Below, piece by piece: positions 1 through 64,000 of a DNA stretch of 64,000 nucleotides. This DNA comes from Selenomonas sp. AE3005. Lineage in GTDB: Bacteria; Bacillota; Negativicutes; Selenomonadales; Selenomonadaceae. A model generated the notes under the pieces. It was not told the DNA's origin. It ran no database searches and worked only from the letters and a program-made list of their open reading frames with translations. The translations under genes were made by a program, and so were the position numbers. Location of the stretch: assembly GCF_000686945.1 (NCBI RefSeq), contig NZ_JMME01000001.1:372001-436000 (forward strand), given 5' to 3'. The number at the start of each line of letters is the position of its first letter. The first letter of the stretch is position 1.

Positions 1-52
1 CTCTCCTAAGTTTTGGGATACAAAGCTGTTTACAAGTTTACAACATTACAAC

Positions 53-589
53 TTAAAATTCAATACCCTGCTGGGCTTTAATACCTTTTTGATACGGATG
101 TTTTATTTCTTTCATTTCCGTTACCAGGTCAGCACGCTCGATAAGGCTGTCGCAGGCATCACGGCCCGTCAGTACCAGGTGCAGTTCAGCCGGACGTAAA
201 TCCAGCAGCTCCTGCATATCCTGCTCGGTAATAAGCTCATATTTTACGGCATAGTTTATTTCATCGAGAATGATCAAATCCCATTTGCCATTTTTGATTT
301 CTTCCTTGGCACGCTGCAGGGTTTCCTGGGCTGCGGCTTTATGTTCCTCCTGTGTCGTTGGCCCTTTGTTGGTAAATCCCAGGCCACCCTGGTCAATTTC
401 GATACGGTCATCAATGTTTTTCAGGGTTTCAATAGTCTTTAATTCTCCATAAGTGCAGCCGCCCTTGATAAACTGCAAAATGAGCACACGGAAACCATCG
501 CCCCAGGCTCTTATCGCCAGCCCGAGGGCAGCTGTGGTCTTGCCTTTGCCGTTGCCCGTATGTACTATTACTAAACCATGCTTTTTCAT
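53..589 (-). CDS. cobO: Cob(I)alamin / cob(I)yrinate a,c-diamide adenosyltransferase (CobA/CobO/BtuR family)
   Basis: This 178-residue cytosolic enzyme transfers the 5'-deoxyadenosyl group of ATP to cob(I)alamin or cob(I)yrinate diamide in coenzyme B12 synthesis and salvage. The N-terminus has the family P-loop HTGNGKGKTTAALG at about residues 10-23, followed by AWGDG and LQFIKGG. A Walker B-like strand LIILDEINYAV and the late LTGRDA motif also match the family, and the length is typical. The ATG has a GAGGTGATG ribosome site upstream. It diverges from the SGNH gene across a short shared promoter region. Adenosylcobalamin would serve methylmalonyl-CoA mutase in propionate formation, which is inference because that gene is not in the window. 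Confidence 0.95.
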   Translation of the reverse strand: MKKHGLVIVHTGNGKGKTTAALGLAIRAWGDGFRVLILQFIKGGCTYGELKTIETLKNIDDRIEIDQGGLGFTNKGPTTQEEHKAAAQETLQRAKEEIKNGKWDLIILDEINYAVKYELITEQDMQELLDLRPAELHLVLTGRDACDSLIERADLVTEMKEIKHPYQKGIKAQQGIEF

Positions 590-609
590 TCCACATCACC
601 TCAAAAATA

Positions 610-618
610 TGCTATACT
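610..618 (+). promoter_or_regulatory. Extended -10 promoter for the SGNH hydrolase gene
   Basis: TGCTATACT is an extended -10 element about 54 bases before the start of the rightward gene. The same nonamer occurs upstream of two of the tpsA genes. No good -35 element is seen. Confidence 0.45.
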
Positions 619-671
619 TATTATAATTACGTTAAAATGTATAAAAATCCTGTCAATGTTGGTGTTATTTT

Positions 672-2291
672 ATGAAGAAATTTTTGATATTTTTACTTAT
701 AACTTTGGGATTTACGGTTTTAGCGGCTTTTATGGCAGAAAAAACCGACGTAATGGGGCTGCGTTCCATGACGCTGCAGACTTCCTTTGATGAACATGAC
801 GGACACATGGTCTTGTCATGGACACCGCTGCCCTATCCCTGTTTTTATAAAGTAGAAACCTACTCCCCCACTACAGGACTGGTGGAAGGGGAGCCGGCGC
901 AGCATTTTTGGGGCAGTGGTATAACCATGAAAGCCTCTTATGATGTACCAGCCGGGGCTATTCCCATGAATTACCGGGTTACGGCCTACGGCATGTTTGG
1001 CCCGCTCACGGAACCTTCCGAGCCCATTTTAAACCCGCTGCACACACAGGAAAAACTAAGTCCCGTAACTATTTATCACTATGGACAGAACAATCCGGCC
1101 AGCCTTATGCCCTTCCTTGTCTGGCACAGCGTTCCCAATGCCGTCTGCTATGAGGTGGAACTCTTAAGCGGCAAACCGGCCCAGGAAGGCGGCGTCCTGC
1201 CGGATAAGGCCAATCACCTGGACAGCACACAGCAGATCTTCACCAACGGCTGGCAGGCCGATTTAAAGAAGTACGCCGGCCGCAAATTCATTTACTGGCG
1301 CGTCCGGGCACTCGATATTCACCACCAGCCCATTGGCGAATTCTCACCGGCTGAAGAACTGTATATCGATGCCAGCCTGCCTCAGCCCAATCACCCTTTA
1401 CTCAACGAGTACGACCAAATGCCAGGGTTTACCATGCCGATATATCCCGTTTACCAGTGGATTCCTTTGCATAATATTGCCCGTTATGAAGTAGAGCTTA
1501 TGGTAAAGCCACCTGCGGAAGAAAACAATGGCTTTGCTACGCCTGATGCCGCCTGGCGCAAAGTTGTGGACTCAGCTACAGCCTGCTATGACGAATATCC
1601 CCGTCCTTATGCCGGAGATTATTACTGGCGTGTCCGGGGACTTGATAAGGCCGGCAATCCCATTGGTGTCTGGTCTGACACGGCGCACTTCATTGTCAAG
1701 CAGCAGCCGGAGCGTGTTCCCGTAGCAGTACTGGGTGACAGTATCACCCACGGCGGCGGCGCTGTCTCCAATTCTCCGGCAGCTTTGGAATACAGCTACA
1801 CGACATATTTTGACTTTCCATGTTTGAATCTGGGGCGCAGTGGTGACACTTCCACAATGACCATGCAGCGTTTTGAACAGGATGTACTGCCCTTTAAGCC
1901 ATTGAATCTCATTATTCTTACTGGCACCAACAGCCTCAGGGCACCGAATCTCAATCCGGAAACCATCATCAACGACCTTGAGGCTATCCGTCAGAAGTGT
2001 GAGGCCAACGATATTCGTCCCATCTTCCTGACGCTTATGCCCATCAATCCTGCCAATATTCAATTCGCTTTTCGTACCATCACAGACAAACGCTGGCAGG
2101 AAAAACTCCAACAGGTCAATGGCTGGGTACGCAATCAACCCTATTTTATCGACCTGGAACCGTACTTCTATGATTCCAGCCGAAAGGTCATGGATACGAA
2201 ATTCTCCATCGATGGCCTCCATCCCGATATTATCGGCAAAATGCTGATGGGGGAAATCATCAATCAGCATAAGGACGTATTCCGCAAATAA
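672..2291 (+). CDS. Exported SGNH/GDSL hydrolase with fibronectin-like repeats
   Basis: The 539-residue protein begins with a hydrophobic signal or anchor (MKKFLIFLLITLGFTVLAAF). Two or three beta-rich modules of fibronectin-III type follow, marked by repeats such as YWRVRALD and YYWRVRGLDKAGNPIG (about residues 90-350). The C-terminal third is an SGNH hydrolase with block I GDSITHGGG (catalytic Ser), the block with LTGTNSLR, and the terminal DGLHPD carrying the catalytic Asp and His. The family removes acyl or acetyl groups from lipids or polysaccharides; the substrate is not readable here. It has a close paralogue at 59004-60374. The start has only a weak GGTG ribosome site. It converges on tpsB with a shared terminator between them. 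Confidence 0.88.
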   Translation: MKKFLIFLLITLGFTVLAAFMAEKTDVMGLRSMTLQTSFDEHDGHMVLSWTPLPYPCFYKVETYSPTTGLVEGEPAQHFWGSGITMKASYDVPAGAIPMNYRVTAYGMFGPLTEPSEPILNPLHTQEKLSPVTIYHYGQNNPASLMPFLVWHSVPNAVCYEVELLSGKPAQEGGVLPDKANHLDSTQQIFTNGWQADLKKYAGRKFIYWRVRALDIHHQPIGEFSPAEELYIDASLPQPNHPLLNEYDQMPGFTMPIYPVYQWIPLHNIARYEVELMVKPPAEENNGFATPDAAWRKVVDSATACYDEYPRPYAGDYYWRVRGLDKAGNPIGVWSDTAHFIVKQQPERVPVAVLGDSITHGGGAVSNSPAALEYSYTTYFDFPCLNLGRSGDTSTMTMQRFEQDVLPFKPLNLIILTGTNSLRAPNLNPETIINDLEAIRQKCEANDIRPIFLTLMPINPANIQFAFRTITDKRWQEKLQQVNGWVRNQPYFIDLEPYFYDSSRKVMDTKFSIDGLHPDIIGKMLMGEIINQHKDVFRK

Positions 2292-2297
2292 TATACT

Positions 2298-2332
2298 AAA
2301 AGACTGGCAAAAAGCTCTGCCAGTCTTTTTTA
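2298..2332. terminator. Bidirectional intrinsic terminator
   Basis: Arms AAAAGACTGGCA (2298-2309) and TGCCAGTCTTTT (2318-2329) form a 12-bp stem with an 8-base loop and a T run on each strand. It lies between the converging SGNH hydrolase and tpsB genes. Confidence 0.9.
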
Positions 2333-2344
2333 GTGTTCTTGTTT

Positions 2345-4027
2345 TTAGAAATAAACGCCGCCACGAATCCAGAAGTGACCACTGTTATCAGTAGAATCTG
2401 AAACTGGTTTTTCTGGCCCTAACCGCCATGCAAAATCGGTGCGAATGAACCAATCTTCATAACGGGAGAAGATAAGGCCAATGCCGGCACCTTCCAAATG
2501 ACGATAGCTATCGCCAGCGTTACTCATGCGGAGAATGCCGCCGTGGTCGAAATAGAAAGCCAGCTGCAACTGTTTATCCTGTTCTTTAAGCGGAATCAAA
2601 TGACGCAGTTCAGCTCTGACGATATAACCGCTGTCACCGGAGGCCTCACTGGAAGGATAAGCACGTACGCCGTTGAACCCACCCAGGCTCATATGCTCTG
2701 AGGAATCCAAATCCTGATATGCGTACTGGCCTCTGCCGGAAAGCAACAGATACCAGCGAGGATTCAAGTCCTCACGGCGTGTGATATAACCTTTGAGTTT
2801 GTAGTAGCTGCCACTAGGATGATTTGGACTTAGCGTATCTTTTGAGTAACCTACATTACCAAACTTGTTCTCAATGCGCCAGAAGGTACTGCCATGATGG
2901 TCTGTTTCATCACCATATAAAGAAAGAATTATGGCATTACCATTTTTATCATCTGTAAATCCAGCTAAGCGGTATTCATCTTTCAAGGCGCTGTGCTCAT
3001 AGCGAATGCCTGTATAAAGATTATTTTTTTGACTGCGGCGAATAGCATAATCAAGCCCCACATTAAAAATACGGGCTGTACCTACAGCATCCAACTGCTC
3101 ATATTCCGCACCCATATTATAACTTAAAACGTTATACCCTACAGATGCTTTCAAGCCATCCACAGCTACGGGAATAGAATAATTGAAACCATAGTTATAT
3201 AGTTTTTTGTTGGTATATAAACCACCAATTGCAAAATGGTCACCTTCATGGGCCAAATTTAGGAAATCGTAATCAATTCCCAACTCGTTATAACCGGTAT
3301 GACGGTTGCCGTAATTATCTACGGTGACAAGTCCCTGTTTGCCCTTGTGCTTGTTGAGGTCAATTTCCACATGTACCGTACCTGGTTCAGAACCCTGGGA
3401 CAGTACAGCCTTGGCGTCAGCACCGGCTAAATCTGACAACAGCCAGATAGCACGCTGCAACTTATCTTTGGTCAGGTATTCGCCCTGTTTCAAGCAGCGT
3501 ACTTCACGCGCTACAGCCGAATCATGAATAGTCGTATGGTTGCGGATAGTCAGCTTGTCAAACTTACCAACTTCCACAGCATACTCTACAATGCCGTTGG
3601 TGATTTTCTGCACAGGCAGATATACGCGTACCGCCACATAACCACGGTCACGGAAATACGCTGACAATTCGTCAGCACCTTCCTCCAAATCACGGAAGGA
3701 GAGTAGTTTTCCCTTGCGCTTATCGAGGACAGCCAGCAGCTTTTCTTCCGGGTAAATATCCTGCCCAGTCACTTTAAAGCCCTTGACTTCTACCTTGACT
3801 TCATCCGGTAAATCAAGTTCCGGACGGGAATCAGGTATGGACACATCAGCTTTGTCTTTTTTGTCTGCATCAAGTATAGCCTGACGTCTTTCATTGGCAT
3901 CTTCAGCCAGCTGACCGGCATTGATACCTTCAGTTCCTGGGACAGGAGCAGCATCTACTGCTGTAAAAGATAAGCTCCCCATAGTTGTTGCCAGTAAAAC
4001 AGCCCTGGTTAATTTATTTACTAACAA
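2345..4027 (-). CDS. TpsB-type outer-membrane transporter (FhaC/ShlB family)
   Basis: The 560-residue outer-membrane pore exports the TpsA proteins encoded beside it (type Vb, two-partner secretion). A signal peptide ends near TAVDA-APVPG. POTRA domains occupy about residues 75-225 (VEVKGFKVTGQDIYPEEKLL, then FRDRGYVAVRVYLP). A beta-barrel follows with many alternating aromatic strands, ending in GVYF as outer-membrane barrels do. The conserved lid-loop motif of the family (VRGY/F) appears as GGFNGVRAYPSSEASGDSGY near residue 460, with Ala in place of Gly. The start is TTG, with AGAAGG eight bases upstream. It is last in the leftward tps cluster and is the only TpsB gene in the window, so it probably serves all three TpsA proteins. 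Confidence 0.93.
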   Translation of the reverse strand: MLVNKLTRAVLLATTMGSLSFTAVDAAPVPGTEGINAGQLAEDANERRQAILDADKKDKADVSIPDSRPELDLPDEVKVEVKGFKVTGQDIYPEEKLLAVLDKRKGKLLSFRDLEEGADELSAYFRDRGYVAVRVYLPVQKITNGIVEYAVEVGKFDKLTIRNHTTIHDSAVAREVRCLKQGEYLTKDKLQRAIWLLSDLAGADAKAVLSQGSEPGTVHVEIDLNKHKGKQGLVTVDNYGNRHTGYNELGIDYDFLNLAHEGDHFAIGGLYTNKKLYNYGFNYSIPVAVDGLKASVGYNVLSYNMGAEYEQLDAVGTARIFNVGLDYAIRRSQKNNLYTGIRYEHSALKDEYRLAGFTDDKNGNAIILSLYGDETDHHGSTFWRIENKFGNVGYSKDTLSPNHPSGSYYKLKGYITRREDLNPRWYLLLSGRGQYAYQDLDSSEHMSLGGFNGVRAYPSSEASGDSGYIVRAELRHLIPLKEQDKQLQLAFYFDHGGILRMSNAGDSYRHLEGAGIGLIFSRYEDWFIRTDFAWRLGPEKPVSDSTDNSGHFWIRGGVYF

Positions 4028-4081
4028 TCAAAATACCTTCTTTCCTATATGTGTAGTGTTTATTACTTACAAAGACATGCG

Positions 4082-4121
4082 CTGAATGCGATAGCGATAC
4101 TGATACTGCTATCGCATTCAG
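4082..4121. other. Intergenic hairpin between tpsA1 and tpsB
   Basis: A perfect 14-bp inverted repeat (CTGAATGCGATAGC and its complement) with a 12-base loop lies between the tpsA1 stop and the tpsB start. On the minus strand no U tract follows, so it is more likely an mRNA-stabilising or partial termination structure than a full terminator. Confidence 0.6.
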
Positions 4122-4185
4122 ATATTTTCACATGTCCGGCAAATCATTGATAATGTTTAATGCTTCATGTATATCCGTAACGGTA

Positions 4186-7100
4186 TTACTTAAGAAGTGA
4201 CGTTACCTCGCTCTTGTTGTCGAAATGAATGTAAACGCCATTCAAATCATCGAGCGTGATACCCATTTCTTTAAAGGCTGCAAACAGGGCCAGTGACTCA
4301 ACTTCCACGTTCTTAGTCACTTCACCTGCCAGCAGAATGCTCTTACTAGCATTATCCGTCGGATAAATGTCAAAGGTAGAACCATTATAGGTCAGTTTGA
4401 ATTTAGCTGTACCGGCCTGTGTAGTAAGTTCCTTATCATACTCCCGATACTGATTCTGCGGCTGGTCAGGTTCCGGCAGGACCTTAGCGGAGGGTTCCAT
4501 CTTCACCTTATCCGGGTCAATGGAAACATCATATGTGCCATAGAACTTAACCTGATGTAATTCTTCACGGAAGAACGGCAGTTCAGCACTCTGCAAACCT
4601 AATACCCGGTCAGTACCAGGTGCAGGACGATTGGCTGTCGTGTAAGAAGCCGAACCGTCCACATTCGTAGTGGTGAGGTTATCAAGCTGTGGTTTTTCAT
4701 AATTTTGATTCTTATTTGACTGAGGTGTTTGCTGTGGTGTTTGCTGTGGTGTTTGCTGTGGTGTTTGCTGTGGTGTTTGCTGTGGTGTTTGCTGTGGCTG
4801 TGGTTGTGGTTGTGGTTGTGGTTGTGGCTGCGGATCTGGCTGTGGATCTGGCTGTGGATCTGGCTGTGGATCTGGAATCATAGCTTTAGTTACTTTAAGT
4901 GTTCCAGGATTAAACGCAGTCTTATAGCCGAAATCTTCCAGTCCCACTTTGGCATTTGCCGTATTTTTCAGCTCAATACCATCCTTATATTCACCTTCGA
5001 CATCAGGCGTAACACCATCTTTCAAGCCTGCTGCCACCTGGTCTAACTTATAATTGCTCTTAAGGGCATCAACATCGCCATCCTTGAAATTTGCTGTAAA
5101 TCTGCCGTTCAAAGCACTACCATTAAGCATGTAGCTTTCAGCATAATCCAATACAGGCATTTCCTCGTCAGCTGCTTTTGTTTTATCATTAGCCGTGTAA
5201 AGAACTTCCGGCGTAGCTTTGAAAATGAAACGGTTATGGGAATCATCAGCAGCATTGTACTGGAATCCAGTCTTGCCCCAGCTCCAGACAGCAAATTCAT
5301 TACTGTTCAAATTGCCAAGGTCATCACTAGGATTATCAGAATAGATCTTCCAGGCACTGCCATCGCCAACCTGTATAGCTTGTTCTGGTACTGATGCTCT
5401 TAAGAATCGCATTGTTGTTACGGGAACGGCAGTTTTGTTGTGGAAATTACCCTGTGCAATTATTTCTACGGCCTTTGAATTATTTTGAGCATCGGACTTT
5501 ATTTTACCGTTAATAGTTACATCATTATCTGCGACCATACTGATAGTATTACCAGCAGTAATTGCCCCCGTGGTTATATCATGATTTGGAGCTGCCGCTC
5601 TTGTAACAATAACACCGTCTTTCCGTGCATCATCGCCAGCAATAAGTTCTACCAAGCCACCAGCATTTGTAGCCCCGCTAATAGTGGTATTATTAGTAGA
5701 TATGGTCTTTACATCATTATCAACATACACAGAACCCTTGAGGTTAATGTTGGCAGAAGATGCTACAGTCAAGTTGCTCAGCTTAGTATCGTTACCAATA
5801 TCACCACCAATAGTAGTTTCACCAGCATTGATATTTAAAGCTGTATGTGCAAGATTAGTTTCAATCACACTGTACTTATATTTGTCATGATTACTACAAA
5901 CATCATCCCACTTGGCATAGAAACGATCCTTAGCCGTATTAGGATCATATGCTGAATAATTTACACTTAATGCAGTTTGCGAGCCTTCGTTACTTTCACC
6001 TTGATCATCATTCGGTTCACCGGGCGCAAAGTTGCTGTATATCACATTACCATTTGCATCTATAGGTTTTTCACCGTGATTATTTCTCACTGATTCCGAA
6101 ATACTACTAGGCTTCTTATAGTCTTCTTGGTTTAAATATTTCCCTATCCTTTGAATAAAGAAAATTGTTCCTTTTTCATTTTCATTACCATCAACCCAGG
6201 CCCAATAACGTACGGGGTTACCGTCAGCATCCTTGTACCAGCCACCGTCTAAAGCAGTATTACTATTACTTTTTTTGGCTTCTACAAGAATTTTCACGGT
6301 ACCATCAGTATTATATTGTACTTCTGGTTTACCATCTTTTAAGATAACATTACCATTCTCGTCAGCTTTTACGGCAACTACATGACCACCAACAAAGGCT
6401 TCGGACTTATTGTTAGTATCAGGTGGAATCGTTGCACTGATAACAGCATCCTCTAAGGCTCCCGTAATTACAGCTAAATACGACTTTGCTGTAGTGTTAT
6501 CCCCAAAATATGTCTTTGCTGCAGCATTAGCATTTCCCCAGGTTGTATTAGAACCATTATTCCAAAGGCTATATGCATTCGCTGAGTTGATTGTTCCGTT
6601 AACAAAAACACTACCGCGTTTTATATTATTCTTATCAGTATTATCTTCTGTATACAGATCTACAGTATTACCAGTTGCCAGCAGTACTTCGTTCCCACCG
6701 AATGAAATATTGCCGCCTTTCGTATTTATGGTACGAGTTGTCTGTGTCTCGTTTTTTATCAAATTAGTTAATTCATCATTTTTTAAGCCAATATACGTAC
6801 CATTATCGCCTGTCGTTGTAAAATCGCCACCGTTTGTAGCGATATCACTGCGGATAATTACAGCACCGTCACTGCGGGTAGATTTCGTGCTATCTTTATT
6901 ATCCCCATTCAGGTTTACATCCAGCTTTCCTGCTTCGCTCGTAATAGCAGCATCCACACTAATATTGCGGCCAGCAGTCAGGGATAGACTCGTATCCTTT
7001 ATGCTTCTATCGTCATTTTTGTCAGCCTTTATAATATTCCAATTAATCGTTATATCCGAATAATAATCCTCCCGTAACGGACTGGCTACAATATTGACAT

Positions 7101-8166
7101 TTGTATCACGCAAGGTATCACTAAGGGATGTTGCACTAATTACAGCCTTCTTCTTCTCTTCTGTGTTTCCAGTGGCAATTGTATCAATAATCGCATTCGT
7201 ACTAAGAATATTTAAGGTTCCTGCCCCTTTATCTGCAGATTCTGCATCAATTTTAGAGCCATCTGCTACTTGCACCTTATCGCCAACAAGATTTACATCT
7301 CCCAGCAATATCATATTGCCAGCATCATCCTTATAAATTCTGTTAGCGGCTGAAACCTTCTCTGTATTGACTAAATCCTGCATTACATTTTGTGCATCCT
7401 TCGCCTTCATTAAGACTGCCTTTAATGTACCGCTGTTTATGACCTGTCCACCTTTGCTTAAGTTTTTGACGCGAACACCTATTTTGCTGTCATAATCTAA
7501 TATCTCTTCTGAAGATTTAGCCGAGGCATTATCCAGATTAAACAACTCAACGCTATCACCAGAAACCAAATTCACCTGCCGTGCGTTGATTGTACCTTGG
7601 TTTTCCACTTTGTGAGCAATCAACGCCACTAAACCATTTTCAGCTTTAATATTGGCAAGATTGGAGACCGTTATTGGTTCCTCAGTATTTCCATTGAATT
7701 CATAAGTACCTTTGTTAAAATTACTGTTAATAATATCTCTTGTTGATGCTACTAAGCTGCCAACCTCGACTTGTGCACCTTCACCAAAGGTAATACCGTT
7801 TGGATTGATTAGAAATACTGTGCCATTTGCGTCACCAGATAGCGTTCCGTATATTTCTGATAAGTTGTTACCCGTTACACGATTTAACACCAGCCAGCTG
7901 CCACCATTTTCACGATGGAAATTTACGGAATGGTCTTTGGCGATACTAAAGTCACTCCAAGTTGCAACAGATTTGTCTTTTCCAACATTTAATTCCAAAT
8001 GAGTATCACTAGATTTTTCTACATTTTTGGATACGCCGTCTGATTCCAGCCCTACCGGCAAACCAGAATCTGGCATCGCCATCACGCTCGGCATCCACGC
8101 CGTGGCCATAATGGCTGCTGTCAGAGCCAACATTTGTTGTTTTCTGAATTTTGCAATCCTTTTCAT
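4186..8166 (-). CDS. TpsA1: filamentous haemagglutinin-like exoprotein with embedded C-type lectin-like domain
   Basis: This 1326-residue cargo protein has an extended signal peptide (MKRIAKFRKQQMLALTAAIM...). The TPS secretion domain covers about residues 35-250, with the family hallmark INPNGITFGEGAQVEVGSLV near 118-137. A beta-helical stalk rich in NIxxxG and TxGN repeats follows. Residues about 530-780 read as a C-type lectin-like domain: [31 protein letters not shown] (EPN at 717-719) and KWDD (753-755). A WKIYSDNPSDDLG segment and an MBG-like module come next. The linker has PDPQ, PQ and QQTP repeats, then a ~150-residue C-terminal domain shared with the two paralogues. The GGAGGAGG ribosome site is strong. 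Stalk and TPS domain are sure; the lectin assignment is by motif. Confidence 0.93.
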   Translation of the reverse strand: MKRIAKFRKQQMLALTAAIMATAWMPSVMAMPDSGLPVGLESDGVSKNVEKSSDTHLELNVGKDKSVATWSDFSIAKDHSVNFHRENGGSWLVLNRVTGNNLSEIYGTLSGDANGTVFLINPNGITFGEGAQVEVGSLVASTRDIINSNFNKGTYEFNGNTEEPITVSNLANIKAENGLVALIAHKVENQGTINARQVNLVSGDSVELFNLDNASAKSSEEILDYDSKIGVRVKNLSKGGQVINSGTLKAVLMKAKDAQNVMQDLVNTEKVSAANRIYKDDAGNMILLGDVNLVGDKVQVADGSKIDAESADKGAGTLNILSTNAIIDTIATGNTEEKKKAVISATSLSDTLRDTNVNIVASPLREDYYSDITINWNIIKADKNDDRSIKDTSLSLTAGRNISVDAAITSEAGKLDVNLNGDNKDSTKSTRSDGAVIIRSDIATNGGDFTTTGDNGTYIGLKNDELTNLIKNETQTTRTINTKGGNISFGGNEVLLATGNTVDLYTEDNTDKNNIKRGSVFVNGTINSANAYSLWNNGSNTTWGNANAAAKTYFGDNTTAKSYLAVITGALEDAVISATIPPDTNNKSEAFVGGHVVAVKADENGNVILKDGKPEVQYNTDGTVKILVEAKKSNSNTALDGGWYKDADGNPVRYWAWVDGNENEKGTIFFIQRIGKYLNQEDYKKPSSISESVRNNHGEKPIDANGNVIYSNFAPGEPNDDQGESNEGSQTALSVNYSAYDPNTAKDRFYAKWDDVCSNHDKYKYSVIETNLAHTALNINAGETTIGGDIGNDTKLSNLTVASSANINLKGSVYVDNDVKTISTNNTTISGATNAGGLVELIAGDDARKDGVIVTRAAAPNHDITTGAITAGNTISMVADNDVTINGKIKSDAQNNSKAVEIIAQGNFHNKTAVPVTTMRFLRASVPEQAIQVGDGSAWKIYSDNPSDDLGNLNSNEFAVWSWGKTGFQYNAADDSHNRFIFKATPEVLYTANDKTKAADEEMPVLDYAESYMLNGSALNGRFTANFKDGDVDALKSNYKLDQVAAGLKDGVTPDVEGEYKDGIELKNTANAKVGLEDFGYKTAFNPGTLKVTKAMIPDPQPDPQPDPQPDPQPQPQPQPQPQPQQTPQQTPQQTPQQTPQQTPQQTPQSNKNQNYEKPQLDNLTTTNVDGSASYTTANRPAPGTDRVLGLQSAELPFFREELHQVKFYGTYDVSIDPDKVKMEPSAKVLPEPDQPQNQYREYDKELTTQAGTAKFKLTYNGSTFDIYPTDNASKSILLAGEVTKNVEVESLALFAAFKEMGITLDDLNGVYIHFDNKSEVTSLLK
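4722..4875. repeat. In-frame tandem repeats encoding the Pro/Gln linker of TpsA1
   Basis: Three adjoining arrays are visible: a 12-base unit (GTGTTTGCTGTG on the plus strand, about seven copies, giving QQTP), a 6-base unit (TGTGGT, giving PQ), and a 12-base unit (ATCTGGCTGTGG, giving PDPQ). All units are multiples of three, so slippage would change linker length without breaking the reading frame. Confidence 0.9.
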
Positions 8167-8216
8167 AAGCTGCCTCCTCCTTTTCTAATTCTCTTTTAAT
8201 AATAAAAACCAAGCAT

Positions 8217-8245
8217 AGTATAACATAATCAAGGACATGTGACCA
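8217..8245 (-). promoter_or_regulatory. Promoter of tpsA1
   Basis: Reading leftward: -35 TGGTCA (8240-8245), 17-base spacer, -10 TATACT (8217-8222) with an extended TG. The -35 overlaps an imperfect TGTGA-N8-TCACG dyad (8238-8255). Confidence 0.55.
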
Positions 8246-8323
8246 TATTATCACGCAAAATAATCGTAAAAAATTTATAATTGTTACAATTATAAAATGT
8301 TTTACACTAAAATACGCATTATG

Positions 8324-8363
8324 CGTGACAAAAGTCACAGGCTGGATTGTGACTTTTGTCACA
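8324..8363. promoter_or_regulatory. Tandem TGTGA-N6-TCACA dyads (Rex- or CRP/FNR-like operator) or intercistronic hairpin
   Basis: CGTGA-CAAAAG-TCACA (8324-8339) and TGTGA-CTTTTG-TCACA (8348-8363) have centres 24 bp apart. The second is a perfect CRP-type palindrome and, with its preceding T, matches 11 of 12 fixed positions of the Rex operator TTGTGA-N6-TCACAA. The two halves also pair with each other as a 15-bp stem with an 8-base loop, but no U tract follows on the minus strand. The pair lies just after the tpsA2 stop and about 115-150 bases upstream of the predicted tpsA1 transcription start. Confidence 0.5.
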
Positions 8364-8383
8364 TCTTTTAGGCTGTTTTACTT

Positions 8384-11300
8384 TCAATTACGAAAGGAAT
8401 TGTCACTTTTCTTACTGAAATGCGTGTAAACACCGTCCAAATCGTCAAGAGTTATGCCCATTTCCTTGAAGGCGGTAAACAGCGCCTGCGACTCAACATC
8501 CACGTTTTTAGTCACATCGCCAGCTATAAGCATATCCTGGGCAGAACCATCAACAGGATAAATATCAAAAGTAGAACCGTTATAGGTCAGCATGAATTTG
8601 GCCACGCCTGTTGGAGTAGTCAGTTCCTTTTCATACTCACGATACTGGTTCTTTGTCTGTACAGGTTCCGGCAGAACTTTGGCCATGGGTTCCATCTTTA
8701 CCTTGTCCGGGTCAATAGAAACATTATAGGTGCCATAGGATTTTACCTGCCCACCTTCTTCACGGAAGAACGGCAGTTCAGCACTTTGCAAACCTAATAC
8801 CCGGTCAGTGCCAGGTGACGTACGAGGAGCCGTAGTGTAAGAGGCCGAACCGTCAACATTCGTGGTAGCATGTGGGTCAAGCTGCGGGGTTACATCACCA
8901 GGGTTCTCGGTATTAGACTTCGGTTGCGGTTTTACATCACCGGGATTTGTATCTCCTTCCGGTTCTGTGGGCGGCGTCGGACCTGGTTCTATGCCAATAA
9001 CCGTCAATGTACCAGGTTTAGCATCTAAAATATATCCATGGTCACGTGCCGTAGTTTGCATGTTGGTAAAATCAATCTTATAGGTGCCAGCTGCCGCATT
9101 GGCAGGAAAACCTGGCGACTGCGTACCAACATTATTAAGGCCATACTCAGCAAGCAGGCTGTCGTCAAAACCATCGCGGAAATTGTTTGTATAACGTCCG
9201 CTTAATTCGTTATTGAAGGTATAGCCTGTGTCAGTAAGTACTTCCCCAACCTGTTTGCTGGCATCGTTGGCCGTAAAGGTAAGCGTCGGGTTGTACTTAA
9301 AGACAAAACGATTGCCTGTAGCCGCAGAAGTCGATGTACCATCCCAGCCCCATTCGGCAAAGTTGCCACTGTCAAGATTACCCAGATCGTCACTAGGACT
9401 GTCAGAATAAATCTTCCAGGCACTGCCGCTGCTCACCTGTATCGCTGGGCTCTGATCTGCTGTAACAGCGTTTAATCTAAACAAACGCATGGGAGTCACT
9501 GGCACGGCAGTATTATTGTGGAAATTCCCCTGTGCCCTGATTACCACAGCCTGCTGATTACTGTCAGCCTCTGCCTTTAACGTGCCATTGATGGTAACGT
9601 CATTATCCGCTGTAATACTTATGGTTTTACCAGTAACAGCATTAACATTTACATCACGTCCGGCTATAGCTTTATCAGCGCCGGTGCCAGCAAACAAGGA
9701 AACATCTTTGCCAGCCTCAGCAGCTTGCGCAAGTAAAAGACTATTTACAGCCGTTGCCGACAGATTCCCATCAACCTGCACGGAGCCATTAGCTTTGATA
9801 TCGGCATTAGCATTGACGGTCAAGTCATTCAACTTGGTAATACTGCCCACATTCCCCTGCAGGTCAACCTTATTACCCTTGATGTCAAGGGAAGTTTTCC
9901 CCAGTTCCGTTTCTACCACATAAGTCTTTATGAGGTCATTGTTATCATGGATGTCCTCATAGATATCATCCCACCGGGAATGATAGTTTATGGCCAGACA
10001 GTTCTGGGTATTTATTTGAATTAAATCATCATTAGGTTCATTCGCAAGGAAATTGGTATAGCCATAGGCTTTGCCAAAATGTTTGAGCTGCTTGTAATTC
10101 GCTTGGGTAGGTTCAATGCTAGTGCCCTGGGCACTCTGTATAGCCTGCACATAAAAGACCTTCCCTGCTTCAGGCCCGGTCACCCATGCCCACAGGCGCA
10201 CCAAAGTGTTGTCGTTGACCTTGTACCAGCCGCGATTTCCGTTCTCCGCTCTTACATTGTAGCTATTTTTCCCATACGCCGTATCAGTATAGATGAGCTG
10301 CAGCTTTCCTTCAGGTATTTTGCCATCAGCTGTCAACCCTATTAAATTTATGTTGCCATTTTCGTCTACCGTACAGGTAACACATTCCGGCATAGCCACC
10401 ACATGGCCGCCGATATGGGATTCCGCTTCAGTGGGGGCCACAGAATTCACTACAGCATCCTCCAGGCCGCTGGTGATGACAGCCAGGTATCCCCCCTGTT
10501 CCTCAGCACTTTCCTTGGACCCCTGCAATGTTACATTATGTAATGCGCCGGATTTATTGTCCCAGGGAATCTTAGCGCTAGTCCTTCCTATGGTGTACTT
10601 GTTTCCTGAATCCACCTTACCAGTAATGGTAACATCACCAGCAGACTTGCCGTCTGCTACAGTCGTATCCAGTGTCACCTTGCCGCCGGTTGCCAGCAGG
10701 ACTTCACCGTTCAGGGTGATATTGCCGCCGTTCGTTACCACAGTCCGGTCTTTACCTGCTTTTTCACTATCCTTCAGCCCAAAGTATGTTCCGTTCATAC
10801 CAGTAGTGGTAAAATCGCCGCCATTGGTGTTAATGTTGGCTCTGATAATAGACGCACCATCTATTCGCTCAGATTTACCATCCAGTTTGTTATTGGAATT
10901 CAAGGTAAGATTTAGTTTGCCGGCCGTACTCGTAATATCCGCATCCACACTGATATTGCGCCCGGCCGTCATGGTTAGGCTGGTGTCAGTTCCATCTTCC
11001 TTTTTTATCTCATTGGCAACCTTAATGTCTGTGAAGTCTGTCGGGCTGCCAGGTTTTGCTACGACATTGACATTGGTGGTTTTTAGCGAGGATGTAATAA
11101 CGCGATTATTGACCACATTGCCACTATCTGTTGTAATAACATCATGGCTGATATTGACATTGTCACTTTCAATGTTCCAGGTGCCAGCCTGACCGTTTTC
11201 CCCTGCGGCATGAATGCTGGCCACCTTAAAGTAGCTGGAAGAGTCTTTTTTTAATTTTTTGTTACCTGCTACCAGTAAGTCCTTAGTGCCGATGGTATTG

Positions 11301-12448
11301 ATGACACCGCCATTCACCGGCCCATCAGCTTTTACATTACCTGCCACAATCAGCTTCTCAGCCTTCAAAGAAATACTGCCGCCATCGGCCACCTTTTCCC
11401 CATCAATTACCGATGTGGCCTCGTCCTCACTCAGTCTTCCTATAGCCTTCACAGCATTCTCGGTGACTATGCTGTTGCCCTCAATGCTGATATGACCGCC
11501 GTTGCCGCTCTTAATGGTTTTGCCGTCTTTTGTCTGTCCGCCATTGGCTCTTATATCGCCGCTATTCCAAATACTATAGCCACGAATATCTATATCGCCG
11601 CCATCCGCCAGAATTATATTACCTTCTGCGTCCTTCGTTATCTTCTTGGCAGCTACTACGCCGGAATTTGCGATTATCCCATTTAAGGCCTTCTTAGCCT
11701 CCCCGGCTGTCATCACAACATAGCCATCATTAGCCGACAACGTACCAGAGTTGAGGATATTCACGTCAGCGCTCTCATCTACGCCAGCATTTACCTTAAT
11801 GCCAATCTTGTCATCCAGTGCCAGCTCAATTTCATTACCTGTTCCTATACCAATCTGGCCAGCTGAAATTTTACCTTTGTTTATTACCTGATGGGCAAGG
11901 AGAACTACCTTTTTATCATTGGACATGCTGATATTGGCTAAATTATTTATGACACCAACAGTATCGCCTTTCTCAAATAAATACTTGCCATTTATAAAGT
12001 TATCATCAGTGATATTCAAAGTCGAGGCAACCAGGCTCCCTACATCTATCTTAGCACCTTCACCAAAGGTAATGCCACTAGGGTTTATCAGGAATACTGA
12101 CCCGCCTCTTCCTTTGATTTCACCATATATTTCTGACATTGGCCCGTTGGGAACACGATTGAGCACCCTAAAGCCATCTGTTCCCTTAAAATTTACTCGT
12201 GCACCACTGCCAACATTGAAGGTGTCCCAGTTTATAACAGCACTGCCGTTAACTTTCACGGACATCTGATTTTTCTCTTTAACAATACCATCTCTGCTTA
12301 TGTCGGCATTACCTTTGATTAAGTTTTCTCCTGTGGGCAACGCATCTGTTGCTGGTGCAGCTATCACGCTCGGCATCCACGCCGTGGCTAAAATGGCTGC
12401 TGCCAAAGCACATAATCGCTGCTTGCGCAGCTTTGTTATTCGTCGCAT
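8384..12448 (-). CDS. TpsA2: filamentous haemagglutinin-like exoprotein with embedded C-type lectin-like domain
   Basis: About 1354 residues, paralogous to its neighbours. I place the start at the ATG giving MRRITKLRKQ, which aligns with the paralogues; upstream ATG (12454) and GTG (12460) codons are in frame but lie closer to, or within, the AAGGAG site. After the signal peptide comes the TPS domain with INPSGITFGEGAKIDVGSLV, then a beta-helical stalk. The lectin-like domain (residues about 620-855) shows GGYLAVITSGLEDAVV, LWAWVTG, EPN (804-806) and RWDD (826-828); its EPN is preceded by NFLAN rather than NFAPG. WKIYSDSPSDDLG, an MBG-like module and the common C-terminal domain follow. The linker lacks long repeats and holds two NPGDV units, so paralogue differences concentrate there. 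Confidence 0.93.
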   Translation of the reverse strand: MRRITKLRKQRLCALAAAILATAWMPSVIAAPATDALPTGENLIKGNADISRDGIVKEKNQMSVKVNGSAVINWDTFNVGSGARVNFKGTDGFRVLNRVPNGPMSEIYGEIKGRGGSVFLINPSGITFGEGAKIDVGSLVASTLNITDDNFINGKYLFEKGDTVGVINNLANISMSNDKKVVLLAHQVINKGKISAGQIGIGTGNEIELALDDKIGIKVNAGVDESADVNILNSGTLSANDGYVVMTAGEAKKALNGIIANSGVVAAKKITKDAEGNIILADGGDIDIRGYSIWNSGDIRANGGQTKDGKTIKSGNGGHISIEGNSIVTENAVKAIGRLSEDEATSVIDGEKVADGGSISLKAEKLIVAGNVKADGPVNGGVINTIGTKDLLVAGNKKLKKDSSSYFKVASIHAAGENGQAGTWNIESDNVNISHDVITTDSGNVVNNRVITSSLKTTNVNVVAKPGSPTDFTDIKVANEIKKEDGTDTSLTMTAGRNISVDADITSTAGKLNLTLNSNNKLDGKSERIDGASIIRANINTNGGDFTTTGMNGTYFGLKDSEKAGKDRTVVTNGGNITLNGEVLLATGGKVTLDTTVADGKSAGDVTITGKVDSGNKYTIGRTSAKIPWDNKSGALHNVTLQGSKESAEEQGGYLAVITSGLEDAVVNSVAPTEAESHIGGHVVAMPECVTCTVDENGNINLIGLTADGKIPEGKLQLIYTDTAYGKNSYNVRAENGNRGWYKVNDNTLVRLWAWVTGPEAGKVFYVQAIQSAQGTSIEPTQANYKQLKHFGKAYGYTNFLANEPNDDLIQINTQNCLAINYHSRWDDIYEDIHDNNDLIKTYVVETELGKTSLDIKGNKVDLQGNVGSITKLNDLTVNANADIKANGSVQVDGNLSATAVNSLLLAQAAEAGKDVSLFAGTGADKAIAGRDVNVNAVTGKTISITADNDVTINGTLKAEADSNQQAVVIRAQGNFHNNTAVPVTPMRLFRLNAVTADQSPAIQVSSGSAWKIYSDSPSDDLGNLDSGNFAEWGWDGTSTSAATGNRFVFKYNPTLTFTANDASKQVGEVLTDTGYTFNNELSGRYTNNFRDGFDDSLLAEYGLNNVGTQSPGFPANAAAGTYKIDFTNMQTTARDHGYILDAKPGTLTVIGIEPGPTPPTEPEGDTNPGDVKPQPKSNTENPGDVTPQLDPHATTNVDGSASYTTAPRTSPGTDRVLGLQSAELPFFREEGGQVKSYGTYNVSIDPDKVKMEPMAKVLPEPVQTKNQYREYEKELTTPTGVAKFMLTYNGSTFDIYPVDGSAQDMLIAGDVTKNVDVESQALFTAFKEMGITLDDLDGVYTHFSKKSDNSFRN

Positions 12449-12497
12449 AAGCATCTTCACTCCTTTTTAATCTATTTTTAATAGTCTGACCATTTTG

Positions 12498-12506
12498 AGT
12501 ATAGCA
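12498..12506 (-). promoter_or_regulatory. Extended -10 promoter of tpsA2
   Basis: TGCTATACT on the minus strand lies about 50 bases before the tpsA2 start, just downstream of the tpsA3 terminator. No convincing -35 is present, as is common with extended -10 promoters. Confidence 0.5.
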
Positions 12507-12547
12507 CCTTTTTTGATAATTGACTATATACTTTTGCAAAATAATGT

Positions 12548-12576
12548 AAAAAGCCACAGAAAAACTGTGGCTTTTT
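12548..12576 (-). terminator. Intrinsic terminator downstream of tpsA3
   Basis: Arms AAAAAGCCACAG and CTGTGGCTTTTT form a 12-bp stem with a 5-base loop and a U run on the minus strand. It separates the tpsA3 transcript from tpsA2. Confidence 0.88.
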
Positions 12577-12600
12577 AAGATATCATTGATATAACGTTAT

Positions 12601-12727
12601 TTAGTTGTCTTTAGGAGCAACAGCCAACGCCTCCGCATCGAGAACGATGTCATCATCAACCTCAGACACTTTGACCGGGCCGCTGCGTCCCTTTAAATCG
12701 TCAATTATTTTTTTGCCATTACTCTCT
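12601..12727 (-). other. Open +1-frame tail after the tpsA3 stop (possible frameshifted C-terminus)
   Basis: Immediately past the tpsA3 TAA, the +1 frame stays open for about 45 codons and reads like protein: [14 protein letters not shown], then VSEVDDDIVLDAEALAV, ending PKDN-stop. Shifting +1 near the codons TTT CGC CGC TAA would append it. TpsA1 also has a shorter +1 tail (EALNIINDLPDM). It could be a lost ancestral extension, a programmed frameshift product, or chance. Confidence 0.3.
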
Positions 12728-15700
12728 TTAGCGGCGAAAGGGTAACACCTCTTTCTTGCCATCAAAATGAGTATATACGCCGTCCAAATCATCAAGGGTT
12801 ATGCCCATTTCCTTGAAAGCGGCAAAGAGCGCCTGCGACGAAACATCCACGTTTTTAGCCGCATCGCCAGCCATTAAAAGGGCTTTGGCCGAGTTGTCTA
12901 CCGGATAGATATCAAAAGTAGAACCGTTGTACGTCAGCATAAACTTAGCTGCACCGGCCGGTGTTGTCAGTTCCTTTTCATACTCGCGGTACTGATTCTT
13001 CGGCTGGTCTGGTTCAGGCAGAACCTTCGCCGTTGGCTCCATCTTGACCTTATCCGGGTCAATGGAAACATCATAGGTGCCATAGAGTTTTACCTTACCG
13101 CTTTGCTCACGGAAGAAAGGCAGTTCAGCACTCTGCAAACCCAAAACTCTGTCAGCACCGGGGCCGACGTTGCGTTCTGCCTCTGTATACGATGCTGATC
13201 CATTGATATTTGTGGTCTCATGAAGGTCAAGCTGTGGCCGATTATATTCATATTGCTCAGCAGATGGCTCTGTTGGGGCTGTGGGTTGAACCGGCGTTGA
13301 TGTTGGTGTGGGTGTTGGTGTAGGTGTTGGTGTAGGTGTAGGTGTTGGTGTAGGTGTAGGTATTGGTGTAGGTGTTGGTGTAGGTGTTGGTGTTGGGGTG
13401 GGTGTTGGTGTTGGGGTGGGTGTGGGTGGTGGTGTGGGTGTTGGGGTGGGTGTGGGTGGTGGTGTGGGTGTTGGCTTATCTTTTACAATTAGATTACTGG
13501 GTACAAGTATGTTCTTATATCCTGCTGCAATTACTGTATTTTCACCAATATTGAATCCGATTGTATATTCCCCAGGATTTGCTTCCTTCGCGTAACCTTC
13601 GGACACAGTGCTGATGGTATTCAGTTTAGCAGCAACATCCTCTCTAGCGAAGAATTTATCCCTATAGCCATCAAGGAAATTATTAGTATACTTGTTTTCC
13701 AGCTCATTCTTAAATGTATAAGCAACCGGAGTCTTTAAAGTACCCCATTCTTTTTCTCCGCCATCCTCGGCAGTAAAGGTAAGTGTTGGGTTATACTTGA
13801 AGATATAACGATTGCCCTCGGCAGCCGTGCTAGTGTTGCCATTCCAGCCCCATTCGGCAAAATTGTTGCTGTTCAAATCGCCCAATATATCTGCGAACGG
13901 CGTATTAGAATATACCTTCCAATGACTGCCCTCACCAACTTTCAGTGCATTGGCACTATTAGAAGCCTCATTTAAGAATCTCTCTTGAGCACGAATTTCA
14001 ATGGCATTTTGTGTATTCTCTGCAGAGGCAGCAAGAATGTTATTTATATTAACGTCTTTCTGAGCACTTATAAAAATACTATTATCGACAGCAACTGAAT
14101 CACCTGTAATAACATTACCTTTGGAATTTATATCTAAGTTTGCTATCTTTGTAATATTTCCAATTTTATCTGATAATGTTGTATCACCGGCATTTATACT
14201 TAATGAGCTGTGTCCCAACTTGGATTCAACCATGTAGTTGTATATATATTTGTTATTTGCGTCAACTATATCATCTTCTGTATCATCCCATTGCGAACGT
14301 AATATTTTGCCTAACTGATTTAATTCATATGTATCATAATTCACAGCCAATGCAGTCTGACTTGTGTGTCCTTTGTCATCATTAGGCTCGCCAGGAGCGA
14401 AGTTGACGTAATACCCACTTACTACATAGCCATGATCTGTTTCGGTAGTATCACCTATATCATGGGGAGTGTAGTTATTTCCTGCAACATTTTCGCCATA
14501 AATTTGTACGTAAAAAATTTTACCTTTTTCTTCACCTTCAGTCCAGGCCCAATAGCGTGCATAGCTTCCATCTCTAAGCTTATACCAGCCACCATTTTTT
14601 CCTGATACATTTGTGTTGTCATTGATGATGGTTTTTACAGATTTATTATCCCCTTCCCCTACATATAACACTTCAGGTAATAAGCTGCCTTCAGTGGTCA
14701 CTTCACCGTTTCTATTCCTGACTTCGACAGCTTTTCCTTCCGAATCAACAACATAGTCAACATCTGGGCCGCAACCATCTTTATGCACAACCTTACCATC
14801 TTCATCAACGTAGTTTCCTTTAGCGGTTTTTACTGCAACTACATGACCACCAGCATATGCTTTCTGTCTAAAACTAAAATCCAATGGAGCAGTAGAAGAT
14901 ACTACTGCATCTTCCAAGGAACTAGTAATAACTGCCAAATAAGAGTCGCTTTCAGATTTAGCTTTCGATTCAGCCTCAGACCACGATAGCGGTTTTTTCT
15001 TATTCGTTGATGGATCCTTATTGGTAATAGTTTCATAATAATTCGCAGAATTAACCGTCCCATCTATAATGACACTACCATTCTTATTATTGGAGGTTGT
15101 ATCTAATGTCACTATGCCACCAGTTCCTAATAAAACTTCAGCACCACCAAGTTTAATATCTCCACCATGAGTCTTTATATATCTATCGGTGTTAATCTCT
15201 GACTTATTCTTAATGCCAAAATACGTCCCATTTGTCTTTACATCATTACTATTAAACTCAGAAGTTTTAAAATCACCTCCGTTGGTATCAATATTAGCTC
15301 TTATTATATTGGCACCGTCATGGCGAATTGAATTTGTCTTTTCAAAACCAGCCGTATCGCCTTCTAATATAAGATTCAACTTGTTTGTCTTGCTCATGAT
15401 ATCTGCATCAACACAAACATCACGTCCAGCTGTAATAGTTAATGTCGTATCGTTTGGAATATTTGAGACATTAGCCTCCAATTCATTTGCAACTTTTGTA
15501 ATAGGTTCGCTAATATGAACATCAGAGAAATAATTTTGAATTGTTGGACTGGCCGTAATATGCACATTGGTATCAAGCAGCGATTGGCTGATAACATCGC
15601 TATATATAGTATTATTAGCGCCACTCTTATCAACTGTTAATACTTTACCAGTACTGTTCCAAGTTCCGGCTTTAGTTCCATCTTCTGATACAGAGTGGAT

Positions 15701-16657
15701 ATCAGCGCCATTAATCACTTTGATATTTTCATAGCCAGTAGTGGTAATCGTTCCCCCTTTGGATACTAACTTTCCACTAACTGTAACATTAGCAGCCGCC
15801 AATGCGATATTACCGCCATCTCCGGTAAGTTCTACCACCTGCTTACCGTTTTCATCTTTGCTGACTTTGATTTCTTTGGCAACTTGAATCGTTCCCGTGT
15901 TTTTGATAAGGCTGTCAGCAATATTCTGATCTATATTTTTGGTATTAAAAAGGATTAAGTTTTTTTCAGGATCAATCTTGGCATCATTTGGCAAATCTAT
16001 CTGCATGCTTATTTTATCAGTATAGCTTAGTTCAATTTTATCCCCAAAACCCATGGCAACATCTGATGCAGAAATCGTACCTGCGTTATTGATAATATGA
16101 GCCAGGATTGCCACATAGCCATCTGTGGCGGCGATATTAGCCGTTCCTTCTACAGTTATGGCACGTTTATTATTATCTGCTTTTTCAAATACATATTTGC
16201 CTTGCATGAAACTTTCGTAATCCGCTTTCATGGTAGAGGCTACCAAGCTGCCAACATCGACTTGTGCACCAGCACCAAAGGTAATACCATGGGGATTTAT
16301 TATAAATACTGTCCCCCCAGTGCCATTAAGAATACCATCAATACGAGAACTGTCATTTCCTGTTACACGGTTTAAAACTGCCCAACCAGTATCATTCGGC
16401 TTACTAAATGTTACGCTATGGCCTTTTGCAATGTTAAATGACTCCCAGTTTATAGCCGCTTTATCAGCATTTAGTGTGACCTGCATTTGTTTTTCTTTAG
16501 AGGTATCAACTACCGCACCTTGTAATAAGGCTTTATCATTAGTTGCTAATACCGGCAAATCAGGAGCCGCCATCACGCTCGGCATCCACACCGTGGCGAT
16601 AATGGCTGCGGTCAGCGCCCCTATGCGCTGTTTTCTGTGTTTCGCTATCCATGTCAT
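12728..16657 (-). CDS. TpsA3: filamentous haemagglutinin-like exoprotein with embedded C-type lectin-like domain
   Basis: This is the first of the three paralogous cargo genes in transcription order, 1309 residues. The signal peptide is [20 protein letters not shown]... and the TPS domain carries [20 protein letters not shown]. The stalk has TxGGDI and GTVNSAN repeats. The lectin-like domain (residues about 530-820) is the clearest of the set: [57 protein letters not shown] (EPN 757-759) and QWDD (790-792), ending [22 protein letters not shown] and an MBG-like module precede a Pro-Thr repeat linker of about 70 residues and the shared C-terminal domain ([14 protein letters not shown] onward). 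The gene has its own promoter and terminator. The whole trio looks AT-richer than the flanking housekeeping genes. Confidence 0.93.
13300..13476. repeat. In-frame tandem repeat encoding the (PT)n linker of TpsA3
   Basis: About 175 bp of 6-base units (GGTGTT, GGTGTA, GGTGTG variants on the plus strand) encode alternating Pro-Thr. Unit length keeps the frame, so copy number can vary without loss of expression. It differs completely from the linkers of the two paralogues. Confidence 0.9.
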
Positions 16658-16726
16658 TTCGTTCCCCTCACTTCCCCTTTGTCATATCTGTAGCGTTACT
16701 CAAAATTGTATGACTATTCTAATTAT

Positions 16727-16755
16727 AGTATAGCAAAAATCTTTTCTTTTGAAAA
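16727..16755 (-). promoter_or_regulatory. Promoter of tpsA3
   Basis: Reading leftward: -35 TTTTCA (16750-16755), 17-base spacer, -10 TATACT (16727-16732) preceded by TGC, the same extended -10 as tpsA2. Confidence 0.6.
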
Positions 16756-16766
16756 GATTTTACTAC

Positions 16767-16796
16767 AAAAAACCACGGCTTTAGCCGTGGTTTTTT
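16767..16796. terminator. Intrinsic terminator of the CAP-domain gene
   Basis: ACCACGGCT and AGCCGTGGT form a short-loop hairpin flanked by A and T runs, so it can work on both strands. It isolates the CAP gene from the tpsA3 promoter. Confidence 0.88.
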
Positions 16797-16816
16797 ATCC
16801 CAGTTTGGCTCTTCTG

Positions 16817-17269
16817 TCACTCCCCTGCAAAGAGCAGTGCCCAGTAATAATGCCCATCTTCCTTATTGTACTTGCATTCAACACCCATGCGCACATAGTG
16901 GCGGCCAAGGATGTTAGCACGATGAGTTGGAGAACCCATCCATGCACGTACAATTCTCTGAGCGTCTTTAACCCCGCTGACTGCCAGGTTTTCACCAAAC
17001 CAGCCGCAAGTGCCATTTTCCAGAACTGATTTAACATCTCTGCCATCAGGACGCTGATGTGCGAAGCTCACCTGAGCCTCTTTTGCTCTTACATCTGCAC
17101 AACGACCGATCATGTCATCGAGTACCAGCGGCTGCAAGCCTGCATTAACTCGTTCAACATTCACGAAATACTGCACTTCAGTCCGAATATCGGAAGCAAA
17201 AACAGGAGATGCTACAATCAGAGCTGCGAACATGACCAGTGCAAACATAATGCGCTGCATAGTTCTCAT
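16817..17269 (-). CDS. Secreted CAP/SCP-domain protein
   Basis: The 150-residue protein has a signal peptide (MRTMQRIMFALVMFAALIVASPVFA) and then a single CAP (SCP/PR-1-like) domain. The domain signs are VNVERVNAGLQPLVLDD, SFAHQRPDGR with the first His, ENLAVSG, and AWMGSPTHRANILGRHYVRMGV with the second His; it ends in YYWALLFAGE. Bacterial CAP proteins are exported and of largely unknown activity. The start has a GGAGAGG ribosome site five bases upstream. It is transcribed from a good promoter placed just beyond ligA, giving an unusually long leader of about 220 bases. Confidence 0.92.
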   Translation of the reverse strand: MRTMQRIMFALVMFAALIVASPVFASDIRTEVQYFVNVERVNAGLQPLVLDDMIGRCADVRAKEAQVSFAHQRPDGRDVKSVLENGTCGWFGENLAVSGVKDAQRIVRAWMGSPTHRANILGRHYVRMGVECKYNKEDGHYYWALLFAGE

Positions 17270-17488
17270 AGTAACCTCTCCTTTGCTTTGTTACAAATCC
17301 ATTGCTTTGAGCACAATGTCTCCACACTTTATGCCTCCCCACATAAGCAGGGTACGCAGGATTCTTCACAAAACCAGTAAGATAGTTACGTCATTGCTGA
17401 CTGCAACGTGTTTTACTGTTACGGCTATCACATAACCGTACAATCCGCAGTTCTGTTAACCTATTCAGTTAGGAATATGACCTTTACA
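17270..17488 (-). other. Long 5' leader of the CAP-domain gene
   Basis: About 219 transcribed bases precede the CAP gene if the promoter at 17494-17522 is used. On the minus strand it can fold several hairpins, such as ACGGTTAT/ATAGCCGT with a GTG loop and CTTATG/CATAAAG. I do not recognise a known riboswitch class. Confidence 0.35.
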
Positions 17489-17493
17489 CGTTT

Positions 17494-17522
17494 ATTATAA
17501 CATGCAAAGGTCAATATGGCAA
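17494..17522 (-). promoter_or_regulatory. Strong sigma-A type promoter for the CAP-domain gene
   Basis: Reading leftward: -35 TTGCCA (17517-17522), 17-base spacer, -10 TATAAT (17494-17499) with extended TGT. It starts 20 bases after the ligA stop codon. Confidence 0.7.
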
Positions 17523-17541
17523 TATCTGAAAATTATTTCTT

Positions 17542-19461
17542 TTATGACAGCATATTTACCAGTTCTTCCGGGCTGATGAGTTTTGTCCCTACCTCCCGGG
17601 CTTTGACAGCTTTACTGCTGGTACTGTTGACGTCCTGAATGACAAGATAATCTGTTTTGCTGCTGACAGCTTTCCCCTCTTTGCCGCCGGCTGATTCAAT
17701 AAGTTCCACATAGTAGCTGCGCGGCTGGGCCATTTTGCCGGTAAGCACAAATATTTTTCCGGCATAGTCACCAGCAGGCGCTGCCACCTTTTCATAAGGG
17801 GCAATGGAAACGTATTGTTCCAGATTCGTGACTGCCTGCATAAAATTCTCCGCGGTAAGAGTTTCCGCTGTTTTCGGACCGATGCCATTGATTTCCTGCA
17901 GCATTTCCTGCGGATTTTCAGCGGTGGCTATTTTATCAGCCAGGTTTGACAAGTCACCGAAATTATCCGCCAGAATTTTGCCAACATCGCTGCCAATACC
18001 AGGCAGGCACAAGGCTTTGATAAAGCGCGGCAGTTCAACATTTTGTCTGGCGGCTTGGATATTGCCGTAGAGCTTTTCTGCGGACTTGCGGGCAAAGCCT
18101 TCCAGGGATTCGAGCATTTCTACGGTAAAGTTAAAAAGCAAAGTATAGCTGAGTTCGGCCGCCGGCGTCTGTGTCTTGGCGTAGGCCACCATCTTACGGG
18201 CGGTTTCAATGGACAGGCCATCAATGTTTAAAACATCTTTGCTGCCCACAAAGGCAATGTCCTGTGCCAGACGTTCATCACAGGCCGGGTTAACACAAAA
18301 CTGCTGGCCATTGACTTCTTCGAGCGGCTGACCACAGGAGGGACAAACAGCCAATGAGATTTCCCCCGTGCCTTCCTCTAAAACTCTGGTAATCTGCGGA
18401 ATGATTTCATTGGCCTTATGAATCTCCACCGTAGCACCGATTTTTATCCCCAGTTCTTTAATCATGGCCGCATTGTGCAGCGAGGCCCGGGTAACCGTGG
18501 CCCCATCGATTTCCACCGGGTCGACCACAGCCACCGGCGTAGCTTTGCGGCGCCCCATCTGCCAGATGACATCACGGACAACCGTGACAAATTTCTCTGA
18601 CAGTGCCTTATAGGCAAAACCATTACGCGGATGATGGGCAGTATAGCCGAATTTTGCCAAGCTGTTTTCCTGGCAGCTTTTAATGACGATACCGTCAATG
18701 GGAATGTTCTGCCCCTTTAAGCTGGCGTAATAGTTTTCGATAGCCGGCAAAGAGTTATCTGCGTCAGTCAGTTCCTGCATGTCCGTAGCCGTAAAGGCCG
18801 TCTGCTCAGCAATAATTCTTCTGGCCGCCAGCGGCGTAATATCTTCCCCGGGTATTTCATAGCAGACATAACTAAGATAATCCACAAACGGGCTGCGCTC
18901 CTTACGCCGCAAGATACCTGCCGCCGCATTGCGCATATTCTTCATGGGTTCTTCGCCCTGGGCGGTCAATTCCTCATTCATTTTGGCAAAGTGTTCCTGC
19001 GTGATATAAACCTCGCCGCGAACAGCATAGCCGCTGTTATTAACACCAGCCCCCTCATAACGGCTGATAAAATTAGGCAGCACCTCACCAATCCGGCCGC
19101 CCAGACCACGGGTAACAAAACGGCAGGAACCATCAGCATTAGGATAAGCAACGACCGTCAGTCCGTCATACTTCGGCTGAATCACGACCGGCCACAATTC
19201 TGCAACCTTTTTGACCAGGTCCGCCTCACTATCCACGCCCTTAGTCCATTTACTCAGGGATGTAACCGGATGGGGATGGGAAAACTTGTCAAAATCCCCT
19301 GCCGCACTGCCGGGCACATAGTTCAAATCCTCAACACCATATTTATCAATATAAGACCGCCGCAAAGCATCGTATTCTTCATCAGCCAAAACAGGATTGT
19401 CCAGCTCATAATATTCCCGGTCAGCCTTTTTAATCGCCGCCAGATGTTCTTCACGAGTCAC
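17542..19461 (-). CDS. ligA: NAD-dependent DNA ligase
   Basis: LigA seals nicks in duplex DNA using NAD+ during replication and repair. This 639-residue form has the adenylated lysine in PKYDGLTVVAY (near residue 98), the nucleotidyltransferase GEVYI and DGIVIK motifs, an OB fold, a Cys4 zinc finger (CPSCGQPL...CVNPACDE, about 395-415), helix-hairpin-helix repeats (LPGIG, INGIGPKTA) and a C-terminal BRCT domain (GKIFVLTGKM...). It is slightly shorter than the usual ~670 residues, and the active-site segment reads KYDG rather than the common KIDG. It follows pcrA, the classical Firmicutes order, but 214 bases with an inverted repeat separate them. Confidence 0.95.
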   Translation of the reverse strand: MTREEHLAAIKKADREYYELDNPVLADEEYDALRRSYIDKYGVEDLNYVPGSAAGDFDKFSHPHPVTSLSKWTKGVDSEADLVKKVAELWPVVIQPKYDGLTVVAYPNADGSCRFVTRGLGGRIGEVLPNFISRYEGAGVNNSGYAVRGEVYITQEHFAKMNEELTAQGEEPMKNMRNAAAGILRRKERSPFVDYLSYVCYEIPGEDITPLAARRIIAEQTAFTATDMQELTDADNSLPAIENYYASLKGQNIPIDGIVIKSCQENSLAKFGYTAHHPRNGFAYKALSEKFVTVVRDVIWQMGRRKATPVAVVDPVEIDGATVTRASLHNAAMIKELGIKIGATVEIHKANEIIPQITRVLEEGTGEISLAVCPSCGQPLEEVNGQQFCVNPACDERLAQDIAFVGSKDVLNIDGLSIETARKMVAYAKTQTPAAELSYTLLFNFTVEMLESLEGFARKSAEKLYGNIQAARQNVELPRFIKALCLPGIGSDVGKILADNFGDLSNLADKIATAENPQEMLQEINGIGPKTAETLTAENFMQAVTNLEQYVSIAPYEKVAAPAGDYAGKIFVLTGKMAQPRSYYVELIESAGGKEGKAVSSKTDYLVIQDVNSTSSKAVKAREVGTKLISPEELVNMLS

Positions 19462-19529
19462 TAATATTCACCTTCTTTATAAACGAACCCCTTTAGACAT
19501 GACATTATTTTCAATACAGGCAGGCAAAA

Positions 19530-19610
19530 GCCAGCCGCAGGGGGATTGCTTTACGGAGCGTTTGACGCCGCTGCGTCTCAGCGCAGAAAAGTAATCCCCC
19601 TGCGACTGGC
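19530..19610. repeat. Palindromic intergenic element between pcrA and ligA
   Basis: Arms GCCAGCCGCAGGGGGATT (19530-19547) and AATCCCCCTGCGACTGGC (19593-19610) match at 17 of 18 positions. The 45-base interior has its own small hairpin (CGCTG/CAGCG). The GC-rich, nested-hairpin form resembles REP-type palindromic units. Only one copy is in the window. Confidence 0.6.
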
Positions 19611-19639
19611 GTCTTTTCACCTCATTGTTAGTATTAAAA

Positions 19640-19680
19640 TGTCAATGTCAAAAGTCAAAAGTCAAATGTCAAATGTCAAA
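19640..19680. repeat. GTCAAA-type short tandem repeat at the 3' end of pcrA
   Basis: Six GTCAA units with 6-8 base spacing (GTCAAT, GTCAAAA, GTCAAAA, GTCAAAT, GTCAAAT, GTCAAA). The pcrA stop codon lies inside the array. A related GTCAA-rich array lies at the 3' end of argH. Confidence 0.75.
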
Positions 19681-21985
19681 CCTTGCTAATCGGCGCATAT
19701 TTCTGCATCAGTCCTTTGACGCCCTGTCCCGGGAAGGCAATCTTCAGCTCAACTTCTTCACCTTCACCCTTAACAGAAACGACTGTACCAACACCCCATT
19801 TACCATGCTGGGCCTTATCCCCCACCTTCCACTCTACACTGGTGTCGGGGCGGATAACGCCGGTTTGTGGCTGCACATTGACGCTGCGCTTTTGCATGGA
19901 GTTCAATACTTCAAACGCTGACTTAGCCTTATCCGTAAAGGCTGCCGGATTGCGTCCCATCTGACTGGCACTGGGGCGGAAAGTCATGGTACCGCTGCGC
20001 TGCTGCGGTCCATAATGGTTGGCATTGGCAAAGCCATAGGAATTTGCCCGGGGGATTAACGCCTCCGTATATTCCTCCGGGATTTCCCCCAGGAACCGGG
20101 AACGGACAGCCGGACTTGTCTTACCGTAAATGGTACGCTGCCGGGCACAGGTCAGATAGAGCTTGCGCTCAGCCCGGGTAATGCCCACATAGCAGGTACG
20201 GCGTTCTTCCTCAATTTCATTTTCATCCATCAGGGTACGGGAATGTGGGAACAAGCCTTCTTCCATGCCAATCATAAAGACCGTGGGGAATTCCAGACCT
20301 TTGGCAGCATGGAGAGTCATAAGTGTTACCCGGTCATCTTCAAGCTCGGCATTGTCGATATCCGAAACCAGGGACAAAGTAGCCAGGAAATTTTCCAACG
20401 TGGGATTTTCCTCGCTCTTTTCAAAGTCACGCGCCACGCCGATAAATTCCTTAAGGTTTTCGATACGGCTTTCATTTTCCGGCTTGTTTTCTTCTTTAAG
20501 TTCGCGCAGGTACCCGGATTCTTCCAATACCTTTTCGATTAAATCATCGATATGCATATTGGCCTGATAGCCCATGTATTTAAAAATAAAGGTCGCAAAC
20601 AGCTCCAAGGGTTTCTTGGTGCGTGCCGTAATACCGGGAATGGCATCAAGTGTATCCGGATTGGAAATGACATCAAAAACCGTCAAGCCGTTAGCGTCAG
20701 CATAGGCGGCGATTTTGCCCAGGCTCGCAGCCCCCAGGCCGCGTTTGGGCACGTTGATAATCCGCATGAGGCTGACAGTATCCAAAGGATTGTATATCAC
20801 ACGCAGGTAGGCCAAAATATCCTTGATTTCCTTGCGGTCATAGAACTTCAGCCCCCCGACCATAGTGTAGGGAATGCCGGAACGCATAAAAGTTTCTTCG
20901 ACCACACGCGACTGGGCATTGGTACGGTAAAGAATAGCAATATCACCATAGGAGGCATTAAAAATGGTCTTTTGTTTCATGACCGTGGTCGCTATGAACT
21001 GTGCTTCATCCCGTTCATCACCGGCCTCATATACGGTAATTTTCTCACCAGTGGTATTTTCCGTCCACAGTTCCTTTTTCTTGCGGTTGATATTGTGTTC
21101 GATAACCGCATTAGCTGCCGCCAGTATATTCTTGGTAGAACGATAGTTCTGCTCCAATTTGATAGTACGGGCCTCCGGATAATCCTGCTCAAAATCCATA
21201 ATATTGCGGATATCAGCGCCACGCCAGCCATAAATTGACTGGTCAGCGTCACCCACAACACAAAGGTTATGGTGCTTGGCGGCGAGAATCTTGGTCAGCT
21301 GGTACTGGGCACCATTGGTATCCTGATACTCGTCCACCAGAATATATTTAAAACGGTTCTGATATTTTACGCGGACTTCCTCATGTTCTTCGAGCAGCAG
21401 CACGGAAATCATCAGCAGGTCATCGAAGTCCAAAGCATTATTGGTACGCAGTTTCTTGGCATAAAGCTTGTAGATTTCCGCCACTTTCTGCTGGAAGAAA
21501 CTATCCGCGTCCCGTTCCATGGCCTTAGGCCCCATCAACTGGTTTTTAGCGTTGGAAATAGCATTTTGCACAGCGCTGGGTGCATACTGCTTGGGGGCCA
21601 GATTCATTTCCTTAAGGCATTCCTTTATGACCACCTGGCTGTCACTGGCGTCATAAATGACAAAGTTGCGCTTATAAAGGCCCGTGGCCTCAATTTCCCG
21701 GCGCAGGAATTTAGCACAAAAAGAGTGGAAGGTGGAAAGCCAGACGTCTTTTGCACCTTCACCAATCATGCGGTCAACACGGTCACGCATTTCCGTGGCA
21801 GCCTTATTGGTAAAGGTAATGGCCAGAATGCTCCACGGGGCCACGCCTTTAGCCAAAAGATTGGCAATCTTACAGGTCAGTACCTTGGTTTTACCCGAGC
21901 CGGCACCGGCCATAATGAGCAGCGGTCCGTCGGTATGCTCCACTGCTTTTGTCTGAGCGGGATTAAGTCCTGCAAATATATCCAA
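19676..21985 (-). CDS. pcrA: UvrD/PcrA-family ATP-dependent DNA helicase
   Basis: A 769-residue superfamily 1A 3'-5' helicase for repair and for clearing replication forks. Motifs in order: Q-motif LNPAQTKAVEHTDG, Walker A AGAGSGKTKVL (about 27-37), motif Ia ITFTNKAATEM, Walker B VDEYQDTN, motif III GDADQSIYGWRGAD, motif IV EQNYRST, motif V TLMTLHAAKGLEF and motif VI EERRTCYVGITRA. The tail (WKVGDKAQHGKWGVGTVVSV) is the Tudor-like C-terminal region of PcrA that contacts RNA polymerase. The stop codon sits in a GTCAA repeat. It is upstream of ligA as in other Firmicutes. Confidence 0.96.
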   Translation of the reverse strand: MDIFAGLNPAQTKAVEHTDGPLLIMAGAGSGKTKVLTCKIANLLAKGVAPWSILAITFTNKAATEMRDRVDRMIGEGAKDVWLSTFHSFCAKFLRREIEATGLYKRNFVIYDASDSQVVIKECLKEMNLAPKQYAPSAVQNAISNAKNQLMGPKAMERDADSFFQQKVAEIYKLYAKKLRTNNALDFDDLLMISVLLLEEHEEVRVKYQNRFKYILVDEYQDTNGAQYQLTKILAAKHHNLCVVGDADQSIYGWRGADIRNIMDFEQDYPEARTIKLEQNYRSTKNILAAANAVIEHNINRKKKELWTENTTGEKITVYEAGDERDEAQFIATTVMKQKTIFNASYGDIAILYRTNAQSRVVEETFMRSGIPYTMVGGLKFYDRKEIKDILAYLRVIYNPLDTVSLMRIINVPKRGLGAASLGKIAAYADANGLTVFDVISNPDTLDAIPGITARTKKPLELFATFIFKYMGYQANMHIDDLIEKVLEESGYLRELKEENKPENESRIENLKEFIGVARDFEKSEENPTLENFLATLSLVSDIDNAELEDDRVTLMTLHAAKGLEFPTVFMIGMEEGLFPHSRTLMDENEIEEERRTCYVGITRAERKLYLTCARQRTIYGKTSPAVRSRFLGEIPEEYTEALIPRANSYGFANANHYGPQQRSGTMTFRPSASQMGRNPAAFTDKAKSAFEVLNSMQKRSVNVQPQTGVIRPDTSVEWKVGDKAQHGKWGVGTVVSVKGEGEEVELKIAFPGQGVKGLMQKYAPISKV

Positions 21986-22020
21986 AATAGCCTCCTAATT
22001 ACTATCCTCAGAAATAAAAC

Positions 22021-22045
22021 CCGCCCTCTCCCGAAAGAGGGGCGG
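22021..22045 (-). terminator. Intrinsic terminator downstream of ppaC
   Basis: CCGCCCTCT and AGAGGGGCGG pair with one bulged base. On the minus strand the stem is followed by GTTTTATTT. Confidence 0.75.
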
Positions 22046-22063
22046 TATATATGTAATTTACGA

Positions 22064-23710
22064 TTATTTGCTAATGCACTTTACAGCCTCAGAAAGGGGC
22101 GGAATGATCTGTTTCTTACGGCTCATGACGCCGGGCAGGTATACATGAGTACCGCTGGCATCCTTCTTGAAGGCCTCACCGATAAGCGTCTTGGGCGAAC
22201 CGGCATAGAGCAGGTAAGTTGCCTCTTCGAGTATATCCGTAACCATAACCAGGCTCATATCGAAACCATCATGCTCACAGATTTTCGTCATAGCCTCAAT
22301 CAGCTGCGGTTCCAAATCCATGACTTCCTTGGTGTCCATCACAGAAATCTGGCTGACGATAATGCGGTAGTCGCCAATCTGGAATTCCTTCAGGTCATTC
22401 TTGGCAATTTCCGAAGGCGTCATATCACCGATGCCGGAACCAGCTTTGAGCATAGCCATGCCGTACTCGTTGATGTCTACGCCGGCGATTTCAGCCAGAC
22501 GCTGAGCCGTTTTCTTGTCGTATTCCGTGCAAGTCGGGGATTTAAAGAGCACTGTGTCGGAAATGATAGCCGACAGCAGCAGGCCGGCAACAGATGCCGG
22601 GATATCGATATCCTTCTGCCAGTGCATGTTGGCAACGATGGTAGCCGTGCAGCCGACCGGCTCAGCATGGGTGAAAATCGGTTCGCTGGTCTGAATACCG
22701 CCCAGACGATGATGGTCCACGATTTCGAGAATCTTGGCCTCTTCAATACCTTCAACAGCCTGACCGCGTTCGTTATGGTCAACGAGAATAACCTGTTCAC
22801 GTTCCGGAACCATGAGATTATCACGGCTTACCACACCAACGAGCTTGTCGTTTTCTACTACCGGATAGTTGCGGAAGTTGGTTTCTTCCATCGTGCCCTT
22901 GATATCGGAAAGCATATCCAGCGGCTTGAAACATACCGGATTTTCATGCATGATACGGCGGATAGGCACGCACTGGTTAATCAGGCGGGCTACGGTATAA
23001 GTGTCATAAGGCGTAGACAGGACAAACATGCCCTTGGCCTCAGCAGCCTCAATCACATCGGCAGATACACGGCCATTGCCCGTAACCACCAGACAGGAAA
23101 TCCCCTGATTTACGATATCGATAAGAGTTTCATCATGGCGGTCGCCTACGAGTACAACATCATTTTCATTGATTATGTTTTTAATCATGCTGATGGAGCC
23201 GGCCGCAATACGCACATTGCCCTTGATGAAGTCGCCTTCTTCGCCGGATACCAGTACCTTACTGTCGGTAGCAGCGATAACATCACGATAACGTACACGC
23301 ATTTCTGCCAGGTTCTGCATACCCAGTTCCTGGAAATAACGTTTAGCCAGGTCAGAAACCGTCACAATACCTACCATTACACCCTTGCTGTCCGTAACGG
23401 GCACGGAACGCAAATCATGTTCACGCATAACCTCACCCAGACGGCGCAGGGTATCATGCTGACGTACCACGATTTTGCTGTCGAGCATAACATCCTTGAC
23501 ACGGGGATACAAATCAGTCAGCAGCAACGGCTTTTCCACCTTGAAATACTCCAGAGCGTATTTCGTTTCAGCATTCACCTTGCCAGCCCGTGCCGGAACA
23601 ACATTTTCGCCCAGAGCCTGCTTCAAATGAGCATAGCCGATAGCCGAACAGATGGAGTCCGTATCGGGGTTGCGATGACCGATAGTATAAATAGGTTTTG
23701 CGCTTTTCAT
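22064..23710 (-). CDS. ppaC: CBS-domain manganese-dependent inorganic pyrophosphatase (family II)
   Basis: This 548-residue cytosolic enzyme hydrolyses pyrophosphate. The DHH phosphoesterase is split: the first metal-binding motif is GHRNPDTDS (about residues 11-19), and the DHHRLGG motif with the rest of the catalytic core is after residue ~330. Between them are two CBS domains (about 68-125 and 250-305) and a DRTGG-like module. The DHHA2 domain at the end has SRKKQIIPPL. Such insertions make the enzyme sensitive to adenine nucleotides in related Firmicutes, so regulation by AMP/ATP or a dinucleotide is expected but not shown here. It lies 47 bases downstream of csrA and has its own terminator. 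Confidence 0.95.
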   Translation of the reverse strand: MKSAKPIYTIGHRNPDTDSICSAIGYAHLKQALGENVVPARAGKVNAETKYALEYFKVEKPLLLTDLYPRVKDVMLDSKIVVRQHDTLRRLGEVMREHDLRSVPVTDSKGVMVGIVTVSDLAKRYFQELGMQNLAEMRVRYRDVIAATDSKVLVSGEEGDFIKGNVRIAAGSISMIKNIINENDVVLVGDRHDETLIDIVNQGISCLVVTGNGRVSADVIEAAEAKGMFVLSTPYDTYTVARLINQCVPIRRIMHENPVCFKPLDMLSDIKGTMEETNFRNYPVVENDKLVGVVSRDNLMVPEREQVILVDHNERGQAVEGIEEAKILEIVDHHRLGGIQTSEPIFTHAEPVGCTATIVANMHWQKDIDIPASVAGLLLSAIISDTVLFKSPTCTEYDKKTAQRLAEIAGVDINEYGMAMLKAGSGIGDMTPSEIAKNDLKEFQIGDYRIIVSQISVMDTKEVMDLEPQLIEAMTKICEHDGFDMSLVMVTDILEEATYLLYAGSPKTLIGEAFKKDASGTHVYLPGVMSRKKQIIPPLSEAVKCISK

Positions 23711-23757
23711 AAAAGAAAATTCCTCCTCATATAATAGACGATATTGTAGATATCGCG

Positions 23758-24027
23758 TTAATTACAATTCACTTGCGTCAGGGCGTCAGCCATTGACTCC
23801 TGGAGCCGGCAGTCCACCTTGATATTGTCACCATGGGGCAGTTCCTCCGCCGCATGACGCTTAGCCATTTCGGCAAATTCCTGAGGCTTTTCGGCCCGTT
23901 TAACGGAAATCTCGGTTGGCGCGGTTACACCAATCTTAATCTTACCACCACTGACTTTGACAATTGACACCACAATGTTGTCGCCAATCATAATTTCTTC
24001 ATTTGCTTTTCGGGTCAAGACCAACAA
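23758..24027 (-). CDS. csrA: Carbon storage regulator CsrA
   Basis: An RNA-binding translational regulator, 89 residues, beginning MLVLTRKANEEIMIGDNIVV, which is the CsrA core fold. IKIGVTAPTEISVKRAE follows with the RNA-contacting region. The C-terminal tail of about 35 residues is longer than in gammaproteobacteria and typical of Gram-positive-type CsrA. The start codon is TTG, after a GGGGGG run. Firmicutes csrA normally sits beside fliW in flagellar loci; here no flagellar gene is nearby, and it precedes ppaC with a 47-base gap. Confidence 0.93.
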   Translation of the reverse strand: MLVLTRKANEEIMIGDNIVVSIVKVSGGKIKIGVTAPTEISVKRAEKPQEFAEMAKRHAAEELPHGDNIKVDCRLQESMADALTQVNCN

Positions 24028-24103
24028 AGTCCCATCCCCCCTTTATTCCGTTACAGTCAATGATACCACAAACATAAAGGTAATTTCAAATCTTGACAAA
24101 GAA

Positions 24104-24138
24104 AAAACCTTCCAGAATGGCAATTTCTGAAAGGTTTT
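24104..24138 (-). terminator. Intrinsic terminator downstream of ndk
   Basis: AAAACCTTCCAGA and TCTGAAAGGTTTT pair with a single mismatch and are followed by a U run on the minus strand. Confidence 0.8.
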
Positions 24139-24156
24139 CGGTTATTCGCTTATAAA

Positions 24157-24594
24157 TTAGTCCTTAACGTGATATTCTCCGTCCAGGATTTCAGTTTCGT
24201 TGAAGAAAATATGAATTTCCCGCTGCGCATTTTCCGGGCTGTCGGACGCATGAACGGCGTTGCGGCTGCCACTGGTGGCAAAAAGTTTACGGATAGTACC
24301 CTCAGCGGCTTCGGCCGGGTTGGTCTTGCCGTGCAGTTCGCGGATACGGGCAATGGCATTTTCCCCTTCCAGCACTAAAGCAATGAGTGGCGCCGAAGTC
24401 ATAAAGCCCACCAGGTCATTGTAATACGGGCGGCCGATATGCTCAGCATAATGAATGGAGGCCAGACGTTCGTCCATTTTGAGCAGTTTCATGCCGACAA
24501 TACGAAAACCTTCCTGCTCGTAGCGTTTGATGATGTCGCCACTATGATGTTTGGCAAAAGCGTCAGGTTTAATGAGTACCAGTGTTTTTTCCAT
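24157..24594 (-). CDS. ndk: Nucleoside-diphosphate kinase
   Basis: The 145-residue enzyme moves the gamma-phosphate between nucleoside triphosphates and diphosphates. It shows the opening TLVLIKPDAF, the RPYYNDLVGFMTSAP segment, and the active-site block SRNAVHASDSPENAQREIHIFF with the phosphorylated His (HASD, a variant of the usual HGSD). Length is close to the family norm. It follows the gamma-carbonic anhydrase-like gene by 22 bases on the same strand, so the two may be cotranscribed. Confidence 0.95.
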   Translation of the reverse strand: MEKTLVLIKPDAFAKHHSGDIIKRYEQEGFRIVGMKLLKMDERLASIHYAEHIGRPYYNDLVGFMTSAPLIALVLEGENAIARIRELHGKTNPAEAAEGTIRKLFATSGSRNAVHASDSPENAQREIHIFFNETEILDGEYHVKD

Positions 24595-24616
24595 GTTAAA
24601 AATTTCCCCTTACTGT

Positions 24617-25144
24617 TTATTTTTGCGCTTCGAGTTCATCCTCATAACGTTTTGCTATCAGTCCGTAATTATCCACGGATACCTTCAAGGCCTCGATTTC
24701 ATCATCACGTAAAGCACGGATAATCTGGGCAGGGTTGCCATATACCAAAGAATTCGAAGGTATTTTCTTATGCTGCGTCAGCTGCGTGCCGGCACCGATG
24801 ATAACATTATCACCGATTTCCGTATGGCCAAGAATAACAGAACCCATGCCGATAAGGCAATTATTGCCGATTTTGCGGCTATGAACGACGGCATTGTGAC
24901 CAATGATGACATTGTCGCCTATTTCCGTAGGCTCATCAAGCATAACATGAATGGTGCAATTGTCCTGAATATCACAATTCTTGCCAATGCGTATTTTCTG
25001 AAAGTCACCACGCACCACAGCGTTAAACCATAAATGGCTGCCTTCGCCGATTTCCACATCTCCTACGACAGTAGCCGATGGTGCGATAAATACATCCTTC
25101 CCTATATTGGGCGCTTTTCCTTTATACGACAGGATAGTGCTCAT
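24617..25144 (-). CDS. Gamma-carbonic anhydrase-like left-handed beta-helix protein (YrdA/PaaY family)
   Basis: This 175-residue protein is built of hexapeptide repeats (IGKDVFIAPSATVVGDVEIGEGSHLW and later IGDNVIIG...), which form a left-handed beta-helix. It has the family metal ligands in IQDNCTIHVM (first His) and IIGHNAVVHSRKIG (two His), and ends in a helical cap after VYGNPAQIIRAL. Members are zinc or iron proteins related to gamma-carbonic anhydrase; activity varies, so the reaction is uncertain. Likely operon with ndk. Confidence 0.9.
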   Translation of the reverse strand: MSTILSYKGKAPNIGKDVFIAPSATVVGDVEIGEGSHLWFNAVVRGDFQKIRIGKNCDIQDNCTIHVMLDEPTEIGDNVIIGHNAVVHSRKIGNNCLIGMGSVILGHTEIGDNVIIGAGTQLTQHKKIPSNSLVYGNPAQIIRALRDDEIEALKVSVDNYGLIAKRYEDELEAQK

Positions 25145-25270
25145 AGATACCGCCTCCTAGTTCGTCTAGTATAATTATTATTTGCTCTTATATTATAGCA
25201 ATTTATGCAAAATTGTGCAAATCCGGCTGACCGTAAGCAGTTATGAGCCTGTCATAAATTTGTTTTGATG

Positions 25271-25786
25271 TCAGCATTTCTGTAACGCTCCGTCATACAC
25301 CAGCTTTGTCCGTTCATCAAACAATACCCACAGAACTTCGTCAAACGCCTTAGGGTACTCCTTTACGACTTCTCTGACCGCCCCAATGGCAATCTCCGCT
25401 GCCTGTTGCACGGGATAGGAATACACGCCCGTTGATATTGATGGAAAAGCCACGCTACGGATGCCTCTCTCAATGGCCAGCTCCAGTGAGTTACGATAGC
25501 AGCCAGCCAGTAGTGCTGCTTCACCATGACTGCCACCATGCCATACCGGCCCCACAGTATGGATGACATAACCGCAAGGCAATCTGTATGCCTTGGTAAT
25601 CTTTGCCTGACCTGTCCTGCAGCCATTCAGAGTCCGGCACTCTGCCAAAAGCTCCGGCCCAGCGGCTCTGAGTATGGCTCCATCCACGCCACCACCGCCA
25701 AGCAGGCTCTCATTGGCGGCATTGACAATGGCATCGGCATAATGTTTTGCCGTAATGTCTCCCAGTTCCGTCCTTATAATAGTCAT
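25271..25786 (-). CDS. Macrodomain protein, probable O-acetyl-ADP-ribose deacetylase (YmdB type)
   Basis: About 171 residues starting [20 protein letters not shown]. Macrodomain signs are [19 protein letters not shown] (ADP-ribose-binding loop and catalytic Asp/Gly region), [27 protein letters not shown], and [20 protein letters not shown] (second ligand loop). It would bind ADP-ribose and remove O-acyl groups or ADP-ribosyl marks. The frame is open upstream into a YaiI-like fragment, but a GGGGGAG ribosome site nine bases before this ATG supports starting here. The sirtuin gene 1.3 kb away makes O-acetyl-ADP-ribose, so the pair may be functionally linked (inference). Confidence 0.88.
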
Positions 25787-25948
25787 GTTGCTATTCTCCC
25801 CCTTCTGCTTATTTCGGTAAGTGCAAACACACCAAAGCACATGATTGGTGTCACACAGGAGCGTAACCCCTACACCATATCTTTGCGCCACTTCTTCTGT
25901 CTGCCGTACTACCGGACAGGCATCGGCATCAACGTAAATACGCATCAC
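25787..25948 (-). pseudogene. Truncated YaiI/YqxD (DUF188) remnant fused in frame to the macrodomain gene
   Basis: Residues 1-37 of this frame ([20 protein letters not shown]... to LLCDTNHVL) match the N-terminus of the YaiI/YqxD PIN-like family, whose members are about 150 residues and open with a VDADACPV motif. The remaining ~110 residues are missing, and a short unrelated stretch ([14 protein letters not shown]) leads into the macrodomain. A deletion has probably joined the two genes. A 225-residue fusion protein starting at 25948 is possible but less likely than the internal start. Confidence 0.65.
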
Positions 25949-26322
25949 AGCATATTGAAGGTGAGCTTCATGCCTTTATGGATTTCATTCTGCTGACAGC
26001 GATTCGGGCAAAGTACATTCTCGCTTTCGTAAGGTACAAAAATCTCTTCTACCTCATCCTGATATAGCAATTCGATGCTGTAGATGCTTTGCTCATTCAT
26101 AAGCCTCTCGAAAACACTCAATTTCCCACGGCCTAATTTGTCGGCACTTTCCCTTAAACAAATGCCTACCTGCTTAGCCTTTTTGCTGCGTCTGTATATA
26201 CCGTCCTTATAGGAAATATATTCCAGCACCTCACCGAAATACAAGGACTCCACATCCTTGATGTCGATGATGACGCTCCCACCATTTCGGAACTTCAATT
26301 TGATTTCAAGTATATCAGCCAT
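25945..26322 (-). CDS. Hypothetical protein
   Basis: This 125-residue soluble protein is not recognised. It opens [20 protein letters not shown], suggesting a beta-strand start. A basic patch [10 protein letters not shown] is mid-protein and [13 protein letters not shown] near the end has two Cys. There is no signal peptide or membrane segment. Its stop overlaps the start of the YaiI remnant by four bases, which suggests translational coupling. It lies in an accessory zone with several decayed genes. Confidence 0.6.
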
Positions 26323-26350
26323 TTATAGTCCCCCATAACTACATCCACTA

Positions 26351-26671
26351 TTACCGCATCTTCAAGTCCAACAGCACCCTGTCCGTCACCCAAGGCGATA
26401 TTACCGTGTATCCAATGCCCGCTCCATCCAGGACGGCCTTGATTTCCTCATCCTTCACCTTAGCCCGCTCCAGATTGGTTTCCTTACGCCCATCAATGCT
26501 GATGAATTCGTCATTCCGATGGAGTAAATATTCCACATTGTCACCCACCAGCTCCGTCTTATGCCCCTTGCGCTTCAGCTTCGAAAAAATATCTGCGGCG
26601 ATGGTGCTCTTGCCATGATGGATGAATCCATCCGCAACTACAAAGCTGGCAACGTTTCTGCACCAATCGAT
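26351..26671 (-). pseudogene. Truncated P-loop protein fragment
   Basis: The frame is open for about 106 codons, from just after a TAA (26672-26674). It contains a Walker A-like GFIHHGKSTIAADIF close to its start, then GHKTELVGDNVEYLLHRNDE, and ends WVTDRVLLDLKMR. No ATG, GTG or TTG precedes the P-loop, so the true N-terminus looks lost. A GTG at 26548 could start only a 65-residue C-terminal piece. The family is not recognised beyond a small nucleotide-binding fold. Confidence 0.5.
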
Positions 26672-26695
26672 TTAACGGGGTTCTAACCATGAGTT

Positions 26696-26860
26696 TTGCT
26701 ATTCGTATGGGAATCCCGGAAATATACCCACGATATTGAACCGCTAACCAAACGATATGGAGTCAAAGTTTGGCAGTCTTATCTGGAGAACAACACCAGC
26801 CGTGCTATGCGTATGTACTGGGTATATGGACCAGAGCGCCAAACAGCACCAATATCACAG
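26696..26860 (+). pseudogene. Possible small-gene fragment on the plus strand
   Basis: A 55-residue stretch reads like folded protein: YTHDIEPLTKRYGVKVWQSY, then YWVYGPERQTAPIS. The sequence after about 26860 loses protein character and overlaps the DUF4268 fragment on the other strand. The style recalls small phage or toxin-type proteins, but I cannot name the family. Confidence 0.25.
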
Positions 26861-27103
26861 ATGCACTTTAAATGCCTTTTTTATTCTGAGCATGACATCT
26901 ATTATCCAATCAAACTGCCCTGCCCACTGGCTCTTATCGTCAAATTTTACATCGTTCTTTTCTATGCCGATTCGACTTGCCTTGCGTTGTGGCAGTTCGC
27001 GCCAATTTAAGGTTAAGCCGGCATCACTTTCGATTTTCTCTTTGTTTTTCTCAAGTTCATGAAACAGCTTCTTATCATCATCGATGTAAAGCTCAACATA
27101 CAA
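26855..27103 (-). pseudogene. DUF4268 domain C-terminal fragment
   Basis: The 82 residues (ELYIDDDKKLFHELEKNKEK, WRELPQRKASRI, DKSQWAGQFDWIIDVMLRIKKAF) match the C-terminal part of DUF4268. That domain normally ends a longer protein, often about 300 residues, sometimes restriction- or defence-linked. A TAG lies a few codons upstream, so the rest is gone. The only nearby start is TTG. Confidence 0.5.
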
Positions 27104-27121
27104 TTCACTGCGTTTCGTCTA

Positions 27122-27877
27122 TCATGTTCCCGTCCTCCCCTTATTTACAGCTGCACTCAGCACCTTGCCGATAGGTTCACGAATAAGCAGGTTTGCTGAA
27201 GTATCCGCCCTGGTGGCTGTCTTATTGATGACCACTAAGTTATCCCCTCGGAAATAGTCCAGCAGACCTGCCGCCGGATACACTGCCAAAGATGTGCCGC
27301 CCACAATAAGCGTATCGGCTTTGCGTATGGCTCTTACAGCATTTTCAAGTACCAGTTCATTAAGTGCTTCTTCATAGAGCACGACATCCGGTCGCACAAC
27401 ACCACCGCAATGTGCACACCGTGGAACAACCCCCCTGCAATTTTCTTGCAAAGCATAGTCTAAGCTATAACTTCTGCCACAATCCATGCAGTACCACCGC
27501 ATAACCGTTCCATGAAGTTCATATACTTCTTCGCTGCCAGCTTTCTGATGCAAACCGTCGATATTCTGTGTTACAACAGCCTGCAACTTCCCCCTGCTTT
27601 CCAATTCAGCCAACGCCTGATGTCCTTCATTGGGTGTTGCTTCCAAAAAAATCATTTTGTTAAAGAGGAATTCAAAAAACTCCTCCGGATGGCTCATCAG
27701 GAAGGTATGAGACACCATTTCCTCCGGACTGAATCGTTTGTTCAGCTTTTGATTATAAATACCATCAGCACTGCGAAAATCTGGTATCCCAGACTCTGTG
27801 GACATCCCCGCTCCACCAAAGAACACAATGTTGGAGCTGATACCGATTATTTTGGCTAATTCATTTGTTTTGCTCAT
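27122..27877 (-). CDS. NAD-dependent protein deacylase (sirtuin)
   Basis: About 251 residues. Sirtuin motifs are complete: GAGMSTESGIPDFRS (NAD-binding loop), TQNIDGLHQKAG, the catalytic ELHGTV His, two CxxC zinc pairs (CMDCG and CAHCG), and VGGTSLAVYPAAGL. It would remove acyl groups from lysines, giving nicotinamide and O-acyl-ADP-ribose. I use the ATG at 27877 (MSKTNELAKIIG), nine bases after AAGGA; an in-frame ATG at 27886 is too close to that site. The start overlaps the end of a small secreted-peptide gene. The catalytic His separates it from class M sirtuins. A macrodomain gene is 1.3 kb downstream. Confidence 0.93.
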   Translation of the reverse strand: MSKTNELAKIIGISSNIVFFGGAGMSTESGIPDFRSADGIYNQKLNKRFSPEEMVSHTFLMSHPEEFFEFLFNKMIFLEATPNEGHQALAELESRGKLQAVVTQNIDGLHQKAGSEEVYELHGTVMRWYCMDCGRSYSLDYALQENCRGVVPRCAHCGGVVRPDVVLYEEALNELVLENAVRAIRKADTLIVGGTSLAVYPAAGLLDYFRGDNLVVINKTATRADTSANLLIREPIGKVLSAAVNKGRTGT

Positions 27878-28013
27878 CGTAATCATTCCTTACCTTGCCG
27901 CATAGTTTGATGCCTTTGTAGTAGCCATCCTGGTTTATGGCAGATGCCGCCATCGCTGGAATTGTCATAGCAAGCAGTAGCAGAACTGTAAATATGGCTG
28001 TCAGCTTCCTCAT
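27861..28013 (-). CDS. Small secreted peptide (50 residues)
   Basis: ATG to TGA gives 50 codons. A clear signal peptide, MRKLTAIFTVLLLLAMTIPA followed by MAASA, leaves a mature peptide of about 25 residues (INQDGYYKGIKLCGKVRNDY then DEQNK) with one Cys. A GAGGT ribosome site stands eight bases before the ATG. It overlaps the sirtuin start by 17 bases. The YYKGIKLxGKV segment suggests the front of a longer small beta protein, so it could be C-terminally truncated. Confidence 0.55.
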   Translation of the reverse strand: MRKLTAIFTVLLLLAMTIPAMAASAINQDGYYKGIKLCGKVRNDYDEQNK

Positions 28014-28024
28014 GGTCGATTACC

Positions 28025-28356
28025 TCATTTCAACATCTCACTTAAACTGTGGGGAATTCCTCGCGGTCCTCGTACAGCATAAATTCCATATTCCCCTTTG
28101 AGCAGTGCAAAAGGGAATTCATCTGACTTGTATCGCTTCAGCAGCTTGATTTTCATAAGCGCCGTGATGGTCAATCCCTTTTCGGCATAATCGAAAGGTA
28201 TATGACATCCATTATGAGTCCGTACCACTTACGGTTATCCTCATGGCGAAGAACGGCATAGTGCGGAAATCGCCGCCACAGATGCTTCGGCTCTGTCCTA
28301 TATTTTCCATTTGCGTACCGAAGCACATCTTCTCGCAATGTTTTCACCACCATCAC
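28025..28356 (-). pseudogene. Broken MmcQ/YjbR-family gene
   Basis: The first ~50 residues (TLREDVLRYANGKYRTEPKH and LWRRFPHYAVLRHEDNRKWY, GLIMDV) are a good match to the start of MmcQ/YjbR DNA-binding-fold proteins, normally 110-120 residues. The frame then ends at 28171. An overlapping frame carries on to 28025 (PFDYAEKGLTITALMKIKLL ... IPHSLSEMLK) but does not look like the rest of YjbR. A frameshift or a junction with another fragment is likely. The start has GAGGTG directly before ATG ATG. Confidence 0.5.
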
Positions 28357-28398
28357 CTCTAGTCAAAAATTCGCTGGAAACTGGCTTAATTCCTGCCT

Positions 28399-28671
28399 TC
28401 ATGCCCATTTTGCACACCCTGCAAATGGTGCTTTGACAAATACCTGCACCGTACAAACGGGGCGCTTTCTGTCCTGCACCCCCCGGAGCAAAAAGCCGCA
28501 AAAGTCACCATCCTTATCCATGACCTGAATACAAGTCTCTCCTATACGATGCAAAAACACCTCGAAGCCCCTTATTTCATAGGGGTTCGAGGTGTTTCGC
28601 GCTCTTTGTGCTTGTATCAATTCGGCTAAGATTTTGTCTACGATGATATCCGAAGGCTGCGGCGCTGTCAT
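28399..28671 (-). CDS. Doubtful small ORF
   Basis: From the ATG at 28671 the frame reads MTAPQPSDIIVDKILAELIQ and on for 90 residues. The family is not recognised. Against it being a gene: it contains the strong hairpin with U tract at 28554-28600, and its ribosome site is weak. A 35-residue product ending near that hairpin, or no gene at all, are alternatives. Confidence 0.2.
   Translation of the reverse strand: MTAPQPSDIIVDKILAELIQAQRARNTSNPYEIRGFEVFLHRIGETCIQVMDKDGDFCGFLLRGVQDRKRPVCTVQVFVKAPFAGCAKWA
28554..28600 (-). terminator. Strong hairpin with U tract
   Basis: Arms AAACACCTCGAAGCCCCT (28556-28573) and AGGGGTTCGAGGTGTTT (28582-28598) pair with one bulge and an 8-base loop. On the minus strand five T residues follow, so it can act as an intrinsic terminator. 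The gene it once served is not evident. Confidence 0.65.
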
Positions 28672-28695
28672 GTATAATTTATCACCATAGATGTC

Positions 28696-28732
28696 AAAAA
28701 AGCCTTGCAGAATGGCTGTCCTCTGCAAGGCT
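28696..28732 (-). terminator. Intrinsic terminator of the arg operon
   Basis: AGCCTTGCAGA and TCTGCAAGGCT form an 11-bp stem with a 10-base loop and six T residues on the minus strand, about 50 bases after the argH stop. Confidence 0.88.
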
Positions 28733-28751
28733 CTTGTAGCTATTTTGACTG

Positions 28752-28800
28752 GTCAATTTGACTTGTCATTTTTGACCTGTCAAATCTGTTGACTCGTCAA
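28752..28800. repeat. GTCAA/TTGAC-rich repeat at the 3' end of argH
   Basis: Alternating TTGAC and GTCAA words lie around and within the last codons of argH, including its stop codon. A stretch of about 20 bases here (TTGACTTGTCATTTTTGACC) recurs exactly near 46697, upstream of the LysR gene. Confidence 0.7.
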
Positions 28801-30198
28801 TGTCGTATTGGTCTTTTTTTCAGCATCGATAAGTTCCTGTGCGGCGGTCAGCTGCAGTTTTACCTGCTCCGTTGACGTACCGCCCAAGGAAATACGCTGG
28901 TTGACGCAGGTCTCGGGCTTCAAGGCCTCGGCAATGTCAGCCTCAAAGAGCGGCGAGAGTTCCTGCAGTTCCGGCAAGGTCATATCGGCAAGATATTTGC
29001 CCTCGGCAATGCATTTGTGCACCGCCGTACCGGATACCGCATGGGCCTGACGGAAGGGCATGCCCTTCTTTACCAGGTAGTCGGCAAGATCAGTTGCATT
29101 GGAGAAATCCTCCTCCACAGCCTTGCGCATAACATCTTTCTTGACCTTCATGCCACGGATAAGCTGAGCATAGACACCCAGGCTGAATTTCACCGTGTCG
29201 ATGGCGTCAAAGATGCCTTCCTTATCCTCCTGCAAGTCCTTGTTATAAGCCAGCGGCAGGCCTTTGACCGTGGTCAGCATGGCCATCAGGTGGCCGAATA
29301 CCCGGCCGGTCTTGCCGCGCACGAGTTCAGATACATCGGGGTTCTTCTTCTGCGGCATCATGGACGAGCCTGTGCAATGGGCATCGTCAAGTTCCACAAA
29401 GGAGAACTCCCGGCTGCACCACAGAATGGTTTCTTCAGACAATCTGGACAGATGCACCATCAAAATGCTGGCTGCGGACAGGAATTCCATGATGTAATCG
29501 CGGTCGCTGACAGCGTCCAGGCTGTTGCCGTAAATCTGCTCGAAATTCAGCTGCTTGGCCACCATTTCCCTGTCGATGGGGAATGTCGTCCCTGCCAGAG
29601 CGCCGGCGCCTAAAGGCATTATATCGGCACGCTGGTAAACACCGCTAAACCGGGCAAAGTCACGGGAAAGCATGCCAAAGTAGGCCAGCAGATGATGGGC
29701 AAAAAGAATCGGCTGTGCCCGCTGCAAATGCGTGTAACCGGGCATAATAACATCCTGATTCTTCTTGGCAGTTTCTATCAAGGTTTCCTGCAGGTTGATA
29801 ATTTCCTGCTGTACGGCCACAACTTCGCGGCGAATGTACATGTGCGTATCGAGCGCCACCTGGTCATTACGGCTCCGGGCGGTGTGCAGCCGCCCACCAG
29901 CCTCACCAATGGCCTCAGTCAGCCGCTTTTCGATATTCATGTGGATATCTTCCAAATCCACCGAGAAGTCAAAATCCCCAGCCTCAATCTGCTGTTCGAT
30001 ATCCTTAAGGCCCTGCAGAATGGCCCCGCAGTCATCATCGGAGATAATGCCGCACTTGGCCAGCATGATGGCATGGGCAATGGAGCCGGCAATATCTTCG
30101 TGATACATGCGTTTGTCAAAGTTTATGGAGGCCTGGAATTCGTTGACCATTTCATCTACGGTCTTGGTGAAACGGCCTCCCCACATGGCCTCACTCAT
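28780..30198 (-). CDS. argH: Argininosuccinate lyase
   Basis: Splits argininosuccinate to arginine and fumarate, the last step of arginine synthesis. The 472 residues open [37 protein letters not shown] and the signature [20 protein letters not shown] (about 280-300) are present. Length is normal for the family. The last codons ([10 protein letters not shown]) lie in a GTCAA-rich repeat, so the C-terminal tail may have been altered by repeat insertion. It overlaps argG by four bases and closes the operon. Confidence 0.97.
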
Positions 30199-31409
30199 TT
30201 ACCCGTCTTCTCCTGCATCAGAGCACGAACTTTGAGCGGCAGACCAAAGAGGTTGATAAAGCCCGTAGCATCAGCCTGGTTGTACACATCATCATGTTCA
30301 AAGGTTACAAATTCCTGGCTGTACAGGGAGTACGGGGAAGTTGCACCTGCGGAAATGATATTGCCCTTGTAGAGTTTGAGCTTAACCTGACCGGTAACCG
30401 TCTGCTGCGTGCTGTTGACAAAAGCGTCCAGAGCCTCACGCAGCTGGCAGAACCACATGCCATCATAAACTAGTTCAGCATAACGGATGCCAACCTGCTG
30501 TTTGTAATGATAGGTGCTGCGGTCAAGGCAGAGGTATTCCAGTTCACGATGTGCATAGTAGAGCAGGGATCCGCCCGGATTCTCATATACGCCGCGGGAC
30601 TTCATGCCCACCAGACGGTTTTCGCAGATATCTACGATACCAACGCCATTGCGGGCACCGATTTCGTTGAGTTCGGTCAGCAGTTCTACAGCGCCGAGTT
30701 TCTTGCCATTGACAGCAACCGGTTCGCCCTTTTCAAAGTCGATGGTCACATATTCCGGTTCGTCCGGAGCATCCTTGGGAGCCTTGGAAATCAGGAACAT
30801 GCTGTCCTTCGGTTCATTGGCCGGGTCTTCAAGGTCTGCACCTTCATGGGACAGATGCCAGATGTTTCTATCCATGGAATAAGTTTTGTTTTCCGTAGCA
30901 ATGGGGATATCATGTTTCTTGGCATATTCGATTTCGGCAGAGCGGGAATCGAGATCCCATTCACGCCACGGAGCAATCAAAGTGATGTTCGGTGCCAAAG
31001 CCTTAACGGTCAGTTCAAAACGCACCTGGTCATTGCCCTTGCCGGTAGCGCCATGAGCGATAGCATCTGCGCCTTCCTGCTTAGCGATTTCCACCAGTTT
31101 CTTGGCAATGATCGGACGGGCAAAGGAAGTACCGAGCAGGTACTTATCTTCGTAAACAGCACCGGCTTTGAGCGTCGGCCATACATATTCCTTGAGGAAT
31201 TCTTCCTTAAGGTCAGCAATATAAACCTTGGAGGCGCCTGATTTCAGAGCCTTGTCATGCACAGCGTCCAGTTCGTCCCCCTGCCCTACATCAGCGCAGC
31301 AGGCGATAACTTCGCAGCCGTCATAATTTTCCTTGAGCCAGGGAATGATAACGGAGGTATCAAGACCACCGGAGTAAGCCAGAACTACTTTTTTAATCTG
31401 TTTAGCCAT
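30195..31409 (-). CDS. argG: Argininosuccinate synthase
   Basis: Joins citrulline and aspartate with ATP. The 404-residue protein has the PP-loop [20 protein letters not shown] at residues 9-28, [15 protein letters not shown], and [19 protein letters not shown], all typical. Its stop overlaps the argH start (ATGA), indicating coupling; argF lies 41 bases upstream. Confidence 0.97.
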
Positions 31410-31449
31410 AATGAAATACTTCCTTTCTGTTTCTAAATCTATAAACGCC

Positions 31450-32379
31450 TTAACCCATCGTCAGGGCCATAATGGCTTTCTGGGTATGGAGGCGGTTTTC
31501 TGCTTCGTCAAATATAACATGAGCATTGGCCTCTAAGACTTCCTCGGTGATTTCCTCACCGCGGTAAGCCGGCAGACAGTGCATTACGATAGCCCGCTTG
31601 TCAGCGTGTGCCATAAGCTCCTTGTTGACCTGATAGGGCGCAAAGATTTTCTTGCGCGCATCGTGCTCATCTTCCTGTCCCATGCTGGCCCAGGTATCCG
31701 TAACCACGATATCGGCGCCTTTAACTGCCTCCACCGGGTCAGTTACAAGTTCAATGCTGGCACCCGTGAGTTTGGCATCTTCCTTGGCCTGTTTGGTCAC
31801 GGCCGCATCCGGCTGGTAATCTGCCGGTGTTGCGGCCACAAAGGTCATACCGGCCTTGGCACAGCCATACATGTAGGAGTTGGTCATATTGTTGCCATCG
31901 CCCACATAAGCCATCTTTAGGCCCTTGAGGTTCTTGCCCTTATGTTCCTGAATGGTCAGCAGGTCAGTCAGCACCTGACAAGGGTGGAGTAAATCCGTCA
32001 GCGCATTGATGACGGGGATATCGGCATATTTTGCCAGTTCTTCCACTCTGTCATGACCATAGGTACGAATCATAATACCGTCCAGATAGCGCGACAGCAC
32101 ACGCGCCGTATCCTTAATGGGTTCGCCGCGTCCCAGCTGCAGGTCACGGTTCGAGAGGAAAAGCGCCTGCCCGCCAAGCTGGTACATGCCAACTTCAAAG
32201 GAAACTCTGGTGCGCGTCGAGGATTTTTCAAAAATCATACCCAAAGTCTTACCTTTGAGCAGATGATGTTCAATCCCTGCCTTTTGCTTGGCCTTCAGCT
32301 CATGGGCCAAAGTCAGAATCTCCTGTACTTCATCCACAGATAAATCGTGGATGGACAACATATCGCGTCCTTTTAACAT
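31450..32379 (-). CDS. argF: Ornithine carbamoyltransferase
   Basis: Forms citrulline from ornithine and carbamoyl phosphate. In 309 residues it has the carbamoyl phosphate loop [13 protein letters not shown] (about 54-66), [11 protein letters not shown], the GDGNNMTNS ornithine-side region and the [10 protein letters not shown] signature near residue 270. It begins [20 protein letters not shown]; the alternative ATG seven codons in would trim only the tip. Twelve bases separate it from argD. Confidence 0.96.
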
Positions 32380-32390
32380 CCAAAGCCCCC

Positions 32391-33593
32391 TTAACCGGCG
32401 TATTTGCCGATAACTTCATCCATTACGGCAAATGCCTCATCAACCTGTGCGGTAGTGATAATGAGCGGCGGGATAAAGCGCAGCACCTTACCCGCTGTGC
32501 AGTTAATGATAAGTCCTTTTGCCAGACAATCATTGACGATATCCCGGCCATGTTCAGCACCTGCAAGTTCTGCACCAAGAATCAGGCCTTCACCACGCAC
32601 ATCTATAATAAATTTTGGATATTTTTTCGCTAATTCCTGCAATTTTTCCTTAAAATATTTGCCTACGACCTGAATATTTTTAAGGAAATCAGGCTGCGGT
32701 ACGGTATCAAGCACCACATTAGCGGCAGCACAGGCCAGAGGATTACCGCCGAAGGTCGTACCGTGGTCACCAGGTTTAAAGGCTGCCGCCACTTTGTCGG
32801 TGACGATAAAAGCGCCGATGGGCATACCGCCGGCCAGCCCCTTGGCCAAGGTTACAATATCCGGCTTAATGCCGTAGTTCTCATAGGCAAAGAACTTGCC
32901 GCTGCGGCCGATGCCAGCCTGGATTTCATCGAGAATCAGCAGGGCACCATGCTTATCGCAAAGTTCTCTGACCTGTTTGAGATAATTACCATCCGGTGTA
33001 TGAACACCGCCTTCGCCCTGAATGGTTTCGAGCATTACCGCCGCCGTCTTGTCGCTGATTTTGCTTTCCAGTTCGGCAATATCGTTGTAATGCACGTAGG
33101 TGAAACCTGCGGGCAGCGGCCCTAATCCTTCATGGTAATGCGTCTGGCCTGTCGCCGTCAGCGTAGCCAGGGTACGACCGTGGAAACTGTCCCAGGCGGA
33201 AATGATTTCCGTCTTATCGGGATTGATGTTATAGCCATACTTACGGGCAATCTTGATAGCCCCTTCATTGGCCTCGGCACCGGAATTACCGAAGAACGCC
33301 TTATCCAGGCCGCTGAGCTTGACAAGTTTGGCCGCTGCGTCAGCCTGCGGCTTGGTGTAGTAGAGATTGGAGCAGTGAATGAGTTTTCCTGCCTGCTCCG
33401 ACACTGCCTGTACCAAAGCCTTGTTGTTATGCCCCAGCACATTTACGGCAATGCCGCCCAAGAAGTCCAGATATTTCTTGCCGTTTATATCCCAAACCTC
33501 GGCGCCTTCGCCGTGGTCGAGAACGATTTTATAGCGGTTAAATACCGGCAGATAGCTTTGCTGGTCCTCCGCAAAAATTTCCTGTTCCTGCAT
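32391..33593 (-). CDS. argD: Acetylornithine aminotransferase
   Basis: A PLP-dependent class III aminotransferase that makes N-acetylornithine from the semialdehyde. The 400 residues show the PLP-phosphate region GNSGAEANEGAIKIARKYG, ILDEIQAGIGRSGKFFAYEN, the lysine motif TLAKGLAGGMPIGA (Schiff-base Lys near 250) and GTTFGGNPLACAAA. It lies between argB and argF with gaps near 11 bases. Confidence 0.96.
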   Translation of the reverse strand: MQEQEIFAEDQQSYLPVFNRYKIVLDHGEGAEVWDINGKKYLDFLGGIAVNVLGHNNKALVQAVSEQAGKLIHCSNLYYTKPQADAAAKLVKLSGLDKAFFGNSGAEANEGAIKIARKYGYNINPDKTEIISAWDSFHGRTLATLTATGQTHYHEGLGPLPAGFTYVHYNDIAELESKISDKTAAVMLETIQGEGGVHTPDGNYLKQVRELCDKHGALLILDEIQAGIGRSGKFFAYENYGIKPDIVTLAKGLAGGMPIGAFIVTDKVAAAFKPGDHGTTFGGNPLACAAANVVLDTVPQPDFLKNIQVVGKYFKEKLQELAKKYPKFIIDVRGEGLILGAELAGAEHGRDIVNDCLAKGLIINCTAGKVLRFIPPLIITTAQVDEAFAVMDEVIGKYAG

Positions 33594-33604
33594 ATTATGC
33601 CCCC

Positions 33605-34489
33605 TTACCGCACTACCTGAGTGCCAATGCCCCGGGAAGTAAAGATTTCCAGGATGATGGAGTGCGCGAGCCGCCCATCAATGATATGCGTCTTGCCTGC
33701 ACCCTGTTCCAATGCCGTCAGACAAGCCTCCACTTTGGGAATCATGCCGCCGGCAATAATACCTTCTTTGATGTATTCCTTTGCCTCTGGCAGATGTAAG
33801 GTGGAGATAAAACTTGACTTGTCATTAAAGTCCTTGTAAATCCCCTCAATATCTGTCAGCAGCAGGAGTTTTTCCGCCTGCAGGGCGCCAGCGATTTCAG
33901 CAGCTACATAATCAGCGTTGATATTGTAACTTTCACCGCCATCACCGACACCAATCGGCGCAATAACCGGTACATAACCCTGGTCAAGCAAATCTTCCAA
34001 AATGCCGGTATCAACCTGTTCCACTTCGCCGACATAGCCGATATCGACCTTTTTGGTGTCCTCGCCTTCGTAAACCGTGGCCAGTTTCTTCCGGGCTTTT
34101 ATCAGGCCGGCGTCCTTACCGCTAAGGCCTACAGCGCGTACACCGCGGCGGTTCAGAAGATTGACAATCTCGGAATTTACCTTGCCGTCAAGCACCATTT
34201 CCGCAATTTCAATGGTTTCCTCATCGGTGACTCTGAGTCCGGCCACAAAGTCTGACTCCTTGCCCACTTTTTTGAGGAACCCCGTGATATCCGGGCCGCC
34301 GCCATGAATTATCACCGGGCGGATACCCACATATTTCATCAAGGCGATATCCTGCATGACCTTTTCTTTCAGGTCATCGTTAATCATGGCATTGCCGCCG
34401 TATTTAATAACAATGGTCTTGCCGTAGAACTGCTGGATATAGGGCAGGGCCTCCACCAATATGGCGGCTTTGTCTTCTGCTGTAAACAT
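33605..34489 (-). CDS. argB: Acetylglutamate kinase
   Basis: Phosphorylates N-acetylglutamate, the usual control point of the pathway. The 294-residue amino-acid kinase has KYGGNAM and HGGGPDITGFLKKVG near the front, DIGYVGEVEQVD mid-chain, and IAGGMIPKVEACLTALEQGA near the end. An N-terminal helix of about 20 residues before the kinase core, as in arginine-inhibited hexameric enzymes, hints at feedback inhibition by arginine (inference from family knowledge). Confidence 0.96.
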   Translation of the reverse strand: MFTAEDKAAILVEALPYIQQFYGKTIVIKYGGNAMINDDLKEKVMQDIALMKYVGIRPVIIHGGGPDITGFLKKVGKESDFVAGLRVTDEETIEIAEMVLDGKVNSEIVNLLNRRGVRAVGLSGKDAGLIKARKKLATVYEGEDTKKVDIGYVGEVEQVDTGILEDLLDQGYVPVIAPIGVGDGGESYNINADYVAAEIAGALQAEKLLLLTDIEGIYKDFNDKSSFISTLHLPEAKEYIKEGIIAGGMIPKVEACLTALEQGAGKTHIIDGRLAHSIILEIFTSRGIGTQVVR

Positions 34490-34501
34490 GCCCTGTCCTC
34501 C

Positions 34502-35713
34502 TTAGGTGTGATACTCACCGTTAATCTTCACATATTCATAAGAGAAATCACAGCTCCAGATATCGGCCTTAGCGTCGCCTTCACCCATATCAATGCTGAT
34601 AACGATATCATGAGCCTCCATGACCTTCCGCAGTTCTGCTTCATCATATTCTGCACCGACACCGTTGGCATAAACGGGGATACCGCCAAACTTCACCACG
34701 GTTTTCTGCGGGTCCATGGGTACGCCGGCATAGCCGACAGCACAGATAACGCGCCCCCAGTTGGGGTCTTCACCGAAGAACGCCGTCTTTACCAGCGGGC
34801 TCTTGGCAACACTCATGCCAATGGTCTTAGCCTCAGCAAAATTTCTCGCGCCCGTCACAGAAATGGTCAGGAACTTGGTAGCGCCTTCACCGTCAGCAGC
34901 AATCTTCTTGGACAGTTCCTGGCAAATATTCTGCAGAGTAGCCTTAAAGAGCTTGTAATCATCGTTTTCCTCGGTGATTTTTGCATTACCGGCGGCGCCA
35001 TTAGCCAGAACGATAACCATATCGTTGGTGCTCATATCGCCGTCAATGGAAATCATATTGAAGGAAACCTCGACAATTTCCGACAGAGCCTTCTGCAGGA
35101 GCTTGCTGTCAATAGCTGCGTCCGTTGTAATAAAGCAAAGCATGGTGGCCATATTCGGCTGAATCATGCCCGAGCCCTTGGCAATGGCACCAAAGCGTAC
35201 TTCCTTGCCGCCGAGCGTGATTTCCGTAGCGCAGGCCTTGGAATATGTATCCGTGGTGATAATGGCCTTGCCGGCATTTTCACTACCATCAGAGGACAGT
35301 TCCTTGACTGCCTGCTTGATACCATTTTCCATCTTGTCCATCGGCAGGTTCACACCGATAACACCGGTGGAGGCAACAACTACATCATCAGCCTTACAGC
35401 CTAATGCCGTTGCCGTGATATCCTGCATAGCTGCCGCGTCTTTTTCGCCCTGCTCACCGGTGCAGGCGTTGGCACAGCCGGCATTAGCCGTGATGGCATG
35501 CGCCATTCCCGTGGCGATAACCTTCTTGGACGCACGAACCGGCGCTGAGGCTACGGCATTCTGGGTAAAAGTTCCGGCTACTGCGGCCTCCTGCTCCGTA
35601 TAAATTACAGCAACGTCGAGATTGCCGCTTTTCTTAATGCCGGCCTTGACACCAGCGGCCTGAAAGCCCTGCGGATAAGTTACACCGGCTTTTTTATGTA
35701 CATCACTAAACAT
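34502..35713 (-). CDS. argJ: Glutamate N-acetyltransferase / amino-acid acetyltransferase
   Basis: Moves the acetyl group from N-acetylornithine to glutamate, giving a cyclic pathway; many ArgJ also use acetyl-CoA. The 403-residue precursor self-cleaves before a Thr in the motif ASTGVIGVNLPMDK (near 180-195), present here. Also seen are NAGCANACTGEQG and GEDPNWGRVICAVGYAG. No argE or argA is in the operon, consistent with the cyclic route. Confidence 0.96.
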   Translation of the reverse strand: MFSDVHKKAGVTYPQGFQAAGVKAGIKKSGNLDVAVIYTEQEAAVAGTFTQNAVASAPVRASKKVIATGMAHAITANAGCANACTGEQGEKDAAAMQDITATALGCKADDVVVASTGVIGVNLPMDKMENGIKQAVKELSSDGSENAGKAIITTDTYSKACATEITLGGKEVRFGAIAKGSGMIQPNMATMLCFITTDAAIDSKLLQKALSEIVEVSFNMISIDGDMSTNDMVIVLANGAAGNAKITEENDDYKLFKATLQNICQELSKKIAADGEGATKFLTISVTGARNFAEAKTIGMSVAKSPLVKTAFFGEDPNWGRVICAVGYAGVPMDPQKTVVKFGGIPVYANGVGAEYDEAELRKVMEAHDIVISIDMGEGDAKADIWSCDFSYEYVKINGEYHT

Positions 35714-35740
35714 ATATTTTCCTCCTAAAGGTTAGTATTA

Positions 35741-36775
35741 TCAAGGATAAATAGGCACGAAATCAAGCCCCATACGTTCTTCAAAACCGCAGGCAATATT
35801 GAAATTCTGTACCGCCTGTCCGGCAGCGCCCTTTACCAGGTTGTCTATGGCTGAAAGCACAATCACGCGGCCTGTACGTTCATCTACATGCCAGGCAATA
35901 TCGCAGAAATTAGAGCCGCGCACTTCCTTGGTGGAAGGATATGCCCCGGCACCGAGCAGACGGATGAAGTATTCCTTGCCATAAAGTTTGGCAAATGCGG
36001 CCGTGACCAGTTCTTCTGTAACCCCGTCTTTCAGATTTGCGTAGCAGGTCGAAAGAATGCCGCGTGACATAGGCACAAGATGCGGCGTAAAATTCAGCAG
36101 AACCTTTTCCCCGGAAATATCGGTAAGTGCCTGTTCAATCTCCGGCGTATGACGATGTTTGGCTACATTATACGCCCGGAAATTATCGTAAAGTTCCGGG
36201 AAGTGGTTCGCCTGTTTGGCGCTGCGCCCGGCTCCCGATACACCAGACTTGGCATCGATGATAATGCTGTTAACATCGATTAAATGCTGTTTGGCCAGCG
36301 GTGCCAGTGCTAAAATACTGGCGGTGGTAAAGCAGCCGGCGTTGCCGATAATCTTGGCGCTCTTTATCTGTTCGCGGTAAAGTTCTGCCAGACCATACAC
36401 CCGTTCTGCCTCCTGATGTGTATGCGGGACATGATACCAGGCCTCATAGACGCTAGTATCGGCAAAGCGGTAATCGGCTCCGAGGTCGATTATGCGTACC
36501 GGCTTGCCGGCCAAAGCTCTGCCCACTTCCATAGCATGGCCATGCGGCAAGCCGATAAAGATAAAGTCGCTGTCCTGACCGATGCTTTCGATGTCCTTAA
36601 TGCTCTCCAGCTGCATGTCATAAAGCCCACGCAAGTGAGGGTAAAGACTGGCAATGTTTTCTCCTGTATGACTTTCCGAGGTTATGTGGACGACCTCTGC
36701 CTGAGGATGCTGATACAGCAAACGCAGCAATTCAGCTCCGGCATACCCCGTTGCGCCAATAACGCTGACTTTCAT
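35741..36775 (-). CDS. argC: N-acetyl-gamma-glutamyl-phosphate reductase
   Basis: NADPH-dependent reduction of acetylglutamyl phosphate. I start at MKVSVIGATGYAGAELLRLL (344 residues), where GGAGG stands seven bases upstream; the frame is open further but without homology. The Rossmann motif GATGYAGAE and the catalytic Cys in IGNAGCFTTASILALAPL are clear, as are HRHTPEIEQ and GSNFCDIAWHVDERTGR. First gene of argCJBDFGH. Confidence 0.96.
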   Translation of the reverse strand: MKVSVIGATGYAGAELLRLLYQHPQAEVVHITSESHTGENIASLYPHLRGLYDMQLESIKDIESIGQDSDFIFIGLPHGHAMEVGRALAGKPVRIIDLGADYRFADTSVYEAWYHVPHTHQEAERVYGLAELYREQIKSAKIIGNAGCFTTASILALAPLAKQHLIDVNSIIIDAKSGVSGAGRSAKQANHFPELYDNFRAYNVAKHRHTPEIEQALTDISGEKVLLNFTPHLVPMSRGILSTCYANLKDGVTEELVTAAFAKLYGKEYFIRLLGAGAYPSTKEVRGSNFCDIAWHVDERTGRVIVLSAIDNLVKGAAGQAVQNFNIACGFEERMGLDFVPIYP

Positions 36776-36876
36776 GAATAATCCTCCTTCACATGCATAG
36801 CTTACGATAAACTGACCTGTCAGCGCGGATTGCATACTGCTAATCGCCGCCCGGCAAATGTACTCTGTAAACTATG

Positions 36877-36912
36877 TTTATAATTATACATCGTTAATGC
36901 ATAAAATTGCAA
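36877..36912 (-). promoter_or_regulatory. argC: Promoter of the arg operon with an overlapping AT-rich dyad (candidate ARG box)
   Basis: Reading leftward: -35 TTGCAA (36907-36912), 18-base spacer, -10 TATAAT (36883-36888). The -10 sits inside the dyad ATGTATAATTATAAACAT. That resembles ArgR/AhrC operators (paired AT-rich TGNATNNNNATNCA boxes) in form, so arginine repression by overlapping the -10 is plausible but not shown. Confidence 0.5.
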
Positions 36913-36933
36913 GCCCCATTTGAAATAAATTCA

Positions 36934-36942
36934 TGATATACT
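36934..36942 (+). promoter_or_regulatory. Extended -10 promoter of the GT51 gene
   Basis: TGATATACT lies 37 bases before the start of the rightward transglycosylase gene, back to back with the arg promoter. Confidence 0.45.
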
Positions 36943-36978
36943 ATTTAAGAAGCATTTAATTATTTCAAGGAGTTCAAG

Positions 36979-37821
36979 ATGAGAAAAAATAAAAAACGGC
37001 GAATTTACCGACAATTTTTTCGCTGGTGTTTCTTTCTGGTCACGGTATTCTTTATTACCTTCCTGCTGGCAGGTGGGACAGCGTTGTTCTCGCCAAAGAC
37101 CTGGCAGCATGCCGGCGATTTTCTGCCCAAACTGGAAAGCCGTCTGCCAGCCATTCAGCAGCCGGATATTCCCCTGCAGGTTTCGACCACTGACAGACTC
37201 AGCCGTATGCTGTTTATCAAAAGAGCTGTCGATGCCCGTATCGATAAGGAACATTATGTAAAGCTGGAAAATATTCCGTCTGACCTGCAAAAAGCTGTCA
37301 TTGCTGTCGAGGACAGCCGCTTTTACAGCCATCACGGCTTTGACGTGGAAAGTATCATACGCGCCACCCTGGTCAATCTGCAATACGGACAAATTGAAGA
37401 AGGCGCCAGCACCATCACACAGCAGCTCGTAAAGAATTTGTTCCTTAGTCACGAGCAGTCCTTCGGCCGCAAGGGGGAAGAATTGCTGTTGGCTCTCGAC
37501 ATGGAAGCTAATTACAGCAAAGAAGAGATTTTGGAGCTTTACCTTAATACCATTTACTACGGTTCTAATTATTACGGTATTGGGCCGGCAGCTGAAGGTT
37601 ACTTTGGCAAACAGACACAGGAGCTGAAACTGCCGGAATGTTCCATGCTGGCCGGGCTACCCAATGCCCCTTCACTCTATTCCCCTTATGTTGACTTTAT
37701 GCTGGCCAAGAAACGCCAGTTTGTCGTTCTTGACGCCATGGTCCGCAATGGTTATATCGATGACAGCACCGCCGAGTCTGCGAAGATAAAACCACTTTAT
37801 CTGGCCAAGGGTGCCAAATAA
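36979..37821 (+). CDS. Monofunctional peptidoglycan glycosyltransferase (GT51)
   Basis: This 280-residue inner-membrane enzyme polymerises lipid II into glycan strands. A basic N-terminus and one membrane segment (WCFFLVTVFFITFLLAGGTA) precede the GT51 domain: EDSRFYSHHGFD (catalytic Glu), GASTITQQLVKN, GEELLLALDMEANYSKEEIL, ELYLNTIYYGSNYYGIGPAA and MLAGLPNAPS. No transpeptidase domain follows, so it is MtgA-like, although its motifs resemble class A PBPs. AAGGAG precedes the ATG. It diverges from the arg operon and is one of few plus-strand genes. Confidence 0.94.
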   Translation: MRKNKKRRIYRQFFRWCFFLVTVFFITFLLAGGTALFSPKTWQHAGDFLPKLESRLPAIQQPDIPLQVSTTDRLSRMLFIKRAVDARIDKEHYVKLENIPSDLQKAVIAVEDSRFYSHHGFDVESIIRATLVNLQYGQIEEGASTITQQLVKNLFLSHEQSFGRKGEELLLALDMEANYSKEEILELYLNTIYYGSNYYGIGPAAEGYFGKQTQELKLPECSMLAGLPNAPSLYSPYVDFMLAKKRQFVVLDAMVRNGYIDDSTAESAKIKPLYLAKGAK

Positions 37822-37837
37822 GCAGAATACAAGGTAA

Positions 37838-37884
37838 AAAAATGGAGACAATCCTCCCTAAGGAGTATGTCTCCATCTTTTTAT
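37838..37884. terminator. Bidirectional intrinsic terminator
   Basis: ATGGAGACA (37842-37850) and TGTCTCCAT (37868-37876) form the stem, with A and T runs on either side, between the converging GT51 and secreted-protein genes. Confidence 0.88.
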
Positions 37885-38447
37885 TTCTTTTTGTTCTGGT
37901 CCTTTAACTGTTCAGCAGCGGAACGGTCAAAATGTTTATAGAACTGTTCGCTAAGGTTAGTGAAGGTATTCACGGTGTCCTTTTCACTGCTGTTGGCACG
38001 GATTTCGTAAGTGTAAAGCAGTTCGTTAGTGCCAGCTTTGAACACATCAAAGAAGAACGTAGTACGGCTGTTGTTAGCTACCGTCAGTACTACGTAAGCG
38101 TCAGCATAATCAGCTACGTTTTCCTTGAAAGTCTTGGCAGCCTGACGGCGGTCCAAGGACTTGATGTCTACGTTCTTAGCTGCTTTGACAGCCTCTGCTA
38201 CAGCATCATAAGATACTACATAGCTGCGGGATACGCGGCTGGAATCATACACAATCTGCGTCAGCATGTCCTTATTCGGAGCTTTTTCATCAACCGGGGT
38301 ATAAAGCGGTGCAGCAATAGCAATACGCTTTACAGCCGTGATATCAGCGCCCTCTTGAATCGTCACCTGGTCAGCATTGGCAAAAGCCACCTGTGCGCTG
38401 AGTACTACCATGCACACCACAAGAAGCATTTGAACAATTTTTTTCAT
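37881..38447 (-). CDS. Secreted protein of unknown function
   Basis: About 188 residues from MKKIVQMLLVVCMVVLSAQV, a signal peptide cleaved near AFANA. The start is chosen for its GGAGGG site; the frame extends 16 codons upstream without support. The mature part (ITAVKRIAIAAPLYTPVDEK, YVVSYDAVAEAVKAAKN, YVVLTVANNSRTTFFFDVFK) has the alternating beta-alpha look of small periplasmic proteins of CsgG/LPP20-like type, but I cannot assign a family. It ends QLKDQNKKK. Confidence 0.75.
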   Translation of the reverse strand: MKKIVQMLLVVCMVVLSAQVAFANADQVTIQEGADITAVKRIAIAAPLYTPVDEKAPNKDMLTQIVYDSSRVSRSYVVSYDAVAEAVKAAKNVDIKSLDRRQAAKTFKENVADYADAYVVLTVANNSRTTFFFDVFKAGTNELLYTYEIRANSSEKDTVNTFTNLSEQFYKHFDRSAAEQLKDQNKKK

Positions 38448-38547
38448 GGATTGTTTCCCTCCATAATTATAAAATTTGGCGAAAAAATATCGCACATTCG
38501 TAATTATACACTATTTTTATTCTTTCTGCCAGTATTTATCGCAGTTA

Positions 38548-40038
38548 TTACTGACCAATAAACGACAGGACAGCCTGACGCATATCTGTTTTGGCACAAA
38601 CGTCCTGATGACGGGCAGCCTTTTGTTTTAAAGCACCTAACCCCTGCGGAATCGGATTGGTGTTCAGCTCCTGTAATTTAGCCAGCAGGGCGAATTCATC
38701 GAGCCCTTCCGTGCTGACCTCCAGAGCATTTAAAACGCTGCCGTTAAATTTATACGGACTGGCCGTGGAAACAACTACCATCTTGTGGTCATCGCCGGTG
38801 GCTTTTTGGTAGTTTTCTGCCACCTGCCAGGCCACAGCTGTATGCGTGTCCAAAATGTATTTATGCTGCTGGTAAACCTTATGTATGCAGGCTTGCGTTG
38901 CCTGGTCATCAACCCAGTCAGCCCAGAATTTTTCCTGCAGCAGCTGACGCGTTTGCCCATCGGTCTCATAAGCGCCCTGCGTTTTCAAGTCCTGCATCCA
39001 GCCGGCTACCTTGGCTTTGTCATTTGTCAGATGGTACAACAGACGTTCGAGGTTGCTGGAAATCAGGATATCCATCGACGGTGTGATGGTCTTGAAGAAC
39101 TGCCGGTTTCTGTCATAACGGCCGCTATGCAGGAAATCCGTCAGAACATTATTAGCATTGGAGGCACAAACAAGTTTGTGAATTGGCAGCCCCATCTGCT
39201 GTGCATAAAATGCCGCCAGGATATTGCCAAAGTTTCCTGTAGGTACAGTGAAGTTAATGGCCTCACCCTTCGTAATCTTACCGGCCTTGCGCAAATCGGC
39301 GTAGGCACTGAAGTAATAGACAATCTGCGGTACGAGACGGCCCCAGTTGATGGAATTGGCGGAGGACAGTTTGACATTCTGCCCTGCCAGTTTTTGGGCA
39401 AAATCACTATCGGCAAAAATATCTTTAACACCGCTCTGCGCGTCGTCAAAATTGCCTTTTACCGCAGTTACATTGACATTAGCCCCTTCCTGCGTAACCA
39501 TCTGCAGCTGCTGGATACGGCTGACGCCACCCTCGGGATAGAATACCATGATGGAAATCTGCGGTACGTCCTTAAACCCTTCCAACGCCGCCTTGCCGGT
39601 ATCACCGGACGTGGCCACGAGAATCAGCACCTGGGATTTTTCCCCGGTCTTTTTGAGGGCAGTGCTCATCAGCTGCGGCAGCAGCTGCAAGGCCATATCC
39701 TTGAAAGCACTGGTCGGGCCATGCCAGAGTTCAAGAACCTGCATATCCCCTAAATCCGTCACCGGCGCTTTGGCCTGACAGTCAAATTTTCCCTGACCAT
39801 ATGCTTTGGTCACGCAAGCCTGAATTTCCGCCGGCGAATAATCCGTCAGAAATAAGCCTAACACCTTGGCCGCCCGTTCTTCATAAGTTAAGGGCACCAG
39901 GCTTTCGATAAAATCTTCATCAATGGGCGGCAGGCTGTCCGGCACAAATAAGCCTTCGTCACTGGCCAGCCCCTTGATAATCGCCTCAGCTGAAGTTACC
40001 TGCTCACTATTTCCCCTGGTACTGCTGTAATTCATCAA
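38548..40038 (-). CDS. thrC: Threonine synthase
   Basis: Converts O-phosphohomoserine to threonine with PLP. The 496-residue enzyme belongs to the longer class: YSSTRGNSEQVTSAEAIIKG at the front, the PLP lysine in HGPTSAFKDMALQLLPQL (near 110), ATSGDTGKAALEGF, and FTVPTGNFGNILAAFYA. It works with hom and thrB at the other end of the window, so the threonine genes are split between two loci. Confidence 0.96.
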   Translation of the reverse strand: MMNYSSTRGNSEQVTSAEAIIKGLASDEGLFVPDSLPPIDEDFIESLVPLTYEERAAKVLGLFLTDYSPAEIQACVTKAYGQGKFDCQAKAPVTDLGDMQVLELWHGPTSAFKDMALQLLPQLMSTALKKTGEKSQVLILVATSGDTGKAALEGFKDVPQISIMVFYPEGGVSRIQQLQMVTQEGANVNVTAVKGNFDDAQSGVKDIFADSDFAQKLAGQNVKLSSANSINWGRLVPQIVYYFSAYADLRKAGKITKGEAINFTVPTGNFGNILAAFYAQQMGLPIHKLVCASNANNVLTDFLHSGRYDRNRQFFKTITPSMDILISSNLERLLYHLTNDKAKVAGWMQDLKTQGAYETDGQTRQLLQEKFWADWVDDQATQACIHKVYQQHKYILDTHTAVAWQVAENYQKATGDDHKMVVVSTASPYKFNGSVLNALEVSTEGLDEFALLAKLQELNTNPIPQGLGALKQKAARHQDVCAKTDMRQAVLSFIGQ

Positions 40039-40060
40039 ACCGCCTCTTTCCTAAAATATA

Positions 40061-40549
40061 TTATCTGCTGATGGCCGTTACCGTGGCCTTGGCCGCCGTC
40101 ACTAAATCGGCTGGCTTTAACAAAATCTGTTCACCGCGCTTACCGGCACTTACAGCAATAATCTCCTGCGCCAGCGCGCTTTCATCAAGGAAAACAGGAT
40201 AATCCTTCTTGGCCCCTAATGGCGAACAGCCGCCGCGGATATAGCCTGTCAGGGCAAATACTTCCTTAAGATGTACCATTTCCACACGCTTATTGCCCGA
40301 GGCCGCTGCCAAAGCCTTTAAATCCAGCTCGCCGCCGCCCGGAATCACCGCCATGACCACGCCATTCTTATCGCCACGGCAGACCAGTGTTTTATACACC
40401 ATTTCAATCGGCATGCCCACAGAGGCTGCCACATGCACCGCTGACAAGTCATTTTCATCAACCTCATAGGTTTTCAGCTCATAGCTGATACCCAAAGTAT
40501 CTAAAATACGCGCCGCATTGGTCTTAGCCTCTTTTTTCTTTTTTGCCAT
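40061..40549 (-). CDS. ybaK: Cys-tRNA(Pro)/Cys-tRNA(Cys) deacylase (YbaK/EbsC family)
   Basis: A 162-residue trans-editing enzyme that hydrolyses mischarged Cys-tRNA(Pro). The basic N-terminus MAKKKKEAKTNAARILDTLG is followed by the YbaK fold with VYKTLVCRG (Lys of the active site), AVIPGGGELDLKALAAASGN and GYIRGGCSPLGAKKDYPVFL, the family signature. Twenty-two bases upstream of thrC on the same strand, possibly cotranscribed. Confidence 0.94.
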   Translation of the reverse strand: MAKKKKEAKTNAARILDTLGISYELKTYEVDENDLSAVHVAASVGMPIEMVYKTLVCRGDKNGVVMAVIPGGGELDLKALAAASGNKRVEMVHLKEVFALTGYIRGGCSPLGAKKDYPVFLDESALAQEIIAVSAGKRGEQILLKPADLVTAAKATVTAISR

Positions 40550-40668
40550 AAAATAAATACACCTGATTTCCTTTTATTGTCCATGAATCATTATACAGCT
40601 ATTTTACAAAATTGGCTATAGTATTTTATATTTATCATCAATTTTGTAAATCATTGTTTTGCCAGGGA

Positions 40669-41760
40669 TTATATTTTCACATATTCCGAACCAAGTTCCA
40701 TTATCTTAAGCCCGTTGCCTTCCAAAACAGCCGCCAGGTCATGGGCGGTGCCGTTGAATTCCAAGTCCACGGTGATGTTTTGCCAGGCGCTGCCCCGTAC
40801 AAATACGTTATGAACCCCGGGCAGGCCCTGCAGATACTCTGTGAGCTCTGAGATATTGCCCAGCTTGCCGCCGGTGACCAGCAGGGTTATATGCTGGCTG
40901 GGGTTGGCAGCTTTATTTAGGGCGGCCTCCCCTACGGCCTTGGCAATGCCACGGCTCGCATTACGGGCAGCCTCCTGCTCAGCATTCGGACCACGACGTT
41001 CCGATTTTCCCTGAAAGTTGCCGGCATAAATAACTTCCCCGGAATTGGCATTGAGCAAACGCAGGGAAATTACCGCCGCCGCTTTTTTCAAATTGGCAAA
41101 ACCGGGACGATTCACGTAATCGGCCAGACTACCGACGCTCATATCCACCTGCGCGGTAACAATATAATCCACAGGCGACTGCACCTGCAGAGCCTGCCAT
41201 AACTGCCGGTCACCGCTGGCATTAGCAGCCAGCAGGCGGCGCCGCAGGGAGTCCGACACCTGTCCTAAGTCAACCACCCGGGAAAAGCCCTGACTGGTCA
41301 GCCCGCTGATAATTTCGTTTTCGACGCTTGGATATGTCTTACCGCCCCGGTCGACAGCGAGAACACCGATACGGGGGTCCTGCATATTGGCCTTGATAAC
41401 GGCCTTTTTCTGCGCCAGGGTTCCCAGGGCCGCACTGATTTTCTGCTCTTGTACATCAGCTTTGATTTTTACCTGATATATCCCGTTTTTATGGGAGGAT
41501 TCCAAAACTTCATAGCTTTTGATATAACCATCGGCCTGTGTATAGACGCGGTCATAAATAAGCCGGTAATTCTGCACATAACTGCGGCTGTCGACCATAA
41601 CACCGACCTGCTGTTCCACGGCCTCCCGCAGCGCTTGTTTCAGAGCACTGCGCTCCGAACCGCCCATGCCTGTCACGGTAACAACCGCAGCCGATACAGG
41701 CTGCATGCTGACCAATAAACTCAAGGCGAGCCCTGCGCCTATTGCTGAAAATCTCCCCAT
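40669..41760 (-). CDS. Secreted FlgT/LPP20-like protein
   Basis: The 363 residues start with a signal peptide (MGRFSAIGAGLALSLLVSMQ, cleaved near PVSA). The first domain (VTVTGMGGSERSALKQALRE, QQVGVMVDSRSYVQNYRLIY, ADGYIKSYEVL) matches the N-terminal domain of flagellar assembly protein FlgT and related LPP20 proteins. The central part (IGVLAVDRGG...SPVDYIVTAQVDMS) looks CsgG/TolB-like, and the end (GLPGVHNVFVRGSAWQNITV) is a small alpha-beta module. No flagellar genes are near, so an envelope role is as likely as a flagellar one. Confidence 0.8.
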   Translation of the reverse strand: MGRFSAIGAGLALSLLVSMQPVSAAVVTVTGMGGSERSALKQALREAVEQQVGVMVDSRSYVQNYRLIYDRVYTQADGYIKSYEVLESSHKNGIYQVKIKADVQEQKISAALGTLAQKKAVIKANMQDPRIGVLAVDRGGKTYPSVENEIISGLTSQGFSRVVDLGQVSDSLRRRLLAANASGDRQLWQALQVQSPVDYIVTAQVDMSVGSLADYVNRPGFANLKKAAAVISLRLLNANSGEVIYAGNFQGKSERRGPNAEQEAARNASRGIAKAVGEAALNKAANPSQHITLLVTGGKLGNISELTEYLQGLPGVHNVFVRGSAWQNITVDLEFNGTAHDLAAVLEGNGLKIMELGSEYVKI

Positions 41761-41810
41761 TTATATTCACCTCCGCAAGATTGCTGTCACATATATATTT
41801 TATGGCAAAA

Positions 41811-41852
41811 AAAGGTCATCTGACAAGTCATTTTAACTGTCAGATGACCTTT
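41811..41852 (-). terminator. Intrinsic terminator of the fumarate reductase operon
   Basis: AAAGGTCATCTGACA and TGTCAGATGACCTTT form a perfect 15-bp stem with a 12-base loop and a run of seven T on the minus strand. Confidence 0.9.
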
Positions 41853-41879
41853 GGGTACGGTTAATTCATCTACCTAAAA

Positions 41880-42746
41880 TCAGCCGATCTTTAATTTTTC
41901 CTGAGCCGATACGTGGCGGTTAAAGCCCACTTCCTCTTTAGTCAGGCCCAAGGCCAGGCCAACGAGCTGCTGGAGGTGCAGAATAGGTACCTGGGCCTGG
42001 GAATGTACGGCATGACGTCCTTCCGGCTCGTACATATCGAGCTGCATCTGGCACAGCGGGCACGGCGTAGCAATAGCCATAGCCCCGGCCCGGTCTGCAC
42101 TATCTACGATTTGACCTGTCACGGTCAGTACATCATGTTCGGCGGCCAGCTGTGCATGGAAACCGCAGCATTTACGGCTGGCATCGAACCAGACAGGCTC
42201 GGCTCCCAAAGCACGAATAAGACGTTCCAGATATTCGGGGTGCTTGCCATCGCCGTGGTCCATAACTTCCTGCGGACGCAAAATATGACAGCCATAATAA
42301 GCGGCAATCTTAACACCACTTAGCGGCTTTACAACCTTGCCGGCCAGAAGTTCCGGATGTTCGTCCAAAATCCACAGGAAATGCGTAACCTTGCTGGTGC
42401 CTTTGTACTCGTAAGGATGGCCAGATTCCTTAAGAATGCTGTTGACCTTTTCCTTCAGCTTGGCGTCCTTATCCAGACGCATTTTGGCCGTGCGCAGCTG
42501 CAGGGTGCAGGTGTTGCAGACGGTCATAATATCCAGCCCCATATGCTCGGCAATCGAGATATTACGGGCGTTGATAACCAACGCTGCCAGGTCATTAACT
42601 CCCTGGGCATGCGAGGCACCACAGCAGGTCCAGTTGGGAATTTCCTCAATTTCGATATTCAGCTTTTCACATACTTTTTTCAGCGAAGTGTAGGCCTCAG
42701 CTGCAGCCCCTTCCAGCACACAGCCCGGAAATAATGCATACTTCAT
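41880..42746 (-). CDS. mfrE: Fumarate reductase subunit E (HdrB-like, two CCG domains)
   Basis: The 288-residue quinone-side subunit has two cysteine-rich CCG domains: FPGCVLEG...WTCCGASH...CNTCTLQ in the first half and GCHILRP...KCCGFH...CPLCQMQ in the second. They resemble heterodisulfide reductase HdrB, which holds unusual Fe-S clusters. There is no membrane span, which distinguishes it from cytochrome-b type anchors. With the Tat-exported flavoprotein it matches SdhE/MfrE of the methylmenaquinol:fumarate reductase type known from Wolinella. The start follows mfrB by two bases. Direction of catalysis is inferred from the anaerobic context. Confidence 0.88.
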   Translation of the reverse strand: MKYALFPGCVLEGAAAEAYTSLKKVCEKLNIEIEEIPNWTCCGASHAQGVNDLAALVINARNISIAEHMGLDIMTVCNTCTLQLRTAKMRLDKDAKLKEKVNSILKESGHPYEYKGTSKVTHFLWILDEHPELLAGKVVKPLSGVKIAAYYGCHILRPQEVMDHGDGKHPEYLERLIRALGAEPVWFDASRKCCGFHAQLAAEHDVLTVTGQIVDSADRAGAMAIATPCPLCQMQLDMYEPEGRHAVHSQAQVPILHLQQLVGLALGLTKEEVGFNRHVSAQEKLKIG

Positions 42747-42748
42747 AA

Positions 42749-43705
42749 TTATTCAGCCTCCTTCGCTGCCGCCTCAGCATTCTTGACAATCTTGCGGATA
42801 GTATCTATTTCAGGATTTACTTTATGCGTATCCAGCGGATTCATCTTACCCACACGCATGAGGCGCAGGGCCATTGGTGCACGAAGTCCGGCCATAAGGA
42901 AACCCTCGGACTTGATGTTCAGCTTGGATTCATCAAGCGTACCGGACTCGCTGATATCATCATAGATAGCTTTGGCATGACGGGCACCGACGTTATCATC
43001 AAGCCCCTTCTTAAAGGTAGCCTCTTTAAGTTTTTCGATGGCACCGGCCGGGTCCAGTCCTTTAGGACATTTCGCCGTACATTCCTGACAATTAAAGCAA
43101 CGCCAAAGGCCGGCTTTGACCACGGCTTTCAAATGTTCTTCCGGACTCTTGTCACGGGAATCAGCCACCAGTTTTTCCGCCTTGACGAACACAAACGGGT
43201 CAAGGAAGTCTTCCTGATTCAAGGTGTTCTTGTTGCACTCGGACACACAGGAACCACAGAGAATGCAGCCGGCGTATTTCTTGTATTTGTTGAAGTCCTC
43301 CGGCGACTGTTTGCAGCCTTTATCCTTGGAGAACTCATCTTTGGGCTGCACCACAGGTTTGATTTTCTTGATACGGGCATACTTGGGATCCCAGTCCACA
43401 ATCAAATCGCGGATAACTTTAAAGTTGCCCAGCGGCTCAATGGTCAGTTCATTAGTGTCATATCGTTTTACCAGATTTTCTACGAGCATTTCGCAGGCCA
43501 GTTCCGCATTGCCGTTGACGCGTACCGAGCAGGCGCCGCAGATACTCGAGCGGCAAGAGCAGGTAAACGACAGCGTGGGGTCCTGTTTTTCCTTGATTTC
43601 AATCAGGGCCTCCAAGACTGTCATACCGACTTTTAAGGTCACGGTATAATTCTGCACCCATTTTCGGCCTTCCACGAAGCGATGGATTCTAAGTTTCACA
43701 TCCAT
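42749..43705 (-). CDS. mfrB: Fumarate reductase / succinate dehydrogenase iron-sulfur subunit
   Basis: About 318 residues from the ATG of MDVKLRIHRF, eight bases after AGGAAG; a TTG two codons earlier overlaps the mfrA stop. The plant-type 2Fe-2S site is CSCRSSICGACSVRVNG plus AELAC; the bacterial ferredoxin part has CILCGSCVSECN and CFNCQECTAKCPKG for the 4Fe-4S and 3Fe-4S clusters. A C-terminal extension of about 80 residues goes beyond classical FrdB. It passes electrons between the flavoprotein and the CCG subunit. Confidence 0.94.
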   Translation of the reverse strand: MDVKLRIHRFVEGRKWVQNYTVTLKVGMTVLEALIEIKEKQDPTLSFTCSCRSSICGACSVRVNGNAELACEMLVENLVKRYDTNELTIEPLGNFKVIRDLIVDWDPKYARIKKIKPVVQPKDEFSKDKGCKQSPEDFNKYKKYAGCILCGSCVSECNKNTLNQEDFLDPFVFVKAEKLVADSRDKSPEEHLKAVVKAGLWRCFNCQECTAKCPKGLDPAGAIEKLKEATFKKGLDDNVGARHAKAIYDDISESGTLDESKLNIKSEGFLMAGLRAPMALRLMRVGKMNPLDTHKVNPEIDTIRKIVKNAEAAAKEAE

Positions 43706-43707
43706 AA

Positions 43708-45555
43708 TCAATACTTCCTTTCTTTCGGCTGGTATTTCGTGATAACAACATCTTTGTACTCAGAACGGTATTTACCCGTTTCCTTGTCCTTGAAAATCAA
43801 GGTGTGTTTCAGGAAGTTTGCATCATCACGTTTCGGGAAGTCACGCCGGGAATGACCGCCGCGGCTTTCCTTGCGGGCCAGGGCCCCCTGTACGATAGCA
43901 TGGGAAATCTGCAGGAGGTTGCCCAGTTCGACATACTGCTCGAAAGCGGTGTTATATACATGAGAAGTATCGCCTACATAGCAATGCGCATACTCTTTAT
44001 CCAAAGCGTCCAGTTCGGCGCTGGCCTGCAGGAGCTGAGCCTCATCACGGAATACGCCGACTTTGTACCACATGGTGTTAATCATAGCATCGCGGATTTC
44101 CGGTACGGATTTATTACCTTCCCGGCCGCGGCTGGTTGCCTTTTCAAAGTTTTCCTTCCATTTAGCGCAATCCTTAGCCAGGCTATCCTGGCTGCCAACA
44201 TAGGAATTGGCCTTGGCAAATTCAGCCGCACCATCGCCAGCCGTATGACCAAATACCAGCACTTCCGACAACGAGTTTGCACCCAGACGGTTGGCACCAT
44301 GTACGGATACACAGCTGCACTCACCAGCTACATAAACACCCTTTACACGGCTTTCACCGGTATGGAAGTCAGCCATCTCCAGTCCGCCCATAGAGTAATG
44401 ACAGGTTGGGGCAATGGGCACAGGTTCTTTGGTAATGTCAACACCGGCAAAACGGCGTGACAGGTCATACACCTGACCGAGGCGTTCATGGATTCGCTCT
44501 GCCGGAATCTTGGTAAAGTCCATATATACGCCGGCATGAATGCCTTCACCGACACCGCGTCCTTCTTCAATTTCCGTGGCAATAGCCCGGGCTACGATAT
44601 CACGGGTAGCCAGTTCCTTTTTCTCCGGCGCATATTTTTCCATGAAACGTTCGCCGTTCTTATTTATAAGCAGTGCACCCTCAGCACGGCTCGACTCGGA
44701 GAGCAGTACGCCGTTAGCCGAGAGGCCCGTGGGATGGAACTGTACCATTTCCGGGTCTTTAAAGGGAATACCCACGTTCATTCCGGCGACAATACCATCA
44801 CCGGTGGAGCTGTACGGATTGGAAGTACGCACCCAGTATACGCGGCCATATCCGCCAGTAGCAATAATGACGGATTTAGCCGGCACGCCGAGCAGGTTGC
44901 CGCTGCGCATATCCATGGCGATTACGCCGTTAAGTTTGTCACCGTCCATGCTGATTTCCAGCATCTGACATTCGGAAATGAAGTCGATGTTGTTTTCCAG
45001 GCACTGCTCAAACAGTGTATGTACCATTGCATGACCAGCACGGTCCTCAAAATAAGAGGCACGCGGATGACTGTGGCCGCCCATCTTACGCTGATGGAAA
45101 GCACCGTCTTTCTGACGATTAAAGGGATAACCCATATAATCAAGTTCATAAATGTTGGCACCGGCACGTTCAGCAAAATACTCAACTGCGTCCTGATCGC
45201 AGAGATAGTCACCACCCTTGATAGTATCAAAGACATGGGATTCAACGGTGTCCGTGGGGTCGCTCACACCCGTTACACCGTTCATACCGCCCTGCGCCAT
45301 CGTAGAGGCAGAACGCGTGGGAACCAGCTTGGTCATTACAGCGACTTTCAAATCTTTCCGCTCAGCCGCTGCCAAAGCTGCTCTCATCCCGGCGCCACCG
45401 CTGCCGATAACCAGCACGTCATAGGTTACGTCGCCAGTTTTAACCTTTTCCGGAATGTTTTTGCCATCCCAGGCAAAGTAAGTGCCTGCTGCCAGTACGA
45501 CACCGGCAGCCGCCGCTCCTTTTATAAATGTGCGGCGTGAAATTTCCGTTGACAT
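43708..45555 (-). CDS. mfrA: Fumarate reductase / succinate dehydrogenase flavoprotein with Tat signal
   Basis: About 615 residues from MSTEISRRTFIKGAAAAGVV; the twin-arginine motif SRRTFIKG and hydrophobic stretch point to export, so the active site faces the periplasm. GGAGGG precedes this ATG. The FAD-binding Rossmann motif is VIGSGGAGMRAALAAAE. Catalytic segments are HPTGLSANGVLLSESSRAEG, GERFMEKY and CHYSMGGLEM. At the position of the usual flavin-linking His (TRSHTV) it has TRSAST, so covalent FAD attachment by that residue is not expected. First gene of an ABE operon and, with the CCG subunit, most like MfrA rather than cytosolic FrdA. Confidence 0.93.
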   Translation of the reverse strand: MSTEISRRTFIKGAAAAGVVLAAGTYFAWDGKNIPEKVKTGDVTYDVLVIGSGGAGMRAALAAAERKDLKVAVMTKLVPTRSASTMAQGGMNGVTGVSDPTDTVESHVFDTIKGGDYLCDQDAVEYFAERAGANIYELDYMGYPFNRQKDGAFHQRKMGGHSHPRASYFEDRAGHAMVHTLFEQCLENNIDFISECQMLEISMDGDKLNGVIAMDMRSGNLLGVPAKSVIIATGGYGRVYWVRTSNPYSSTGDGIVAGMNVGIPFKDPEMVQFHPTGLSANGVLLSESSRAEGALLINKNGERFMEKYAPEKKELATRDIVARAIATEIEEGRGVGEGIHAGVYMDFTKIPAERIHERLGQVYDLSRRFAGVDITKEPVPIAPTCHYSMGGLEMADFHTGESRVKGVYVAGECSCVSVHGANRLGANSLSEVLVFGHTAGDGAAEFAKANSYVGSQDSLAKDCAKWKENFEKATSRGREGNKSVPEIRDAMINTMWYKVGVFRDEAQLLQASAELDALDKEYAHCYVGDTSHVYNTAFEQYVELGNLLQISHAIVQGALARKESRGGHSRRDFPKRDDANFLKHTLIFKDKETGKYRSEYKDVVITKYQPKERKY

Positions 45556-45632
45556 ATTGCTTTCCCTCCTAAAATACACTTAGGCTTTCCCATAAATCCC
45601 ATGGAAACATTAACTAAAACTAATTATATATA

Positions 45633-45676
45633 AATAACAGCTATAAGAGAAATACATACTCCTTATAGCTGTTATT
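45633..45676. terminator. Hairpin between the LysR gene and the fumarate reductase operon
   Basis: AATAACAGCTATAAG and CTTATAGCTGTTATT form a perfect 15-bp stem with a 14-base loop. The U tract is poor on the minus strand, so termination may be partial. Confidence 0.6.
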
Positions 45677-45690
45677 GGAAAAAACAATAT

Positions 45691-46596
45691 TCAGTTGCCT
45701 TGCAAAAGCTCGATAAATTTTCGGGCGGCCTGCGATAGATGTTTATTCTTGCCATAAGCCGCCACGAGCTGACGGTCGTCCACCTGTTCTTCCAAGCTGA
45801 AGAAACACGGCTGTTCCGACCAGCGGCCGTTATTTACGACCATATCTGTGACGAGTGTGGCGCCCATACCGGCAGCGCAAAGCTCAGCAGCATCAATAAT
45901 GCTGTTGGCCTCGAAAACCACATCAGGACTGCACTGCGTTTCTATACATAAATCCTTATAAATCCGCGACATTCGGCGGCTTTCCTGCAGGCAGATAAAC
46001 GGCTGGCCATGCATACGGGCAAAGGACAGCGTGGGATATGGTTCCCCCTCCCTATGCCTATAGCCCTGCGCAAACGGATGTGTTGCCGGCAGTGCCAGCA
46101 AGGTTTTTTCGGATAACAGCGGTATACGCTCAAAATTGTTTTCCAAAGATTCATAAATAAGGGCAAAATCCACTGCCCCCTCGGCCACGGCTGCCTTTAA
46201 CTCGTGCACACTGCTTTCTTTCACCATCAGCCGTATCCCTGGGTAACGGCGGTGAAACTCAATGATAGGCTGTGTCAGATAACAGGTAGAACGTGTTCGG
46301 GAACTGCCGATAATGAGCGTACCCGATTTCATGCCCGTAAGGTCAGCTGTTTCCTGCACAAGTTCATGGTAAATCCGCTGCATTTCCTTGGCCTTACGCA
46401 CATAAATTTCCCCGGCCGCCGTCAGCTGCAACGGTGTCTGGCTGCGGTCGAAAAGCGGCAGACCGATTTCGCCCTCAATCTTCTTTATGGACTGTGATAA
46501 AGATGGCTGGGATACAAACAACCGTTTGGCCGCAGCCGAAAACGTCCCTTCGCTGGCCGCCTGTAAAACATATTTCCATTCATGTTCGTCTATCAC
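45691..46596 (-). CDS. LysR-family transcriptional regulator
   Basis: The 301 residues have the LysR winged helix at the front (WKYVLQAASEGTFSAAAKRL, FVSQPSLSQSIKKIEGEIGL, PLFDRSQTPLQLTAAG) and a PBP2-type effector domain (SGTLIIGSSRTRSTCY..., DFALIYESLE). The GTG start has GGGGAG six bases upstream. It lies directly upstream of mfrABE on the same strand, which makes that operon its most likely target, although LysR genes are more often divergent from their targets. The effector is not deducible. Confidence 0.93.
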   Translation of the reverse strand: MIDEHEWKYVLQAASEGTFSAAAKRLFVSQPSLSQSIKKIEGEIGLPLFDRSQTPLQLTAAGEIYVRKAKEMQRIYHELVQETADLTGMKSGTLIIGSSRTRSTCYLTQPIIEFHRRYPGIRLMVKESSVHELKAAVAEGAVDFALIYESLENNFERIPLLSEKTLLALPATHPFAQGYRHREGEPYPTLSFARMHGQPFICLQESRRMSRIYKDLCIETQCSPDVVFEANSIIDAAELCAAGMGATLVTDMVVNNGRWSEQPCFFSLEEQVDDRQLVAAYGKNKHLSQAARKFIELLQGN

Positions 46597-46736
46597 CGTA
46601 ATCTCCCCTTTTCTTCCCTTTTTTATCTTCCCATATATATTTTACGCAAAAATTACGCATCTGACAAATATAACCTCTGCGGAAAACTGCCCCTGATTGA
46701 CTTGTCATTTTTGACCGGTCAATTTTATCTAAATGC

Positions 46737-47160
46737 GTTTGACAGTCAGCGAGTTCTTAAAAGTATCCCGTTCATGCATGCAAGGGGTTCACGGGGGAGT
46801 AATTTTTCTGCCCCCGCAAACGCCTATACAATTGCCACGAACCCGTTCTCCTGTTACAAGAACATCTATGTACTTGCTCCCTGTCACTGCGAAATAATAA
46901 TTTTAAACTGACGCTGCTTAGGACGGAGGTGGTGATGCTTTTCGCAGTGGAACGACTGTCCGAACGCAGTGAGGACTGGCCCACAAACAACAGTCTATGG
47001 ATATTGAGATGAACAATCGCGCCGACTGCTTGCCGGCGCATGTAGCTAGAAAAGTCCAAACTTTTGCTGGTGGGTCATTCAGTGCAACAGCGAAAAGTAT
47101 TACCACCTCCGCCCCACTGCGCTGTAACAAATAAAAGTAAGCAGGCAATGACCGTCAAAC
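46737..47160 (+). repeat. Structured dispersed repeat, copy A (MITE-like, 424 bp)
   Basis: Flanked by GTTTGACAGTCA (46737-46748) and TGACCGTCAAAC (47149-47160), which are inverted repeats with one mismatch. Copy B at 56113-56538 is the same length within two bases and highly similar. Internal 22-base arms (46924-46945 and 47090-47111) pair with only G-U wobbles on the plus strand. They enclose GTCC/GGAC and GCGCCG/CGGCGC hairpins present in both copies. No convincing ORF exists inside. Clear target duplications are not seen. It fills most of the 640-bp gap between nifJ and the LysR gene. A mobile MITE or a structured RNA are both possible. Confidence 0.7.
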
Positions 47161-47173
47161 TGCAATTTATCAA

Positions 47174-47209
47174 AAAAGTCCGTTGACACATTTTTGTCAA
47201 CGGACTTTT
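47174..47209 (-). terminator. Intrinsic terminator of nifJ
   Basis: AAAAGTCCGTTGAC and GTCAACGGACTTTT form a 14-bp stem with an 8-base loop and a U run. The core CCGTTGAC...ATTTTT...GTCAACGG is shared with the terminator beside repeat copy B. Confidence 0.9.
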
Positions 47210-47236
47210 AACTTACATGCGGTAGATTACCGCATA

Positions 47237-50200
47237 TTATTTGCCAGCGAGTGCCTTGTAGCCTTCGTAACGGCCCTTGGCATCGTTCTGGGTCTTTTCA
47301 AAGAGTGCCTCAGCAGCCTCCGGGAAGGAGCGCTGGAGGTTGATGTAGCGGTTTTCGCCCATCAGGAATTCCTGGAACTTGTCGAAGTCCGGTTCCTTGG
47401 AATCGAGGCTGAACGGGTTCTTATCCGTACCCACGAGCTGCGGGTTGTAACGGTAGTTCACCCAGTAGCCGCATTCCACGGCCAGTTTAGCCTCGAGCTG
47501 GCTGTTGCCCATACCCTTGCGGATACCGTGGTTGATGCACGGTGCATAAGCGATAATCAGGGACGGACCATGATAAGCCTCAGCCTCAGTGATAGCCTTC
47601 ATGAGCTGGTTGTGGTCAGCGCCCATAGCAACCTGTGCCACATAGACGTAGCCATAGGACTTAGCCATCATGCCGAGGTCCTTCTTCTTCGTCTTTTTAC
47701 CAGCAGCGGCAAACTGAGCGATAGCTGCAGCCGGCGTGGACTTGGAGGCCTGACCGCCCGTGTTGGAGTAAACTTCGGTATCGAAGACGAGCACATTGAC
47801 ATCTTCGCCGGATGCCAGTACATGGTCAAGACCGCCGTAGCCGATATCATAAGCCCAGCCGTCGCCGCCCAGAATCCACTGGGAACGTTTCACGAAGTAG
47901 TCCTTATTATCATAAAGCTTGCTGAGCTGTTCATCGCTGCCCTTTTCGGATTCGAGGAGCGCCGTCAGCTTATCGGCACGTTCACGGGAGCCTTCACCCT
48001 CGTTCATGTTGTCCACCCATTCAGTGAGGGCTGCCTGCAGTTCTGCACTGCCCTTGCCTGCCTCCACAGCAGCCTTGGCATCAGCAGCCAAAGCATCACG
48101 GACGGATTTCGTGCCCAGGAACATGCCCAGACCAAATTCGGCGTTGTCCTCGAACAGGGAGTTTGCCCAAGCCGGGCCATGGCCCTTATGATTCTTGGTG
48201 TACGGCATAGCCGGAGCACTGCCGCCCCAGATGGAGGAACAGCCCGTAGCATTGGCTACCATCATGCGGTCACCGAAGAGCTGCGTCAAAAGTTTAGCAT
48301 ACGGGGTTTCACCGCAGCCTGCGCAGGCACCGGAGAATTCGAGCAGCGGCTGTTCAAACTGGGAACCAAGCACCGTCGTCTTCTTCATCGGGTTCTTCTT
48401 CGGCGCAACCTTCTTGGCATCTACGCCGTAGTCGAAGAACACCTGCTGAGCCTTGAGCTCATCATCAAGCGGTTTCATATCGAGAGCCTTCACCGGGCAG
48501 ACCTGAGCGCAGTTGCCGCAGCCCAGGCAGTCCATCGTGGATACGGCTACCGTGAAAGTGTAATCCTTGATGGCCTTCGTCTGCTTGGACGGGAAACCAG
48601 CCGGAGCATTCTTGAGTTCTTCTTCCGTCGTGAGTACCGGACGGATAGCAGCATGCGGGCAGACATAGGAGCACTGGTTACAGCCAATGCACTTGTCCGT
48701 ATTCCAAACCGGTACATTGATGGCCGTACCGCGTTTTTCGTAAGCCGCACCGCCAACCGGGAACGTACCATCTACCATGTCTTCCGTAAACTTGGAAACC
48801 GGCAGCTTGTCGCCTTCCTGACGGTTCATGACTTCCTGGATTTCCGTGATGAATGCCGGAGCATCTTTCACCTCTACAGCATCATCTGCGGCATCAGCCC
48901 AGGCAGCCGGTACTTCTACGCGATGGAGGGCCTCGATACCCTTGTCGATAGCGCCGTTGTTCATGTTGACAACTTTTTCGCCCTTCTTGCCGTAGGACTT
49001 AACTACAGCGTCTTTGAGGTATTCCACAGCTGTTTCGAGCGGAATGATGGCAGCAATCTTGAAGAAAGCAGACTGCATAACCATGTTGAAACGGCCGCCG
49101 AGGCCAAGTTCTTTAGCGATATCCACAGCGTTAACCGTGTAGAATTCGATTTCGTTCTTGGCGATATAGCGTTTCATGGCAGCCGGCAGGTGCTTGTCAA
49201 GGTCTGCATCCGACCAGACCGTGTTGAGCAGGAACTTGCCGCCCTTTTTGAGTCCGGCCAGCAGGTCGTATTTATAAACATAGGACTGCTGGGAGCAGGA
49301 AATGAAGTCGGCGTTGTTGATGAGATACGGGCTCGTGATGGGCTGCTTGCCGAAACGCAGATGGCTCATCGTGATGCCGCCGGACTTCTTGGAGTCATAG
49401 GCAAAATAAGCCTGGGCATACATGTCCGTCTTGTCACCGATAATCTTGATAGCGCTCTTGTTGGCACCAACCGTACCGTCAGAGCCAAGGCCCCAGAACT
49501 TGCAGGCCGTCGTGCCAACAGGGGTGAGGTTCACATCGCTCATAACCGGAGTCAGGCTCGTATGGGTTACATCGTCATCAATACCGATGGTGAAACCGTC
49601 TTTCGGAGCGTCTTTCTTGAGTTCTTCAAACACAGCGAAAATCTGGTCCGGCGTCGTGTCCTTGCCGCCCAGACCGAAACGGCCGCCCACGATGATGGGG
49701 TTAAGTTCGGAGCCATAGAAAGCGGATTTAACATCGAGATACAGCGGTTCGCCCAGGGAACCCGGTTCCTTCGTATGGTCAAGCACAGCAACCTTCTTGA
49801 CCGTCTTCGGCATAAACTGGAAGAAGTGCTTGATGGAGAACGGACGATAGAGATGTACACTCATCAGGCCGACTTTTTCACCCTGCTTGTTGAGGTAGTC
49901 GACCGTTTCCTGTACAGCCTGGCAGACGGAACCCATGGCGATGATGATGCGGTCAGCATCTTTAGCGCCATAGTAGTCGAACAGGTGATGTTCACGGCCC
50001 GTGATTTTAGCCAGGTCTGCCATGGCCTCTTCAACGAGTTCCGGCAGAGCCTCATAGAACTTGTTGGACGCCTCGCGTTCCTGGAAGTATACGTCCGGAT
50101 TCTGCGCGGTACCGCGGATAACCGGATGGTCCGGATTCAGCGCCCGGCGGCGGAATTCTTTTACAGCCTCCCAGTCGAGAATCTTGCCCAAATCATCATA

Positions 50201-50761
50201 ATCCACAACTTCGATTTTCTGAATCTCATGAGAGGTACGGAAACCGTCGAAGAAGTTAATGAACGGCACACGGCCTTTAATAGCCACGAGATGGGCTACA
50301 GCAGCCAGATCCATAACTTCCTGTACGCTGGCCTCACAGAGCATAGCACAGCCGGTCTGACGGGCAGCCATAACGTCCTGATGGTCACCGAAGATATTCA
50401 AAGAGTTAGCGGCCAGCGCGCGGGCGGATACATGGAACACGCCCGGCAGCAGTTCGCCGGCTACCTTGTAGAGATTCGGAATCATCAGCAGGAAACCCTG
50501 CGATGCAGTATATGTGGTGGTCAGCGCACCAGCCTGCAGGGAACCGTGTACGGCACCAGCAGCACCAGCCTCTGACTGCAATTCAATTACGCGGACTTTC
50601 TGACCAAAAAGATTGGTCTTGCCTTTAGCAGCATCCTCATCTACATGTTCTGCCATCGGGGACGATGGAGTGATGGGATAAATAGCTGCCACGTCGGTAA
50701 AAGCATAAGAGATATATGCGGCGGCCTGGTTGCCGTCCATGGTTTTCATCTTTTTGCTCAT
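47237..50761 (-). CDS. nifJ: Pyruvate:ferredoxin (flavodoxin) oxidoreductase
   Basis: This 1174-residue homodimeric enzyme oxidises pyruvate to acetyl-CoA and CO2 and reduces ferredoxin or flavodoxin. Domain I starts MDGNQAAAYISYAFTDVAAI with IYPITPSSPMAEHVDE; the gamma and CoA regions follow. A two-cluster ferredoxin insert has CIGCNQCSYVCPHAAIRP (about 690) and CLGCGNCAQVCPVKALDM (about 750). The C-terminal TPP domain has GACAGCGETPYAKLL, ATGCSSIWG and GDGWAYDIGYGGLDHVLASG. Full length for the fused type. It is monocistronic with its own promoter and terminator and shows strong codon bias, consistent with high expression in fermentation. Confidence 0.97.
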   Translation of the reverse strand: MSKKMKTMDGNQAAAYISYAFTDVAAIYPITPSSPMAEHVDEDAAKGKTNLFGQKVRVIELQSEAGAAGAVHGSLQAGALTTTYTASQGFLLMIPNLYKVAGELLPGVFHVSARALAANSLNIFGDHQDVMAARQTGCAMLCEASVQEVMDLAAVAHLVAIKGRVPFINFFDGFRTSHEIQKIEVVDYDDLGKILDWEAVKEFRRRALNPDHPVIRGTAQNPDVYFQEREASNKFYEALPELVEEAMADLAKITGREHHLFDYYGAKDADRIIIAMGSVCQAVQETVDYLNKQGEKVGLMSVHLYRPFSIKHFFQFMPKTVKKVAVLDHTKEPGSLGEPLYLDVKSAFYGSELNPIIVGGRFGLGGKDTTPDQIFAVFEELKKDAPKDGFTIGIDDDVTHTSLTPVMSDVNLTPVGTTACKFWGLGSDGTVGANKSAIKIIGDKTDMYAQAYFAYDSKKSGGITMSHLRFGKQPITSPYLINNADFISCSQQSYVYKYDLLAGLKKGGKFLLNTVWSDADLDKHLPAAMKRYIAKNEIEFYTVNAVDIAKELGLGGRFNMVMQSAFFKIAAIIPLETAVEYLKDAVVKSYGKKGEKVVNMNNGAIDKGIEALHRVEVPAAWADAADDAVEVKDAPAFITEIQEVMNRQEGDKLPVSKFTEDMVDGTFPVGGAAYEKRGTAINVPVWNTDKCIGCNQCSYVCPHAAIRPVLTTEEELKNAPAGFPSKQTKAIKDYTFTVAVSTMDCLGCGNCAQVCPVKALDMKPLDDELKAQQVFFDYGVDAKKVAPKKNPMKKTTVLGSQFEQPLLEFSGACAGCGETPYAKLLTQLFGDRMMVANATGCSSIWGGSAPAMPYTKNHKGHGPAWANSLFEDNAEFGLGMFLGTKSVRDALAADAKAAVEAGKGSAELQAALTEWVDNMNEGEGSRERADKLTALLESEKGSDEQLSKLYDNKDYFVKRSQWILGGDGWAYDIGYGGLDHVLASGEDVNVLVFDTEVYSNTGGQASKSTPAAAIAQFAAAGKKTKKKDLGMMAKSYGYVYVAQVAMGADHNQLMKAITEAEAYHGPSLIIAYAPCINHGIRKGMGNSQLEAKLAVECGYWVNYRYNPQLVGTDKNPFSLDSKEPDFDKFQEFLMGENRYINLQRSFPEAAEALFEKTQNDAKGRYEGYKALAGK

Positions 50762-50811
50762 GTTGTGTTTTGCTCCCCTCTTAATTTAGAATACAATACC
50801 AAACAGATACC

Positions 50812-50840
50812 ATTATACACCGCAAAAAAACAATTGTAAA
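50812..50840 (-). promoter_or_regulatory. nifJ: Promoter of nifJ
   Basis: Reading leftward: -35 TTTACA (50835-50840), 17-base spacer, -10 TATAAT (50812-50817). Close to consensus, fitting a strongly expressed gene. Confidence 0.7.
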
Positions 50841-50865
50841 CAAGGCCGTCCCTTACAAAAGAAAA

Positions 50866-50892
50866 ATCCCCCACCAAAACCCGGTGAGGGAT
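50866..50892 (-). terminator. Terminator of the tRNA-Pro gene
   Basis: ATCCCCCACC and GGTGAGGGAT pair with one mismatch (a T-G wobble read on the minus-strand transcript), followed by five T residues on that strand. Confidence 0.85.
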
Positions 50893-50907
50893 AAAATTTC
50901 ATAATAA

Positions 50908-50984
<77 letters not shown>

Positions 50985-51221
50985 ACAACGAATAATAGTA
51001 TACAGCATGTTCCGGCACTTTGCAAGTCTTTTTTTAGATTTATTTACGTTTTAGACTTCTCTGTTGCCGGTAAGGACTTCCCGTATGTCCTATAGCTTTC
51101 TTTTAGGAAATTTTCAGAAATAAAGAGGATATTTCTCCCTCTTGTCGAAATAAAGCAATAAAAATCTTGGGGTTTATTTTTGCCGTAAGTAAATGGGAGT
51201 ATACGGGAGTGTGATTCGCCA

Positions 51222-51506
51222 ATGATTAAAAACATGACCATCTACGTTATCCTTAAACTTGAATATGGCAAGGGCCAGGAGAACGTCTTTTCCAGTATTC
51301 TCAATGTTTCCTCCAGTAAAAGTACCGCTGAAACCTTCAAGGAACACTATGAAGAAGAATTCGCTGATGAAATTCAAAACGAACATGATGGCCGGTTCGT
51401 GTCCATCCACATGCACAAGGCCTTAGTCCAGCTGGACGATGAAATCATCGCGCCGGACATGTTCATCCGCTTTATCGGTGACAAAAAAATCCGCGATAAG
51501 TATTAA
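51222..51506 (+). CDS. Small hypothetical protein
   Basis: The 94 residues begin MIKNMTIYVILKLEYGKGQE and read as a compact alpha-beta protein, with an acidic middle (FKEHYEEEFADEIQNEHDG) and the end MFIRFIGDKKIRDKY. Not recognised. GGGAG lies about 13 bases upstream, a weak placement. A good bidirectional terminator follows the stop, which supports a real rightward gene. A frame on the other strand here has no protein character. Confidence 0.6.
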   Translation: MIKNMTIYVILKLEYGKGQENVFSSILNVSSSKSTAETFKEHYEEEFADEIQNEHDGRFVSIHMHKALVQLDDEIIAPDMFIRFIGDKKIRDKY

Positions 51507-51518
51507 GGCATTAAAAAG

Positions 51519-51545
51519 GGACTGTGATATTCACAGTCCTTTTTT
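51519..51545. terminator. Bidirectional terminator
   Basis: GGACTGTGA and TCACAGTCC form a 9-bp stem with a 3-base loop, flanked by AAAAA and TTTTTT. Shared by the converging small genes on either side; it overlaps the last codons of the minus-strand one. Confidence 0.88.
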
Positions 51546-51866
51546 GCTGCCGCTGCTCCGCTTTTCCCGCCCGCTGCGGCGTTCATGGAGTTCAGCACAT
51601 TTTTCAACGATAAGACGAACAACCCAGGAAGGCGGCCGCGAGGCCTCCTTGTGAAACCACATTTCCACCGTACGGCTGGGAGCTCCCAGGAGCTTTTCAC
51701 AATCCCGTGGCGTTATCCCCCACAGCTCACGCATGAGTTTCATCGGCTCATCAGCACAAGCAATGCGGTCCAGTTCAGCTGCTTTTTTCAGTTCTTCCAC
51801 ATCCACATTGAAACCTGTTTTACGCTGGAACCAATTGGGTATGTCTTCACGGGTAACCTTAGGCAT
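51531..51866 (-). CDS. Small helix-turn-helix protein
   Basis: About 111 residues from MPKVTREDIPNWFQRKTGFN; an earlier ATG overlaps the GGAGG ribosome site. The central segment ITPRDCEKLLGAPSRTVEMW with a following amphipathic helix (VVRLIVEKCAELHERRSGRE) looks like an XRE/HigA-type HTH. The basic tail (KRSSGSKKGL) is encoded by the terminator hairpin. It lies between coaBC and the tRNA region, where priA often follows coaBC in Firmicutes. Probably a DNA-binding regulator; targets unknown. Confidence 0.6.
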   Translation of the reverse strand: MPKVTREDIPNWFQRKTGFNVDVEELKKAAELDRIACADEPMKLMRELWGITPRDCEKLLGAPSRTVEMWFHKEASRPPSWVVRLIVEKCAELHERRSGREKRSSGSKKGL

Positions 51867-51897
51867 AGTCCGCCTCCTCATGCTTTAATTGTGTTTT

Positions 51898-53103
51898 TCA
51901 CTTTAAAAGCGTTTCTAATTTATCTACGATGATATCTGCCAGCTGGCGCTTGCTCATCAAAGGATAGTTTTCACTCCGGCCATCACGGAAATAGAGCTGC
52001 ACACGGTTGTTATCCACCGCAAAGCCGGCATCCTTAGCCGATACATCATTGGCTACGATAAAGTCCAGATTCTTTTTCGCCAGTTTCCTGCAAGCATACT
52101 CGGCGACATTGCATGTTTCGGCGGCAAAACCTACCAAAATCTGCTGCTGTTTCTTTTGCCCCAGTTCCCATAATATGTCAGGATTACGTACCAGGTGCAA
52201 AACCAGTTCATCATCACTTTTTTTAATTTTCTCAGGCGCAACCGTCTGCGGCCGGTAATCAGCCACTGCCGCCGACATGATTACACCATCTGCGCTGTCA
52301 TACTCAGACAGTACGGCCTCGCGCATCTGCCGGGCGCTTTCGACACGCACGGTATGGATATTAGCCGCATCCGGGTCTTTAAGAAACGTAGGCCCGGCTA
52401 CCAATGTTACCTGTGCACCGCGGCTGGCAAGAGCCTCGGCCACGGCAAAGCCCATCTTCCCCGTTGAGTGATTCCCGAGGTAACGTACGGGGTCCAATGG
52501 TTCAATCGTCCCCCCGGCTGTTACGATTATTTTCCTGCCGGCCAGGTTTTGTGTTCTGCCCATATAGGCGCAGACATAGTCCACAATATCTGCCGGTTCC
52601 GGCAGGCGTCCCCTGCCTTCCGCACCGCAGGCTAAATGTCCGGCAGCCGGTTCAATAATCATAACACCACGGCGTTTCAAGGTGGCAATATTATCCTGCG
52701 TCACCGGATTTTCATACATATTCGTATTCATCGCCGGAGCCATAATCACCGGTGCTTTCGTTGCCAGCAGCGTGGTGGTAAGCATATCATCGGCCATGCC
52801 GGCCGCAGCTTTAGCCAAAAGATTAGCTGTAGCCGGAGCAATCAGCACTAAATCAGCCAGATTGGCCAGGGCTATGTGCTCGACATTGTAATTGGTCACC
52901 TTATCCCACATGGAAGTATTTACCGGCTGACCGGTGATTTCCCGGAAGGTCAGTTCCGTAACAAAACTCGTGGCAGCTTTGGTCATAATGACATGAACCT
53001 CAGCCCCGGCCTTGCGCAGACGGCTGGCTATTTCCACAGCTTTATAAGCCGCAATGCCCCCTGTTACCCCCAGCAGGATTTTTTTTCCTGACAGCGCTTT
53101 CAT
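51898..53103 (-). CDS. coaBC: Bifunctional phosphopantothenoylcysteine decarboxylase / phosphopantothenate-cysteine ligase
   Basis: Two consecutive steps of coenzyme A synthesis. About 401 residues from MKALSGKKILLGVTGGIAAY, where the CoaC flavoprotein starts; active-site region APATANLLAKAAAGMADDML and PAMNTNMYENPVTQDN are present. CoaB begins near residue 185 (IIVTAGGTIEPLDPVRYLGN, HSTGKMGFAVAEALA) and has AVADYRPQ and KIKKSDDELVLHLVRNPDIL. The frame is open further upstream into rpoZ, but this ATG follows the rpoZ stop directly and suits coupling. Confidence 0.95.
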   Translation of the reverse strand: MKALSGKKILLGVTGGIAAYKAVEIASRLRKAGAEVHVIMTKAATSFVTELTFREITGQPVNTSMWDKVTNYNVEHIALANLADLVLIAPATANLLAKAAAGMADDMLTTTLLATKAPVIMAPAMNTNMYENPVTQDNIATLKRRGVMIIEPAAGHLACGAEGRGRLPEPADIVDYVCAYMGRTQNLAGRKIIVTAGGTIEPLDPVRYLGNHSTGKMGFAVAEALASRGAQVTLVAGPTFLKDPDAANIHTVRVESARQMREAVLSEYDSADGVIMSAAVADYRPQTVAPEKIKKSDDELVLHLVRNPDILWELGQKKQQQILVGFAAETCNVAEYACRKLAKKNLDFIVANDVSAKDAGFAVDNNRVQLYFRDGRSENYPLMSKRQLADIIVDKLETLLK

Positions 53104-53104
53104 C

Positions 53105-53341
53105 TTACAGGTCAGCCTTGGAAATCTTATAGTTAATTTTGCCTTCAGCAATCTCTTCTAAAGCATTGGTAACGTCCTTAGTGGATTTCATTTCGATATT
53201 CTTCAGTTCTTCACCATCTACCAGCTGACGGGCACGCTTGGACGCACAGACCACCAGACCATAACGGCTGTCTACCTGGGACATCAATTTATCCGTGGAA
53301 GGATTTACCATGCTCATTTCCGGTTTGCTCATTACTTTCAT
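53105..53341 (-). CDS. rpoZ: RNA polymerase omega subunit
   Basis: A 78-residue RNA polymerase assembly subunit. The core LMSQVDSRYGLVVCASKRAR followed by QLVDGE is the omega signature (xxYxLVxxxxKRARQL). Its start overlaps the gmk stop (TAATG), and it lies in the conserved order yicC-remA-gmk-rpoZ-coaBC. Confidence 0.95.
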   Translation of the reverse strand: MKVMSKPEMSMVNPSTDKLMSQVDSRYGLVVCASKRARQLVDGEELKNIEMKSTKDVTNALEEIAEGKINYKISKADL

Positions 53342-53943
53342 TACTTTGCCAACTCCTCAAATATTTCCTGATTTTTTTCTACACGGCAGTGTTCCGCCGT
53401 ACGAATGGCCATAATACGGCTGACAGCTTTTTTCACCGTGTCATTTACAACAACATAGCCATACTTTCTGCCATCTTCGATTTCTTTTTTTGCCGAACCC
53501 ATACGCTTGGCCAGGGATTCAGCAGTTTCCGAACCACGGCCGCGAATACGGCGTTCCAGCTCCGCCAGAGACGGCGGTACCAAAAAGATAAACAGGCCGT
53601 CCGGACATTTTTTCATAACGTTTAACGCACCCTGGGTATCTATTTCCAGTAAAATATCTTCCCCGGCGGCTAAGCGCTCCTCGATTTTGGCCAGCGGTGT
53701 GCCATAATAGTTGCCATAGACATTAGCATATTCCAAAAAACCGCCCTCGGCAATTTTTTTTTCAAAATCTGCTTTGTCCATGAAGTAATAATTCTTGCCT
53801 TCAACTTCTCCAGCCCGGGGCTGCCGGGTGGTAGCTGAAATAGAATAAGCCAGGTCCTGCGCCTGAGTCAGCAATTCACTGCATACTGTGCCTTTGCCGG
53901 TCCCCGACGGGCCTGAAACCACTATCAATAGTCCTTTTTTCAT
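53341..53943 (-). CDS. gmk: Guanylate kinase
   Basis: Converts GMP to GDP with ATP; also sets (p)ppGpp precursor pools. The 200 residues have the P-loop [18 protein letters not shown], the GMP-binding [20 protein letters not shown] (as ATTRQPR), [16 protein letters not shown] and [20 protein letters not shown]. Overlaps remA and rpoZ by a few bases on either side, so the group is one tightly coupled operon. Confidence 0.97.
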
Positions 53944-54233
53944 GCCTCTTCTTCGTCTTCCTTTTCTTTTTCCGTCTTTACTTCCACATCATCGTCATCT
54001 TCAACCCGGTGAGCCACCGTTTCCGGCTGCACCGCCGAGAGAATAACATGGTCACTATCCATGATAATAACCGCTCTGGTCCGGCGGCCATAAGTGGCGT
54101 CAATCAGGCGTTCACCGTCACGGGCCTCTTGAATAATGCGTTTTATGGGCGCCGATTCAGGGCTGACAATCGCAACAATACGATTGGCTGAAACGATATT
54201 GCCAAACCCGATATTGATGAGTTTGATATCCAT
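53940..54233 (-). CDS. remA: RemA/DUF370 family protein
   Basis: The 97 residues match the RemA family: [20 protein letters not shown] at the front, [20 protein letters not shown], and [20 protein letters not shown]. In Bacillus RemA is a DNA-binding activator of matrix genes; the role here is unknown. The acidic tail ([20 protein letters not shown]) of about 20 residues is longer than in Bacillus. Confidence 0.92.
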
Positions 54234-54244
54234 TTATATCTCCC

Positions 54245-55120
54245 CTATTCGATATTCTGCACCTGTTCGCGAATCTTTTCGATTTCACTTTTCATATCAA
54301 CAACCAGTTGGGCGACTTCGGTGCTGTTGGCCTTCGAGCCAATGGTATTTGTTTCCCGGTTGAGCTCCTGAATCAGGAAATCCAGCTTGCGTCCCACGGG
54401 CTCGGCTGCCTGCATGATTTTGCGGAACTGGCCGATATGACTTTCGAGTCTTACCACTTCCTCGGTGTAGTTTACCCGGTCCGCATAGATTGCCGTCTCC
54501 TGAATAATCCGCGCCTCATCCATTTCCTTACCGGCTAAGGCGTCTTCCACCATGGCCAGCAAATGGTTCCGGCGACTTTCCACAATGGCCGGTGCCAGCT
54601 GGCAGACAAGCTGGCGCATATCTGCCAGTTTGTCGAGCCGCTGGGCAAAGTCAGCCTCAATATGTGCCCCTTCGCTGCGGCGCATGGCGTCAAAAGCCGT
54701 CAAGGCCTCGGACAGTGCCTGAAACAATACGGGCTGCAAATCAGTCAGCTCTGTGCTTTGCTCTACCTTGAGAATATCAGGAAAGTTCACATAGACTGCG
54801 GCATCATCGGGGCGCGGAATATGCAGTGTATCACTTAGCTCATTAAGTGCCGCCTGATAGGACAGCGCCAGATTCTTATCCACCCGGATAAGCGTCTTAC
54901 CTTCCCGTTTGTCAACATAGTTAATAAAAATATCAACTTTGCCACGGGCGGCTGTCTGGCTTATTTTCTGCCGCAGGGCATCTTCCCACTGGCTAAGCTG
55001 CCTGCCCATGTGAAAGTTCAGTTCCAAAAATCGCTGATTGACAGCCTTAAGTTCCACCGTGACTTTGTAATCAGCGGTTTCCACCGTGGCTGCCCCAAAT
55101 CCGGTCATACTCTTTAACAT
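54245..55120 (-). CDS. yicC: YicC-family endoribonuclease
   Basis: The 291 residues open MLKSMTGFGAATVETADYKV, the YicC signature, followed by ELKAVNQRFLELNFHMGR; the C-terminal DUF1732 part has EVVRLESHIGQFRKIMQAAE and GRKLDFLIQELNRETNTIGS. YicC proteins are RNases that cut structured RNA. The start overlaps the dapF stop (TAATG). Confidence 0.94.
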   Translation of the reverse strand: MLKSMTGFGAATVETADYKVTVELKAVNQRFLELNFHMGRQLSQWEDALRQKISQTAARGKVDIFINYVDKREGKTLIRVDKNLALSYQAALNELSDTLHIPRPDDAAVYVNFPDILKVEQSTELTDLQPVLFQALSEALTAFDAMRRSEGAHIEADFAQRLDKLADMRQLVCQLAPAIVESRRNHLLAMVEDALAGKEMDEARIIQETAIYADRVNYTEEVVRLESHIGQFRKIMQAAEPVGRKLDFLIQELNRETNTIGSKANSTEVAQLVVDMKSEIEKIREQVQNIE

Positions 55121-55968
55121 TATCTGACCTCACAATCTGTGAGTTTGCCGGAAAACACTAATTCTGCCGGTCCCGTCATAAAGACATGGTTGTTTTCCGC
55201 CCACTTAACAATTAACCGTCCGCCGTCTAACTGTACCTCTGCCTCGCGGTCCAATTTGTCATTTAAGATACCGGCGACCACCGTAGCACAGGAACCCGTA
55301 CCACAGGCCAGCGTCACCGCTGCACCACGTTCCCAGACACGCATGCGTACATGCCGGCGGTCTTTGACCTCGACAAATTCCGTATTGGTTTTTTTCGGGA
55401 ACAAAGCGTGACTTTCAAACTGTCTGCCCAGTTCATAAATGGGGAAGTTTTCCGCATCATCGACAAAAATAACACAGTGCGGATTACCCATGGAAACAGC
55501 TGTCATTCTGTAGGTCTTACCGTCAACTGTGAGCGGTTCATCAATAACTCTTTGACCGTCAAATCCAGTTACGGGAATCTCCTCCCCTAACAGATGCGGT
55601 TCGCCCATATCTACCTTAACACCGGTCACCTGCCCGTTTTCCAGAATGATTTCCGGCACCAGAACACCAGCCCCGGTTTCCACGGTAAAGCAAGTTTTGT
55701 CTGTCAGGCCAAAATCATAGATATACCGGGCAAAACAGCGAATGCCATTACCGCACATTTCCGCCTCACTGCCGTCAGTATTGAAAATACGCATACGAAA
55801 ATCAGCGCAGTCAGATGGCAGCACCACTAAAATACCATCAGCGCCTACACCATAATGACGGTCACAAACCTGCTGCGCCAGTTTGGCATAATCGGCAGGT
55901 ACATCTTGCCGGCAGTCAAACAGAACAAAATCATTGCCACAACCCTGCCACTTCGTAAATTCCTTCAT
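55120..55968 (-). CDS. dapF: Diaminopimelate epimerase
   Basis: Interconverts LL- and meso-diaminopimelate for lysine and peptidoglycan. About 282 residues from MKEFTKWQGCGNDFVLFDCR; an ATG three codons earlier lies too close to GGAGG. Both catalytic cysteines are present: CGNGIRCFARY (first) and LACGTGSCATVVAGI (second), with the substrate segment GNPHCVIFVDD. It is first in the run that continues into yicC, unusual but plausible for Negativicutes. Confidence 0.96.
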   Translation of the reverse strand: MKEFTKWQGCGNDFVLFDCRQDVPADYAKLAQQVCDRHYGVGADGILVVLPSDCADFRMRIFNTDGSEAEMCGNGIRCFARYIYDFGLTDKTCFTVETGAGVLVPEIILENGQVTGVKVDMGEPHLLGEEIPVTGFDGQRVIDEPLTVDGKTYRMTAVSMGNPHCVIFVDDAENFPIYELGRQFESHALFPKKTNTEFVEVKDRRHVRMRVWERGAAVTLACGTGSCATVVAGILNDKLDREAEVQLDGGRLIVKWAENNHVFMTGPAELVFSGKLTDCEVR

Positions 55969-56112
55969 GTACTGCATAGCCTCCCGTCTTTTTCATTAAC
56001 ATATATAATAACTGCTTATACGCTTTTTTTCAAGGTTTTTCTCACGTTTTCGCCCTCATACACCACCAATTTAGTAAATATCAGTAAATTTTGTACTAAC
56101 AATAAAATTGCA

Positions 56113-56538
56113 GTTTGACAGTCAATGAGTTCTTAAAAATATCCCGTTCATCCGTGCATAGGGTTCACGGGGGAGTAATTTTTCTGCCTCCAGCAAAGAT
56201 ATTTACAATTGTCACCAACCCGTTGCACCCGTAACAAGAACATCGATGTGCCTGCCCCTTATCACAGCGAAGAATACATTTAATACATACGTTTCTTAGG
56301 GCGGAGGTAGTGATGCTTTTCGCAGTGGAACGACTGTCCGAACGTAGTGAGGACTGGCCCACAAACCACAGCCCCTGGAAACTGAGATGAACAATCGCGC
56401 CGACTGCTTGCCGGCGCATGTAGCTGGAAAAGTCCATACTTTTGCTGGTGGGTCATTTAGTGAAACAGCGAAAAGTATTACCACCTCCACCCAACTGAGC
56501 TGTAACAAATAAAAGTAAGCAGGCAATGACCGTCAAAC
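56113..56538 (+). repeat. Structured dispersed repeat, copy B (MITE-like, 426 bp)
   Basis: Second copy of the element at 46737-47160, same orientation, with termini GTTTGACAGTCA and TGACCGTCAAAC. Longest near-identical blocks include the TTTTCGCAGTGGAACGACTG region and the GCGCCG...CGGCGC hairpin. It fills the 620-bp gap between the dapF start and the membrane-protein gene. The flank outside its left end (AAATTGCA) is the complement of the flank outside the right end of copy A (TGCAATTT), so the true ends may lie slightly further out. Confidence 0.7.
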
Positions 56539-56550
56539 TTCCATAAAAAA

Positions 56551-56584
56551 CTCCCGTTGACGCGCATTTTTCCGTCAACGGGAG
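56551..56584 (-). terminator. Intrinsic terminator beside repeat copy B
   Basis: CTCCCGTTGACG and CGTCAACGGGAG form a 12-bp stem with a 10-base loop and six T residues on the minus strand. Its core resembles the nifJ terminator next to copy A. Confidence 0.9.
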
Positions 56585-56599
56585 CTATATGATATTCGT

Positions 56600-57070
56600 T
56601 TAAAAAATCGTCCACAACACCAACAGCACAGCCAACAACAATTTAACCCCGATTGTCACCAACGACAACAACGTCCAGGGCGAATCCATATCGTCTAGCT
56701 GTTCCAGCAGGATAGCTGTCACATCAGCCGACTCGGCCTTTAGGGCACGCAGCTGATAAAAATTATGAGTTGAATCAATAAACAGCGCTGCCACAGCCAG
56801 ATAAAAAGCCACTAACTGCCAGGGACGAAAATCAACATACTGATAAGTGAAAAACATCCCCACGCAGTCAATAAGCAGCAACAACGCACCGACAATGAAA
56901 AACATCCGGCCTATATAAGCTCCGGAAAAGAACTTACCCATGGACTCGATTTCTTCCCGTTGCTCCTGCTGCTCCTCCTCGTTGTCATTATTCAGCCTGT
57001 CCATCAGCATTTTTAAGGACGAACCGGTAACAAACAGCCAAAACAACGCATAACACTGTATCATAAACAT
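56600..57070 (-). CDS. Membrane protein of unknown function
   Basis: The 156 residues have about four hydrophobic segments (MIQCYALFWLFVTGSSL; FFIVGALLLLIDCVGMFFTY; LVAFYLAVAALFI; TIGVKLLLAVLLVLWTIF). A very acidic, Gln-rich cytoplasmic-looking loop (NNDNEEEQQEQREEIESMG) lies after the first. No family recognised. Its ATG overlaps the stop of the upstream UPF0158 gene (TAATG), so the two are coupled. Confidence 0.7.
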   Translation of the reverse strand: MFMIQCYALFWLFVTGSSLKMLMDRLNNDNEEEQQEQREEIESMGKFFSGAYIGRMFFIVGALLLLIDCVGMFFTYQYVDFRPWQLVAFYLAVAALFIDSTHNFYQLRALKAESADVTAILLEQLDDMDSPWTLLSLVTIGVKLLLAVLLVLWTIF

Positions 57071-57483
57071 TAGGCATCCTCATATTCCAAAGCATTTTCC
57101 TCGCAAAAATCACGAGCCATAGCTTTAAATTGATCCAGACAGAAATTTTCCCAGGCCTGCTGCAAAAACAAATGCTTTACCTGCTGGCGGAATTTCAGCG
57201 CCGGCGAGGTGCCCTGCAAAATGCCGTTCAGGCGTTCCCTGACCTCGGGGCGCTGGTTATCAGCAAAGCGCTGCATCATTTCCCCTTCTGCCGCATCTAC
57301 GGCATTGGGCAGCGGCAGATAATGCTGCCAGTCATCTTCTATGTCAAAAACATGATTCATGGCCTCTTCCTCGCCTAAATCATCCTGCAGAAAAACAACC
57401 CTGCCGCTGGCAATATCAATATATCCCTGATGCATGTCCGACTGAGACAAGGCCTCAGCCAGGTCCTGTATATTAACTTTCAT
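57070..57483 (-). CDS. UPF0158-family protein
   Basis: The 137 residues fit UPF0158: an N-terminal segment on use or display of a value (GYIDIASGRVVFLQDDLG), the HYLPLPNAVDAAEGEMMQRF motif mid-chain, and the C-terminal Trp/Phe-rich helix (QAWENFCLDQFKAMARDFCE). Function of the family is not established. A GGGGGAGG site lies about 13 bases before the ATG. Confidence 0.7.
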   Translation of the reverse strand: MKVNIQDLAEALSQSDMHQGYIDIASGRVVFLQDDLGEEEAMNHVFDIEDDWQHYLPLPNAVDAAEGEMMQRFADNQRPEVRERLNGILQGTSPALKFRQQVKHLFLQQAWENFCLDQFKAMARDFCEENALEYEDA

Positions 57484-57573
57484 GGGTTTCTACTTACCTC
57501 CCCCAAAGAATGTATTTCTATTTTCTACCATTTTGGGAGAAAAAGCAAGAGGCGAATACTTATTTCTGCCAGC

Positions 57574-59001
57574 TTACTCATAAGGGTCAATAGTTCCCAG
57601 AGAATTACCGTCAATATCACGTAATTTTATCGGATTAAGAATTAGCTTATTATCCTTAATCCGCAAACCATCTGTATGAACCGTAAAGCCCGCAAACTCA
57701 ATGGCCACATCATAAAACCTTAAATCACGGTAGCTTTGGTCAAAACGGCCGGAAATACGCTTGAACGGAATCAGGCTGTAGCGTCCTTCCCCGGAAGTAA
57801 AAGTCCCATTGGTCGTTGTTTCTCGGCCGCTGCCTTTGGAATAGAGATTTATATCCAAATCCACAGGGCAGGACAAGGAACTTCCGGGCAGGGCCTTTTT
57901 CGCCTGCAGATTCTCCCCCTTGCCATGCAGCCAGTAGTAGCGCGTATCGAGGTCATAGACGCCGTTAGCGGTCAGATGACCGTCATATACATCGGCCTCC
58001 ACGTCGGAGAAATACAGTTTTTCCCCATCGTAATCAAGACGCCCCATGACATTTTTAAAGCTCAGTCCGGGAATATGCAGGTCTTTCATCGTAACACGGC
58101 CATCACCATCAAAATTATTCAACGGGCCGCGCAGCCGGCTCTCAAAGGTCATTCTATCATGAATGTTTATGCCCATATCCAGCGATGATGGGTCGACTTC
58201 CAAAAAGACCAGCCGCAAATCCCCTTCCGGCACTTCTTCACCGTTAAAATCAACCGTGCCCCTTAATTTAACGCCATTACCAATCATCGTGCCGCCAAAA
58301 GCGCCCGTGGTAAGGTCAAGTTTCATTTCATCATCGGTGTTTATATCAGCAAACAGGTTTACACGTGACAGCAGATAATGACGTGCTTTATAGAAAACCT
58401 CCAGCCGGCAGTCCTCAAAGCGCAGCTTTAGACGGATTTTCTTTTCTTCACGGTCAAAGTTGCTCCAGTCATTTGCCATTTTTTCCGCCCGTTTACGGCG
58501 GCGGATTTCGCCAATACGCTTGCGTTCCTCTTCACTTTTGCCGACCAGACTGACCTTCTTCTGCCAGTCCTCATCTTTCTCTTTTACCTTCCGCATTTCC
58601 GGAGATTGCTGAATGAAATCCACTGACATGTCATCGTTTAAATGAATAGATACAGCTGCATTCTTTATGGTCAGTTCCTGCAAAGTGGTGGACTTGATAT
58701 GACCGATAACAACATCCCAGGGACGGGCCTGAAAACTGCCTTCGGGCACGAGCAGGAGCAGATGGCCATCGTTATCATACCATTTTAAATTGGTAAAAGT
58801 AACATAGCCATTTATATGGGCCACTATTTTTTCAGCCATTACCGTGCCTTTAAGCATGTCCTGCTCATTCATGGCCTTATTGAAAATACCTGCGGCTCCA
58901 CGGCTGAAAACTTCCAGTATCAGAAATGCCGTTATACATATAACCAGCACTGTAGTCCCCAATACTCTTTTCCAATGCGTTCGAAGCCACAATAATTTCA
59001 T
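57574..59001 (-). CDS. AsmA-like envelope protein
   Basis: The 475 residues start with a single N-terminal membrane anchor (VLGTTVLVICITAFLILEVF) and continue as long periplasmic beta-sheet repeats (NGYVTFTNLKWYDNDGHLLL, GTMIGNGVKLRGTVDFNGEE, VEADVYDGHLTANGVYDLDT). This is the AsmA/TamB/DUF3971 style of protein that bridges membranes for lipid or protein traffic. A charged coiled stretch (EEERKRIGEIRRRKRAEKM) interrupts near residue 160. It follows the SGNH hydrolase gene by two bases, suggesting a joint envelope task. Confidence 0.75.
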   Translation of the reverse strand: MKLLWLRTHWKRVLGTTVLVICITAFLILEVFSRGAAGIFNKAMNEQDMLKGTVMAEKIVAHINGYVTFTNLKWYDNDGHLLLLVPEGSFQARPWDVVIGHIKSTTLQELTIKNAAVSIHLNDDMSVDFIQQSPEMRKVKEKDEDWQKKVSLVGKSEEERKRIGEIRRRKRAEKMANDWSNFDREEKKIRLKLRFEDCRLEVFYKARHYLLSRVNLFADINTDDEMKLDLTTGAFGGTMIGNGVKLRGTVDFNGEEVPEGDLRLVFLEVDPSSLDMGINIHDRMTFESRLRGPLNNFDGDGRVTMKDLHIPGLSFKNVMGRLDYDGEKLYFSDVEADVYDGHLTANGVYDLDTRYYWLHGKGENLQAKKALPGSSLSCPVDLDINLYSKGSGRETTTNGTFTSGEGRYSLIPFKRISGRFDQSYRDLRFYDVAIEFAGFTVHTDGLRIKDNKLILNPIKLRDIDGNSLGTIDPYE

Positions 59002-59003
59002 CG

Positions 59004-60374
59004 TTAATCCTCCTCATCGTGCTGCAGCAGCTTGTCAGCCTGCAGCTTAACCTGAGGCCAATCTGCGTTGATTTTTTCCCCCATGAGTTTCTTGCCGGAG
59101 GCGTCGGGATGCAAGCCATCAAGTCCGTATTCTGTGGGCAGCAGGCCGCCAAGACTGGGAATTGCTGCTGCCGTATCAATATGCACCTGCGTACGGATAA
59201 AGGCATTTACCACAGCCAGACGCAGCTGCCAGTCCGGAGCAGTGTCCTCTTTAAAGATATGCTGGATATTATCCGGATTTAAAGCCGGCAGGGTTAAAAG
59301 TATCGGTCTTATATCATTTTCCAGACAACGCCGCTGTATTTCCTGCAGGCATTCAATAACCCCCTGCGGGTCCGCACCGGCACGCAGGCTGTTGCTGCCG
59401 GTCATAATCAGCAGATAGCGTGGATGAAAGGGCAGTACATCACGATTGAACCGTTCAAGTGTCATCTGCGCCGTATCGCCGCTTTGTGATAGGTTTATCG
59501 TCGGAAATGATAAATAGCTTAAATAACTGAATTCAAAATCCGCGGGGCCAAAGGAGAAATGTCCGCCGCCATGACTGATACTATCCCCCAGTACGCCCAC
59601 TTCCCATTTGTCCTCAGGCGAAACTCTGTAATACTGTGGCTCAGACCAGGTTCCCCAGGGCTGCCCCTCCGCATCAAAAGACCGCACGCGCCAGTAAAAG
59701 CCACGGGCATAAGGCCTGGGTTCCGTATCGTAAAGTTCGGGCATGTCAGCCGTCAGCACGGCCAGCTGTCTGGCCGCGGGGTTGGTGACAGGATTTTCAT
59801 CATACAGGACTATTTCATAACTTTTAGCCTTAGCCTGCTGCACCCAATGATAGACAGGGTAAAGCAGTACGCGTCCATTCTCCCCGTTATAATCTGCCAC
59901 CGGCAGCGGTGCATTCATTATGGGAATATCCGCACTCGTCCACAGCTCCTGCAATTTACTGAACGTAGTTAAAGGCTTGTCGTCAAAGTCCATGGAACGG
60001 ACACGCCAGTAAATAGGGCCTTTGCCCAAAACAGCACTGGCAAAATCTGCCAAGGGAGGATTATAGCGGTTTTGATAAACACGCCGGTTGCGAAACGCTG
60101 CTGACGGCGACTCACTATCCGCTTTTATAAAAAGGGGCTTGGAGGTAAAGAATTCCACTTCGTAGAATACAGCATTAGTATCCTTTTCCCACTCAATAAC
60201 CGGTGAAAAAGAAACCGGAGCCGCCTGGCTGGTTGTGAGCATCTCAATATTCCTGGACTCAGTATCATTTTGTAATTTTTGCTGATAAAGAATCGCTCCT
60301 AAAACACCGCCTATAATAAATACCGTCAGCGCAAAAATAAGCATATACGTTCGGTATTTGCGCAATAACTTCAT
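59004..60374 (-). CDS. Exported SGNH/GDSL hydrolase, paralogue of the gene at 672-2291
   Basis: The 456 residues have an N-terminal anchor (TYMLIFALTVFIIGGVLGAI), fibronectin-like repeats with YWRVRSMDFDDKP and FYWRVRSFDAEGQPWGTWSE, and a C-terminal SGNH domain. The catalytic Ser is in GVLGDSISHGGGHFSFGPAD, then SQSGDTAQMTLERFNRDVLP, MTGSNSLRAG, and DGLHPDASGKKLMGEKI with Asp and His. Similarity to the other copy extends through the whole length. Its ATG overlaps the cca stop. Substrate unknown; envelope polysaccharide or lipid esters are likely from family and location. Confidence 0.88.
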   Translation of the reverse strand: MKLLRKYRTYMLIFALTVFIIGGVLGAILYQQKLQNDTESRNIEMLTTSQAAPVSFSPVIEWEKDTNAVFYEVEFFTSKPLFIKADSESPSAAFRNRRVYQNRYNPPLADFASAVLGKGPIYWRVRSMDFDDKPLTTFSKLQELWTSADIPIMNAPLPVADYNGENGRVLLYPVYHWVQQAKAKSYEIVLYDENPVTNPAARQLAVLTADMPELYDTEPRPYARGFYWRVRSFDAEGQPWGTWSEPQYYRVSPEDKWEVGVLGDSISHGGGHFSFGPADFEFSYLSYLSFPTINLSQSGDTAQMTLERFNRDVLPFHPRYLLIMTGSNSLRAGADPQGVIECLQEIQRRCLENDIRPILLTLPALNPDNIQHIFKEDTAPDWQLRLAVVNAFIRTQVHIDTAAAIPSLGGLLPTEYGLDGLHPDASGKKLMGEKINADWPQVKLQADKLLQHDEED

Positions 60375-61612
60375 TTTAACCTGTCACCTTGCATTCTCTG
60401 ATAGATTTTTATTTGTTCCGCACGGACCCAGGCCCCGATTGCCGGTCCTTTGAGGCCTGCCGGAGCCAGTTTTCCGTTTACCTGCTGCATTCTGCTTATC
60501 AACGACTCGGCTTGTTCCAGATAAGACGGCAGGCTATGATGGTCCGCCCGGATAACGGCCTGAAAATCTGCTACGGCTAAGGGAGCAGCTGCGATATCCA
60601 ATAGCAGTTCGACGATTTTCCCTGGCTTTTCCAGCCGCGGGGCACGCATATGCTGACGAATGACAAACAGGCCTGCCTGCAGGAATTTTTTAGGCATGGT
60701 CATTCGCTTATTCCAGGCGTGCAAAACATCTATACCCTTGGATTCATGACCGTAATGATGCGGCAGCATCGCCTGCGGTGTCCTGCCCTTGCCCAGGTCA
60801 TGTACAAGACCGCAGAATCTGGCTAAAACAGATTCTGTTTCTGCGGCCACAGTGTCAACGACCAACATTGTATGGGCAAAAGCATCGCCTTCAGGATGAA
60901 AAGCCTGTGGCTGTGTCTTGCCAATAAGGGCCTGCAGTTCCGGAAAGGTTACAGACAACAAATCTGTCTCGGCCAGAGCCCGGAAAAACAGCGATGGCTG
61001 CGGACTAGCCAATGCACGCAGCATTTCCTGCCACAAGCGTTCCGTTGGTTCAGCAGCCAGTTCAGTGCGGCACTCCTGCATAGCCGCTTTGATTTCCGGC
61101 GATAAGACAAAACCAAATTCCGCCCCCTGCCTGGCCGCCCGCAACGCCCGTACCGGGTCCTCAGCAAAGTGTTTTGATACGGGACGCAGTACACCTGCAG
61201 CCAGGTCAGCCCGTCCATTAAACGGGTCATATATCTGCCCTTCCGGCAGTTCCATAGCCATACTGTTAATGGTCGTATCGCGGCGGAATAAATCCTCCTC
61301 CAGTGTCACCTCACGGCTGTAATCGACTTTAAAGCCCCGATAGCCCTGGCCATTCTTCTCCTCTTTGCGGGCAAAAGCCACTTCCGCATATTGACCGTCA
61401 ATTGTTACCAGATAAACAGGAAATGATTTTCCCACTCTTTTGGCGTCCGGAAAAATCCGCTGAAAATCAGCCTCGGTAATATTGCAGACCAAATAATCCT
61501 TATCATGGGGCGTCACCTGACGCAGATAATCGCGTACCCAGCCGCCGACAATAAAAATCCTGGCGCCTGCTGCCCGCAGGTTGTTTACAAATACTGTTTC
61601 TGTCATTTTCAT
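60371..61612 (-). CDS. cca: CCA tRNA nucleotidyltransferase with HD domain (E. coli Cca-like)
   Basis: Adds or repairs the 3' CCA of tRNAs. About 413 residues, close to the 412 of the enterobacterial enzyme. The nucleotidyltransferase head shows IFIVGGWVRDYLRQ and HDKDYLV (metal site), FRRDTTINSMAMEL and YDPFNGRADL, then EDPVRALRAARQGAEFGF; an HD domain follows with FAHTMLVVD and GLVHDLGKG, HESKG. Start choice among GTG 61615, ATG 61612 and ATG 61606 is unsure. The only good ribosome site (GGGGAGG) lies in the terminator hairpin just upstream. Confidence 0.9.
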   Translation of the reverse strand: MKMTETVFVNNLRAAGARIFIVGGWVRDYLRQVTPHDKDYLVCNITEADFQRIFPDAKRVGKSFPVYLVTIDGQYAEVAFARKEEKNGQGYRGFKVDYSREVTLEEDLFRRDTTINSMAMELPEGQIYDPFNGRADLAAGVLRPVSKHFAEDPVRALRAARQGAEFGFVLSPEIKAAMQECRTELAAEPTERLWQEMLRALASPQPSLFFRALAETDLLSVTFPELQALIGKTQPQAFHPEGDAFAHTMLVVDTVAAETESVLARFCGLVHDLGKGRTPQAMLPHHYGHESKGIDVLHAWNKRMTMPKKFLQAGLFVIRQHMRAPRLEKPGKIVELLLDIAAAPLAVADFQAVIRADHHSLPSYLEQAESLISRMQQVNGKLAPAGLKGPAIGAWVRAEQIKIYQRMQGDRLK

Positions 61613-61623
61613 CACAACTCACA

Positions 61624-61649
61624 AAAGCCTCCCCAGACGGGGAGGCTTT
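61624..61649 (-). terminator. Terminator-like hairpin between thrB and cca
   Basis: AAAGCCTCCCC and GGGGAGGCTTT form an 11-bp GC-rich stem with a 4-base loop and a short U run. It lies only 12 bases before the cca start and contains the GGGGAGG that could serve as its ribosome site, so it may tune cca expression. Confidence 0.75.
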
Positions 61650-61652
61650 ATC

Positions 61653-62585
61653 TCATTTATCATTTAATATATGCGCTCCGCGTGTATCCAAATCTAATAT
61701 CATAATATCAGACTTTACGCCATGACGCAAAAAACATTCCTGCATTGCCTTTCCTACAGCCTCTTCCACATGATGACGCTGCAAGGTATAAGCTATCAGG
61801 CAGGGACCGGCACCGCTAAGGCTGGCACCTAAGGCTCCTGCTTTGCGGGCTGCGGCAAAAACATCATACATTCCCGGAATCAGCGGGGCACGATATGGCT
61901 GATGCAAAGCGTCCTCAAAGACATTCTTTAAGAACTTTTCGTTGCCCTTGCACAAGGCAGCCACGAGCATACCAGCCCGGCCAATATTATTTATGGCGTC
62001 CTTCAGGGATACTTTTTCCGGCAAAACCTCACGCGCTTTGCGTGTCGATAACGGGAAATCAGGAACCGCCACGACTAATTTAAGCCGCAGTTTGGGAATG
62101 AAAGTGAAACACTCTACCTCACCCCTGGTTACTGTACTGACCGTAAAGCCACCATAAATGGCCGGCGCCACATTATCCGGATGACCTTCGATATCCGTGG
62201 CAAACTGCAGCAACTCCCGCCGGCTGAAACGATTATCCAGCAGGATATTAGCTGCTTTAAGACCGGCTACGATGGCCGTCGCGCTGCTGCCCAGTCCCCG
62301 GGAAAGCGGCACTTGATTTTCCATATGAATAACCGCACCCGGATACTTTTTTTCCATATGCGCCTGTTTTAACAGATACTGCACAGCACGCCAGACTATA
62401 TTACGTTCGTCCACCGGTATATTCTGCGCCCCTGCTCCTTTGATGGTTATCTGACAGCCGGGTTCCGTTGTCAGGCGCAGCTGCAAATCATTATAGACCG
62501 TACAGGCAAGTCCGATGGAATCAAAGCCCGGCCCGCAGTTGGCACTGGTTCCCGGAACCCGTACCCAAATACTACGACTATCCAA
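61653..62585 (-). CDS. thrB: Homoserine kinase
   Basis: A GHMP kinase that makes O-phosphohomoserine. The 310 residues open IWVRVPGTSANCGPGFDSIG and have the ATP loop PLSRGLGSSATAIVAGLKAA (about 90-109), EGHPDNVAPAIYGGFTVS, and the late GASLSGAGPCLIAYT. It follows hom by four bases; thrC is elsewhere in the window (38548-40038). Confidence 0.96.
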   Translation of the reverse strand: MDSRSIWVRVPGTSANCGPGFDSIGLACTVYNDLQLRLTTEPGCQITIKGAGAQNIPVDERNIVWRAVQYLLKQAHMEKKYPGAVIHMENQVPLSRGLGSSATAIVAGLKAANILLDNRFSRRELLQFATDIEGHPDNVAPAIYGGFTVSTVTRGEVECFTFIPKLRLKLVVAVPDFPLSTRKAREVLPEKVSLKDAINNIGRAGMLVAALCKGNEKFLKNVFEDALHQPYRAPLIPGMYDVFAAARKAGALGASLSGAGPCLIAYTLQRHHVEEAVGKAMQECFLRHGVKSDIMILDLDTRGAHILNDK

Positions 62586-62589
62586 GCGC

Positions 62590-63888
62590 TTACCCCCGTT
62601 CCTGTTCTACACGGATAACACTGCGAATTTCATCGACTACGTCCAAAGCCGCCAGCGCTGACAGGGCGGCCTGCATCTGTGCATGCTCTACGCGGTGCGT
62701 GATAGCCACAATTTCTGCATGGTCGACCACATTGCGCTGCGTCTGAATTACCGATTCCAGGCTGACCCCGGCATTACCAAAGGCCGTAGCGACATAGCCC
62801 AGTACGCCCGGCTTATCATCAACCAGCAGCCGCACATAATAGGACGATTCCGTTTTATCCAGCGGACAAAGCGGCTTATCTTCATAGCAGGTGCAAAGTA
62901 CCCGGCCAAAAGTCCCTCGGACAATATCACGGGAAACATCAATAATATCGGAAACAACAGCCGACGCCGTGGGCAGTGAACCTGCCCCCTGCCCATAGAA
63001 CATAGCCTCGCCAATGGCATTGCCCCGAACAAAAATCGCGTTAAATACACCATTTACCGACGCCAGCGGATGTTCCTTCGGCAGGAATACAGGATGGACA
63101 CGCACGTCCACACCAAGCTCGGGAATATCCTTACCCACAGCCAGCAATTTTATCACATACCCCAGGTTTCTGGCGTAATCAATATCATCAGGCGTAATCT
63201 TCGTAATGCCTTCCACAGATACGTCTTTTAACTCTACTCTGGTATTAAAAGCAAGCGAGGCCAAAATTGCCGCCTTGCGGGCAGCATCCAAGCCGTCTAC
63301 ATCGGCCGAAGGATTAGCCTCCGCATAACCTTTTTCCTGAGCCTCTTTCAGTACACTATCATAATCACTGCCGCACTCAGTCATTTTCGTCAGCATGTAA
63401 TTAGTAGTGCCGTTGACAATGCCCATTATCTCCGTTACCTGATTGGCAGTCAGGCACTGTTTTAAAGGAGTGATAATAGGAATGCCGCCGCCGACACTGG
63501 CCTCAAAGAGAAAATCCACATTCTTTTCTTCAGCCATGGCAAACATCTCTTTGCCGAACTGGGCCACAACATCCTTATTCGCGGTGACTACACTTTTACC
63601 AGCCGCCATGGCCTTAAGCATGTAGTCCTTGGCAGGATTAAGTCCCCCCATGAGTTCGACCACAATATCGATTTCCTTATCATTTAAGATATCATCGATA
63701 TTGGTAGTCACCTTATAACCATCTAAAAAAGGGCGTACCTTGCTGGAATCACGCACGAGCACCTGCTGCACCTGCAGCTCTGCGCCAACGCGTTCAGTAA
63801 TTTGCCGGCGGTTCATCTCTAAAACTTTGATGACGCCCGAACCAACTGTTCCAGCGCCAAGGATTCCGATCTTAATAACCTTCTGCAT
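62590..63888 (-). CDS. hom: Homoserine dehydrogenase
   Basis: Reduces aspartate semialdehyde to homoserine. About 432 residues from MQKVIKIGILGAGTVGSGVI, eight bases after AAGGGG; a GTG three codons earlier is in frame. The NAD(P) domain, ANKDVVAQFGKEMF, the catalytic block IMGIVNGTTNYMLTKM and DVDGLDAARKAAILASLAFN are all present. A C-terminal ACT domain (about 350-430, VDDKPGVLGYVATAFGNAGV) implies threonine feedback. Confidence 0.96.
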   Translation of the reverse strand: MQKVIKIGILGAGTVGSGVIKVLEMNRRQITERVGAELQVQQVLVRDSSKVRPFLDGYKVTTNIDDILNDKEIDIVVELMGGLNPAKDYMLKAMAAGKSVVTANKDVVAQFGKEMFAMAEEKNVDFLFEASVGGGIPIITPLKQCLTANQVTEIMGIVNGTTNYMLTKMTECGSDYDSVLKEAQEKGYAEANPSADVDGLDAARKAAILASLAFNTRVELKDVSVEGITKITPDDIDYARNLGYVIKLLAVGKDIPELGVDVRVHPVFLPKEHPLASVNGVFNAIFVRGNAIGEAMFYGQGAGSLPTASAVVSDIIDVSRDIVRGTFGRVLCTCYEDKPLCPLDKTESSYYVRLLVDDKPGVLGYVATAFGNAGVSLESVIQTQRNVVDHAEIVAITHRVEHAQMQAALSALAALDVVDEIRSVIRVEQERG

Positions 63889-63912
63889 GTGGTACACCCC
63901 TTTTTAATTTGC

Positions 63913-64000
63913 TTATGCCTGTCCGAGAACTTCCAAACGCTTTACGCCATCTACCATGCGCAGTTTATCCAGGAGCGCCTCCAAATCTACGCTGAGATTC
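63913..64000 (-). CDS. ACT-domain protein, C-terminal end only
   Basis: The last 28 codons of a leftward gene enter the window: LSVDLEALLDKLRMVDGVKR, then LEVLGQA-stop. This matches the end of the small ACT-domain proteins (PheB-like, about 145 residues) commonly found just upstream of hom in Firmicutes. The start is beyond the window edge. It lies 25 bases before hom and is probably first in the hom-thrB transcript. Confidence 0.75.
   Translation of the reverse strand, partial: NLSVDLEALLDKLRMVDGVKRLEVLGQA

Follow-up and report, generated by a model that had tools for sequence, protein, structure and literature searches.

Three tandem genes in the 64-kb window analysed here (the whole stretch of Selenomonas sp. 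AE3005 DNA) encode TpsA exoproteins, T1, T2 and T3, each of which carries within its beta-helix a domain that is homologous, by comparison of sequence profiles, to C-type lectin-like domains (CTLDs). This TpsA-lectin architecture is real, and the domain is at present left unannotated by the Pfam and NCBIfam models. The reading that we judge probable is that the three proteins are type Vb rods, each bearing a sugar-binding CTLD with a calcium site, which would form an adhesin array whose specificity is switched by exchange of central segments.

Organisation of the locus

The genes for T1 (1326 aa, 4186-8166), T2 (1358 aa, 8384-12460) and T3 (1309 aa, 12728-16657) form a tandem array on the minus strand. 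After them comes a single tpsB gene (2345-4027, minus strand) coding for an outer-membrane transporter with POTRA_2 and ShlB domains (Pfam, E = 2e-11 and 4.5e-21), the presumed exporter of all three. TpsB orthologues adjoin homologous TpsA genes in most of the loci fetched, and five TpsB genes and six stretches with a TPS domain were counted in the source genome. The assignment of the three open reading frames to the TpsA exoproteins, made in a preliminary description of this DNA, is borne out by a TPS secretion domain in each of them (Pfam, E = 5.5e-27, 1.2e-25 and 8.2e-30 for T1, T2 and T3). The order of parts in T1 is TPS domain, beta-helix, CTLD, beta-helix, Pro-rich linker and conserved C-terminal domain. 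The CTLD is encoded, always on the minus strand, at 5848-6579 in T1 (approximately residues 530-773), at 9884-10603 in T2 and at 14201-15043 in T3, which has the longest insertion between strand beta-2 and the WAW motif.

The C-terminal domain comprises ~160 residues (12728-13240 in T3, and likewise at the 3' ends of T1 and T2), is ~67-85% identical among T1-T3, with conserved stretches of 13, 12 and 13 residues, and is present in most homologous TpsA proteins; neither Pfam nor NCBIfam gave a match to it in T1-T3. It is possibly an anchor or a pro-domain. Pro-rich low-complexity linkers stand directly before it in T1 (4684-4875, PQQT/PQPD) and T3 (13251-13508, PTPTP), and T2 has no linker of this form. 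On the other side of the TpsA genes, 16817-17269 encodes a secreted CAP-domain protein that is linked to TpsA genes in several genera (L027, L029, L030, L031, L033 and L077; 55-97% identity). A GDSL-type esterase gene (672-2291) adjoins tpsB and has relatives beside the TpsA loci of genome G157 (82%) and of Schwartzia (35%); the enzyme could act on acetylated glycans.

A C-type lectin-like domain in the beta-helix

In each of T1-T3 a non-beta-helical domain of ~240-280 residues was found. Its motifs run in the order W..A..A helix, YLAVITS.LEDAV, GGH, WYK, WAW..G, NF....EPNDD, WDD and Y-V-E in T1 and T3. The lectin-like order that had been described for all three proteins thus holds for these two, and T2 deviates from it by a degenerate first helix (PWDNKSGA) and by NFLANEPNDD in place of a 10-residue stretch. 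The EPN codons lie at 6010-6018 (T1), 10031-10039 (T2) and 14381-14389 (T3), and those of WDD, the equivalent of the WND motif, at 5902-5910, 9965-9973 and 14282-14290 (all minus strand), exactly where they had been placed. Four residues do not vary among 34 homologous domains, namely the P of EPN, the W and last D of WDD, and the second W of WAW; since the mean column identity of the alignment is 27%, such conservation argues that the motifs are not due to chance.

The search against the Pfam Lectin_C model that had been proposed as a check did not return the domain. There was no match in T1-T3 or across the whole source genome, and the gathering score, which is the threshold of one model rather than a property of the fold, was reached by no member tested (best of 31 members, E = 0.0097). 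A compact homologue from Schwartzia gave a sub-threshold match (E = 0.014). This compact form, present in two Schwartzia records, lacks the long insertion that follows beta-2, and its likeness to bacterial Lectin_C proteins is plain.

The homology itself was established by comparing profiles. A 31-row profile of the TpsA domain family (A7) was aligned by hhalign with an alignment of Lectin_C-positive proteins from the same broad phylum (A4, four sequences only), and matched it end to end (98.8%, E = 6.3e-17), with EPN on EPN, as also seen for T1, and WDD on WND. Smaller sets of TpsA domains gave the same match: 98.1% (E = 9e-14) for a 14-row profile, 97.4% for a profile without Schwartzia, 95.2% (E = 2.6e-8) for the window trio alone and 89.5% (E = 2e-6) for T2 alone, and 40 column shuffles and one reversal of A4 remained at or below 1%. 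The cysteine-bearing pair of A4 taken alone matched weakly (35%), so the kinship is closest to cysteine-poor bacterial CTLDs. In searches of the PDB, the top sequence match of TpsA profile A1 was the carbohydrate-recognition domain (CRD) of surfactant protein D (SP-D; E = 0.004), with a 12-residue stretch aligned; SP-D came first again for A7, with EPN and WND both aligned, but at E = 0.93, probably because more divergent clades blur the loop. A single-sequence search of the PDB returned only a hydrolase, which was judged a chance match.

Few cysteines had been noted in these domains, and the counts agree (1, 3 and 1 in T1, T2 and T3). One of those in T2 (QNCLAINY) occupies the place of the cysteine that follows the calcium ligand in canonical CTLDs. 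With 0-3 cysteines per domain, the two conserved disulfides of sugar-binding C-type lectins are absent, and the Lectin_C-positive bacterial relatives have few cysteines as well.

Predicted structure

An AlphaFold model of T1 residues 440-870, computed with 11 aligned proteins, places a mixed alpha/beta domain between two blocks of beta-helix rungs (model residues 1-90 and 335-418), with pLDDT mostly ~80-95 in the rungs. A continuous beta-helix through the region, the outcome named beforehand as contradicting a lectin domain, is not what this prediction shows, and was rejected on that basis. The domain comprises helices at 104-112 (WGNANAAAK) and 131-140 (ALEDAVISAT), strands at 154-158, 212-217 (up to WAW) and 229-233, short strands at 293-300 and 311-313 (before WDD) and a strand at 324-331 (YKYSVIET), which is the strand order of CTLDs. 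The long loop is modelled at pLDDT below 50 over much of its length. The three highest-ranking PDB structures in a Foldseek search were C-type lectins (CEL-I twice and Reg3-alpha), at non-significant values (E = 0.76 or worse). A Foldseek search against viral models gave no informative match, and an AlphaFold model of the compact Schwartzia domain (pLDDT 39.5) was set aside. The prediction supports an interruption of the beta-helix and, with the Foldseek ranking, is compatible with a CTLD fold without proving it.

The putative sugar and calcium site

All 34 domains have an EPN-like tripeptide or QPD in register in the long loop, T1-T3 having EPN. Positions 1 and 3 of the tripeptide change together throughout: 28 domains have EPN, EPS or DPN, six have QPD and none is mixed. 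The domains with QPD fall into two clades that stand apart in the domain tree (support 100/99 and 92/84). In C-type lectins EPN and QPD constitute the mannose/galactose code (PMC5379193). To judge from the aligned sequences, a coupled switch of this kind would be hard to explain without a site that works or has recently worked.

Two further ligand positions correspond to E193 and N205 of the mannose-binding protein. The E193 equivalent, one of five calcium ligands, is Q in T1-T3, so that the acidic ligand is lacking there; it is E in 3 of the 34 relatives and G in another clade (7/34). At N205 the window proteins have D, and a sister Selenomonas clade has A or S (12/34); correspondingly, the middle residue of WDD/WND is D in the window (a conservative change), N in three relatives and A or S in that sister clade. 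Members with A or S at N205 or G at E193 may have altered metal binding and perhaps do not bind calcium. Among close relatives the two positions tend to be paired: Q at E193 is accompanied by WDD in 10 of 11 EPN-type proteins, two of three QPD proteins combine E with WND, and the net charge stays at -3 in 12 of 14. The domains of T1-T3 would presumably depend on calcium and be selective for particular sugars.

Probable exchange of the central segment

A syntenic locus in genome G147, which is of another species, has the same gene order as the window (DHH-type phosphatase, UvrD-type helicase, LigA, CAP protein, three TpsA and TpsB; names partly given from sequence resemblance). Identity between T2 and its G147 orthologue is ~92-96% along most of the two proteins. 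For T3 and its counterpart it is 82-95% in residues 121-300, 33-62% in the middle and 83-97% in the final ~170 residues, and identity at third codon positions falls from 78-95% to 24-53% in the centre and returns to 80-92%. Where T3 has EPN and WDD, the G147 protein has QPD and WND, and the beta-helix segments of the two proteins vary too. The simplest reading of these sequences is that the central part of T3 has been exchanged or replaced, the tripeptide changing with it. This agrees with the domain tree, in which T3 is placed among EPN proteins from Anaerovibrio and Selenomonas, and its counterpart in the QPD clade. In genome G157, a frame-broken remnant of a TpsA C-terminal domain (L029:10215-10492) lies between the CAP gene and the remaining TpsA gene, which suggests loss of a tandem copy.

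Proposed mode of action and alternative explanations

T1-T3 would be rods secreted by the two-partner (type Vb) pathway, with a long-loop CTLD inserted part-way along the beta-helix. The TpsA chain would pass unfolded through the TpsB pore and the CTLD would fold outside, possibly stabilised there by extracellular calcium. Such export is consistent with the scarcity of cysteines, because disulfide-locked folding in the periplasm would block it; the title of a reference cited in PMC5422565 reports a globular conformation to be incompatible with FhaC-mediated export. EPN or QPD, the E193 equivalent and WDD or WND would form one calcium site at which the sugar is bound, with EPN domains preferring mannose/glucose-type hydroxyls and QPD domains galactose-type ones. 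The beta-helix would serve as a stalk and the CTLD as a head or side-arm, holding the lectin away from the cell, and the putative anchor behind the Pro-rich linker may attach the rod. Together T1-T3 could serve as an array of adhesins that recognise glycans of hosts, plants or microbes, and lineages would change specificity by exchanging the beta-helix and lectin segment in the centre, while the secretion and C-terminal ends stay conserved. We give about even weight to the broader proposal that a TpsA family of rumen and other Selenomonadaceae carries disulfide-free, calcium-dependent lectin heads whose EPN/QPD specificity is switched by cassette exchange at a fixed locus.

CTLDs often lose sugar binding. 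The domains of T1-T3 could have the fold and yet bind proteins or be purely structural, with neither sugar nor calcium involved, in the manner of the lectin-like domains of intimin and invasin; the Q at the E193 equivalent in the window, the WAD or G at ligand positions in some relatives and the protein binding of lectin-like domains in type Ve adhesins (PMC6555100) speak for this. However, intimin and invasin CTLDs are without the long loop (PMC6468738), which is kept here along with EPN or QPD, and the coupled switch in two clades is hard to explain without a canonical site, so that we consider a protein-binding or structural role unlikely. Somewhat less probable still is that adhesion resides in the face or loops of the beta-helix and that the CTLD has a different role, for instance in spacing or in TpsA-TpsA contact. 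EtpA is thought to bind its glycan, blood group A, via an unbroken beta-helix (PMC11463764), and the variation of the beta-helix between the syntenic T3 proteins would suit this explanation, but no module other than the CTLD bears a known ligand-site signature, and this signature is conserved and switches in the canonical manner.

An extra-helical insertion with lectin-like motifs arisen by chance would account for the lack of a Pfam match above threshold and for the Foldseek value of 0.76. It is already disfavoured and highly improbable in view of the whole-domain profile match with motifs in register and controls at 1% or less, the SP-D match and the invariant residues across 34 proteins. 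Hypervariation by a diversity-generating retroelement, a system whose targets often have a CTLD-type fold, was also considered; the CTLD sits mid-protein here and not at the 3' end.

Relation to known systems

The sugar-binding CTLD thus proposed resembles the CRDs of SP-D and mannose-binding proteins (PF00059) in the order of helices, strands and motifs and in the occurrence of both EPN and QPD variants; a 10-residue stretch followed further on by WND in these CRDs nearly matches a 10-residue stretch followed by WDD in the TpsA domains. In contrast to these CRDs, the TpsA domains have no conserved disulfides, mostly Q as the E193 ligand, WDD for WND and an insertion of 50-100 residues after beta-2, and they fall below the Lectin_C threshold. 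The closest CTLD relatives by profile are two bacterial Lectin_C proteins from the same broad phylum (L095 and L096) and a protein of Listeria aquatica (L043), which share W..A..A, GYLATIT...E, W.W..GPE.G..F, EPN and WND, although their carriers have repeats typical of Gram-positive surface proteins and no TpsA beta-helix. In the Listeria MucBP/Big_3 surface protein (L043:5389-7611) the CTLD is likewise invisible to Pfam and keeps EPN, E and WND.

The TpsA adhesins FHA, HxuA and EtpA have the same TPS domain, beta-helix rod and TpsB partner, and EtpA is a functional blood-group-A lectin. Unlike the window proteins, EtpA binds glycan by repeats without an extra-helical domain and HxuA has short extra-helical loops only, and none of the three is described with a CTLD in PMC11463764. 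Intimin and invasin (type Ve) are likewise type V secreted proteins that adhere by means of a CTLD, but their CTLDs cap Ig-like stalks and have protein ligands, whereas T1-T3 combine an EPN-bearing long loop with a beta-helix stalk. A literature search on CTLDs with TpsA, Selenomonas, Negativicutes and rumen adhesins, with most subscription journals outside its coverage, found no description of the combination. Animals are the best-known source of long-loop CTLDs that follow the EPN/QPD code. Their occurrence on exported rods of bacteria, where the motif shows the same paired switch, makes the glycan specificity of common rumen bacteria a matter of testable prediction. A further question posed by the architecture is how a globular lectin domain gets through the TpsB pore, and the loss of disulfides is suggested as a partial answer.

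Distribution in the Selenomonadaceae

The domain was identified in 34 TpsA proteins from 24 of 189 Selenomonadaceae genomes (31-row profile, stricter cut of 1e-4), including 21 of the 99 genomes of good quality; a single-sequence search had reached 10 and the 14-row profile 25 of the 189. A TPS domain is present in 33 of the 34 proteins, and the remaining one is cut by a contig end. Relatives were recorded in Selenomonas ruminantium metagenome-assembled genomes, Anaerovibrio and Schwartzia. A single-sequence scan of genome contigs gave no match, and an alignment-based pattern scan of such contigs, of limited sensitivity, retrieved only Selenomonadaceae and one Listeria protein; a 399-genome sample of the phylum, equally limited in sensitivity, had matches only in Selenomonadaceae.

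Two further features were observed. A region of the window at 47183-50761 contains two open reading frames on opposite strands (1130 and 1174 aa) that overlap by more than 3 kb, one of which is probably spurious. Finally, a Schwartzia TpsA protein (L035:8155-13476) has, in addition to its CTLD, an SMC-like coiled-coil of ~200 residues (approximately residues 387-585) in the stalk.

Follow-up and report, generated by a model that had tools for sequence, protein, structure and literature searches.

Three ORFs on the minus strand form an mfrABE-like operon in the order A-B-E at positions 41880-45555 of the window, the 64,000-nt stretch of contig NZ_JMME01000001.1 analyzed from Selenomonas sp. AE3005 (GCF_000686945.1). 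The mfrA-like gene (43708..45555) encodes a 615-residue flavoprotein with matches to FAD_binding_2 and Succ_DH_flav_C. It is followed by an mfrB-like gene (42749..43705) for a 318-residue iron-sulphur subunit that contains a 2Fe-2S domain and two CxxCxxCxxxC motifs, and by an mfrE-like gene (41880..42746) for a 288-residue subunit with two CCG domains. The other features of this locus given below are also on the minus strand. An AGGAGG read from the sequence at 45565..45570, ahead of the mfrA ATG at 45555, is the likely ribosome-binding site. A LysR-type regulator gene (45691..46596) is located directly upstream of mfrA, and the perfect 15-bp stem between the two genes (45633..45676) is a candidate terminator or leader hairpin. 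A second perfect 15-bp stem with a T-run lies 3' of mfrE (41807..41852) and is a likely terminator. Both stems were read from the sequence and are absent from the list produced by the hairpin scan, which had a loop limit of 8; the stem 3' of mfrE has a loop of 12. Of 109 fetched loci, 20 have a LysR homologue upstream at a gap of <500 bases, and all 20 have a Tat leader.

The A subunit starts with an N-terminal extension of ~42 residues (45430..45555; MSTEISRRTFIKGAAAAGVVLAAG) that carries a twin-arginine leader with the arginine pair at residues 7-8. A passes the Pfam TAT_signal model at 24.3 bits (cut-off 22.7). When A is aligned with 6lum_A (Succinate dehydrogenase subunit A; 481 bits), Ala83 (codon 45307..45309) of the sequence TRSAST falls opposite the His of PTRSHT, the flavin-linking position. 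Seven dicarboxylate-site residues, whose roles we take to be those of E. coli FrdA, are kept with one as Ser or Thr in the rows of the Tat Negativicutes (56/56), the Campylobacterota (25/25) and the leaderless Ala enzymes (48/48). One active-site position is Ser in 56/56 Tat Negativicutes compared to Thr in 25/25 Campylobacterota.

Both CxxCxxCxxxC motifs of B are present in 56/56 Tat Negativicutes rows. The E subunit is a CCG protein that matches PF02754 in two stretches, and two CCG are found in 53 of the 54 Tat Negativicutes rows with a good E match. Ten of the 11 cysteines in E fit the two CCG motifs by our assignment. A 19-residue Kyte-Doolittle scan detected no transmembrane-like stretch in E (best mean 1.18). 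The ORFs, the arginine pair, the TAT_signal match and the PF02754 match bear out the original prediction of an MfrABE-type operon with a Tat leader and a CCG third subunit, and the position of Ala83 confirms that TRSAST replaces the His motif.

These features are those of the methylmenaquinol:fumarate reductase (MFR; SdhABE/MfrABE) of Wolinella succinogenes and Campylobacter jejuni, which shares the ABE operon, the arginine pair at 7-8, the Ala for His and the second 4Fe-4S pattern of B. The MFR type has a leader extension of ~40 residues on A, this second pattern in B, and a ten-cysteine E (Juhnke 2009). E is cysteine-rich and free of a transmembrane stretch in both enzymes, as compared at the level of cysteine count and motif type. 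The missing His, which was initially considered an additional oddity of the Selenomonas enzyme, belongs to MFR itself, where Ala86 replaces the flavin-linking His in Wolinella (PMC2680327). Wolinella MFR, with its Ala at the flavin-linking place, binds FAD non-covalently, is exported by the Tat route and does not oxidize succinate (Juhnke 2009), and likeness to this characterized enzyme supports the prediction that FAD would be non-covalent in the Selenomonas enzyme. The window's enzyme differs from MFR in forming a separate group on the A and B+E trees, in having the Ser of the Tat Negativicutes where Campylobacterota have Thr, in the LysR gene upstream, and in scoring under the NCBIfam cut-offs.

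The top NCBIfam models are MFR B for the B subunit (NF042952, 340 bits, cut-off 600) and MFR E for the E subunit (NF042965, 317 bits, cut-off 500). MFR A is the second model for the A subunit (NF042982, 661 bits, cut-off 1100) after the general TIGR01812 (699.9 bits, above its cut-off of 567.3). The enzyme is not filed as MFR proper because all three subunits are under the MFR cut-offs; the MFR A cut-off is passed in 23 of 150 Campylobacterota genomes. The enzyme is an MFR-like E-type complex II, an already known type that is frequent in its class. Canonical SdhCAB/FrdABC was rejected, as the mfrABE-like enzyme is without the flavin-linking His and without a cytochrome b type anchor. Thiol:fumarate reductase (TfrAB) was rejected because A scores 476 bits with NF004900 (cut-off 718), and NF004898 is matched by B at 4-222 and by E at 263-464, meaning its parts are separate genes here. 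Flavocytochrome c fumarate reductase was rejected with a TIGR01813 score of 165.6 bits (cut-off 285.45) and because the Pfam matches include no haem domain. The Shewanella flavocytochrome c3 fumarate reductase (1ksu_A) is a distant match to A (117 bits, E 5.5e-33) and, unlike the mfrABE-like complex, is a haem enzyme without B or E; it is a soluble fumarate reductase with non-covalent FAD, the binding mode also predicted for the window's enzyme. The E-type SQR of Acidianus and relatives, compared by description, has a CCG E and an extra cysteine in B in common with the window's enzyme but faces the cytoplasm (Juhnke 2009), in contrast to the export predicted here. Leaderless SdhABE enzymes of other Negativicutes and Solidesulfovibrio have the same gene order where readable, the Ala for His, and the same B motifs (47/47 rows with a B match). 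No Tat leader is detected in them and they are presumably cytosolic, unlike the window's enzyme.

The enzyme had been presented as a trait of one diderm Firmicute, but 100 of 380 Negativicutes genomes contain a relative of A at E <= 1e-150. Rows for analysis of the leader and the Ala were picked by likeness to MFR. The Ala is present in 81/81 leader-bearing rows (56 Negativicutes and 25 Campylobacterota), and the leader in 0/90 His rows. Nine His rows with a good E match retain the His and lack the leader. There are 48 Ala rows without a detected leader, three of which are damaged or partial (L171, L172, L175). The 56 Tat Negativicutes rows represent 54 genomes, with one Megamonas genome counted three times. 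The pairing of leader and Ala, found in 56/56 Negativicutes rows with a detected leader, exceeds chance.

A second A-type subunit, raised in the original prediction as a possible true partner, is encoded in the genome. It sits in its own SdhCAB operon with its own B, its own cytochrome b partner and the flavin-linking His, and was rejected as the partner of the mfrABE-like subunits. TatC is present in the genome, together with one TatA identified by model and a second by eye. TatC is found in 52/54 Tat-leader genomes and in 329/380 of the whole class, so its presence hardly discriminates; it was not found in two Tat-leader genomes, G638 (completeness 68 per cent) and G532 (completeness about 100 per cent). 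In six genomes tatC follows mfrA on its strand, within 5 kb downstream, and one locus (L163) has the order A-B-E-tatA-tatC. Futalosine menaquinone genes are present in the Selenomonas genome, and a strong MqnE match was not detected in 9/54 Tat-leader genomes. The HemN_C probe for the menaquinone methyltransferase (MqnK/MenK) gave one HemW-type protein in this genome and no methyltransferase. The probe also showed no MqnK in four Campylobacterota genomes, each of which gave one protein that is HemN-like by motif; published sources state that both Wolinella and C. jejuni have MqnK, and that the latter has a MenK-clade protein.

Sequence features and the analogy to Wolinella indicate that the complex is very probably an exported E-type succinate:quinone oxidoreductase with an MFR-like mode of action, which has non-covalent FAD and reduces a fumarate-type acid outside the cytoplasm. 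The A subunit would hold FAD without a covalent link and cross via the Tat translocase, and the leaderless B, and probably E too, would be carried alongside as in Wolinella, which would place the complex on the outer face of the inner membrane. Electrons would pass from menaquinol, methylated or not, to E, then to B and FAD, and fumarate or a similar unsaturated acid would be reduced outside the cytoplasm with no need for import. Only the reductive direction is expected of an enzyme with no covalent FAD link. Fumarate respiration in the periplasm of this organism is plausible.

The same exported enzyme could have a different unsaturated acid, such as mesaconate or crotonate, as its real periplasmic substrate and reduce fumarate as a side reaction. 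The title of Guccione et al. on the jejuni Mfr points in this direction, the separate SdhCAB could handle fumarate inside, and an MFR-overproducing Wolinella mutant did not grow by fumarate respiration; against this, the dicarboxylate-site residues match succinate/fumarate enzymes in every leader-bearing Negativicutes row, and we regard a different main substrate as unlikely. It is very improbable that the leader is unused and the enzyme cytoplasmic. Leaderless Ala-bearing ABE enzymes do occur in the same class and clade, and G532 has the leader and no TatC match, but the leader passes the Pfam cut-off and is conserved across the group of 18 Negativicutes rows to which the window's enzyme belongs, tatC is close by in six genomes, and a similar leader is functional in Wolinella. 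That the enzyme is a succinate dehydrogenase, as the TIGR01812 score of A might suggest, is also very improbable, because enzymes of E. coli and yeast that had lost the covalent His no longer oxidized succinate, the Wolinella enzyme with its natural Ala does not carry out this reaction, and a canonical SdhCAB with the His is already in the genome.

One tree was calculated for A and one for B+E, with L171, L172, L175 and L186 left out as short or damaged. The Ala rows form one clade and the leader-bearing rows fall into two groups on both trees, and a single Tat clade is rejected (p 0.00012). These three results are the basis for concluding that there was probably a single loss of the His, which took place in a cytosolic enzyme ahead of export. 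Clustering with cytosolic SdhABE enzymes had been named as a finding that would count against the original prediction. Leaderless SdhABE enzymes do share the clade of the window's enzyme, but its closest relatives on the trees are leader-bearing. Simple transfer from Campylobacterota was rejected because two leaderless enzymes (Solidesulfovibrio and G160) group with the Campylobacterota rows on both trees, and some leaderless Negativicutes reach 758.7 bits with the Campylobacterota model compared to <=739.8 for Tat ones, with overlapping ranges. The chances are about even that Negativicutes and Campylobacterota gained export separately, both starting from cytosolic ABE enzymes already without the flavin-linking His, with the leaderless Ala enzymes of other Negativicutes as the living intermediate. 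The estimate is no higher because the A tree unites the two Tat-bearing groups (support 99/95) and the B+E tree unites the two leaderless rows (97/79), joins under which a single gain followed by one loss can be no more costly than two gains. On this reading of two gains, export was preceded by the His loss, which fixes the reductive direction.

A literature search with thin coverage of subscription journals returned no report of an MFR-type enzyme in Negativicutes, Selenomonas, Sporomusa or Firmicutes. The present analysis extends a fumarate reductase type characterized in Campylobacterota to the Negativicutes, a group of anaerobes with many propionate or succinate producers. Negativicutes with the MFR-like enzyme are predicted to be able to use outside fumarate without importing it. 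Loss of the His before export would separate two traits that have so far been described together, and would make the role of covalent FAD testable in natural leaderless enzymes.

The mfrA-, mfrB- and mfrE-like genes (A, B and E) lie on the minus strand. A starts at 45555 with an ATG behind AGGAGG and encodes 615 residues; B, located between A and E within 45555-41880, encodes a 318-residue protein with Fer2_3 and 4Fe-4S domains; and E, which runs down to 41880, encodes 288 residues. Taking ATG as starts, the ORF reading of the window leaves two bases between successive genes. A, B and E look like one unit because a perfect stem of 15 base pairs, with a T-run, is located 3' of E (41852-41807, minus strand) and another perfect stem separates the upstream lysR from A (45676-45633, minus strand). 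The gene at 40669-41760, past the likely terminator of E, has weak FlgT_N and LipL46-like matches and is apparently unrelated. The twin-arginine signal, the TRSAST motif and the two-CCG third subunit claimed in the original prediction were all recovered. Residues 7-8 of A are RR, with a hydrophobic stretch after them (24.3 bits for Pfam TAT_signal, whose cut-off is 22.7), Ala83 of the translated TRSAST aligns with the His of PTRSHT in succinate dehydrogenase subunit A (6lum_A), and Pfam identifies two CCG stretches in E.

The absent His was also proposed as a further departure from the 8-methylmenaquinol:fumarate reductase (MFR) of Wolinella. This does not hold because Wolinella MFR itself has Ala86 at the flavin-linking position (Juhnke et al. 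2009, PMC2680327), and an absent His is not unusual for MFR-like enzymes. That paper describes FAD without a covalent link, Tat export (RR7/8), and methylmenaquinol:fumarate reductase activity with succinate oxidation absent; A86H alone creates the covalent link, yet succinate is not oxidized. The sequence features it names for MFR, including a second 4Fe-4S pattern in B and a ten-cysteine motif in E, are all present in A-B-E. The anatomy of the two enzymes is alike, but A-B-E scores under the curated cut-offs and forms a separate group on trees. A-B-E belongs to the E-type complex II enzymes and is MFR-like. The accessible text of the literature searched, including PMC9585023, PMC6682613, PMC10320005 and PMC10238741, yielded no description of the enzyme in Negativicutes; for the related genus Quinella, a fumarate reductase and a quinol-fumarate oxidoreductase are mentioned (PMC9585023).

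The possibility that another A subunit is the true partner of B and E was ruled out. At C6:113387, the AE3005 assembly (99.96 per cent complete, in 25 contigs) also encodes a complex II flavoprotein that retains the His (KRSHS), has no leader, and is accompanied by its own B and b558-type anchor, each above its model's cut-off. This complex is presumably cytosolic, giving Selenomonas sp. AE3005 two systems, as in Wolinella. A gene resembling part of a fumarase follows the C6 genes (by eye).

The NCBIfam model of MFR A (NF042982) matched 100 of 380 Negativicutes genomes at E <= 1e-150, none above its 1100-bit cut-off; in Campylobacterota, 55 of 150 genomes matched and 23 were above the cut-off. 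A sample of 223 A-type rows, assembled from fetched operons and a named scan (best 80 of 593 matches) and picked by likeness to MFR or the window's clade, contained 129 Ala, 90 His, 2 Thr, 1 Gln and 1 gap at the flavin-linking position, shares that are not natural frequencies. By a simple pattern, the leader accompanied Ala in 81 rows (56 Negativicutes, 25 Campylobacterota) and was found in 0 of 90 His rows. The 48 leaderless Ala rows include L194 and L274, from one genome, and three damaged or partial mfrA-like frames (L171, G668; L172, G694; L175, G523) reflecting decay or assembly error. Two leaderless A-type rows with no E detected (L173, G676; L174, G486) have Thr (PLRSTTGCTGG) and fall inside the His-less clade.

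In the A tree (74 representatives, leader and His column excluded), rows with Ala or Thr form a single clade (98/97). Its sister is a leaderless, His-bearing ABE enzyme from other classes in the same phylum (L085-L087), and the row with Gln falls outside. Tat rows form a Negativicutes group (18 rows, 100/99) and a Campylobacterota group (7 rows, 100/100). Two leaderless rows, L274 (Solidesulfovibrio) and L089 (G160), join the latter in a clade of nine rows (100/100), within which branching is weak (83/22), and the two Tat-bearing groups are sisters (99/95). A single clade of all 25 Tat rows, defined only after the tree was inspected, was rejected (p 0.00012, 77 log units). The B+E tree (41 rows, one Campylobacter) recovers the His-less clade (98/97) and the Tat Negativicutes (100/99), and places Campylobacter with the same two leaderless rows (100/98), which are joined to each other (97/79); the order of this group and the Tat Negativicutes is unsettled, with a long-branch warning. 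In the phylogeny called for in the original prediction, the nearest relatives of the enzyme bear the leader, and the wider clade also includes leaderless Ala enzymes. The topologies of both trees indicate that the His was probably lost before the leader was gained. The leader was possibly gained twice, or once with one or two losses.

In six genomes (L080, L163, L334-L337), mfrA is followed within 5 kb by a tatC gene of the same orientation, in a scan where most loci extend only ~3.5 kb downstream. The order in L163 is A-B-E-tatA-tatC; other genes, one on the opposite strand, intervene in L080, where a UbiD-type gene resembling menaquinone decarboxylase adjoins tatA/tatC (by eye). The AE3005 tatA-type genes and tatC are flanked by a prenyl diphosphate synthase-like gene on one side and by menaquinone decarboxylase (above cut-off) and MqnP-like (below cut-off) genes on the other; MqnE, MqnC and a PF02621 gene are on a different contig. 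TatC was found in 52 of 54 Tat-leader genomes versus 329 of 380 in the class; G532 (~100 per cent complete) has a Tat-leader enzyme (L166) and no TatC match. MqnE (E < 1e-100) was detected in 45 of 54 Tat-leader genomes and in 8 of a 24-genome subset with leaderless Ala enzymes; the nine Tat-leader genomes lacking a strong match are G296 (L080), G608, G609 and G650-G655. Tandem MqnE-like genes precede MqnC on AE3005 contig C10 (L189:11468-13680; 463.2 and 427.4 bits, cut-off 434.55) and recur in related genomes; the second may have another role. Of the 109 fetched loci, many of which stop short of the upstream region, 20 have a lysR homologue upstream at a gap of < 500 bases; all 20 are leader-bearing, and six further loci have one at 1.6-2.0 kb.

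Contig C7 of AE3005 also carries a flavoprotein gene (L003:1273-2982) whose product has an RR leader (by eye); its best NCBIfam match is vinyl phenol reductase, at 228.7 bits against a cut-off of 600. The adjoining gene on the opposite strand (L003:530-1084) has several CxxCH motifs (by eye) and no NCBIfam match, and the pair may be a second periplasmic reductase. A HemN_C probe, which is unable to exclude a quinone methyltransferase, found a single AE3005 protein, HemW (320.6 bits, cut-off 205.4). B and E would, by analogy, be carried out together with A. From its sequence, A-B-E is predicted to be, in all likelihood, a menaquinol:fumarate reductase that faces the periplasm, binds FAD non-covalently and would operate only toward succinate.
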